33,273 nucleotides of DNA from a virus. The translations under genes were made by a program, and so were the position numbers. Where the stretch lies: IMG/VR virus record IMGVR_UViG_3300025138_000178, positions 1 to 33,273 of that record. One strand, 5' to 3'. Positions 1 to 33,273 of the stretch are shown here, piece after piece (the first letter of the stretch is position 1; each line of letters begins with the position of its first letter). Below the pieces are notes generated by a model. The model was given only the letters and a program-made list of their open reading frames with translations. It was not told the DNA's origin and made no database searches.

Positions 1-146
1 GCTGCATCTTGTACTAATTGAAAATTTTCTGTTGTTATGTTTGCCTGTGCGCTTCCATTATCCCAAGTCATTAAAACATTAATACCGCGCCAATTTTTTG
101 GTGGGCTTACTGGTTTTCCGTTAAGTTCTAAATCTAATCGTGCCAT
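1..146 (-). CDS. Distal tail-type structural protein (partial, 3' end outside window)
   Basis: Only the first 48 codons are present. The ATG at 146-144 shares one base with the tape-measure stop codon (TAATG), so translation is probably coupled. The visible N-terminus begins MARLDLELNGKPVSPPKNWR and continues with a mixed hydrophobic/polar pattern and no signal peptide. The position just after the tape measure is where siphophages encode distal tail and baseplate proteins, and proteins starting with a similar 'LELNG...PPKNW' pattern occur at this place in Bacteroidetes phages. That comparison is from memory, and the rest of the protein cannot be seen. The role as distal tail or baseplate protein is an inference from position. 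Confidence 0.75.
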   Translation of the reverse strand, partial: MARLDLELNGKPVSPPKNWRGINVLMTWDNGSAQANITTENFQLVQDA

Positions 147-3100
147 TATAAAAGCCTTCCTTTTTTATAGTGTTGCCGCAAAAGTTTGCCCTGTGTTTTT
201 GTTTCTTTTATTAAATGCTGCTTTATTGGATCAATTTTAAAATCAATTGATTTTTGACCATTTTTAAAAGCTTCTTTAACTTCTTTTAATTCTTTAACAA
301 CGTCTTCATTATTATTTGAATTAATAACCTGCGTTAAATTACCAGTTTGCGCTGCGTATTTATGTGAACCAAATCCTTTTTTATACATCACACCAGCTTT
401 AACAAGTTCTTCATTTGATAACCCGTTTAATTTGTTATTGTCTGCACCCTGTATAATGCGTTCTGAACCATGAACTCGGATAGAATAACCATCTTTACCA
501 TCATAAACTTTTTTATCTTTTAAATCTTCGCTTACATTTTCTGTACCTGTGAAGAATCCAACAACATTATTAATACGACTGCTCGCAGATTCTGCTGCGC
601 TTAACGTTTGCCCAAGTTCTGAAGCCGCTGCTGAAGCAGGTGAACTTTCACCCCTTCGCGCTGCTGATATTGTAAGTTCTAAAGCAGCAAGAATTGTTGC
701 CTGTGCAGCCTGTCTTTTAATAGTTCTTTCCCTTTCGCTTTCAAGTTTTCTTTGGTTTGTACTTTCTAAAGCTAAACTTTTTCGTGCTTCTTCTGCTGCT
801 GCTCCTGAACCTGCTGCAACAGTTAAAAGTTGATTTTGTAATTGTTTGGATGCGTCTATTTGATTTGATAAAATTTGTATTTGTGCGTTCTTTTGTGCTT
901 CAAGAAACTTTTCAGCTGCTTCAAAACTCTTTTCAATAGTTTCATCAATTGCTTTCTGCTTTGCCTTTTCGGCTGCTTCTCTGTCTTTCTTTTCCTTTTC
1001 AAGTCTTTTTGCTTCTTCCTTCGCTGCTTTATCTAATCTTTTTTGCTTCTTTTTATCAATTTCTTCATTTAAAACTTCAAATTCAACTTCTTCTTTTTTT
1101 GCTTCTTCCTTAACTTCTCCAATATTAAGCAAAGCATCTCTTTCTTCTTCTAAACCTTTTATAATTTTTTGCTGCTTTTTAATATCTTCTTCAGTAAGTG
1201 CTGAATCTCTTAATAATCTAGCAGCTTTTAATTTTTTTTCGATTTCACCTAATAAACCAATTGTTATTTCATCTTGCTCATTGCTTTCTTCTTTTTCTTT
1301 ATTGCTTTTTGCTTTGTTTACAGTAAAAAGTGCTTCAACGTCTGCTGCTGTAAAATTTAATTCTTTTAATTTTTCTAATAAATCAATTTCTTCTTCTTTA
1401 TTTTTTAAATTGGATTGACTTGTTTTATTTCTTTTTTCTGCAAAATCAATAAATCTTTCCTGCGCTTTTACTTCTTCTTCTCTTGCTTTAATTACTTCTT
1501 TGTTTGGATTAATTGCAGATTCAATTAAACCTTGTTCTTGCCTTCTTAATATAATATTATTTCTTAATTCTTGTTGGATTTTTGTTCTTCTTTCTGCTTC
1601 TTTATTATCGTTTTCAATTTGTTTTTCTTCAAGTTTTAACTGTTCTTGTACTCCTTTTAATCTACTTGCTAAAGTTGCGGCTTCCTGATCACTTGCAAAT
1701 CTTTTTAATTTTATCTGCTCCCTTACTGCTTCAGTATTCAAAGTTAAAGCACCTGTTTCTTCATCAATTGCAATAACACTTTCGCCAAGTCTATCTTTTA
1801 ATTTTAAAGTAATAATATCAAGTTTTTCTTTTTCTTCTGCTGTTGGCTTTATACCCTTAGAAACTAAACTTTCATACTCATCAAGCAAAACTTGGCTTGA
1901 ATTTGCTAAATCTCTATTAAGTCTAGCAGATTCAAAAGAAACTTCATTTGCATCTTCTGAAGTAGTTAAAAAACCTAATAAAGAAGTTGTTGCTTCAACA
2001 ATTCCTTTTGCAATTGAAGAAAAAGCACTATCACCCGAAAGCAAAGACAAAACCAACCCTTCCCAAGCAGAATTTAATATTTTGGTTTTTCCTTCAAGCG
2101 TATCAAGTTGCTCTTTTGCCATCTTTTCGGCTGCACCACCTGCATTTTCTAAACCTATTTTTAATTGCTTTGTTGTTTCTGTTCCTTCAGCAAGAATTAA
2201 AAAAGATTTTGCTGCATTCACACCAACTAAATCAACTGCTGTTTTAAGTTTGTTTTCAGAATTTATAACTTTTTCAAGACCATCTTCTAAAGTTAAACCT
2301 GCTTTATTTAATTGAATAAACGATTTTGCTAAACCTGTTCCTGCCAAACTTCCTGAAATACCTGCGTTTGATAATGTACCTAAAAGCGCAGTTGTTTCTT
2401 CAACACTTACACCAACAGCTTTTGCCGCAGGCGCTGCAATTTTCATTGATTCTTTAAACTTTTCTAAATCTAAAGCCGATGTACTAAATGATTTAGCCAT
2501 GACATCGGTAACTCTTGCAGTTTCTTCAGCATCTAAACCAAAACCGCCTAAAGTAGCTCCTGCAATTGCGGCTGCTTCTCCAAGTTCAGAACCCGTTGCG
2601 GCTGCTAGATTTAGCGTTGCTTCTGTTGCATCTAAAATTTCTTTTTCATTAAATCCTAGTTTTGCAAATTCTGTTTGAAGTTCAGAAACTTGTGAAGCAG
2701 TAAAAGCAGTTGAACCCCCAAGCCTAATTGCATCATTAGTAAGTGCTTTAATTTCGCTTCTTGATTTACCTAAAACAGCGGCAAGATTTGCGTTTCCTTG
2801 TTCAAAGTCTTTAAATATTTTAACAGAATTTTTTAATGCTGTTGCAATTGCTGTAATACCGCCTGTAATACCAACAAAAGCAAGCCCCTTTTTAAATAAT
2901 CCGCTTAATTTGCCCCATGCACTTGTATAGTTACCAACGTTTCTTTGGCTTCTTCCTGTTGTTTGTTCTACTGCAAGAAGTTCTTTTTGAAGTTTTTGGA
3001 TTTCTTTTTTTAAAACCTGTCCAACTTGTGCGCTTTCTCTTTCTTCTTTGCTTAATGAATCAAAGGCTTTTATATTAAGATTAAGTTGTTGCCTTAATTG

Positions 3101-3817
3101 TTTTAAACTTCCTTCTTCAGCTTTGTTTTTATCAATTAATTTCTTCTTTGCTGCAATTTGTTTTTCTTGTTCCTTTCTTAGTTTTTCATTTACTCTTTTT
3201 GTTTCTGCTTCTTCTCTTTTCTTTTGCTTAATTAATTCATTAGCAAGTTTTATTCTTTCACGCTTTTCAAATTCAATAGATTTTTGAATCTCAATTTTTC
3301 TTTTTGCTTCTAATTTAATTAAATCAGATTCTTCTTTATTTTTTAACTTTCTTAAATTTTCAGCATTTTTATTTTGATCAGCAATTATTTTATTATTTAT
3401 TTTTTTGTTTTCTTCTTGCTGCTTTTTCTTTTGTTTTATTAATTCAGAAGCTAATTTTATTTTTTCTCTTTTTTCAAATTCAACAGTTTTTTTAATTTCT
3501 TTACGTCTTGCAGTTTCAATTGAAGCTTCTCTTTTTGCTTCGCGTTCTGCAATCTTTAATAAATCTTTTCTTGCTTGTTCCTGTTCTTTGTAAAGCTTCT
3601 TAATGCTTTCTGTTTGTTCCTTTTGCTTTGAAAGCTTTTGAACGTCTGCACCGCTTGTTAATTTATTACTAGATATTTCTTTTTTTAATTCACCTGCTAA
3701 ACCTTGAATCTTTTTAGTTGATTCATCAATTTGAGTATTTAAAGTTTTAAAAAAGTCTAATAAGGGCTTTCCAAAACCATCTTCAAAAAAATCTTTATTA
3801 TTAATCTTTTTTGCCAT
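146..3817 (-). CDS. Tail tape measure protein
   Basis: At 1,223 residues this is the largest gene of the late module, as expected for the protein that sets tail length and is threaded through the tail tube. Residues about 40-290 are a charged Lys/Glu coiled coil containing a 69-residue internal duplication. Around residue 340-560 lies an Ala/Gly/Ser-rich stretch (for example LGGSTAFTASQVSELQTEFA and GTLSNAGISGSLAGTG) typical of the TP901-type minor tail/tape-measure core. A small hydrophobic segment near residue 310 (AFVGITGGITAIATAL) could be the membrane-contacting part. A second Lys/Glu coiled coil and an Ala-rich region follow, and the C-terminus has a GYSIRVHGSERII motif. It starts one base after the upstream gene stop. 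Glu is almost always GAA here, unlike in genes beyond 25.5 kb. Confidence 0.95.
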   Translation of the reverse strand: MAKKINNKDFFEDGFGKPLLDFFKTLNTQIDESTKKIQGLAGELKKEISSNKLTSGADVQKLSKQKEQTESIKKLYKEQEQARKDLLKIAEREAKREASIETARRKEIKKTVEFEKREKIKLASELIKQKKKQQEENKKINNKIIADQNKNAENLRKLKNKEESDLIKLEAKRKIEIQKSIEFEKRERIKLANELIKQKKREEAETKRVNEKLRKEQEKQIAAKKKLIDKNKAEEGSLKQLRQQLNLNIKAFDSLSKEERESAQVGQVLKKEIQKLQKELLAVEQTTGRSQRNVGNYTSAWGKLSGLFKKGLAFVGITGGITAIATALKNSVKIFKDFEQGNANLAAVLGKSRSEIKALTNDAIRLGGSTAFTASQVSELQTEFAKLGFNEKEILDATEATLNLAAATGSELGEAAAIAGATLGGFGLDAEETARVTDVMAKSFSTSALDLEKFKESMKIAAPAAKAVGVSVEETTALLGTLSNAGISGSLAGTGLAKSFIQLNKAGLTLEDGLEKVINSENKLKTAVDLVGVNAAKSFLILAEGTETTKQLKIGLENAGGAAEKMAKEQLDTLEGKTKILNSAWEGLVLSLLSGDSAFSSIAKGIVEATTSLLGFLTTSEDANEVSFESARLNRDLANSSQVLLDEYESLVSKGIKPTAEEKEKLDIITLKLKDRLGESVIAIDEETGALTLNTEAVREQIKLKRFASDQEAATLASRLKGVQEQLKLEEKQIENDNKEAERRTKIQQELRNNIILRRQEQGLIESAINPNKEVIKAREEEVKAQERFIDFAEKRNKTSQSNLKNKEEEIDLLEKLKELNFTAADVEALFTVNKAKSNKEKEESNEQDEITIGLLGEIEKKLKAARLLRDSALTEEDIKKQQKIIKGLEEERDALLNIGEVKEEAKKEEVEFEVLNEEIDKKKQKRLDKAAKEEAKRLEKEKKDREAAEKAKQKAIDETIEKSFEAAEKFLEAQKNAQIQILSNQIDASKQLQNQLLTVAAGSGAAAEEARKSLALESTNQRKLESERERTIKRQAAQATILAALELTISAARRGESSPASAAASELGQTLSAAESASSRINNVVGFFTGTENVSEDLKDKKVYDGKDGYSIRVHGSERIIQGADNNKLNGLSNEELVKAGVMYKKGFGSHKYAAQTGNLTQVINSNNNEDVVKELKEVKEAFKNGQKSIDFKIDPIKQHLIKETKTQGKLLRQHYKKGRLL
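3221..3496 (-). repeat. 69-codon (207 bp) internal duplication in the tape measure gene
   Basis: Two diverged copies lie exactly 207 bases apart, for example the segments starting at 3221 and 3428. They encode EFEKREKIKLASELIKQKKK and EFEKRERIKLANELIKQKKR. Third-position differences between them show the duplication is not recent. Length changes in a tape measure alter tail length in known siphophages, so such in-frame duplications are a plausible way to change the tail. Confidence 0.85.
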
Positions 3818-3818
3818 T

Positions 3819-4292
3819 TTAAGCGCTTTTAACAGCTTGTTCTTTCATTTGGTTAATGTAGCTGTATAATTTTGCAATTGGTGTTGTAAAAGTATCTATT
3901 TGGAATCCCATGTACTTTTCTACGTGCCCAACTGTTTTATCAATATCAAATTCTCCTTTTTGTTCTTCTTCGTTTTGCAATTTCATTTCTTCAGCTTTTA
4001 TTCTGTTTGCAATAAAAGGATCGTTTGAAGTAAGTTCTTCTAATTTAAGCAAAAGAATGCTTTTTTCAATTAAGCATCTATTTATAAATTCCTGCGACAT
4101 TGCAAAACGGTTTATAAATTCAGCTTCTAACTTCTCCCAACGTTCATAAAGTTCAAATAAATCATGCTTTTCAATTTTAATATCTTCATGTTTTTCAGTT
4201 TCTAATAAATAAATTAGTTGCCCAGTTAATTTAATTTTAAAGAAGTTCCAAACTGGAAGGGTTGAAAGACTGTTATAATATTTTTTGTTCAT
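3819..4292 (-). CDS. Putative tail assembly chaperone-like protein
   Basis: This 157-residue protein lies immediately upstream of the tape measure gene, with one base between them. That is the slot normally used for tail assembly chaperones (lambda G/GT type), and this is the only basis for the role. The sequence begins MNKKYYNSLSTLPVWNFFKI, is mostly helical in pattern with a Glu-rich middle, and has no membrane segment or signal peptide. Its ATG overlaps the stop of the upstream gene (ATGA), so the two are probably translated together. I see no obvious slippery sequence giving a G/GT-type frameshift product, and the tape measure begins on its own ATG. It could instead be another small tail protein. 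Confidence 0.6.
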   Translation of the reverse strand: MNKKYYNSLSTLPVWNFFKIKLTGQLIYLLETEKHEDIKIEKHDLFELYERWEKLEAEFINRFAMSQEFINRCLIEKSILLLKLEELTSNDPFIANRIKAEEMKLQNEEEQKGEFDIDKTVGHVEKYMGFQIDTFTTPIAKLYSYINQMKEQAVKSA

Positions 4293-4732
4293 AGTTCATG
4301 TAATAAAAAACGTCTTAATTCAATATAAATATATTCAATTACTTTTTCAGTATCATCATCATTTAAACCTAAAACATCAATTCCAAAATCATCAAAAAGA
4401 TTGCTTTCTTCTCCTGATTCATCTTTTTTAATTGGATCAGCATCAAAAATTAATTCTGTTCCTGTTGCATGAAAGGTAAAAGATTTATAAAAAGCACCTG
4501 TATCAAGTAAAGTTATATGGTCTGTTCTTTGCCCTTTTTCTTGTTTTATTACAACTGTTACAGGGCTATATTCCCCCAAAGATTCACCTTCTGAATCCTT
4601 ACCAGTAGTTAAAAGTCTTTCTTGCTCTAAAAAAATAATATACTTTCTTGTTCTTGAACTGTTTAAAATCTTAGTAATTATTTTTACAAAGTTTAACCGC
4701 TTATATTTATTTATTGTTTTGCCTATGTCCAT
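4289..4732 (-). CDS. Tail completion/connector-like protein (function unproven)
   Basis: A 147-residue protein between the tail-tube candidate and the tape measure. The motif HITLLDTGAFYKSFTFHATG resembles the 'LxDTGxFxxSF' pattern seen in phage neck and tail-completion proteins (HK97 gp10-like), but I cannot confirm homology. A basic N-terminus is followed by an acidic C-terminal third with a DDD run near residue 125. The start is an ATG shortly after a terminator hairpin at 4740-4766, so its expression may depend on read-through or on its own promoter. It overlaps the next gene by four bases (ATGA). Confidence 0.6.
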   Translation of the reverse strand: MDIGKTINKYKRLNFVKIITKILNSSRTRKYIIFLEQERLLTTGKDSEGESLGEYSPVTVVIKQEKGQRTDHITLLDTGAFYKSFTFHATGTELIFDADPIKKDESGEESNLFDDFGIDVLGLNDDDTEKVIEYIYIELRRFLLHEL

Positions 4733-4739
4733 TTTTAAT

Positions 4740-4766
4740 AAAAAAGCCCTGCTATTTGCAAGGCTA
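4740..4766 (-). terminator. Rho-independent terminator after the 75-residue gene
   Basis: Read on the minus strand, AGCCTTGC and GCAGGGCT form an 8-position stem with one mismatch around a 5-base AAATA loop (4745-4765). It is followed directly by a run of T. It lies about 35 bases beyond the stop of the small gene at 4801. Confidence 0.75.
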
Positions 4767-4800
4767 TAAAGTAAAAAATTATTTAAAATTAAAAACTAAT

Positions 4801-5028
4801 TTATTTTTTATCTGAATTTTTTCTTCTAATTGGTTTTTTTTTGCCTGCAATTGCTTCAAATATTTTATTTAATTCAGGCTGTAAATCTTTTGCTTGATTA
4901 GTATATAAAACTTTGCCTTTAAAAACACCTTTAAACTCTTCAAAAGATAAACCTTTAACAAAATCCTGATTGAAAGCAGTTTTAACACCTTCCAAATAAA
5001 CAAAGCCTTTTATAATTTCTTTTTTCAT
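4801..5028 (-). CDS. Small basic protein after the tail-tube gene (function unknown)
   Basis: A 75-residue protein starting MKKEIIKGFVYLEGVKTAFN and ending in a strongly basic tail (GKKKPIRRKNSDKK). It is enclosed by two terminator hairpins (5040-5068 upstream, 4740-4766 downstream). Its position mirrors the 70-residue gene after the major capsid gene: a small Lys-rich protein directly after an abundant virion protein, each between hairpins. I do not recognise a family. A minor tail or chaperone role is possible only by position. Confidence 0.65.
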   Translation of the reverse strand: MKKEIIKGFVYLEGVKTAFNQDFVKGLSFEEFKGVFKGKVLYTNQAKDLQPELNKIFEAIAGKKKPIRRKNSDKK

Positions 5029-5039
5029 TTTATTGTTTT

Positions 5040-5068
5040 AAAAAGGGTGCAAAAATTAATCTGCACCC
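5040..5068 (-). terminator. Rho-independent terminator after the tail-tube candidate gene
   Basis: A perfect 7-bp stem, GGGTGCA pairing with TGCACCC (5045-5051 with 5062-5068), surrounds a 10-base AT-rich loop. On the minus strand it is followed by a short T run. It starts about 16 bases after the stop codon at 5085, which would isolate a highly expressed virion gene. Confidence 0.8.
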
Positions 5069-5084
5069 CTGTATAAACTTTTAA

Positions 5085-5996
5085 TTATGGTATTGAAATT
5101 AAACTCTTTTCAACTGGTCCGAAGTTCAAACCGTTCTTGCTTCCTGAAAGTTTTAATTTAGTTCCTCCTGATTGTGTAGGAATAACAAATACGTAAACAC
5201 CATCCGAAGATTCAGTTACAGAAGTAATTGTTACTGAAGCGCCTGCTGGTGAAGTTACTATTGTAAAATCTCCTGCCACTAATCCTTTAATTGGACATCC
5301 AAAGCAATCTTTTAAAGTTGCTGTGAATCCTGTTGTACCAATTGCAGTATAAGTTGCTTCAACGTTTACCTGTCCTCTGAAAGTTGCCGCTGTTAACGGA
5401 TCAAAATCAAGTTCTGAAACTGGTAAAACTCTTAAATCACCATCTTTTTCAGTTTGTGCATATCTGTATGCAACTCTATGCTTCATTGAAGTTGTGTACG
5501 TAGGCTTAACAAGTCTAGCTTGTAAAGATTTATGATCAACTACAATAGGAAATAAATCATCCGCATCAGTTTTGCAAAATCTGAAAATAATATTTCCTGC
5601 TTTGTCAATTACATATTTACCCCAAGCACCTGCTTTCTTCCATTCTTCAACCTCTGAAAGTACACAGTTAGGCTCTTGAATAAAAAACCCTTCAAAATCT
5701 CTATCACCTTGTTTAGTGTTGATATTAGCACCACTATCTAAAGTTTCAAAAGTATCATCTGCTCTTTCATCAACGATATTATCCATGAAAGGTAAAGGAT
5801 AAAATTTATTCTTATTATTCGCTGCGTTAATTTTTAAAACCCATGCAGCAAGGGTTTTTGCATCAGCCTTGCTGATTTTGTTTAAGGCTCCTGTACTATC
5901 ATACAAAGGAACCCAAACTTCAAACAATTCAACTTCCATCAATGATGAACAGTCAAAGCTTGAAATGGATGAATAAAAATCACTACAACAAATCAT
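5085..5996 (-). CDS. Probable major tail (tube) protein with C-terminal Ig-like domain
   Basis: A 303-residue protein in the usual major-tail slot: after the connector genes, before the chaperone and tape-measure genes, and closed by a strong terminator. The N-terminal 210 residues are soluble alpha/beta without signal peptide. Residues about 210-303 look like a bacterial Ig-like domain: strand-rich, with the hinge phrase GLVAGDFTIVTSPAGASVTI and a final VEKSLISIP. C-terminal Ig-like domains on tail-tube proteins are well known (for example lambda gpV) and may weakly bind the host surface. The N-terminus has an unusual cluster of cysteines (MICCSDFYSS, FDCSS). Assignment rests on context and the Ig-like tail; another decoration protein is possible. 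Confidence 0.75.
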   Translation of the reverse strand: MICCSDFYSSISSFDCSSLMEVELFEVWVPLYDSTGALNKISKADAKTLAAWVLKINAANNKNKFYPLPFMDNIVDERADDTFETLDSGANINTKQGDRDFEGFFIQEPNCVLSEVEEWKKAGAWGKYVIDKAGNIIFRFCKTDADDLFPIVVDHKSLQARLVKPTYTTSMKHRVAYRYAQTEKDGDLRVLPVSELDFDPLTAATFRGQVNVEATYTAIGTTGFTATLKDCFGCPIKGLVAGDFTIVTSPAGASVTITSVTESSDGVYVFVIPTQSGGTKLKLSGSKNGLNFGPVEKSLISIP

Positions 5997-6048
5997 GTTT
6001 TATAAAATTTTAAATTATTAATAATTATTACCTAAAATACGAAAATTT

Positions 6049-6768
6049 TTAGCAAATACAATTGAACTGTAAAGTTTTACTTAATGGAACATCAATAGCA
6101 AGTTCAACGCCTGTTAAATTATTATCAAAAAGAGTTTCTGAACTTGTTCTTCTATCTCGTATAATTTTAACACCCCATTTTGAATAATTGCTTATAATAT
6201 AATCTGAATCTTGTATATAAACTCCCTTTGTAATATCTAACTGATTAATAAATTCAATTGCTAATTTTTTCATACGGTCAACAACGGAATAAAGTTCATC
6301 AATAGAACTATCTTCATAATTCGCCTGATCCATAAAAAACAATCTTAAAGAACTTTCTGAATCATATAAAAGGCTTCTATCCTTGAAAAACTTTTGCCTT
6401 TGAACTTCAAACATAATTACAGCTGGGTATTTTGCGTCCATATCAATACCGCCTGCGTTTATTTCGTTATTCATATCAACAGGATCACCATAATAAAAAT
6501 ATGGTTGAAGTGCTACCCATGAAGAAGCAGTTAATAAACTAACTGAAGATTCTACTTTAATAAATACATTTTTTGAAACTTCAATAACGTAAACAGAAAC
6601 ACCTAAAACTTCTATAAATTGTCCTTTTTTAATATCAAAAGTATTTGCAGTATTAAGAGTATATTCATTGCCGCTTGCAGTTACAGAAGTAATTGCTGCT
6701 GTCCTTTTTGCTCTTAACTTTGCAACAACGCTTGATATTAATGCTTCTATTGTTATCCTGTTGCTCAT
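6049..6768 (-). CDS. Neck / tail-terminator-like protein
   Basis: A 239-residue protein immediately before the tail-tube candidate, where the tail terminator or head-tail joining protein is usually encoded. It has a helical N-terminus, a small beta domain (residues about 25-90, GNEYTLNTANTFDIKKGQFI) and a C-terminal alpha/beta half containing DPVDMNNEINAGGIDMDAKY. It ends in an unusual CIC. Its ATG overlaps the previous stop (ATGA), so translation is coupled to the 222-residue appendage gene. The role is by position only; I recognise no diagnostic motif. Confidence 0.6.
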   Translation of the reverse strand: MSNRITIEALISSVVAKLRAKRTAAITSVTASGNEYTLNTANTFDIKKGQFIEVLGVSVYVIEVSKNVFIKVESSVSLLTASSWVALQPYFYYGDPVDMNNEINAGGIDMDAKYPAVIMFEVQRQKFFKDRSLLYDSESSLRLFFMDQANYEDSSIDELYSVVDRMKKLAIEFINQLDITKGVYIQDSDYIISNYSKWGVKIIRDRRTSSETLFDNNLTGVELAIDVPLSKTLQFNCIC

Positions 6769-7433
6769 ATTATATTAAAAAAATCACTTGCTGAAGTATC
6801 GACTGAACCTGATAACCCTTTTATTTCTGTTCTGTCTAGAGTTAAATTACCGAAAACTGAAGTTGCTCTTACAGATAAAACCCCTGCGCTTTCTCCTGCG
6901 TTAACACTAATCGCACCCGTTGCGACTTGTCTGTTGGTGTTGTGTGTTGTAAAAGTTCTTATTGTTCCTGTTGGTATTTGTTGCGTAGCGATTGCATTAA
7001 CACAGCATGAAGTAATCATTACTAAAGAATCATCTTGAGTTACTGTTAAATTCCCTGTGTGAGGACTTGAAGCACCGCCCGTTCTAATTGATGAACCGAC
7101 ACCCCCACTATCTGTGAAGCTTCTAATGTGCATGCTAATAGGGTTAAACTGTGAACCGTTAAAATTCACCCTCAATTGATTGTTTCCCGTTGGCGGATTC
7201 TCTAAGTAATAAAAAGCCATTCTTTGAGATAGCCCATTTCTATTTAATTGATATAATTGAGACATTGCAACACCGCCATACGTACAACCCGTATATGTTC
7301 GCGTGTTACTCATTGTAAATTGCGCAATAATTAAACCATTTGAACCCGTATTTTGTGTATGATTTTGGGTTTTATTGTTTGCCCCTGGCGTTTGGTTTAA
7401 ATTGGTTACGTTCCCTTTTGTTGGTGCTGCCAT
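6765..7433 (-). CDS. Virion decoration/appendage protein with YYLxNPPTG-type beta domain
   Basis: A 222-residue Asn/Thr/Gly/Ser-rich protein with the look of an all-beta surface protein. The pattern CTYGGVAMSQL, then MAFYYLENPPTGNNQLRV, then a Ser/Gly-rich strand region matches a domain I associate with phage and bacterial surface proteins ('YGGxxM...YYLxNPPTG'); the assignment is from memory. No signal peptide is needed for a virion protein. It sits between head-completion and tail-terminator genes, next to the other appendage gene at 7720-8583. It is the first of a coupled pair with the following gene. A decoration role on head or neck is an inference. Confidence 0.6.
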   Translation of the reverse strand: MAAPTKGNVTNLNQTPGANNKTQNHTQNTGSNGLIIAQFTMSNTRTYTGCTYGGVAMSQLYQLNRNGLSQRMAFYYLENPPTGNNQLRVNFNGSQFNPISMHIRSFTDSGGVGSSIRTGGASSPHTGNLTVTQDDSLVMITSCCVNAIATQQIPTGTIRTFTTHNTNRQVATGAISVNAGESAGVLSVRATSVFGNLTLDRTEIKGLSGSVDTSASDFFNII

Positions 7434-7436
7434 TGC

Positions 7437-7718
7437 TTAAAGCTCGTTTAAGTTGGTAATATTTTTTAATTCTAAGCCATTAACATTTATAACTTCTGTT
7501 CTAGCTTCATAAACAAAAGAAGTTGATTCAAAAAACGTTGAAACGCTTACTAATCCAAGTTCTAATTTTGTTCTGTTTTCTCCTAAAAATGCGCCTAAAG
7601 TTGAATCATAATCTTCATTTATTTGATTTACAATTTCAATATCCGTTGTTGTTCCGTAATCAGAATATTTTAAAAATTCTGTTCCTTCCAATTCTATTTT
7701 CGAAATTATATAATACAT
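7437..7718 (-). CDS. Small virion-region protein (function unknown)
   Basis: A 93-residue acidic protein, packed with one base to the upstream gene and three to the downstream gene. It starts MYYIISKIELEGTEFLKYSD and has no membrane segment, cysteine cluster or recognised motif. The tight spacing between two appendage proteins suggests a structural or assembly role, perhaps a connector component. Confidence 0.6.
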   Translation of the reverse strand: MYYIISKIELEGTEFLKYSDYGTTTDIEIVNQINEDYDSTLGAFLGENRTKLELGLVSVSTFFESTSFVYEARTEVINVNGLELKNITNLNEL

Positions 7719-7719
7719 A

Positions 7720-8583
7720 TTAAGCTTCTTCTTTAATTGCGATTACATCCCATTTTGTAGCAGTTGCATTATATACGCAGCCGATATAAACAGTTTTGTT
7801 TGCTGTTGTTGTTGTGGGTAGTGTTACACCAATAACCCGATAAATTGCATTGAATGTTAAGGCTCTATTTGTTCCGTTATCTGTTAGCCTAATAATTAAT
7901 CTTAAACCGTTTGAAGCTGTGCCAGTTGGCGCTGCAATTGTTAAAGCTGAAGCAAGTGCAGAAACTGTTTCCTGTTCATTTTCATCAATGTTCGGTGTTA
8001 AAGTTGTTGCTGTTGCTGTTGTGTTGTCGATTGGTGCAACAATAGCTTTTCTTTTAATACTTTTTTTGTTAAAACTATCTTCTGAATCTTCAATTATATA
8101 TTCATCTTGATTATCTGAAGAAGTTTTTTCTGTTATTGCTGTTATTTCATTTGCTGCATTTACGTGTACTGCGTTCGCATCTGCTGTTGCAGGAAGTGCA
8201 GAAATAACAATTTTTTTCTTATTGTTTGAATCTGCTGCATCTTCAATTAAAACAAAATCTGCACCTGTTGGCGTTGCCTTTGTTGAAATAATTGCAATTT
8301 CGTTTGCTACGTTTACATGTACTGCGTTTGCATCAGTACCGCCGCCGCTTGAAGCCTGCGCTTCAGCTTTCCAAGTTCCTACTTGATCGGCAAAGTTTTC
8401 AGCACTTGAAAAACTGTTTGTAAGTTCTGAATCGTTGTATAAATATTTGTTACCATCAGGAAAATCAACAAAATTCCCTGTAACTTCAATCTGTAATAAG
8501 TTTAAATTGTAGTATTTTATTACAACACCTACTTCAATAAATCTTAAAAAACCTCCTGTTCTTGTAAAAGTCTTTGCAGCCAT
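7720..8583 (-). CDS. Modular head-fibre/appendage protein
   Basis: A 287-residue protein in three parts. Residues 1-80 resemble the whole upstream 80-residue protein (DQVGTWKAEA here, DQIGTWIQEA there). Residues about 80-185 carry two copies of a linker module, 'NAVHVN..NEI.....K.(12).IEDS/AADS.NKKxI', which also occurs once in the tail fibre. Residues about 190-287 form a beta domain with GLRLIIRLTDNGTNRALTFN and KTVYIGCVYNATATKWDVIA, a pattern frequent in phage appendage proteins. This architecture between head and tail genes suggests a head or neck fibre carrying interchangeable modules. The function is inferred; the repeats are visible directly. Confidence 0.65.
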   Translation of the reverse strand: MAAKTFTRTGGFLRFIEVGVVIKYYNLNLLQIEVTGNFVDFPDGNKYLYNDSELTNSFSSAENFADQVGTWKAEAQASSGGGTDANAVHVNVANEIAIISTKATPTGADFVLIEDAADSNNKKKIVISALPATADANAVHVNAANEITAITEKTSSDNQDEYIIEDSEDSFNKKSIKRKAIVAPIDNTTATATTLTPNIDENEQETVSALASALTIAAPTGTASNGLRLIIRLTDNGTNRALTFNAIYRVIGVTLPTTTTANKTVYIGCVYNATATKWDVIAIKEEA

Positions 8584-8592
8584 AATTTTAAT

Positions 8593-8835
8593 TTAACTTC
8601 CTGTGTTTGCTTCTTGTATCCATGTCCCTATTTGATCGCCTAAAGCCTGCGGATTTGCATACCCAGTAACCGTATCAGTATTAAAATCTATTTTAACCCC
8701 TGAAGGGAAAAAAAGAAAGACATTATTATTAATATTAATTTGAATATCAAATAAATTTATTCGTGTTTTACTTGCGATGCTATCGCGTTGTATCCTTAAG
8801 TCTGCTCCGCGTGATTCTATTAAAAAAGTTGCCAT
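8593..8835 (-). CDS. Small appendage-base protein, paralogue of the next gene's N-terminus
   Basis: An 80-residue protein, MATFLIESRGADLRIQRDSI at the start and LGDQIGTWIQEANTGS at the end. It aligns over nearly its full length with the first 80 residues of the downstream 287-residue protein: short beta strands, then 'xDQxGTWxxEA'. This suggests tandem duplication, with one copy fused to fibre modules and one left alone. It could be a capping or adaptor version of the same virion-attachment domain. It starts with ATG ten bases after the preceding gene. Confidence 0.6.
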   Translation of the reverse strand: MATFLIESRGADLRIQRDSIASKTRINLFDIQININNNVFLFFPSGVKIDFNTDTVTGYANPQALGDQIGTWIQEANTGS

Positions 8836-8845
8836 AATTGTAAAT

Positions 8846-9583
8846 TTAACTAATCATCCCACCAAAGAAAGACTTGTTTTGTATAACTCCTTTGAAGTTA
8901 GTAAAAATATTATATTTAATTTCTGAAACACTAGGAAAATTTAAACCAGTTGAAGAAGCAGTAAAAGTAAAACTTGTGTTTTCTGTAATAGTTCCAAATT
9001 TATATAATTCACCATTAATAGTAAAAGCAGCGCCTGTAACCATGTAAAGAGTATCTGTAACTGCGACTGTGTAAGTGTTATCTGTGTTATCAGTAACACC
9101 CGTTGATGTTCTTTTTTGGCTGTTGTTGTATTGAATAAAAAGTTGTGCTTCTTTAAAATAATCAATTGCCTTATTAAATTTTTCTTCAGCAAAAGCAAGT
9201 GTTGAATTTGCTGTTAAGTTTTCGCTGTTCCTGCTTTGTCCTGCAACGTTTCCAATAATAGTATTTTGAACGTCTTGATTGTTTGTATAATAGTAATAAG
9301 TTAAATATTGCAGCATTCTTTTTAATCCTGTATAATCATAAACCTTTAAATCATAGGTATAAACAACACCGTTTAAAAGATTTAATAATTTCTTTGTTGT
9401 TGGTGTTGGTAATTCAGCGCCCAATTCAAGGTATAAAGAATCTCCTAAAAGCTTTTTTAAATATTCCTCTTGAATCTCTTTTATGTAGCTTTTTAAATTA
9501 TCCTTTTCAAACTTGTTTTGTGAAATTCTTGTTTCACCCGTTTTAAAATCATCAGTTGTTAAAATGCTTGTGAATTGGCTCAT
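8846..9583 (-). CDS. Head-tail connector/adaptor-like protein
   Basis: A 245-residue protein. The first 155 residues are strongly helical (SYIKEIQEEYLKKLLGDSLY, then a Tyr-rich helix around residue 95, LKRMLQYLTYYYYTNNQ). Residues about 160-245 are a Thr/Phe-rich beta domain. A helical protein of this kind downstream of the capsid gene is typical of head completion/adaptor proteins (gp6-like role), and similar Bacteroidetes phage proteins are annotated DUF6712; I could not confirm that. It begins after the terminator at 9594-9628. Confidence 0.6.
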   Translation of the reverse strand: MSQFTSILTTDDFKTGETRISQNKFEKDNLKSYIKEIQEEYLKKLLGDSLYLELGAELPTPTTKKLLNLLNGVVYTYDLKVYDYTGLKRMLQYLTYYYYTNNQDVQNTIIGNVAGQSRNSENLTANSTLAFAEEKFNKAIDYFKEAQLFIQYNNSQKRTSTGVTDNTDNTYTVAVTDTLYMVTGAAFTINGELYKFGTITENTSFTFTASSTGLNFPSVSEIKYNIFTNFKGVIQNKSFFGGMIS

Positions 9584-9593
9584 GCTGTTAATT

Positions 9594-9628
9594 TACAAAA
9601 AAAGCCCCTAAATAAAATTAAAGGCTTT
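9594..9628 (-). terminator. Terminator hairpin between the 70-residue gene and the connector gene
   Basis: AAAGCC (9601-9606) pairs with GGCTTT (9623-9628) across a 16-base AT-rich loop. The minus-strand product ends in a run of seven T. The stem is short and the loop long, so it may be leaky. Confidence 0.6.
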
Positions 9629-9654
9629 CAAAAATTGGTAAAAATTAAAGTAAA

Positions 9655-9867
9655 CTACAATTTGTCTACGTATCCTTTTCTTAAAAGTTTTACTGCTGTT
9701 TTTTTTGGAAGGTTTAAAATAGAACCATCTTTTATTTTTGCAGAATTAAATTCTTTTGCAAAGCCCTTTAAAACTTTGACTTTTATTTTAATGTTTATTT
9801 CTTCTTTTACTTCAGGTTTAACTGTTTCTTTTTTAGTTACCCTTGTTTTTTTTGCTCTTGTCATCAT
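9655..9867 (-). CDS. Small Lys-rich protein after the major capsid gene (function unknown)
   Basis: A 70-residue, strongly basic protein: the first third is Lys/Arg/Thr/Glu-rich (MMTRAKKTRVTKKETVKPEV), and the rest resembles a small beta domain ending PKKTAVKLLRKGYVDKL. It lies between two terminators (9880-9904 and 9594-9628), and two tandem ATGs are possible starts (9867 or 9864). Small proteins at this place in HK97-like phages are often head-completion or decoration factors, but nothing here identifies one. Confidence 0.6.
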   Translation of the reverse strand: MMTRAKKTRVTKKETVKPEVKEEINIKIKVKVLKGFAKEFNSAKIKDGSILNLPKKTAVKLLRKGYVDKL

Positions 9868-9879
9868 AAATAGATTTAA

Positions 9880-9904
9880 AAAAAGGAACAGCCTTAGCTG
9901 CTCC
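9880..9904 (-). terminator. Strong Rho-independent terminator after the major capsid gene
   Basis: GGAACAGC (9885-9892) pairs with GCTGCTCC (9897-9904), seven of eight positions, around a four-base loop. On the minus strand a run of T follows. It is only 13 bases beyond the capsid stop codon at 9918. Confidence 0.85.
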
Positions 9905-9917
9905 CCTTATTTATAAT

Positions 9918-11201
9918 TTATGCTGTTTCTAAAGCAGCTGTATTTGTAGAAAAATCACCTGCAACAAAAGCGCTTCTATCGTTATTTTTAACGAAAGTAA
10001 CACCGCGCCATTCAGCACGAATTGTTTTGTAATTCTTTACAAAGTTGTCTGCATTGTACCCAACCTCAATTGAAACTGATTGTTTAGTTAAAACAGAAGC
10101 TTTGCTAAAATCACCTACTAGGTATTTATCAACAGTAACTAAAGTTGTTGGTATAATTGGAACACCATCCAAAGAAAGTTCACCGCCAACCATTGCAAGT
10201 CTTTCAACATATCTTTTATCTGTTGAAGATACTTTAACCATTTTTAACGCAGTAACATCTGAAGGGTGCATTAAAATGTAGTTTGGAACTGCAGAACCTT
10301 CTTGTGCAATCATTATTTGATCCATTGCAACGCTTAAAACGTCAACGCTGTTTGCATTGTCAACAGTACCTGCAAAAACACCTGCTGCAAATGCTGGTGC
10401 AACTGTGAAAATACCGTTCATTTGTGGAGAAACTCCTGAACCACCGAAAACACCTGTTTCAACAGCTTTCAACAATTCTTTTGTTAATTCGTTGTTAATA
10501 GCACTTTCAATAAAATCAACATCATCAAGCATTTCATCTGTAACAGTAATAAATGCAGTTGTCTTTTCAACTTTCTGTGAACCAACTAATAAATCAAAAT
10601 CAATTTGATTTTTAGCAGAACTTTCAGCAGTTGGACCAGCAGAACCTTCTTTGTTAGCTTGATAAACCCATTCAACAAGGTTTGAACCAATTGTTCCACC
10701 GCTTACAATATCTAAAAGTCTCACAACTCTTGAAGGAACAGAATTTAAACCTGAAATTCTTAATGCTTGAGGAACCTGCCCAGTAACATTTCCTGCTAGG
10801 CTCATGTCTCCAACAGCTTTTACATCAAATTTTACGTTATCTGCTGCACTTGAAGAATTTTTTAATCTCTTTAATCCTTCAATATTTGAATCTAATTTAG
10901 TTCTTAAAGACTGCTTGAAAGAAACTTCTTTCCCTTCAACCTCTTCAGAAGATAATTTTTTCAACGCTATTCCTTGAAGTTTTAACGCTTCTTGTAATTG
11001 GTCGAATTGTGCATCTTTTTGCTTTAATATTTCAGCTTTAAGTTCTAAAATATCTTCTTTTGAAGCCTTTGCTTCAATTGCTTCATTCAACGCTTTTTGC
11101 TTTATTGCGTTAAATTCGTTCATTAATTCCAAAGCTTCTCCTGCAGGAAGTTTTGAATAATCATCTGCGGATATTCCTTTTTTTGATAAAAAATCTTTCA
11201 T
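9918..11201 (-). CDS. Major capsid protein, HK97 fold
   Basis: A 427-residue protein directly after the prohead protease. Residues 1 to about 115 form a charged coiled coil rich in Lys/Glu/Ala, the delta (scaffolding) domain that HK97-type proteases remove during maturation. The remaining 310 residues match the HK97 capsid pattern: IVSGGTIGSNLVEWVYQAN, FITVTDEMLDDVDFIESAIN (start of the spine region), ETGVFGGSGVSPQMNGIF, YILMHPSDVTALKMVK and a final TIRAEWRGVTFVKNNDRSAF. The length fits the family. It is followed by a strong terminator, as suits the most abundant virion protein. Confidence 0.95.
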   Translation of the reverse strand: MKDFLSKKGISADDYSKLPAGEALELMNEFNAIKQKALNEAIEAKASKEDILELKAEILKQKDAQFDQLQEALKLQGIALKKLSSEEVEGKEVSFKQSLRTKLDSNIEGLKRLKNSSSAADNVKFDVKAVGDMSLAGNVTGQVPQALRISGLNSVPSRVVRLLDIVSGGTIGSNLVEWVYQANKEGSAGPTAESSAKNQIDFDLLVGSQKVEKTTAFITVTDEMLDDVDFIESAINNELTKELLKAVETGVFGGSGVSPQMNGIFTVAPAFAAGVFAGTVDNANSVDVLSVAMDQIMIAQEGSAVPNYILMHPSDVTALKMVKVSSTDKRYVERLAMVGGELSLDGVPIIPTTLVTVDKYLVGDFSKASVLTKQSVSIEVGYNADNFVKNYKTIRAEWRGVTFVKNNDRSAFVAGDFSTNTAALETA

Positions 11202-11203
11202 CT

Positions 11204-11992
11204 CTAAAAATTTAAAAATAAGTTATTGTTAAAATTGTTTAATTTATCTGAATCAGAAGCGCGGCTTTCTTCTTTCAAAGTGCTTTTAATAAGCGGCTTT
11301 TCAATTGTAAGTGCTTTCTGTAATTCGCATATTTGATTAAAACGGGCTTCAAGGTTTTCAAGCCTTTCATCTGTGCCTTTCCCGTTTTTAATTGCTTTTA
11401 AAAAAGAAGCGTTTAATTCTTCTAATTTTTTTGCAAGTTGGCTTTTATTATTTAATCCTTTTGCAACGTCTAAAACTGGCGTAAATTCATTCGCGCCAAA
11501 AGTAACTGCTGAAACTTCCCAAAGTTTTACCTCTGTTATATCCCAGTGTCCATCTTCATTTAAAGAACTTTCTTCATTGAATTTAATTTTGTCTTGTACG
11601 TAATTAAACCCAATTGAATGTTCTCTTAATATTCCATCTTGATAATCTAAAAGCGCATCATTGCCTTTTGTACTTTTCCCAAGCGTTGAAACTACTTTTA
11701 AACCAAATGAATCTTCATAAATTTCTTTTATGCTTCCTATTTGGTGCTCAAAATCATGGTTTCTTAAATGCGCAATTTTGCGACCATTAGCAGCTCCACC
11801 CCTTTCTTGAATTGATTTAGTGAAAGCGCCCTTTTTTATAACGTCATTATCTGAATCTAAAACATCAAAAGCAGAACCATAAAATACAACTTCGCGTGAA
11901 CCTTCAGAAATATCTTTTAGTTCAAAAGCAATGTTTTTTGCCCCGTAACTTTTTGAAAGTTTATCTTCAATATGTTTATTTAAATCTTCCAT
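11204..11992 (-). CDS. HK97-family prohead protease
   Basis: A 262-residue serine protease that processes the capsid shell before DNA packaging. It shows the family pattern in order: YGSAFDVLDSDNDVIKKGAF (residues 38-57), RKIAHLRNHDFEHQIG (71-86, with the catalytic His at about 79) and LREHSIGFNY (122-131, catalytic Ser 126). The C-terminal 80 residues are Lys/Glu-rich and helical, as seen in proteases that co-assemble with scaffold. It lies two bases before the capsid gene and after the portal, the standard HK97 order. A run of Asn ends the protein (NNFNNNLFLNF). Confidence 0.9.
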   Translation of the reverse strand: MEDLNKHIEDKLSKSYGAKNIAFELKDISEGSREVVFYGSAFDVLDSDNDVIKKGAFTKSIQERGGAANGRKIAHLRNHDFEHQIGSIKEIYEDSFGLKVVSTLGKSTKGNDALLDYQDGILREHSIGFNYVQDKIKFNEESSLNEDGHWDITEVKLWEVSAVTFGANEFTPVLDVAKGLNNKSQLAKKLEELNASFLKAIKNGKGTDERLENLEARFNQICELQKALTIEKPLIKSTLKEESRASDSDKLNNFNNNLFLNF

Positions 11993-12018
11993 TTGCCTAT
12001 TAAGATAAAATAAATTAT

Positions 12019-13278
12019 CTAATCTTCAATATTTTCTTCAATTGCATCATTTGAACCGCTTATATAAAATTCATCCATTGAAGGTGTGTTTTCAATTCTT
12101 CCTAAGCTTAACATTTCGCGCCCTTCGTTTGGAGAAATAACACCTTGTTTAATTAAAATACTTATTGTTTGGGCTTTTTTGTTAATATCTTCCTGCAAAG
12201 AAGGTATATTATCAACGGAGAAATCAAGAAATAAATCAGCATTTTCTGCTTCTGAATATGAACGTACTAACCAATTATTATAATTTTGTTTAAATATTTC
12301 AAGTAAAGGAATAATTGCATCTGTATAAAAATCCTTTTTTGCTTCTGTAATATTGTTGTACGTACTTGAAGCAGGATCATTAAATAGAACGCTTGATACG
12401 TTGTATTGGTTACAAATAGCCCTTAATGAAATGATTCCTTGATCCATCAACTTTAAATCTTCGCTGCTCATCCCCATTTTAATAAAATCAAGTGAAGCGT
12501 TTGTAAACATTGGTGTACCAAATTTAGCACCGCCACCATACCTTGATTTATAAAGTTTTTCTAGTTCTTTACTGTTTTCAGGTGTTAAACCGCGCCCCTC
12601 TTTACTTGTTACAATACCCATTGCACCTTTGTTTTTTAATATTGAAGCCATTGCTTCCCACTTTTCAGAACTTGCAGCATAAACCATAACCAAAGATTCC
12701 AACGGTGAAAGCCCTATTAATTCGTTATACCCTTTTAAACGTGGATCAAATCTTTTAACGTGAAGAACTTCTTCAGCACTAAAATTTTGCAGTTGATTAA
12801 TATTTAAAGAATATCCTGCAACAGGGTTTATGGCGTTTCCTTTTATGGGTGCTGTATATTGTGAAGGAAGAACAGAAAGTTCTCCAAAGCCTGCAAAACC
12901 CAAAGATTCAGTACCATTTATGTAAGTGTTTCCTGTTGTTAAATACATAACAGCGGCTGCTTCTTGAAATTCAGCCCAAGTTTGCAACGGATTAGGACAT
13001 TTTAAAACATCATTTAAAGCTGAAGTTGTATTTGTAAATATTTCATCTCCTTTGCGCTCTTTTACTTCCCACTTTATAGAAGCAAAAGAAGAAGCAATTC
13101 TTGAAATAACAGCGTTAACATCTGCATTTTCAACAAATCCTTTTTCAATATAGTTTGTAAAATTTCTGTCAATAAAATTATATTGATTGTTGCCAATTGT
13201 AAAGGATTCATAAAGCTTGTTTGGCTCTGAAAATTCCCTTCCAAAAGCCTTAAATAAAATTTTACTAAAAATATTCAT
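12019..13278 (-). CDS. Portal protein
   Basis: The portal forms the dodecameric DNA gate at one capsid vertex and docks the terminase. I prefer the ATG at 13278 (MNIFSKILFKAFGREF, 419 residues) over the in-frame TTG at 13311 that overlaps the terminase gene. Support comes from ADVNAVISRIASSFASIKWE, FAEFQ/EFQEAAAVMYLTTGNTYI, EVLHVKRFDPRLKGYNELIG, SPLESLVMVYAASSEKWEAM and FKQNYNNWLVRSYSEAENAD, all typical of the SPP1/HK97 portal family. The acidic C-terminus (DAIEENIED) is usual. The gene lies between large terminase and protease. Confidence 0.93.
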   Translation of the reverse strand: MNIFSKILFKAFGREFSEPNKLYESFTIGNNQYNFIDRNFTNYIEKGFVENADVNAVISRIASSFASIKWEVKERKGDEIFTNTTSALNDVLKCPNPLQTWAEFQEAAAVMYLTTGNTYINGTESLGFAGFGELSVLPSQYTAPIKGNAINPVAGYSLNINQLQNFSAEEVLHVKRFDPRLKGYNELIGLSPLESLVMVYAASSEKWEAMASILKNKGAMGIVTSKEGRGLTPENSKELEKLYKSRYGGGAKFGTPMFTNASLDFIKMGMSSEDLKLMDQGIISLRAICNQYNVSSVLFNDPASSTYNNITEAKKDFYTDAIIPLLEIFKQNYNNWLVRSYSEAENADLFLDFSVDNIPSLQEDINKKAQTISILIKQGVISPNEGREMLSLGRIENTPSMDEFYISGSNDAIEENIED

Positions 13279-13300
13279 GTTTCTAAAAGTAGTTAAAAAA

Positions 13301-14524
13301 TTAATGTGCAAAAAATTGCGGCGTTGTTAAATCAAAAGAACAGTAATAACGAAAAGCGTCTATTAAATGGTTAAATTTATCAACAGGCTTTTCACTTCTT
13401 CTATCACTCCAAATATAATTATTCAATTCTTTAATTAAATTGGAAGAACTTTCTTCAACTATTATTTCGTAATTCTGTATTAGTCTTATTCCTGCTCTTA
13501 TTGAATCAGGTCCTTTAATAGCGCCTTTAATATTAAAACCTTCATCAAAAAGTTCATCTATAAGTCTAGGTTCAGCTGAATCTGCTATTATTAAATCATT
13601 TACTTCACAATGTTCTTTTAAAACTTCAACTAAATTTGCTGTTTTTAGTCCTGTTTCATAAAGCAACTCTTTTAAATATAACTTGTTTTTCTTCTTATCA
13701 ATTGCAACTTTAACAAGTGTTGATGGATCGTTTGAATACCCAAAATCGATTCCAAAACCAAAATCAAGACTATCATTAAATTTATTTATTGACCAATTTT
13801 CAAAGATAACCCCTTCAGCTTTTGTTCTCCATTGCCCAAGATAATTAAAAGCGTAGTATTTAGGATTCTGTTTTTTAGCTGTTAAAGCTTTATTAATCCA
13901 ACTTTCATTAAGAAATGGTTCACTAATACGCCACGTTGTATGAATGTGTTCAACTTCTTCATGTGTTGAAATTGGTATTTGTTCACCTTCAAAAGATTCA
14001 TATTTACACGCGCCTTCAAGCCATCTTTTATAGATAAAATGGTCAGGTGTTGAAGGGTTCATAATCCAAATAACCCTATTCTGTTTGTTAATCGTTCTTA
14101 TTGAATCATCTATTTTATCAAAAGCTTCCTCATCAAGGAAATCTTCACCTTCTTCAATCACAAAAGTTGTTACACCTGCCAAAGATTTAAGGTTTGCTTT
14201 TTGTGAATTGCTTGAAGCTTTTATACCTCTAAACCAAATAAAGGAACCTGTTTTAATATTATAAATATCTTTTGTTGTTATATGAAAGTTTTCTTGAACT
14301 CCTAATCTTTCAATGGTCTTTTTAAATTCAGGAATAATTGAAGTTTCTGCTGAAGTCATTGTATAACGTGTAAACAAAACACCGTTCCCCTGTTCATAAG
14401 TTAGTCTGCAAAGCATTTCTGAAACGTTGTAAGACTTAGCAGAACCCCTTGAACCAGTCAAAAAACAATATCTTTTTTTAGTAGTGTATAAAGGTTTATA
14501 AACGTTATTAATCTTGCTGATCAT
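13301..14524 (-). CDS. terL: Terminase large subunit (packaging ATPase and nuclease)
   Basis: A 407-residue protein that pumps DNA into the prohead and cuts the concatemer. Walker A is GSRGSAKS (residues 24-31). Walker B with the catalytic Glu is TTFVIEEGEDF (119-129). A C-motif region is WIMNPSTPDHFIY. The RNase H-type nuclease has its acidic residues at D260 (FGIDFGYSNDPS), D315 (LIIADSAEP) and D389 (NHLIDAFRYY). The length and motif order match the PBSX/Terminase_3-like family. Its ATG overlaps the small subunit gene by 17 bases, so the two subunits are translationally linked. Confidence 0.96.
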   Translation of the reverse strand: MISKINNVYKPLYTTKKRYCFLTGSRGSAKSYNVSEMLCRLTYEQGNGVLFTRYTMTSAETSIIPEFKKTIERLGVQENFHITTKDIYNIKTGSFIWFRGIKASSNSQKANLKSLAGVTTFVIEEGEDFLDEEAFDKIDDSIRTINKQNRVIWIMNPSTPDHFIYKRWLEGACKYESFEGEQIPISTHEEVEHIHTTWRISEPFLNESWINKALTAKKQNPKYYAFNYLGQWRTKAEGVIFENWSINKFNDSLDFGFGIDFGYSNDPSTLVKVAIDKKKNKLYLKELLYETGLKTANLVEVLKEHCEVNDLIIADSAEPRLIDELFDEGFNIKGAIKGPDSIRAGIRLIQNYEIIVEESSSNLIKELNNYIWSDRRSEKPVDKFNHLIDAFRYYCSFDLTTPQFFAH

Positions 14525-15092
14525 CTACCCACTCAATTAAAGGAATATTAAAATTATTGTTTTCGTTTATATTTAAATTTTTATCAGGTTCATTTAATCC
14601 AAGCATTTTAATAATCATTTCAAGCGCTTTTAACTTATCGTGCATTTGAAACTGAATAAACTGTTCAGAAACTTCTCCATAACTCTTTTGCGTTATCTTA
14701 ATATCTTTTATTCCTGCTTTTACTTCAGCAGGTATATCGGCAAAATCTTTAACTTTTGACCAATCCTCAAATAAATCACTTGGATTTTGGAAGGCAACCT
14801 TTTTTAATTCTAATAAAATATTTAACGCGCTAATCCCTGAAGATTCAAGCAGATTCTTTTTTAAACTATCAATTCTTTTTTTAATCTTTTCTTTTTGGAG
14901 CATCTTGCAACCTTGTGCGCCTGCTGTTTTCATTGAATAGCCTGCTTTCTTTGCTGCTGTTGTTGCGTTTGAACACCCTACATATTCAATGCAGAAATAT
15001 TCCTCTTGAGGTGTTAAACCCATTGAAGGTTTCCTTCTTGCATCGTTTTTCTTTTTTCGCCCTCGTGGATCAGTTCTTTTTATTGCGCCCAT
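14508..15092 (-). CDS. terS: Terminase small subunit
   Basis: A 194-residue DNA-recognition subunit of the packaging motor. A basic N-terminus (RGRKKKNDARRKPSMG) precedes the helix-turn-helix pattern LTPQEEYFCIEYVGCSNATT and AAKKAGYS, which is characteristic of the Terminase_2 family. The central part is helical for oligomerisation. An Asn-rich C-terminus ends in an acidic IEWVDDQQD that may contact the large subunit. The start is the ATG at 15092. The packaging site is probably nearby, but I cannot locate it. Confidence 0.9.
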   Translation of the reverse strand: MGAIKRTDPRGRKKKNDARRKPSMGLTPQEEYFCIEYVGCSNATTAAKKAGYSMKTAGAQGCKMLQKEKIKKRIDSLKKNLLESSGISALNILLELKKVAFQNPSDLFEDWSKVKDFADIPAEVKAGIKDIKITQKSYGEVSEQFIQFQMHDKLKALEMIIKMLGLNEPDKNLNINENNNFNIPLIEWVDDQQD

Positions 15093-15128
15093 GTTTATAA
15101 ATTACAAAAAAACTAATTAATTAAGCAT

Positions 15129-15329
15129 TTATAATTTATCTGTTGCAATTCTTACTGTAATTTTATCTTCAACAAAATCATTATTGTTGTACCCTTTTAG
15201 AACTTGAAAGCTTCCTTTGTAACCAGTTTTATCTTTTATTCTTTTGCAGGTTAAATTAATCTGTCTTTGCAACCTTTCTTTTTCGTTTAATTTGCTGCTG
15301 TTTATTTTATACAAGTAGAATTTTTTCAT
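15129..15329 (-). CDS. Small basic protein (function unknown)
   Basis: A 66-residue protein starting MKKFYLYKINSSKLNEKERL, with many Lys/Arg and no membrane segment. It may be a small alpha/beta fold (QINLTCKRIKDKTGYKGSFQ). Its ATG is preceded by AAAAACAAAAAAAACAAA, the A-rich leader seen before many genes here. It is the last gene before the terminase pair. I recognise no family. Confidence 0.6.
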   Translation of the reverse strand: MKKFYLYKINSSKLNEKERLQRQINLTCKRIKDKTGYKGSFQVLKGYNNNDFVEDKITVRIATDKL

Positions 15330-15352
15330 TTTGTTTTTTTTGTTTTTAGCGT

Positions 15353-15517
15353 TTAATTTTCAGCTTCTTCAATCATAATTAGCAATTCTTCAAAAGCTTC
15401 TTCATCATTCCTTAAAAGAAGTTTTAATTCGTTTTTACAGGGCATTACATCCCACCTTGAAACAAATTCGCCTGCAATTATCTTTGCAGCTATTTTTTTA
15501 ATCCTGTATTCATCCAT
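15353..15517 (-). CDS. 54-residue acidic microprotein (function unknown)
   Basis: An ATG at 15517 opens 54 codons ending in TAA at 15353. The product starts MDEYRIKKIAAKIIAGEFVS and ends in a Glu-rich helix (NDEEAFEELLIMIEEAEN). The start codon directly abuts the stop of the upstream 24-residue ORF (TAAATG), and codon use is phage-like (Glu is GAA throughout). It is below common gene-size cut-offs. The amphipathic acidic helix could bind another protein, but no function can be assigned. Confidence 0.6.
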   Translation of the reverse strand: MDEYRIKKIAAKIIAGEFVSRWDVMPCKNELKLLLRNDEEAFEELLIMIEEAEN

Positions 15518-15592
15518 TTAAAAAGCAGTTATTAATAAAATGAAAGTGAAAAATAATAAAATTAGCGCTGTAAAATAGTTTTTAATTGTCAT
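15518..15592 (-). CDS. 24-residue single-span membrane peptide
   Basis: The ATG at 15592 follows the leader AAACCAAAAACAAAAAAC, the same A-rich pattern found before confident genes. The product is a basic start (MTIKNYF) and a continuous hydrophobic span (TALILLFFTFILLITAF). The stop abuts the next ATG. It is too short for coding statistics. The leader, the clean transmembrane pattern and the coupling make it plausible. It could affect the membrane or a host membrane protein. Confidence 0.5.
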   Translation of the reverse strand: MTIKNYFTALILLFFTFILLITAF

Positions 15593-15633
15593 GTTTTTTG
15601 TTTTTGGTTTGTTAATTTAATTATTTATAAGAC

Positions 15634-15657
15634 AAAAAAAAAGCCCCGAAGGGCTTT
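15634..15657 (-). terminator. UUCG-tetraloop terminator closing the small-gene operon
   Basis: On the minus strand AAAGCCC, loop TTCG, GGGCTTT is followed by further T residues (stem 15640-15646 with 15651-15657). A perfect 7-bp stem, very stable tetraloop and U tract make this the clearest terminator of the window. It lies 10 bases after the stop at 15668 and separates the early-type genes from the small genes leading into the late module. Confidence 0.92.
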
Positions 15658-15667
15658 GGTTAATTTA

Positions 15668-15868
15668 TTATTTTAAATTACAAAAAACAATTTCTTTTGC
15701 TTTGTAAACATTTTTTAAATGGTTTATTTCGTCCTCTAATCCGTAAGCTTTTACGCTTTTTTTAATTGATAAAGTTTCTCTATAAACTTCATGTCCATTT
15801 AAACCGCCTCTTAAACTTGAAACGTATTCAATAATTAAATTTTCTGTGTCAATGTATAAAGTTGTCAT
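15668..15868 (-). CDS. 66-residue protein of unknown function, own promoter-like region
   Basis: I choose the ATG at 15868 (MTTLYIDTENLIIEYVSSLR), which follows an A-rich leader (AAAACATAACAAC). An upstream in-frame GTG at 16006 would run through the promoter-like element and over the 46-residue gene. An intermediate ATG at 15892 lies only a few bases from the TATA-like box. The product is mixed alpha/beta with one Cys near the end (EIVFCNLK). It stands between a promoter-like region and a terminator, so it may be a single-gene unit. No family recognised. Confidence 0.6.
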   Translation of the reverse strand: MTTLYIDTENLIIEYVSSLRGGLNGHEVYRETLSIKKSVKAYGLEDEINHLKNVYKAKEIVFCNLK

Positions 15869-15893
15869 GTTGTTATGTTTTGCGTTGTTCATA

Positions 15894-15958
15894 TAACGAA
15901 TATACGGACAAACTTTTGAATTGTTGCAAAAAAAAGTAATAATTTCTTCAATCGAATG
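15894..15958 (-). promoter_or_regulatory. Promoter-like element, copy C of the conserved 17-mer
   Basis: The minus strand carries CATTCGATTGAAGAAAT (15958-15942), one base different from copies at 22064 and 23433. A TATA-like box, TATATTCG, follows at 15904-15897, 37 bases beyond the 17-mer (34-35 in the other two copies). A clear -33 TTTG at the standard spacing is lacking. It lies just beyond the stop of the 46-residue gene and before the 66-residue gene. Confidence 0.5.
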
Positions 15959-15962
15959 TAAA

Positions 15963-16103
15963 TTAATCTTCAAGAGCTTCTTTTGCACCTGCTGAAAACA
16001 TTTCACTATTCACTTCAAAGGCTTTTATTTTATGGTAAATTGAAGAACTTGCAATCCCTAAAACAATACCAGTTAAGAGCATTAAAACCCCTGCTAATTT
16101 CAT
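15963..16103 (-). CDS. 46-residue membrane-anchored microprotein
   Basis: An ATG at 16103 overlapping the previous stop (ATGA) opens 46 codons. The product has one hydrophobic span at the N-terminus (MKLAGVLMLLTGIVLGIASS), then a short soluble part (YHKIKAFEVNSEMFSAGAKE) and an acidic end. The span could be a signal anchor; there is no obvious lipobox Cys. The overlap and the coherent reading frame support it as a real gene. Function unknown; it may act in the inner membrane. Confidence 0.6.
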   Translation of the reverse strand: MKLAGVLMLLTGIVLGIASSSIYHKIKAFEVNSEMFSAGAKEALED

Positions 16104-16405
16104 AATTCTTTATTTATTACACTGGCAACTTCTAAAGCGTTCAATTGTCTTTCAACGTAACTTTCACCCCTTAAATGAGGGAATTGATTTTGAACCTTTC
16201 TCCTAACTCTTGTTACGCTTTCCATCGCAGGATAAACACCATTAATAAATTTCTTTGTGAAAACTTCAACACTTTCATTTTTAAGATCTTTATCAATAAT
16301 TAAAATTAACACCATGAAAAGTCTGTTGTCATTATCCCTGCACTTTGGATACTTTTCTAAAAGCATTTGCACCTGATCCTGTATTTTTAATATTTTGTTA
16401 ATCAT
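16100..16405 (-). CDS. Phage protein of unknown function with RxRRKVQ motif
   Basis: A 101-residue helical protein. The C-terminal half contains YPAMESVTRVRRKVQNQFPH followed by LRGESYVERQ, a pattern I have seen in small phage proteins in replication regions without assigned function. The Arg-rich helix might bind nucleic acid. It begins inside the preceding 50-residue gene (overlap 8 bases) and ends overlapping the 46-residue gene, so the cluster is translated as a unit. Confidence 0.65.
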   Translation of the reverse strand: MINKILKIQDQVQMLLEKYPKCRDNDNRLFMVLILIIDKDLKNESVEVFTKKFINGVYPAMESVTRVRRKVQNQFPHLRGESYVERQLNALEVASVINKEL

Positions 16406-16550
16406 TTTTTTTGTTTAAATAAAGTTCAATTATTTCGTTTATTTCTTGCAGTTTATAATATTTCGCTTGGCTTACTTTGTTTTTTAATCCTGCTTCATAA
16501 TGCTTTTTTTTTGCAACCAATTGAAGATAAAATTTAGTTTGTTTGTTCAT
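16398..16550 (-). CDS. 50-residue basic microprotein
   Basis: The ATG at 16550 starts MNKQTKFYLQLVAKKKHYEA and runs to a TAA at 16398. It overlaps the next gene by 8 bases and starts within the last codons of the upstream 44-residue gene. The product is a Lys/Tyr/Gln-rich helix without membrane span. Overlap at both ends in the same operon is the main support. Confidence 0.55.
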   Translation of the reverse strand: MNKQTKFYLQLVAKKKHYEAGLKNKVSQAKYYKLQEINEIIELYLNKKND

Positions 16551-16668
16551 CGTTTTTTAATTTTTGTTTAAGGTTCATATTTGCTTTCAATCTTTTTTGA
16601 AAGCTTAATTTATTAATTTTAAGTTTATTTGAAAATTGTTTTTTTAATTCTAAGTCTTTCTTTTTCAT
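16534..16668 (-). CDS. 44-residue very basic microprotein
   Basis: The ATG at 16668 opens 44 codons: MKKKDLELKKQFSNKLKINK and then another Lys/Arg/Asn-rich stretch ending KNDEQTN. About a third of the residues are Lys. It could be a small nucleic-acid-binding peptide, but low complexity makes it the least certain gene of this run. It overlaps the next gene by 17 bases and follows the 70-residue membrane gene after 11 bases. Confidence 0.45.
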   Translation of the reverse strand: MKKKDLELKKQFSNKLKINKLSFQKRLKANMNLKQKLKNDEQTN

Positions 16669-16679
16669 ATAATTAGCTT

Positions 16680-16892
16680 TTAATATTTGCTGCATAACTG
16701 AAGCAAAAACATTTGATAAATTAAACCTGTTAAAACAACAGCTATTTTTAACCCTTTTTCAATTGAATTTACTGCTTCAACAAAAGTATCTAAGTTCTCA
16801 AAAATTAAGATTATAAGAAGAAAAGGAAAGGGCATTATCATAAGGTTAACAATCAACCAAACAGACAAAGTTTTATAAATTTTATTCTTCAT
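16680..16892 (-). CDS. Two-span membrane protein (function unknown)
   Basis: A 70-residue protein with a basic N-terminus and two hydrophobic segments: LSVWLIVNLMIMPFPFLLII (about residues 9-28) and an amphipathic linker leading to GLKIAVVLTGLIYQMFLLQL (about 47-66). Its ATG overlaps the stop of the 29-residue peptide before it. It is in the replication operon, not the lysis cassette, so a holin role is less likely; superinfection exclusion or membrane anchoring are possible. No family recognised. Confidence 0.6.
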   Translation of the reverse strand: MKNKIYKTLSVWLIVNLMIMPFPFLLIILIFENLDTFVEAVNSIEKGLKIAVVLTGLIYQMFLLQLCSKY

Positions 16893-16978
16893 TTTTTTTT
16901 GTTTTTATTTCTTGTTTTTAAAGTAGTTACCAAAACAAATAGACCGCAGATTATAACTAAAGCTATTTTAACACCCAT
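16889..16978 (-). CDS. 29-residue single-span membrane peptide coupled to the helicase loader
   Basis: The ATG at 16978 shares one base with the helicase-loader stop (TAATG). The TGA at 16889 overlaps the ATG of the next membrane gene. The product is MGVKIALVIICGLFVLVTTL followed by the basic tail KTRNKNKKK, an ideal single transmembrane helix with a positively charged end. Overlaps at both ends strongly suggest a translated gene even at this size. A role beside the adjacent two-span membrane protein is plausible. Confidence 0.6.
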   Translation of the reverse strand: MGVKIALVIICGLFVLVTTLKTRNKNKKK

Positions 16979-17988
16979 TATGCGCTGATTTTATTAATTA
17001 TATATTTCATTCCATGCTTGTAAACTAAACTATTAACATAGCTGTTCATGGCTTTCTGTTCGATTAATTGCGATTCCTGTTCTGTTGGTGTTAAATTAGA
17101 TTGTGTATATGGGTTCATTAAGCTTTTGATACTGAAAGAACCGCTAGAGCCTTTTAGCTCATTTAACGGCTTTAAAATTTGACTTGATACATTACCCTTA
17201 AACTTACTTAATTCTTCATTAGAAGGCATTAAAACATTCTTTTCTTCCATAATCCAGTACAAGCTTCTTGATACATAAAAATCCAATTCTAAACTTTCTC
17301 CTAATTCAACAGATTTTTTATAAGGATTTTCAAGGCATCTTTCAATAAATTCTGCTCTTATTCCTTCATAATCAACAGGTATTGAATTTATTTTTGGTTC
17401 AACAAATCGAGCAACTTTAAAACCGCGCCTGCTTTTTTCAATTGGAAAGTTTACCACGTTAACTAAATCTTTTAATCGATCATAAGCCCTTACACCGTAT
17501 TTTTTTTGTAGGTTTTCATTTGAAAAGTTTGTAGTGAAGTGGCTTTTATTCCCTGTAACTTGAAAAACTTCGTACCTGTGAAGAATTATCTTTTCAAATA
17601 CTTCTTGCTTATCTCCAAAATAGCGCCCTTGTTCTTCTGCTCCTAGATCATCAAATAAAATATCTTTTTCTGTGTTGTATTCAACCAAAACAGCAGGACC
17701 AGTTTTATTAAAATCTTCAGCTATTGTTTGACATCTGTAAAAACTAAATTTCTTTTGTGCAGAAAGCCATTTTTGAATGACTTTCATTGTGAAAGTTTTA
17801 CCTGATCCAATTGCACCACGTACAAGAAGACCCTTTTCCCTGTTTAAAGTTGTTGATCCTTCTGTAAAATAATTTAATACATTTTGGATAAATGCAGCTA
17901 ATTCAGAGCTATCAATTTCAAAATTTTCAACACGTTCTTCAACGAAGGCTTCAAAGTGTTCAAATGCTGTGTTATAGTTCATCTTCAT
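16978..17988 (-). CDS. DnaC/IstB-like ATPase, helicase loader
   Basis: A 336-residue AAA+ ATPase. Walker A is RGAIGSGKTFTMKVI (57-71). Walker B is KDILFDDLGAEEQG (108-121). Sensor 1 is FTTNFSNENL (151-160), and a candidate arginine finger lies in YGVRAYDRLKDL (164-175). This is the pattern of DnaC-type loaders, which place the host DnaB helicase on phage origin DNA. About 140 residues follow the ATPase core, longer than DnaC, and may bind the initiator or helicase. It follows and overlaps the replication initiator gene. No phage helicase or polymerase is seen, which fits use of the host replisome. Confidence 0.9.
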   Translation of the reverse strand: MKMNYNTAFEHFEAFVEERVENFEIDSSELAAFIQNVLNYFTEGSTTLNREKGLLVRGAIGSGKTFTMKVIQKWLSAQKKFSFYRCQTIAEDFNKTGPAVLVEYNTEKDILFDDLGAEEQGRYFGDKQEVFEKIILHRYEVFQVTGNKSHFTTNFSNENLQKKYGVRAYDRLKDLVNVVNFPIEKSRRGFKVARFVEPKINSIPVDYEGIRAEFIERCLENPYKKSVELGESLELDFYVSRSLYWIMEEKNVLMPSNEELSKFKGNVSSQILKPLNELKGSSGSFSIKSLMNPYTQSNLTPTEQESQLIEQKAMNSYVNSLVYKHGMKYIINKISA

Positions 17989-18721
17989 AAAATTTAGGTT
18001 GTGTAAAGTTTTTTGTTTTGTTTTCTTCAGTAATTATTTCATCCTTCCAGTGTTGACCGTTTAAATATGTTTGCGGATTTTTTCTGTAAAGTAAATCAGG
18101 TGTTGATGCAATGTAAGCAGGAAGCGTTTCAAGTATTAATTTTCTTTCAGAATCTTTTAAACGTTTGAATATTAATAAACTTTTTTCTTTACCTACTTTT
18201 TTACCGTAAAGATTCCAAAACGTTATAAATTCACTTTCAGCTTTTGCTGAACTATTTATTCTTTTCTCTTTCTTCTCTTCTCTTATATTATCTTCTCTTA
18301 TATTATCTTCTCTTATTGGTTGAAGTTCCGTTGAACGAGAATCCAACGGTCGTTGAACGGTCGTTGAACGGTCGTTGAATTGTTTTTTCTTTGCTTTTTC
18401 TTTTGCTCTTGCAACTGCTGAAGCCTTACCTGCGTTACTTGCTTGGCTTCTTATTCCTTCGCATTCTTCAAGCTGTTCATCTAAAAAACTGATATAAATT
18501 TCACCCTTAACGCTTTTTATTATTTTTGAACAGATTAATTCATTAATTAAATTTTCACCAAACTTTTTAATTATAAAACGTTTTGTAAGGTTTCCTTCTT
18601 TGCTCCAATAGATAGAACAAATATTTATAAACACCCCTTGAAGTTCAAAAGATTCCGCTGTAATATCACCGTTTGCCCATTCACCAACATAAAATTTAAA
18701 AAAAGGAATTTCTTTTGCCAT
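17972..18721 (-). CDS. Replication initiator with winged-helix N-terminus; contains the putative origin
   Basis: A 249-residue protein. The N-terminal 95 residues (FFKFYVGEWANGDITAESFE, then GVFINICSIYW) match the Lin1244/Lin1753 (DUF4373)-type domain common in phage and plasmid initiators. A low-complexity linker (about 100-155) is encoded by repeated DNA: IREDNIREDNIREE and the Ser/Thr/Arg-rich part before it. The C-terminus (about 165-249, EFITFWNLYGKKVGKEKSLL) resembles the end domain of phage replication proteins. The DNA of the linker carries iterons and an AT-rich repeat, as in lambda O. It probably binds this origin and, with the adjacent loader, recruits DnaB. An ATG at 18721 is the start. 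Confidence 0.85.
   Translation of the reverse strand: MAKEIPFFKFYVGEWANGDITAESFELQGVFINICSIYWSKEGNLTKRFIIKKFGENLINELICSKIIKSVKGEIYISFLDEQLEECEGIRSQASNAGKASAVARAKEKAKKKQFNDRSTTVQRPLDSRSTELQPIREDNIREDNIREEKKEKRINSSAKAESEFITFWNLYGKKVGKEKSLLIFKRLKDSERKLILETLPAYIASTPDLLYRKNPQTYLNGQHWKDEIITEENKTKNFTQPKFYEDEL
18276..18379. other. Putative replication origin: iterons plus AT-rich repeat inside the initiator gene
   Basis: Three perfect tandem copies of the 11-mer CGGTCGTTGAA lie at 347-357, 358-368 and 369-379 of the 18-kb region (18347-18379). A fourth CGTTGAACG stands 22 bases away at 18329. All share CGTTGAA and sit on an 11-base (one-turn) phase. Next to them is a 15-bp direct repeat, TCTTCTCTTATATTA, in 2.7 copies (18276-18316), strand-biased and AT-rich, a good duplex-unwinding candidate. 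Iterons followed by an AT-rich region within the initiator gene is the known arrangement of lambdoid origins. Initiation activity is inferred. Confidence 0.7.
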
Positions 18722-18756
18722 TGTTACGCTATTTTAACAGTTTTAAATAAAATTTT

Positions 18757-18942
18757 TTACTTTAATTTATCAATTGATACGTGTAAAATTTGAGGAATTT
18801 TGATCGCCCAACTCAAAGGAAGTTCCTTTTGGTTATTTTTTACCCGGTGGTATTCCATTGCATAGGAATTTAATTCTTTAATTAACCAGTTCTTCTTTCT
18901 TCCTTGAAGCTTTAATTCTTGTTCTATTTTGTTAAAATTCAT
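18757..18942 (-). CDS. Small XRE/Cro-like DNA-binding protein
   Basis: A 61-residue protein. ELKLQGRKKNWLIKELN looks like the first two helices, and PLSWAIKIPQILHVSIDKLK like the last helices of a Cro/CI-type helix-turn-helix fold. The central turn is atypical (YAMEYHRVKNNQKE). It lies directly upstream of the initiator gene, so it may control replication genes. The family assignment is by pattern only; a helical non-DNA-binding protein is possible. Confidence 0.6.
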   Translation of the reverse strand: MNFNKIEQELKLQGRKKNWLIKELNSYAMEYHRVKNNQKELPLSWAIKIPQILHVSIDKLK

Positions 18943-18973
18943 AGTTTAAATTTAGTTATAAATAATTAACTTT

Positions 18974-19234
18974 CTACACAAAACGAAAACCAATTTCGGT
19001 TAATTTATCAATATATCTTTGGTGCAATCTTTGAAATATTTCATCCGTTTTAAGCGCTTCAAAAGCGTGTGTTTCTGTGCTGCCTGATATAGGTGTTTTA
19101 AATAGTTCTGATATGTAACGATTCGAAAAAGTTGTTTGTTCTTTACAGATTATTATTAAGCTGTATTTCTCCATTCTGTTACGCAATAAGTTCATGTAAT
19201 AAACTTTTCTAAGTTGATCAACTTGCTCTTTCAT
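18974..19234 (-). CDS. Unknown protein of the replication operon (86 residues)
   Basis: Starts MKEQVDQLRKVYYMNLLRNR, has a short hydrophobic strand (YSLIIICKEQ) and ends in a helical part with DEIFQRLHQRYIDKLTEIGF. The gene follows the 74-residue gene after two bases. The compact alpha/beta pattern and the location among replication genes suggest a soluble cytoplasmic protein; I do not recognise it. Confidence 0.6.
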   Translation of the reverse strand: MKEQVDQLRKVYYMNLLRNRMEKYSLIIICKEQTTFSNRYISELFKTPISGSTETHAFEALKTDEIFQRLHQRYIDKLTEIGFRFV

Positions 19235-19236
19235 TT

Positions 19237-19461
19237 TTATAAATTGTGTTTTATTAATATTTGCTGAAGCATTGAATCATAATTCAAAAACAATTTTAAC
19301 TTTTGTTTGTTCTCCAATTTTTGACCGTTAATAATTTTTTCTTCTGTAATTGTAACATATTTAGTGCAATAATTTAAACGTTCTAAAACCTGTCCTTTTG
19401 TTGTCTTTTCAGCAGGTAGTTCTGATAGATAAAATTTAACTTCACTTTCTTTTATATTCAT
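19237..19461 (-). CDS. Unknown protein coupled to rusA (74 residues)
   Basis: Its ATG overlaps the rusA stop (ATGA, 19458-19461), so it is translated with the resolvase. The product starts MNIKESEVKFYLSELPAEKT and has a Lys-rich helical C-terminus. No motif recognised. An accessory role to recombination or replication is suggested only by the overlap. Confidence 0.6.
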   Translation of the reverse strand: MNIKESEVKFYLSELPAEKTTKGQVLERLNYCTKYVTITEEKIINGQKLENKQKLKLFLNYDSMLQQILIKHNL

Positions 19462-19811
19462 AATACTATAATTTTTAAATTAATTCTTGGGTTTGTTTTA
19501 TCAATGAATTTTTTTATTTCTAATTCATAACACAGGTTATCATTTAAAATTGCTCCTGAACTCTGTAAACAGTCTAAAACAGCCTTTGCAGTGTTGTCTA
19601 AATCTTGGGAAGGGTTTTTTAAATAAACATCGTATTCAAGCCTAAAATTTGTGCTGATCTTAGCATTTTTAATTTTTGCAGGTAGACACAATTTAAAAAA
19701 ATGTTCAAAGGCTTTTATCTCCCTGCTTTTAAAAAACTTCCCAGTTTTAGAAACTTTGTAATTATTACTTTTTGAAGGAACCAATAAATTAATCTGTGCA
19801 GTATAAACCAT
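19458..19811 (-). CDS. rusA: RusA-family Holliday junction resolvase
   Basis: A 117-residue endonuclease that cuts four-way DNA junctions, probably to resolve recombination and replication branches before packaging. The core motif is QDLDNTAKAVLDCLQ followed by GAILNDN. The acidic residues fall at D70, D72 and D91 and a Lys at 76, the same numbering as the catalytic residues described for E. coli RusA. The length fits the family (about 120). It starts just after a hairpin and U run (19824-19844), so its expression may be attenuated. It overlaps the downstream gene by four bases. Confidence 0.93.
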   Translation of the reverse strand: MVYTAQINLLVPSKSNNYKVSKTGKFFKSREIKAFEHFFKLCLPAKIKNAKISTNFRLEYDVYLKNPSQDLDNTAKAVLDCLQSSGAILNDNLCYELEIKKFIDKTNPRINLKIIVL

Positions 19812-19815
19812 AATT

Positions 19816-19869
19816 AAAAAAATGGTGGGCGCAGGATACCCACCGACAAAACATAACCTTTATCCCTGC
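19816..19869 (-). terminator. Terminator-like hairpin with loop complementary to upstream RNA, before rusA
   Basis: On the minus strand GGTGGG, loop TATCCTGCG, CCCACC is followed by ATTTTTTTAATT and then the rusA ATG (stem 19844-19839 with 19829-19824). Upstream, GCAGGGATA (19869-19861) is complementary to the loop sequence TATCCTGC with one bulge. The RNA could fold as terminator hairpin, as pseudoknot/kissing structure, or as an alternative pairing. It fills the 66-base gap between the DUF4494-like gene and rusA. Confidence 0.6.
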
Positions 19870-19877
19870 TGTTAATT

Positions 19878-20315
19878 TTAAACTTCTGTTTCAATATACG
19901 GGAAAGCTTCAATTATTTGTGTTTTTAAAACACTTTTAACTTCCCATTCTGCAACAGATAAATGAAGAAAAACTTCAAGTTTTGCAATTGCATCTTTTGA
20001 ACTTTCTGCTTGTACTATATAAACTTCGCTTTGCGTTGAATTGTTTTCTTCTTCTTCAGCAGCATAAACTGAAGATATTCTTAATTTAAAAAAATAATCC
20101 TTGCTTTTATCTATTATTACTTGATTAAAATTTGATTTATCAAGCTTTAGAAGTTCATATTCAGGAATAAATTCTTCAAGAATGCTTTGAAGCCTTGCTT
20201 CTGCTTCTGTGTGAGATAGCGCATTTAAAAGAAAAACTTCAGAAACTTTTTTAATTGTACCGTTTTCAGGATCTTGTTTTAAATATTTAATTTTTGCAGT
20301 AAACCAGTCTTTCAT
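19878..20315 (-). CDS. DUF4494-like protein
   Basis: A 145-residue protein. MKDWFTAKIKYLKQDPENGT, then KVSEVFLLNALSHTEAEARL and a further strand/helix repeat match the DUF4494 family as I remember it ('G..kkvtE.ylv.AlSfteAEaR'), typical of Bacteroidetes phages and genomes. The second half repeats the theme (EVYIVQAESSKDAIAKLEVF). It lies one base after the Gp157-like gene. Molecular role unknown; the position suggests DNA metabolism. Confidence 0.75.
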   Translation of the reverse strand: MKDWFTAKIKYLKQDPENGTIKKVSEVFLLNALSHTEAEARLQSILEEFIPEYELLKLDKSNFNQVIIDKSKDYFFKLRISSVYAAEEEENNSTQSEVYIVQAESSKDAIAKLEVFLHLSVAEWEVKSVLKTQIIEAFPYIETEV

Positions 20316-20316
20316 C

Positions 20317-20805
20317 TTAATTAATTTTTAAAGATTGTTTTTCAATTATTGAACAGCCTTCTATTTGCTGTCCTGCTTTCAAAGCTTTTTTAATTTCTGC
20401 TTTGTTGGCTGCTTCAGTAATTTTAACTGTTTTAAATTCAGCAGGAAGCGCGTTAACATCATCAACAAAAACAGAACTCGATTTTCTAAGCTTTAATTTA
20501 TTTGTACCTGCTTCAATTTCTCCAAAAGTTTTTACTGCAAATTCAAGATTATTTGAAAGCCATTCAATAACCTTTAATTCTCTTTTCTTGATTGCTTGCA
20601 GTCTTTTTATTTCTTGATCAACTGTATTAACAATTCCTTCTTTTAACTTAATTATAGAAACATAATTTTCAGCCTTTGTTAAAAGGTTTTCTTCTTGTAT
20701 TTCAAGTTCTGCTGAAGTTTCTGCTGTAAGTTCACCTTCATTTTCTTCTTCAATCCTGTTTAACAGGCTTAAAAATTCATCTGATATTTTAAAAATATTT
20801 GCCAT
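20317..20805 (-). CDS. Gp157-like phage protein
   Basis: A 162-residue protein. The N-terminal two thirds are a long helical region (residues about 15-110) and the C-terminal part reads NKLKLRKSSSVFVDDVNALP, FKTVKITEAANKAEIKKALK and QQIEGCSIIEKQSLKIN. This is the pattern of the Siphovirus Gp157 family (PF05565), found beside recombination and SSB genes and first linked to phage resistance in Streptococcus thermophilus. It follows an A-rich leader AAAAACAAAAAACAA. It probably works with the ERF protein and the DUF3127 protein next door. Confidence 0.85.
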   Translation of the reverse strand: MANIFKISDEFLSLLNRIEEENEGELTAETSAELEIQEENLLTKAENYVSIIKLKEGIVNTVDQEIKRLQAIKKRELKVIEWLSNNLEFAVKTFGEIEAGTNKLKLRKSSSVFVDDVNALPAEFKTVKITEAANKAEIKKALKAGQQIEGCSIIEKQSLKIN

Positions 20806-20829
20806 TTGTTTTTTGTTTTTAGTGTGTTT

Positions 20830-21177
20830 TTAAAATGGTAAATCATTACCTTCTTTTTCATCATAAATAGGCGCTTGGGGTATTTTCGCATCCTGCGACT
20901 TTGCAACAGCTTCAATTTTCCAAGCATCCAAAGTGTTAAAACATTTTTCTTCTTCTGTTTTTGGGTTCATCCATTTACGACCACGTAAATTAAATAAAAC
21001 TTTTATTTCATCCTGAATATCAAAAGCGCTTATTAAATCGCATTTATCATTAACCAGTTGAAAGTTTATTGTTTGCGGATAATCTCCTTCTGTTTTTATC
21101 CAAAATTCACATTTTGAAAATTTGTCGCTGATTTGTTGAACTTCTCCTACGTAATCAATTGTTCCTGTTAACTCCAT
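20830..21177 (-). CDS. DUF3127 protein, likely phage single-strand DNA-binding protein
   Basis: A 115-residue protein with DUF3127 features: YPQTINFQLVNDKCDLI, then DEIKVLFNLRGRKWMNPKTE and FNTLDAWKIEA, consistent with an OB-fold. The C-terminus is a Lys/Pro/acidic linker ending NDLPF, closely like the DDIPF tail by which bacterial SSB recruits partners. It lies three bases after the ERF annealing protein, where phages often encode SSB. The DNA-binding role is an inference; the tail and context are the new support. Confidence 0.8.
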   Translation of the reverse strand: MELTGTIDYVGEVQQISDKFSKCEFWIKTEGDYPQTINFQLVNDKCDLISAFDIQDEIKVLFNLRGRKWMNPKTEEEKCFNTLDAWKIEAVAKSQDAKIPQAPIYDEKEGNDLPF

Positions 21178-21180
21178 AAT

Positions 21181-21768
21181 TTATTTGTTTTCTGATTTTA
21201 AATTAATATAAATTTCTTGCAATTCTTCCTGCTGTTCAATTTCTCTAAACTGAAATTTTGAAAATACATTTTCAATAAGCTTTGCTTCAGTACATTTTTT
21301 TGCAGCTTCAAATTGTTCTTTTGTAATCCACTTTTTAGAAGTGTTGCCTTTCTTTTCTGCTTGATTTACAGGCGCTTTTGTTTCGGGTTTGCTGTTTGGG
21401 TTTGCATCATTATCTGCATCTGTTACAAGACCTAAAATTGAACTTAAACTGTATCTTCTGTAATAAGTAATTCCTGATCCTACAATTTGAAATTTGTTCA
21501 TCCCTTTTAAAACTACGTCTGAAGGAATTTCAACTTCTGATTGAATTGATTCACCGCTTAAAGTGTGAAATAAAACAGTTGTAATTTTATTGTCATTTAA
21601 AAGTTGCGTAAACCCTAATTTATGTTTTTTCATAATAGGGTTTATTGTGTTTAAAATCTGCTTCAAATCTGCATATTTATATCCGTATCCAGTTGAACTT
21701 TCAAAGATAACAGGTACTTCTTGTTGAAATGCAGCAAGCGCTGTAAATAGTTTAATTGTTTTTACCAT
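21181..21768 (-). CDS. erf: ERF-family single-strand annealing protein
   Basis: A 195-residue recombinase of the ERF superfamily, which anneals complementary single strands in phage recombination. The family pattern is clear: YKYADLKQILNTINPIMKKH (residues 30-49) and VGSGITYYRRYSLSSILGLV (96-115) followed by DADNDANP. A Lys/Pro-rich linker and a C-terminal helix with KWITKEQFEAAKKCTEAKLI follow. The start follows AAAAACAAACAACAGC. It forms a unit with the SSB-like, Gp157-like and RusA genes. Confidence 0.93.
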   Translation of the reverse strand: MVKTIKLFTALAAFQQEVPVIFESSTGYGYKYADLKQILNTINPIMKKHKLGFTQLLNDNKITTVLFHTLSGESIQSEVEIPSDVVLKGMNKFQIVGSGITYYRRYSLSSILGLVTDADNDANPNSKPETKAPVNQAEKKGNTSKKWITKEQFEAAKKCTEAKLIENVFSKFQFREIEQQEELQEIYINLKSENK

Positions 21769-21782
21769 GCTGTTGTTTGTTT

Positions 21783-21986
21783 TTAATTGTTTATGTATTC
21801 AATAACATTCATTATTGCCTGTGCTTTGCTTAAATACTCTTTTGAAGCGTTTAAATGATATTCTTTGGACAATACTAAAAGAGGATTTTCATTTTTATGC
21901 TTTTCAAGTTCTTCTTTTGCATTTTTTAAATACATTTTATGTAGTCTTTCTACATAAATTTTTACATATTTTAATTCTTGTTCCAT
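21783..21986 (-). CDS. Unknown helical protein, first gene of the recombination operon
   Basis: A 67-residue Lys/Glu/Leu-rich helical protein (MEQELKYVKIYVERLHKMYL at the start). It is the first gene after promoter-like copy B, with a short A-rich leader of about 13 bases. First genes of phage early operons often encode small host-directed proteins, but no family is recognised here. Confidence 0.6.
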   Translation of the reverse strand: MEQELKYVKIYVERLHKMYLKNAKEELEKHKNENPLLVLSKEYHLNASKEYLSKAQAIMNVIEYINN

Positions 21987-22003
21987 AACGTTTTTGTTTT
22001 TTA

Positions 22004-22064
22004 CTAAGTTATAATTTATTAACGTAATGACAAAGAAAAAGTTTTTTATTTCTTCAATTGAATG
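22004..22064 (-). promoter_or_regulatory. Promoter-like element, copy B of the conserved 17-mer, for the recombination/replication operon
   Basis: The minus strand reads CATTCAATTGAAGAAAT (22064-22048), then 13 bases, TTTG (22034-22031), 17 bases containing TTACGTT, and TATAACTT (22013-22006). TTTG and TAnnTTTG are the known -33/-7 elements of Bacteroidetes promoters. The match at -7 is partial. The start codon at 21986 lies 20 bases beyond the -7 box. Confidence 0.65.
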
Positions 22065-22089
22065 AAAAATAAAGCAATTAAAACTGCTT

Positions 22090-22139
22090 ATAACATTCTA
22101 TAAAAGCAATTTAAAAAGCTTTTATTTCAATGTTGTGTA
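22090..22139. repeat. Hairpin repeat D at the downstream edge of the methyltransferase unit
   Basis: Imperfect inverted repeat with an attC-like shape: AACATT (22092-22097), a 2-base bulge, ATAAAAGC, 10-base loop, GCTTTTAT, a 3-base bulge, AATGTT (22129-22134). On the minus strand it begins TACACAACA and ends AATGTTAT. The element at 22882-22932 has the same ends in opposite orientation. No T run follows, so it is not a good terminator. Confidence 0.6.
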
Positions 22140-22168
22140 CAATATTTTTTTTGCCACCCACTCATACT

Positions 22169-22828
22169 CTAAAACATTGTTAACTGGCTTTGGTGTGTTT
22201 TAAGCCGTTTTAATGCACTTTTATAATAGTCTGTGTCTAATTCGCAAGCGGTTAAATCAAAGTTTCTGTTATGGCACGCTAAAGCAATCGAGCCACTTCC
22301 TAAATGTGTATCAAGTATTTTGTTTCCCTTTTCTGCATAGTTATCTAAAAGCCATTCGTAAAGCTGTATAGGTTTTTGTGTTGGGTGGTGTTTCTCACTT
22401 GCAGAAGTATTGCCTTCTAAATTTCCATAATATCTATAATCAAATTGTTTTGCTACTTTATTAAATGAAGTCCACGCAAGTTCGCCATCTGCAAAGTTTG
22501 GTACTGGGTTTCCTTTATGCCAATAAATAAAACCTTTACCACCATAATTCCATATAAAAGGAAAGTAATTACCACCCCATATAATTTGCTCTTTAGAAAC
22601 CCTAAATAATTCTTTAAAATAGTCTTCGTTAGGTATTCCATCATCCCAATCAGAGTTTTTATATTTATCGGCTTTTATTCGTGTTCCGTCACTTGCCTTG
22701 TTTGTTCTATTAAATGCACCAAAACCTATTCCATAAGGTGGGTCAACTATTGCAAGGTCAAAATGGTTGTCCTCATACCTTGCCATTAATTGCATATTGT
22801 CTTCGTTTGTTATTTCTATTTTACTCAT
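22169..22828 (-). CDS. DNA adenine N6-methyltransferase (beta class)
   Basis: A 219-residue methyltransferase of the N6_N4 type. The catalytic motif IV is LAIVDPPYGIGFGAFN (residues 25-40). HHPTQKPIQLYEWLL (147-161) and the SAM-binding motif I, ILDTHLGSGSIALACH (171-186), come later; this IV-before-I order defines the beta class, and DPPY points to adenine. Target site unknown. Such orphan enzymes often protect phage DNA from host restriction or alter regulation; no restriction partner gene is next to it. It is flanked by inverted hairpin repeats and breaks the early operon pattern, which suggests acquisition as a cassette. Confidence 0.92.
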   Translation of the reverse strand: MSKIEITNEDNMQLMARYEDNHFDLAIVDPPYGIGFGAFNRTNKASDGTRIKADKYKNSDWDDGIPNEDYFKELFRVSKEQIIWGGNYFPFIWNYGGKGFIYWHKGNPVPNFADGELAWTSFNKVAKQFDYRYYGNLEGNTSASEKHHPTQKPIQLYEWLLDNYAEKGNKILDTHLGSGSIALACHNRNFDLTACELDTDYYKSALKRLKTHQSQLTMF

Positions 22829-22881
22829 AATTTATATTTTAATTTTTCAAATTAATCTGCCATCGCTCAAAAAAATACAGA

Positions 22882-22932
22882 TACACAACAACGTATAAAG
22901 TGCATTAAAAAGCACCTTACACAATGCGTTAT
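22882..22932. repeat. Hairpin repeat U at the upstream edge of the methyltransferase unit
   Basis: On the plus strand TACACAACA (22882-22890) is followed by an 11-bp stem, GTATAAAGTGC (22893-22903) with GCACCTTACAC (22912-22922), loop ATTAAAAA, and ends AATGCGTTAT. Two pairs are G-U when read as minus-strand RNA. It is the inverted counterpart of the element at 22090-22139. Its outer edge supplies the stop codon of the 140-residue regulator gene. Confidence 0.6.
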
Positions 22933-23351
22933 TTAATTATCATTTTGTAATAAAGTGAACCGCATTTTACCAAAAATGGGCGCTTTTCAGCGTTTACCAG
23001 TTTAACAACGTCTATTAATTTTAAATGGTGCAGCCCTTGCAAGGCATCAATTCTAAACACGCCTGTTTTAAAAGCTTCTCCTGTGCTGAATTTGTAAATC
23101 TGAAGGAAGGATTCAAAGCTTAGATTTTCGCGATCTAAAGTTGTAAAAATATTCTGTTGAAGTTTTCCGATATGATCCGCAACTTGGCAAAGATTTTTAC
23201 CGTTTACTTTTATAAGATATTGAATAAGGTCTTTTTGGTTTTTGCCTTTTAAAATAAATTCTTTTGAAACGCCTGCTTTTGTAATATAAACACATTCTTC
23301 ACTAAAGCCCAAAAGTTGATCTTCAGCACTTGAAGTTTTTTTGTTTTTCAT
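22929..23351 (-). CDS. Helix-turn-helix regulator-like protein
   Basis: A 140-residue protein. Residues about 38-90 (KDLIQYLIKVNGKNLCQVAD, then IGKLQQNIFTTLDREN and LSFESFLQIYKFSTGE) follow the XRE-type pattern: helix, turn, recognition helix with QQN, and a conserved hydrophobic helix. The C-terminal part could be for dimerisation. It is the first gene after promoter-like copy A and a terminator, a typical place for an early regulator. Its last codon and stop lie in the hairpin repeat U, so the 3' end may have been altered by that insertion. No integrase is seen, so I do not call it a lysogeny repressor. Confidence 0.65.
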   Translation of the reverse strand: MKNKKTSSAEDQLLGFSEECVYITKAGVSKEFILKGKNQKDLIQYLIKVNGKNLCQVADHIGKLQQNIFTTLDRENLSFESFLQIYKFSTGEAFKTGVFRIDALQGLHHLKLIDVVKLVNAEKRPFLVKCGSLYYKMIIK

Positions 23352-23372
23352 TTTGTTGTTTTTTGTTTGCTT

Positions 23373-23433
23373 AAAATTATACTTTTTAAACGTAAGAAGA
23401 AACTTATTGTTATTTTATTTCTTCAATTGAATG
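23373..23433 (-). promoter_or_regulatory. Promoter-like element, copy A of the conserved 17-mer, for the HTH regulator
   Basis: The minus strand reads CATTCAATTGAAGAAAT (23433-23417), 14 bases, TTTC (23402-23399), a 17-base spacer containing TTACGTT, and TATAATTT (23381-23374). The spacer length and the TTACGTT position match copy B exactly. The ATG at 23351 follows after an A-rich leader, AAACAAAAAACAACAAA. Confidence 0.65.
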
Positions 23434-23437
23434 TAAT

Positions 23438-23462
23438 AAAAAAGGGACCACGAAGCAGCCCC
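23438..23462 (-). terminator. Terminator between the lysis cassette and the regulator gene
   Basis: On the minus strand GGGGCTG, loop CTTCG, TGGTCCC is followed by TTTTTTATT (stem 23462-23444). Three G-U pairs are needed for the full 7-position stem. It lies about 45 bases after the lysis-gene stop at 23506 and directly before promoter-like copy A, so it marks an operon boundary. Confidence 0.75.
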
Positions 23463-23505
23463 TTACACTAAAACAAAAAAACGCGCAACAAAACGCATGA
23501 AAAAC

Positions 23506-23748
23506 CTAAACCCAAAAACCAAATTTAACCAAAGCTTTTAAAAGGCTTTCACCTTCTTCAACTTCAATAAAATCAAATATAACACCTAAAGCAATTAAAA
23601 GCGCAACAATATAGCCCAAATTTTTGCTTTTATCGTGTTTGCCTTCTCCACCATCAGGACTACTTTTTGCATTTTTTACCGCTGAAGGAACACCCAAAAG
23701 AAGCCCATCAACTAAACCTTTTCCAAATCTTATAATTTTACTTTTCAT
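23506..23748 (-). CDS. Single-span membrane protein, holin candidate
   Basis: An 80-residue protein. The basic N-terminal half (FGKGLVDGLLLGVPSAVKNA, GEGKHDKSKN) precedes one membrane span, LGYIVALLIALGVIFDFI (about residues 44-61), and a short C-terminal part (EGESLLKALVKFGFWV). The pattern 'kGLvDglllg.P...k' plus one span resembles proteins annotated as holins in Bacteroidetes phages, as I recall. It directly follows the peptidase gene (4 bases), as expected for a lysis cassette. It competes with the 66-residue protein as the true holin. Confidence 0.65.
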   Translation of the reverse strand: MKSKIIRFGKGLVDGLLLGVPSAVKNAKSSPDGGEGKHDKSKNLGYIVALLIALGVIFDFIEVEEGESLLKALVKFGFWV

Positions 23749-23752
23749 TTTT

Positions 23753-24256
23753 TTACGGTTTTACAAGTTCAATATGGGGAGCATCAACAAAACTTTGATC
23801 ATGTTTTAAAATTCCATCCCTATCCCAATTTAAACCAGTTCTTATAAGGTGTTTTATTTCACCATTTTCAAAAAGTTCAATTGCAGCCTGCTCAAATACT
23901 GTTGAAAGATACACTAAATGTACTAAATCATAAGTTAAATTTTTACCTTTATAAAAAGCATACGCGCAAAAATCAACAGCCCTTGCAAATTCATACAAAG
24001 GGTGCTCTGTAATTGTTATGTGTTTTGCTACCCTGCATAAATCAGTTTCACTTTCATAACTATCAGGATTAATTTTTGAAAGCCCATCTTTAAAATAGGC
24101 GCGTTGCGTTGCAATGGTTCTTGCACCTTCAACCAGTACAACATCAACAGAACTCTTTTCAAGCCCCTTATCTACTATCTTTTGTAAATCAGGGTGCAAA
24201 GTATCTTTTACATTTTTACTTCGCAGGCTCCATGAATATTTTACTTTTTTAACCAT
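23753..24256 (-). CDS. M15-type endolysin (peptidoglycan peptidase)
   Basis: A 167-residue soluble protein without signal peptide. VVLVEGARTIATQRAYFKDG (residues 39-58), EHPLYEFARAVDFCAY (84-99) and VDAPHIELVKP (157-167) follow the M15C (T5 Lys-like) zinc peptidase pattern. Candidate zinc ligands are H79 or H85, D95 and H161. Such enzymes cut peptide cross-bridges of the cell wall and need a holin for access. The spacing between the first His and the Asp is longer than in the classic SxHxxGxAxD motif. The gene overlaps the previous one by 16 bases. Confidence 0.88.
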   Translation of the reverse strand: MVKKVKYSWSLRSKNVKDTLHPDLQKIVDKGLEKSSVDVVLVEGARTIATQRAYFKDGLSKINPDSYESETDLCRVAKHITITEHPLYEFARAVDFCAYAFYKGKNLTYDLVHLVYLSTVFEQAAIELFENGEIKHLIRTGLNWDRDGILKHDQSFVDAPHIELVKP

Positions 24257-24627
24257 CGAACAGCCTTTTTTTTTGTTTTAAATAACTTTATTTTCATGCT
24301 CCCTTTAAGGTAAAAAACTTTAATTAATAAATTTATTAAAATTCTATCTAAAAAATTTAGGCTGTAATCTAAAAAAGCAATTTTTTCAATTTGCGAATGA
24401 TCATAACTAATGGTTAAATCTTCAACTGTTTCAATGTTTAGTTTTACTTCAGGATTAATTACAACAAAAAAGCGTGTAAAACCTGCTTCATAGAAAGGCA
24501 TTAAAGAAGTAATAATTGAATCTAAAGCTTTATTATTAATTAGATAGGTTGTCTTAATAACAACGATACAAAAGCCTGCTGATGCTTTTAAATAAACTTT
24601 ATGATTATTAAATTCCGCTTCAAACAT
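24241..24627 (-). CDS. Unknown protein of the lysis cassette, weakly SpoIIAA/STAS-like
   Basis: A 128-residue alpha/beta protein. It starts MFEAEFNNHKVYLKASAGFC, has FYEAGFTRFFVVINPEVKLN in the middle, and ends in a very basic segment, MKIKLFKTKKKAVRWLKK. The alternation of strands and helices and the final 'F...kkAvrWL' faintly recall the SpoIIAA-like (STAS/SEC14) fold, but this is weak. It overlaps the endolysin gene and lies between membrane proteins, so it may have a lysis-related role. Its ATG follows the preceding TAA by three bases. Confidence 0.55.
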   Translation of the reverse strand: MFEAEFNNHKVYLKASAGFCIVVIKTTYLINNKALDSIITSLMPFYEAGFTRFFVVINPEVKLNIETVEDLTISYDHSQIEKIAFLDYSLNFLDRILINLLIKVFYLKGSMKIKLFKTKKKAVRWLKK

Positions 24628-24630
24628 TTT

Positions 24631-24774
24631 TTAGAGCATTTCAAACACCCTAAAAATAAAAGAATAAATTAAAAAAACTAAAATAGCAATTTTTAAAAAC
24701 CGCTTTAATTTTAGATAAAAGGATTTTTTATATATTGAAAATACTGCTGTAACATATAGAAAGCAGCGCTTCAA
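24631..24774 (-). CDS. 47-residue membrane microprotein with TTG start
   Basis: A TTG at 24774-24772 overlapping the previous stop (AATTGA) opens 47 codons that end in TAA three bases before the next ATG. The product has a basic N-terminal half (KRCFLYVTAVFSIYKKSFYL, with KLKRFLK after it) and one membrane span (IAILVFLIYSFIF). It fills what would otherwise be a 143-base gap in a tightly packed cassette. The non-ATG start lowers confidence. A small spanin-like or holin-modulating role is possible but unproven. Confidence 0.5.
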   Translation of the reverse strand: MKRCFLYVTAVFSIYKKSFYLKLKRFLKIAILVFLIYSFIFRVFEML

Positions 24775-24971
24775 TTTTTCTTTCTTTTTTCCTTTTCGTT
24801 TCTTACAAAAGTAAAAATTGCTATGCAGGAAACAGCCATTGCAAAAAAGTTTGCCCCCATGCTTGCAAAATCAGAAACTGCTTCAAGTTTTGCACCTGCA
24901 AAAGCCAACATAACACCAGCAAAACTTTCGGCAAAAAACGTTTCTTTCCAATTCATATATTTATAATTCAT
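24771..24971 (-). CDS. Two-span small membrane protein, holin candidate
   Basis: A 66-residue protein with two moderately hydrophobic segments, FFAESFAGVMLAFAGAKLEA (about residues 11-30) and MGANFFAMAVSCIAIFTFV (about 38-56), then a highly charged tail, RNEKEKRKKN. Size, two spans and charged C-terminus fit class II holins. It begins the lysis cassette after a 104-base gap. MNYKYMNW gives two possible ATG starts (24971 and 24956). Confidence 0.65.
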   Translation of the reverse strand: MNYKYMNWKETFFAESFAGVMLAFAGAKLEAVSDFASMGANFFAMAVSCIAIFTFVRNEKEKRKKN

Positions 24972-25038
24972 GTTTAAACAGGTATAAAATTCAATTTATA
25001 ACAATTTTATCAAGCTAAATTTTTATTTTAATTAACTC

Positions 25039-25058
25039 GATAAAAAGCCGATTTTATC
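25039..25058. repeat. Inverted repeat in the gap before the lysis cassette
   Basis: GATAAAA, 6-base spacer AGCCGA, TTTTATC: a perfect 7-bp inverted repeat in the 24972-25075 gap. There is no T run after it on the minus strand, so an operator or weak terminator are both possible. The remaining gap is AT-rich, with a loose promoter-like TATACCTG near 24987. Confidence 0.4.
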
Positions 25059-25075
25059 CGTTTAACAGTATTTAA

Positions 25076-25258
25076 TTATTCTTGTAAGCTTTTATAAATT
25101 AATTCAAAAAGCATTTCAACTTGTTCATTTTGAATTTTCGCTTCAATTCTTGAACCTGTAAAAGGATTTGGTATTGAATCAAAAAGCTTTTTAAGTTGCT
25201 CCAAAGCTTCAACAGAATTAATTTCTTTTACTTCATGTAATTCGTTTACGTTTTCCAT
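25076..25258 (-). CDS. Small acidic protein after the fibre genes (60 residues)
   Basis: The start is MENVNELHEVKEINSVEALE; the middle has DSIPNPFTGSRIEAKIQNEQ. It is soluble, acidic and helical with no motif I recognise. It is the last gene before the lysis cassette gap and may be a fibre-assembly helper or an early host-directed protein. Its ATG is preceded by an AT-rich leader with AAAAACATAAAAAA. Confidence 0.55.
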   Translation of the reverse strand: MENVNELHEVKEINSVEALEQLKKLFDSIPNPFTGSRIEAKIQNEQVEMLFELIYKSLQE

Positions 25259-25289
25259 TTTTTTATGTTTTTAATATTATTTAAAAAAA

Positions 25290-25475
25290 TTAACCCATTA
25301 AATAATTGCTTAATTCCTCGAAGGCATCAAATACCGCTTTTTGTTCGTCGGTTAAATCATCATAAAAATTAACTGTTTGATTTTTTTCTGTTTCTTCTTT
25401 AAATTGAACTATCATTCTTTTAGGTATTTCTCCTTGAGAAATTTGAAAAACTGTTTGTATTAATTTCTTTTCCAT
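25290..25475 (-). CDS. Small protein directly downstream of the tail fibre (61 residues)
   Basis: The start is MEKKLIQTVFQISQGEIPKR; the C-terminal half, YDDLTDEQKAVFDAFEELSN, is an acidic helix. It begins 12 bases after the fibre stop. Genes in this position often encode fibre-assembly chaperones, but no sequence match supports that here. Confidence 0.6.
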   Translation of the reverse strand: MEKKLIQTVFQISQGEIPKRMIVQFKEETEKNQTVNFYDDLTDEQKAVFDAFEELSNYLMG

Positions 25476-25487
25476 TTATATAAAATT

Positions 25488-28412
25488 TTAAATTAAAATA
25501 TTTCCTTGACTGTCTTGAGTGTTAGTAATTGAATTTGTAATATTTGAATTGACCGCAACGGTTGAACCTTTATAAGTGTTATTAGCTAACTTTGCAGTTA
25601 TTAAAACATTACCGCTAATACAATTATTAGTAGCAGTAGTAACAATCAAATCACAATTTGTTACTTCTGCTCCACTTACATTACAAAAAACGGCTTGTGA
25701 AAAAGAACTTGTTCCCGTTGATTTAGCTACACCATTTGTAAAAACTCCAGCACCCTTAAATCTTACACCAGCATTTGCAGAGCTTTCGGCGTAACAATTA
25801 AAAGCGCGTGAACTTGTAGCTAAATTAAAGCCATTATCTGCGGTTGATTTTCCTATACTGCTATAAACAACAGAACTTGAACTGCCTAACTGTATTCCGT
25901 AGCCTGCCGTAGAAAAACCACTACAATTGTGTAATTCCCCATTAAAAACATATATTCCATGTGAAGCAGTAGAACTCCCAACGCAATTATAACAATTACT
26001 TGTACCATTGCCAAAAGATAAACCGCTGTCTCCATCTGATGTAAAATTTGAATTGTACGCGTTTACATTATTGATATTGTTAGCCGAATTTTCAGAATAA
26101 AAAGTACTATTAAACACCTCAACAACAGACAAGGAACTTTGAACTTTATTCCCATTATATGAAAAAACTTTAATATTATTTACAGTACCACTATATTCAA
26201 AACCGATTTGTGTTGTTGAGGAACTACGAAAAATACCACCGATTAAAGTAGCTTCTCCCTTTGCTGATGTACCTTCAATATTTTCAAAAGTAACTCCATT
26301 AATTATTATTTCACTTGCCAAAGTGTTTTTAGTATCTAATAAAATTCCACCGTTACTGCTACCAGTATTTCTTCTTATATATCCATTATTAATTGCAAAT
26401 TTTACTGTTGTATTAGTAGGAATTTCAAACATCGTAAAACTACCGGCACTTGTGTTTTTATACTCATATCCGTTCATGTTCCATGTAACTCCATCAATTA
26501 AGTTAATAGTTGTGGAAGTGCTTACAGATACATTTGAAAATTGCTCAATTACTGTACCACTTGATGCCGCTGATAGTGCCAGTTCAATAGTTGTATAATA
26601 GGTATATATTCCGGACGCGTTAGTTATCCCAAAAACACCGCCACCGCCACTAGGTAAATCTCCTATTGTAATTTTCTTTTTATTGTTGTTATCTGCTGCA
26701 TCCTCTATTAGTAATATGTCATTAGTAGTAGGAGTGGGTTTAGCTGTTATTCCTGATATTTCAGATTGTGCGTTAACATGAACAGCATTAGGATCAGTAC
26801 CACCACCACCTGCTAGTGCGTCAATAGCTTGCTTAACTCTTTGAGGTGTCCACCTTTTAACCGTTGTTACAGTGCCAGCCTCTGCCTCCGATTGTGTTAC
26901 TTCTGGAACTTGACTGTTGTACGATGTCTCTATCTCACCATCTGTAGGATTAACTTCAGCTCCTGCCTCTATACCATCTAATTTAGTACCATCAGTAGCA
27001 ACATCCCTACCATCAAAAGTGCTATTAGTTGTAATAGCTCCTGTCATCGCACCGCCAGACTTAGGAAGAGCGTTATCTGCTGTAGCCCCTTGAGCAGAAG
27101 TAGCGTAATCTGAAGAATCAAAAGCTTTTACTTGTGCTAAGTTGGTTACTTCAGAATCCATTAAAGCACCAGCGTTGGTAACATTAGTTGTATCTGTTAC
27201 ATCTGCTCCATCTTCTACATTAATTATTGTTCTAACTTGAGTGGCAGTAAGATCTTCAGGATCTCCCGAACCTACTGTTGCCCTACCCTTAATAGTGCTT
27301 GTAGCTACATCTGTTAACTTAGCGTTAGTAACTACATTGTTATCTATAGTAATGGATGTACCACTACCTCCTACGGTAACATCTCCATAATCTCCATCTG
27401 CTAGACCCACTAAGCTCATAATAAACCTAGAAGTAGCATTATCCCAAACGACAGCCTTACCATCAGCACTAGCACCTAAAGTACCTATGTTAGTGATATT
27501 ACCCTCTATACTACTAGCATTCCATTGGGAAACAGTATTTCCAACTTGGGAAGCAGTAACACTATGAGGATTGGCAGTGCTAGATATGTGAGTATCTATC
27601 TGCGCATGGGTGTTAGTTCCTATGTTCTGAATAGATGTATGATCTATACTCGATTGAGTAAAGTGTATAGTAGCATCTGCTATATGGGTATCTATCTGCG
27701 CATGGGTGTTAGTTCCTATATTCTGAATAGCTGTATGGTCTATACTTGCTTGAGTAAAGTGTATAGTAGCATCTGCTATATGGGTATCTATCTGCGCATG
27801 GGTGTTAGTTCCTATATTCTGAATAGCTGTATGATCTATACTTGCTTGAGTAAAGTGTATAGTAGCATCTGCTATATGGGTATCTATTTGAGAGTGAGTG
27901 TTAGTTCCTATATTCTGAATAGCTGTATGGTCTATACTCGCTTGAGTAAAGTGTATAGTAGCATCTGAAATATGAGTGTCTATCTGTGCATGAGTGTTAG
28001 TACCTATATCTGTTAGACCTGTATGACTAATAGAGTTAGTAACATAAGCAAATATTCCGTTTTGATTAACAGTTGCTATACCTCCTATAGTTTTTGCTAA
28101 ACCCTTAGCATCTGATTGACCAACAAGTAATTGACCAGTAGAAAGATTCGATATTAAATCTGATGGTGCTAACCCCCTAAGAGTATCAGCATCCAAACCA
28201 GAGCCTGCTCCATCTACTTTTTTTAAGTCTGTTAGAATCTCTTTTGGGATTCTAGAAATAAGCTCCCAGCCTCCCGAAACATAAGCTTTTAAACGGGAAT
28301 ATAAACCTCCCTCAAGGTTTTCATCTAACCATAATACATCTGTGTTAGAAGGTTCTGAAGTTCCTCTTGCTATAGCTATAGCATTTATCCCTTGAATACT
28401 TTGATCTGCCAT
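25488..28412 (-). CDS. Tail fibre/tailspike with histidine repeats and C-terminal beta-helix
   Basis: A 974-residue receptor-binding candidate. Residues 1-60 resemble the attachment end of fibres (IAIARGTSEPSNTDVLWLDE). Residues 136-277 hold five IGTNTHAQIDTHI-type repeats. Residues about 290-540 are a Gly/Ala/Asp/Thr-rich shaft (SQVGNTVSQWNASSIEGNIT). At about 550-590 is the NAVHVN...LIEDAADNNNKKK module shared with the gene at 7720-8583. From about 600 to the end runs a right-handed beta-helix with coils such as NCSGFSTAGYGIQLGSSSSV and YSSIGKSTADNGFNLATSSR, like polysaccharide-binding or -cleaving spikes. Catalytic residues cannot be assigned. No chaperone-type cleavage domain is seen. Confidence 0.88.
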   Translation of the reverse strand: MADQSIQGINAIAIARGTSEPSNTDVLWLDENLEGGLYSRLKAYVSGGWELISRIPKEILTDLKKVDGAGSGLDADTLRGLAPSDLISNLSTGQLLVGQSDAKGLAKTIGGIATVNQNGIFAYVTNSISHTGLTDIGTNTHAQIDTHISDATIHFTQASIDHTAIQNIGTNTHSQIDTHIADATIHFTQASIDHTAIQNIGTNTHAQIDTHIADATIHFTQASIDHTAIQNIGTNTHAQIDTHIADATIHFTQSSIDHTSIQNIGTNTHAQIDTHISSTANPHSVTASQVGNTVSQWNASSIEGNITNIGTLGASADGKAVVWDNATSRFIMSLVGLADGDYGDVTVGGSGTSITIDNNVVTNAKLTDVATSTIKGRATVGSGDPEDLTATQVRTIINVEDGADVTDTTNVTNAGALMDSEVTNLAQVKAFDSSDYATSAQGATADNALPKSGGAMTGAITTNSTFDGRDVATDGTKLDGIEAGAEVNPTDGEIETSYNSQVPEVTQSEAEAGTVTTVKRWTPQRVKQAIDALAGGGGTDPNAVHVNAQSEISGITAKPTPTTNDILLIEDAADNNNKKKITIGDLPSGGGGVFGITNASGIYTYYTTIELALSAASSGTVIEQFSNVSVSTSTTINLIDGVTWNMNGYEYKNTSAGSFTMFEIPTNTTVKFAINNGYIRRNTGSSNGGILLDTKNTLASEIIINGVTFENIEGTSAKGEATLIGGIFRSSSTTQIGFEYSGTVNNIKVFSYNGNKVQSSLSVVEVFNSTFYSENSANNINNVNAYNSNFTSDGDSGLSFGNGTSNCYNCVGSSTASHGIYVFNGELHNCSGFSTAGYGIQLGSSSSVVYSSIGKSTADNGFNLATSSRAFNCYAESSANAGVRFKGAGVFTNGVAKSTGTSSFSQAVFCNVSGAEVTNCDLIVTTATNNCISGNVLITAKLANNTYKGSTVAVNSNITNSITNTQDSQGNILI
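27582..28007 (-). repeat. 96-bp tandem repeats (five copies, last partial) in the fibre gene
   Basis: Units of 32 codons start at residues 136, 168, 200, 232 and 264: IGTNTHAQIDTHIADATIHF plus TQASIDHTAIQN. Four are complete. DNA copies are nearly identical (for example the segments around 27675-27770 and 27771-27866), so they could recombine and change fibre length. His-x-His-like spacing recalls the metal-binding shafts of long tail fibres such as T4 gp37; metal binding is inferred. Confidence 0.9.
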
Positions 28413-28432
28413 ACTTGCTTTTTATATATAAT

Positions 28433-29092
28433 TTAAGAGTAACTTAAAGAAGCTCTATCATTCCATACGTTATCGAATAATTTATTGCCATCTGCATAAG
28501 TAACCTCAGTAACAGTTCCAGAAGTAACTACCTTTTTAATCCTCCATAAAGGAGAAGCATTGGATGTACCCAACTGAGCATAACCAATATAGTCTGTTCC
28601 TGCTGGACTTCCCTCGTCTTTTCGTAAAAACTCTGGCTCGCTAGGTATAGTAACCAAAGCTGGTACTATCCTTAAATCTGATACCAACTCAACAAAAGGA
28701 ATAACCTCTACAGTAGAACCAGTAACTGATGGTAGGTTAACCACAACCTCCTTGTTCTCTATTATATAAATCTCTATCATACTACTACCTACCAACTTAG
28801 CAGTAGATATATTAGCATTAGAGTTTAAAGCAGTAACGAAAGCAGCAATAGTAGTAGGAGTGTCTGTGCTAAAAGAAACAGATACCGTAGCCCCTGCTAC
28901 ATATACCGATAAACCATTAGAGTTAGTAGCTAAATCTACTACATCTGGAGTCACACTTACCTTTTGTCTTAAAGAGAACCTATAAACTTGAGTTCCAAAT
29001 CTATAACCCGAATCTACAATAGCATTGTTTATGTTTCTCATTCCTTTGGAATTGTCGGAATTAGGAGCTTGATATTCTTGACTGTTAATCAT
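28433..29092 (-). CDS. Virion/tail protein upstream of the fibre (219 residues)
   Basis: The N-terminus reads MINSQEYQAPNSDNSKGMRN. The rest is Val/Ser/Thr-rich with many predicted strands (LSVYVAGATVSVSFSTDTPT, VTSGTVTEVTYADGN), a typical beta-sandwich appendage protein. It precedes the fibre with 20 bases between and may connect the fibre to the tail or baseplate. It is preceded by a 73-base AT-rich gap holding a TATATTTA box that could be a promoter. I recognise no named family. Confidence 0.6.
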   Translation of the reverse strand: MINSQEYQAPNSDNSKGMRNINNAIVDSGYRFGTQVYRFSLRQKVSVTPDVVDLATNSNGLSVYVAGATVSVSFSTDTPTTIAAFVTALNSNANISTAKLVGSSMIEIYIIENKEVVVNLPSVTGSTVEVIPFVELVSDLRIVPALVTIPSEPEFLRKDEGSPAGTDYIGYAQLGTSNASPLWRIKKVVTSGTVTEVTYADGNKLFDNVWNDRASLSYS

Positions 29093-29165
29093 TTTGTTCT
29101 ATTTTTTATAAATATACTTATTTTTTATTTCTATTGTTTTTATTGACTTATTTAGATAATGTTTT

Positions 29166-32100
29166 TTACCTTATCTGAAATTCTCTTTCATTATATTCTT
29201 TCTTTTTATTTTTAATTTCGTTTACTATTGCTTTCTTAGTCATCTTAGCACCATCCGCTTGGTGAAGTAATGTCCAAACAATATTCATAAAAGCGGCAGT
29301 TTTCTTATCTAAAGGAACTTCAACATCTTCTCCAAAAAATGATTCTTTATAAGTCTCTTCACCAGCTAATATACTAACATCTCTAGCTATATCTTCTGCT
29401 TGACCATAAAGAACTCCCAAAAGTCCTGGAGGGGAAACACCATCTGGCTCATAGAAAGCCTTGTTTAAATAATCTTTAACTGACTCTTCAGGAAACTCAC
29501 TATCCGAAATATTAAGTTCCTTTCTAAATGCTTTATTCTCTTCTCTTTCTTTTTTCGCAGATTCTACTAACCTATCGTTAATTATTTTTTTAGCAAAAAA
29601 AGTTACATCATCTGGGAAACCACCAAAAAAAGAGTCAAATAAAGATTGAATACCTAATAAACCAAGCTCTTTTTTGGTTACACTACCAACCTCTTTCTCA
29701 TCGTCTGGATCTTCTACACCCATCAAAGCCTCTGTTACCTCATCCAAAAGAGGTCTTATCATAAACTGTGAAGCAGCTAGAAAAGCAAAGTTAGAAACCA
29801 TACTACCAGTTAGCATCTTACTATCTTTTTTCAATCTTTCTATAGCTTTTTTCTTTTGTTCTTTTGTTTTTGCTGTGCTTATATCTTTAAAAGCTCCTGC
29901 TACGTTTCTAGCATCTATATAGTTGTTATACGTTTGATTAATAGCAAAACCTTTAAATAAAAACAAAGTGTTTTTAATAAATTTAGCAAGTTTTGAATTC
30001 CAATTTCCAGAATCTGTTGTTATATCTGAAGCGTTATTTATCCAGTCTGAAGATATGTTAGAATCTGCTATAGCTTCTTTAGTTTTTTTAGAACCTAAAT
30101 TCTCAACCTCTTTTGCAAGGTCAAACTTATAGCCTTTACCCTCTTGCTTTTTTCTTGCTGAAATAAACTCTGCTAATTGACTTCCTTGAGAAGCTATCTT
30201 ATCTGCTGCCTTTAAAGATCCTGCTCCAAACTTGGACAAGAAACTATCTACATTCTCCCCTGCCTCTATTTTTCTAAGAAAAATCTTTAAAGCTTTCTCA
30301 CCAAAACCTTGAGCATCGCTTAAACCAACATCCCCCTCTGCAACCCTAAGCTTAGAGTTAAAGCTATTCATTAATTTTTTAAAGTTTTCGTAATAAGCTT
30401 TATCTTCCGATAACCTAGAAGTAGTAGCCTTCATTATAATACCAAAAGATTGAGTGCTTTCTTTTGGAGTTCTTATAACAGAATTAGCAATAATAGAAAT
30501 AGGCTGTTTAATCCATTGCTCAGTACCTCTTAAAGGCATAGCTACAAAGGCATTAAAACTACCCTTCATAGACCTTTGAAGTTTTGTTGTCTTAGCAATA
30601 TTATTAGCGTAATTAGAATTTCTTTTATCTAATAAAGTGCTAACCCTTCTTAAAGCTTCATTATATAAATTTTTGTTTACTTGTTCTTTTCCTGCAAATA
30701 AATCCTCTAAAGGTTTAGACTGCATAATATTTTCTAAAACTGTTCTATCATATAAAGTATGAATATCATTCATAGAATCCACATACCCTGCCGAAGACGT
30801 TCCAAAAACATCAAAGTTATAAATAGTCTTACCAGTTTGATCTATTCGAGTTCTCTCAATAGTTCTACCAGATAGAGTTGCTTTTATAGAGTTGTTTTTA
30901 AATTCTTCGGTATTTTCTTTTTTATCTAGTTTAGTAGCAAACGTAGGAAGATAGTTTTCCAATAGGTTTAAATCCTCTCCTTTAGCCATTAAATATGATT
31001 CATTCATATCTGACCTAATAGCAAGAAACTCATTCTCTAGGAAGTTTAACATCTTTCTTTCGTTTTCAGAAAGTCTATTCTCTAAATTAGATTTAGTTAA
31101 GTCTGTTTTTTTAAAGTCAGAGTTTAAATCAATACCTAAATCTTTAAACGCTTTTTCTATAGCATCAGCCTGTCTCTTATTTTTGCTTCCTACTATAACT
31201 CCTGACTTTTGCTTTCTTAAATTATTAACTTGATTTTTTATAGATGTCAATCTATTAACTAAATCTTGTTGCTTTTGCTCTTCGGTAAGATTAAAATCAT
31301 TTTGCTTTAAAAAAGATATAACACCCATTTTTATAGAGTGATTAGAGTCAAGGTCAAGCTTTAACTCTCTAGCTAAAGAACTTAATCTAGTTTTAAATTC
31401 ATTATTCTTGGTAGTGGCTTCTGACCATGAAGATTCATAATTTCCAAACAACAAACTGTTTAATTTCTTAGCACTAGGAGATCCTTTTGTTATCGCTTTA
31501 AGCCAGGCAGATAGATTTGGTGCTAATCTTGCACCATCGTAAACATTACTGAAAATAGCATCTTTTAATTTTAATTGTGCAAGCTTTATTTTTTTAATAG
31601 AGTCTAGCAAGGTAGCCGCCTTATTTACACCAGCAACAGAATTAAAAGACATTATCTCATCTAAAGACTGATGAAGAGACATTAGAGTTTCTGCTCCAAC
31701 CATATCTTCTCTCGAAAGAATATCTTTAGAATTAATTAAATCTTTTACTATAGCCTTTTGGCGTGGTGTCATAGTAGCTGTTATAGAATTAAATTTATCT
31801 TTTAACTCAGTCAACCTATCCTGTAACCACTTCCTATTTTGTTCTTCTATTTCTTGTAGCTTTGCTTCCTTAGCTTTATCTAAAGTTTTATTTCTTATAG
31901 CATTAGATAATTCGTAGTATTCTTTAATGCTATACTTTTTACTTTTAGAAAATGGAGACTTTTCAAACTGCTCTTTTAACGCTGCAAATTTATACAAAGG
32001 AATCTCTTCTGATAAACCAGAATTTTCATAACTATCTTTTAATATTGCAAATTCAGATGGGTTTAAATCCTCTTCAAGAGCTTTGTTAAGTCTATCTGTT

Positions 32101-33273
32101 CTTTCCTCTTTTTTTGTTTGCTTATTTTTCTCTGCTGCATCTATTAATTCTGAAGCTATCTTATTAACCTCAGAGAAAGATGTTCCAACTTTAGATAAAG
32201 AGTCTATCATCTTTTCTGCCGCCTTAGAGAAAGCATCTAAATCTGTTATGTCATTTACGTTTACATCTGCAAAAGCTTTAGCTAAAATACCTCTCTGACC
32301 AAGCTTATTACCTTCTTTTTTTCTAGCTCTTTTTAAAGCGTTTTTAAGTTTTGTTTTAAGATTTGATACCTCTTGCTTTTTCTTTATCGTCTCTGCCTTT
32401 TCTATGGCTTGATTAACTTGATCTTCAAACTCTAAAACATTAACTGGTTTAGAAGTGTCAACATTTTGAGATAAGGTTAGTAATTTTCTTAAGTCAGACT
32501 TAGATATGTTTTTTACATTAGTCTTTATTTTAGAAAAAACCTCTTTAACCAATTTCTTTCTACCTTTTGATAAATTCTTTACAGCAGCCTCTTCAGCTTT
32601 TAAAAGCTTTTTATTTAACTCTGTCTCAGGTATAGTTACTTGTTTTTGCTTAGTTTTCTTTACACCAGTAGTAGCTTGAATTTTTGTTTTAACACTTGGA
32701 TTAGCAGCATTGTATTGTAATACATTAGCAAGCTTATTAAGGGCAGAAATAAGAGATTTAGAATCTATTACCTTTGACCCTAGGTTTCTAACAGTATTTC
32801 TTTGATCCTCTGATAAATAAGAATCTGCTTCTTTTACAGATTCATTAAATTTATTTTGATTTTCTTTTACTGATTTTACTGCTGATTTTGCTCCTTTTGC
32901 TTTATTCTTAATCTGCTCTATTAATAATTTTCTTTTTTTTATTACAACCTCAGCAGATTTCTTAGTAACACCAGTGCTTTTATTTATAGTAGCCTTTACG
33001 CTCTTGCCTTTATTAGATTTGTTTTTAGCCTGAACCTTGGATACAACATCTACAACATCTTTAAACAAAGTAGTTTCATTTAAAGTTTTTATTTCTTTCT
33101 TTTGTTTAGGAGATAAACCTTTTGTTTGTAAAGCCTCTTTCTTAGCCTTTTGAAAAGCTTTTCTTAATGTTATACCTGCCCTTAAAGATTTCTCTACCGC
33201 TACTAACATACCATCTATAATAGCATTAATACCTAATGGATCAGATAAAGCTTTACCCTCCCTAGATTTTCTT
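29166..33273 (-). CDS. Giant coiled-coil protein, likely ejected/polyvalent virion protein (5' end outside window)
   Basis: At least 1,368 residues: the frame stays open beyond the ATG at 33209 to the window edge (RKSREGKALSDPLGINAIID precedes it), so the real start lies upstream. Residues up to about 750 (counted from that ATG) are a Lys/Glu-rich helical region. Later parts have short hydrophobic segments: FNAFVAMPLRGTEQWIKQPI, KFIKNTLFLFKGFAINQTYN and MLTGSMVSNFAFLAASQFMI. NLLENYLPTFATK and the hydrophobic block resemble the C-terminal regions of large polyvalent/internal virion proteins that phages inject with their DNA. Enzymatic domains, if any, would be in the missing N-terminus. Codon use includes many GAG codons. 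Function inferred, not shown. Confidence 0.75.
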   Translation of the reverse strand, partial: RKSREGKALSDPLGINAIIDGMLVAVEKSLRAGITLRKAFQKAKKEALQTKGLSPKQKKEIKTLNETTLFKDVVDVVSKVQAKNKSNKGKSVKATINKSTGVTKKSAEVVIKKRKLLIEQIKNKAKGAKSAVKSVKENQNKFNESVKEADSYLSEDQRNTVRNLGSKVIDSKSLISALNKLANVLQYNAANPSVKTKIQATTGVKKTKQKQVTIPETELNKKLLKAEEAAVKNLSKGRKKLVKEVFSKIKTNVKNISKSDLRKLLTLSQNVDTSKPVNVLEFEDQVNQAIEKAETIKKKQEVSNLKTKLKNALKRARKKEGNKLGQRGILAKAFADVNVNDITDLDAFSKAAEKMIDSLSKVGTSFSEVNKIASELIDAAEKNKQTKKEERTDRLNKALEEDLNPSEFAILKDSYENSGLSEEIPLYKFAALKEQFEKSPFSKSKKYSIKEYYELSNAIRNKTLDKAKEAKLQEIEEQNRKWLQDRLTELKDKFNSITATMTPRQKAIVKDLINSKDILSREDMVGAETLMSLHQSLDEIMSFNSVAGVNKAATLLDSIKKIKLAQLKLKDAIFSNVYDGARLAPNLSAWLKAITKGSPSAKKLNSLLFGNYESSWSEATTKNNEFKTRLSSLARELKLDLDSNHSIKMGVISFLKQNDFNLTEEQKQQDLVNRLTSIKNQVNNLRKQKSGVIVGSKNKRQADAIEKAFKDLGIDLNSDFKKTDLTKSNLENRLSENERKMLNFLENEFLAIRSDMNESYLMAKGEDLNLLENYLPTFATKLDKKENTEEFKNNSIKATLSGRTIERTRIDQTGKTIYNFDVFGTSSAGYVDSMNDIHTLYDRTVLENIMQSKPLEDLFAGKEQVNKNLYNEALRRVSTLLDKRNSNYANNIAKTTKLQRSMKGSFNAFVAMPLRGTEQWIKQPISIIANSVIRTPKESTQSFGIIMKATTSRLSEDKAYYENFKKLMNSFNSKLRVAEGDVGLSDAQGFGEKALKIFLRKIEAGENVDSFLSKFGAGSLKAADKIASQGSQLAEFISARKKQEGKGYKFDLAKEVENLGSKKTKEAIADSNISSDWINNASDITTDSGNWNSKLAKFIKNTLFLFKGFAINQTYNNYIDARNVAGAFKDISTAKTKEQKKKAIERLKKDSKMLTGSMVSNFAFLAASQFMIRPLLDEVTEALMGVEDPDDEKEVGSVTKKELGLLGIQSLFDSFFGGFPDDVTFFAKKIINDRLVESAKKEREENKAFRKELNISDSEFPEESVKDYLNKAFYEPDGVSPPGLLGVLYGQAEDIARDVSILAGEETYKESFFGEDVEVPLDKKTAAFMNIVWTLLHQADGAKMTKKAIVNEIKNKKKEYNEREFQIR

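Follow-up and report, generated by a model that had tools for sequence, protein, structure and literature searches.

The window analysed here, that is, the whole stretch of 33,273 bases from an IMG/VR virus record, carries a replication initiator gene whose end is overlapped by the gene for a DnaC-type helicase loader (Table 1). Several relatives likewise have a gene for a loader, a helicase or a primase-helicase immediately after the initiator. Most of the initiator protein (residues 4-231) is matched by the profile of PHROG 9327 (primosomal protein) with an E value of 5.5e-16, and the protein also matches PHROG 270 and 9474 (replication initiation protein). According to an AlphaFold2 model with a mean pLDDT of 84.5, it consists of a winged helix at about residues 12-116, a low-confidence linker at 117-135 and a C-terminal helical domain at 136-231. 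No significant match to the model was found in the PDB with Foldseek; the top folds, all weak, were winged helices with the DnaD N-domain first. A Pfam search of the initiator gave nothing over the cut-off, including for PF04492, and BLASTP detected no similarity between the initiator and lambda O. Against DUF1376/YdaU (PF07120), the N-terminal domain scored 12.6 bits (E 0.19) and missed the curated cut-off of 30.1. When window-like initiators (set A1, below) were compared with the DUF1376 set profile to profile, the E value was 9e-6 with a probability of 83%. As judged from these comparisons, the N-terminal domain is a remote relative of DUF1376 and no more.

Table 1. Positions of the genes, domain and repeats at the initiator locus of the window.
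Feature	Position	Strand	Basis
Replication initiator gene, 249 aa	17972-18721	-	ORF; PHROG matches; AlphaFold2 model
DnaC-type helicase loader gene	16978-17988	-	PHROG 50 and 3277 (DnaC-like helicase loader)
Predicted winged-helix DNA-binding domain, residues 12-116	18374-18688	-	Model, helix-helix-helix-beta-hairpin-helix order
Iteron array, six 11-bp slots	18318-18383	+	Sequence, TRF, register common to relatives
Iteron core 1, CGTTGAA	18329-18335	+	Sequence
Iteron core 2, CGTTGAA	18351-18357	+	Sequence
Iteron core 3, CGTTGAA	18362-18368	+	Sequence
Iteron core 4, CGTTGAA	18373-18379	+	Sequence
AT-rich 15-bp direct repeat, candidate unwinding element	18264-18316	.	TRF 3.6 copies, 92%

Two kinds of repeats lie within the initiator gene, upstream of the loader gene as an earlier note on this DNA had stated. 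The first is an array of six 11-bp slots, in order GGTTGAAGTTC CGTTGAACGAG AATCCAACGGT CGTTGAACGGT CGTTGAACGGT CGTTGAATTGT, which start at 18318 (GGTTGAAGTTC), 18329, 18340 (AATCCAACGGT), 18351, 18362 and 18373. The first and third slots are degenerate and the other four are exact, in agreement with the four CGTTGAA sites, of which three form a perfect 11-bp tandem, that the note had described. TRF reported the array at 18345-18379 with a period of 11, 3.2 copies and 100%. Its slot register is common to four relatives (L073, L083, L092 and P19250A). A scan of the window for units of 7-25 bp in at least three copies with at most one mismatch found no second 11-bp array. The CGTTGAA heptamer occurs 14 times in the whole window compared to 2.8 expected, and it is thus the 11-bp array, not the heptamer, that is diagnostic. 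The second kind is a 15-bp AT-rich repeat, which had been undercounted at 2.7 copies. This repeat is strand-asymmetric, with TTATCTTCTCTTATA on the plus strand and a purine-rich coding strand. Both kinds had been placed in the linker-coding part of the gene. The iterons do encode residues 113-135, matching the low-confidence linker of the model, but the AT-rich repeat codes for the beginning of the predicted helix that follows (136-172) and is therefore not strictly within the linker.

Other signals in the window were also considered. GC skew and gene strand are uniform across nearly the entire window, with the main genes all on one strand, and so GC skew speaks neither for nor against the site as an origin. 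No DnaA boxes were found near the array and no terminal repeats were found on the contig. As single-stranded DNA, 18255-18400 folds better than its shuffles (z -2.8, with 1/200 as good) because AACG..CGTT is self-complementary. Elsewhere, an ORF at 25488-28412 on the minus strand contains a 96-bp (32-aa, in-frame) tandem repeat of 4.4 copies at 27585-28009, where GC is higher and GC skew flips locally; this repeat looks like that of a tail-fibre or adhesin-type gene.

The 11-bp spacing has been followed across three sets of initiators drawn by their N-terminal domain: window-like (A1), DUF1376/YdaU (A2) and Lin1244_N (A3). For the A1 profile, the seeds were the window and its relatives at the protein level. 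Compared to codon shuffles, the linker DNA gave z scores at lags 11/22/33 of 17/11/9 for A1 (n=54), 39/32/25 for A2 (n=43) and 25/7/4 for A3 (n=30). Gene by gene, lag 11 exceeded all 40 codon shuffles in 35/54 of A1, 41/43 of A2 and 30/30 of A3, where the A2 and A3 fractions are inflated and represent upper bounds, the seeds of these two profiles being loci picked out by the motif. The same result was obtained for 9/250 other ORFs of the same loci, used as a control. With a strict core in at least three in-phase copies, 36/59 window-like genes were positive compared to 0/59 after codon shuffling. As a positive control, the test applied to lambda gene O recovered the annotated iterons (lags 20, 23 and 24). 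No significant lag-11 signal was found in 19/54 window-like genes, and there was little or none in Flavobacterium phage 1/32, Porphyromonas 005b, Xanthomonas Rb1 and Acinetobacter Ab105. In a small sample of DUF1376 genes chosen by Pfam from bacterial genomes, about 5/11 were clearly positive. Three bacterial, prophage-like DUF1376 genes (L312, L315 and L317) have quite different 11-bp arrays of GCTN-, ATGCC- and GCC-type, which suggests from the sequences that further iteron specificities exist. A search for Lin1244_N in 185 bacterial genomes of one class returned no match. Plasmids with DUF1376 were considered as a clean replicon and set aside: pSWBY1 has repM as well, and lag 11 does not reach significance in it.

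The sequence of the iterons varies by lineage, with TTCAACGnnCG, AAACCGAAACA, AAAGCGAA, GCAATGC and ATAGCAAA found on the coding strand. Mostly constant among lineages are the 11-bp register, an odd middle slot (in the window TTGGATTCTCG, in L073 TTAAATTCCTG, in P19250A TTGATTTAAAT) and, immediately after the array, a tract of A-rich repeats. In relatives, the 60 nt past the array are 68% AT and 52% A. In Vibrio phage 1.183.O (MG592549.1), the repeat array of a DUF1376 gene coincides with an annotated 'CRISPR spacer' (L322:1861-1890); from its sequence, this feature is probably a misannotated origin.

Several features of the locus are shared with the lambda origin. In lambda, an A-rich tract directly follows the iterons, as in the window (18264-18316) and generally in its relatives, and a helicase-loader gene comes next. 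The loader of the window is DnaC-like, and lambda P is a loader of a different type. In both lambda and Stx phages, the iterons lie in the initiator gene between the parts encoding the DNA-binding and C-terminal domains (PMC7466680). There are also differences. Lambda iterons are 18-19 bp inverted repeats spaced by 20-24 bp, whereas those of the window are 11-bp units one helical turn apart, as had been noted. Lambda O belongs to PF04492 (Pfam), whereas the window initiator is remotely related to DUF1376. The layout of the window is best read, from the sequences compared, as that of a lambda-style origin with differences: the initiator family is another one, the spacing is of one turn and not two, and the layout is not confined to Bacteroidota. 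The putative origin would work like lambda ori, but by initiator family and by the size and spacing of its iterons it is not a member of that type. It had also been stated that lambdoid origins have exactly four iterons. This was found to be incorrect: Stx phages have six, four of which are bound well, and the lambdoid count of four is therefore not fixed (PMC7466680); the window itself has six slots.

Similar arrangements occur in other replicons. The rep gene of lactococcal phage TP901-1 also contains tandem repeats mid-gene (lag 15, gene nt 286-408) but differs from the window in its 15-bp period and its HTH_36 and DnaB_2 domains. Like the window, iteron plasmids with a winged-helix Rep carry direct repeats beside an AT-rich region, at a spacing of roughly one or two helical turns. 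Plasmid iterons, typically 17-22 bp long, usually lie outside the rep gene, whereas those of the window are within the gene and 11 bp. The E. coli Rac prophage has been stated to have an active origin, oriJ, and no position of oriJ in ydaU is given in that paper (PMC3945230). The Rac ydaU-ydaV pair combines an N-terminal DUF1376, to which the window domain is remotely related, with a DnaC-like gene. The ydaU linker resembles that of the window in its repeated and inverted TGTTCAAACA-type sites and its A-rich tract; unlike the window, the register is broken and lag 11 is not significant (15/200). A search of mostly open-access literature found nothing linking DUF1376, YdaU or DUF4373 with a replication origin, which is weak evidence for novelty.

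The array and the A-rich tract are probably the replication origin of the phage, placed inside its initiator gene in the style of lambda. This reading, drawn from sequence and analogy, retains the in-gene origin proposed in the earlier note, and support for it now goes well beyond that from the window by itself. By sequence, the initiator is not lambda-O-like. The N-terminal winged helix of the initiator would bind iterons encoded just after that domain in the same gene, and same-facing sites one helical turn apart would bring initiator molecules into line along a single DNA face. Next to these sites, the strand-asymmetric A-rich tract would then open, as in lambda. By analogy with lambda O and P, the C-terminal domain and the DnaC-type loader encoded next would place the host or phage helicase there.

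Could the array instead be an autoregulatory operator, with the origin elsewhere? Binding of the initiator to the repeats within its gene would then shut off transcription or keep the amount of initiator low. Initiators commonly autoregulate via iterons, the array sits in an early operon, and dual use with an origin is possible. However, the array lies some 340 nt into the gene and not at a promoter, and the A-rich repeat tract joined to it in relative after relative is needless for an operator. An operator with an origin elsewhere is therefore improbable.

The recurrence of the exact motif bears on a further alternative, in which the array is another cis site (for packaging, partition or recombination) bound by another protein. 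An exact scan of IMG/VR for (CGTTGAA N4)x3 returned 43 viral contigs; chance would give far fewer than one (about 0.03, a rough estimate from base composition alone). In at least 34 of the 43, the array is at the same position in an initiator gene. The initiator genes of 29 are matched by the A1-A3 profiles, with the array at aa 105-133, and five further contigs (L023, L032, L048, L053 and L056) have it within DUF1376-like initiators; L023, the one of these five checked in Pfam, gave E 0.00036, under the curated cut-off. CGTTGAA is on the non-coding strand in 29/29 profile-matched genes because the reversed 11-bp lattice puts TGA in every reading frame. Identical iteron sequence and layout are found in phages of Bordetella, Methylophilaceae and Moraxella, which overturns the suggestion of a version specific to Bacteroidetes. 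An Enterococcus phage has 11-bp iterons of another sequence, and the arrays of Chlorobi and cyanobacterial phages are weaker or partial. A few other motif contigs look unrelated. Dense 11-bp CGTTGAA arrays with AT-rich repeats also occur by portal/terminase-like genes (L022:4195-4223, L037:4008-4176 and L059:11758-11937), on contigs where no initiator was recognised. These three arrays, outside initiators, favour the alternative of another cis site. Against it are the location of most matches within initiator genes and clear hybrids in which iterons are swapped together with the initiator DNA-binding domain, and it is given a very low probability.

In one set of clear hybrids, L157 and L200 are about 99% identical to L220 in everything that follows the array, starting with the A-rich repeat (for L200, 99% over 369 nt). 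Identity in the N-terminal domains is 47%, the iterons are CAACG-type vs CAGAT-type, and the break falls exactly at the boundary of array and A-rich tract (genes L157:2501-3250 and L220:2501-3232). The same pattern is seen in the Cellulophaga phages Nekkels and phi19:1, with CAAC- vs AACCGAA-type iterons and 93% identity in the C-terminal part vs 41% in the N-terminal. In an opposite class of 75 pairs, the N-terminal domain, iterons and A-rich tract are shared and the C-terminal domain differs; the pairs displayed break where the A-rich tract ends. The pairs in these counts are non-independent, and the breakpoints lie in repetitive DNA, which recombines easily anyway. In other hybrids, the iteron class is unchanged despite diverged N-termini.

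Across the A1 set, iteron similarity is weakly correlated with N-terminal identity (Mantel rho 0.10, 7/500 permutations) and is not correlated with C-terminal identity (253/500). Only pairs with more than 70% N-terminal identity show high iteron similarity (0.79). Median iteron similarity does not separate pairs sharing only the C-terminal part (0.72, quartiles 0.33-0.79) from pairs sharing only the N-terminal part (0.71), and the claim of linkage therefore rests on individual hybrids and their breakpoints. Three-way iteron labels placed on a tree of the DNA-binding domain gave 8 changes compared to 10.6 when shuffled (about 25/500 as low); this test barely beat the shuffles because the labels were noisy, and the profile-based Mantel test took its place. 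The expectation that iterons change with the winged-helix domain was thus borne out in individual hybrids and only weakly across the set. The natural hybrids are suggestive, not proof, of a link between the iterons and the DNA-binding domain of the initiator.

The repeats have been selected as DNA. TCAAC cores are spaced by 11 in 176 cases, by 22 in 20 and by 33 in 13, and they occur in every codon phase (134, 69 and 106). Since 11 is not a multiple of 3, successive copies encode different peptides; this and the use of all codon phases place the selection on the DNA. In 2000 pairs from the A3 set, which are not independent, divergence at third codon positions was 0.21 in the array compared to 0.43 in the DNA-binding part; the low value may partly reflect homogenisation of the tandem copies. 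A repetitive linker peptide is hardly credible as the source of the array: the linker is predicted to be disordered and repetitive and the peptide FNDRSTTVQRP recurs in several phages, but the 11-nt unit is read in three frames to give differing peptides, in lineages with other iterons the 11-bp period is kept at this place although the encoded peptides are unrelated, and third positions are conserved in the array.

To conclude, an origin within the initiator gene is the preferred reading for the window, and the sequences tilt slightly towards a broader one. DUF1376/YdaU, Lin1244_N and window-like initiators may form an unrecognised and widespread class of origins, with an 11-bp lattice at the exit of the DNA-binding domain. 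Domain and lattice would move as one cassette with the A-rich tract as a hinge, and swaps of this one segment of the gene would create new replication specificities. If true, the replication origin would be located in a large share of the tailed phages and prophages with DUF-annotated initiators. The DUF initiator families would be assigned a function, their target sequence would become readable, and the existing 'CRISPR spacer' misannotation in one such gene would be explained. With initiator and origin in a single gene, and with natural hybrids that break cleanly, the coevolution of the two would be directly testable. The wider recurrence of this layout, beyond Bacteroidota, is the interesting part of the finding.
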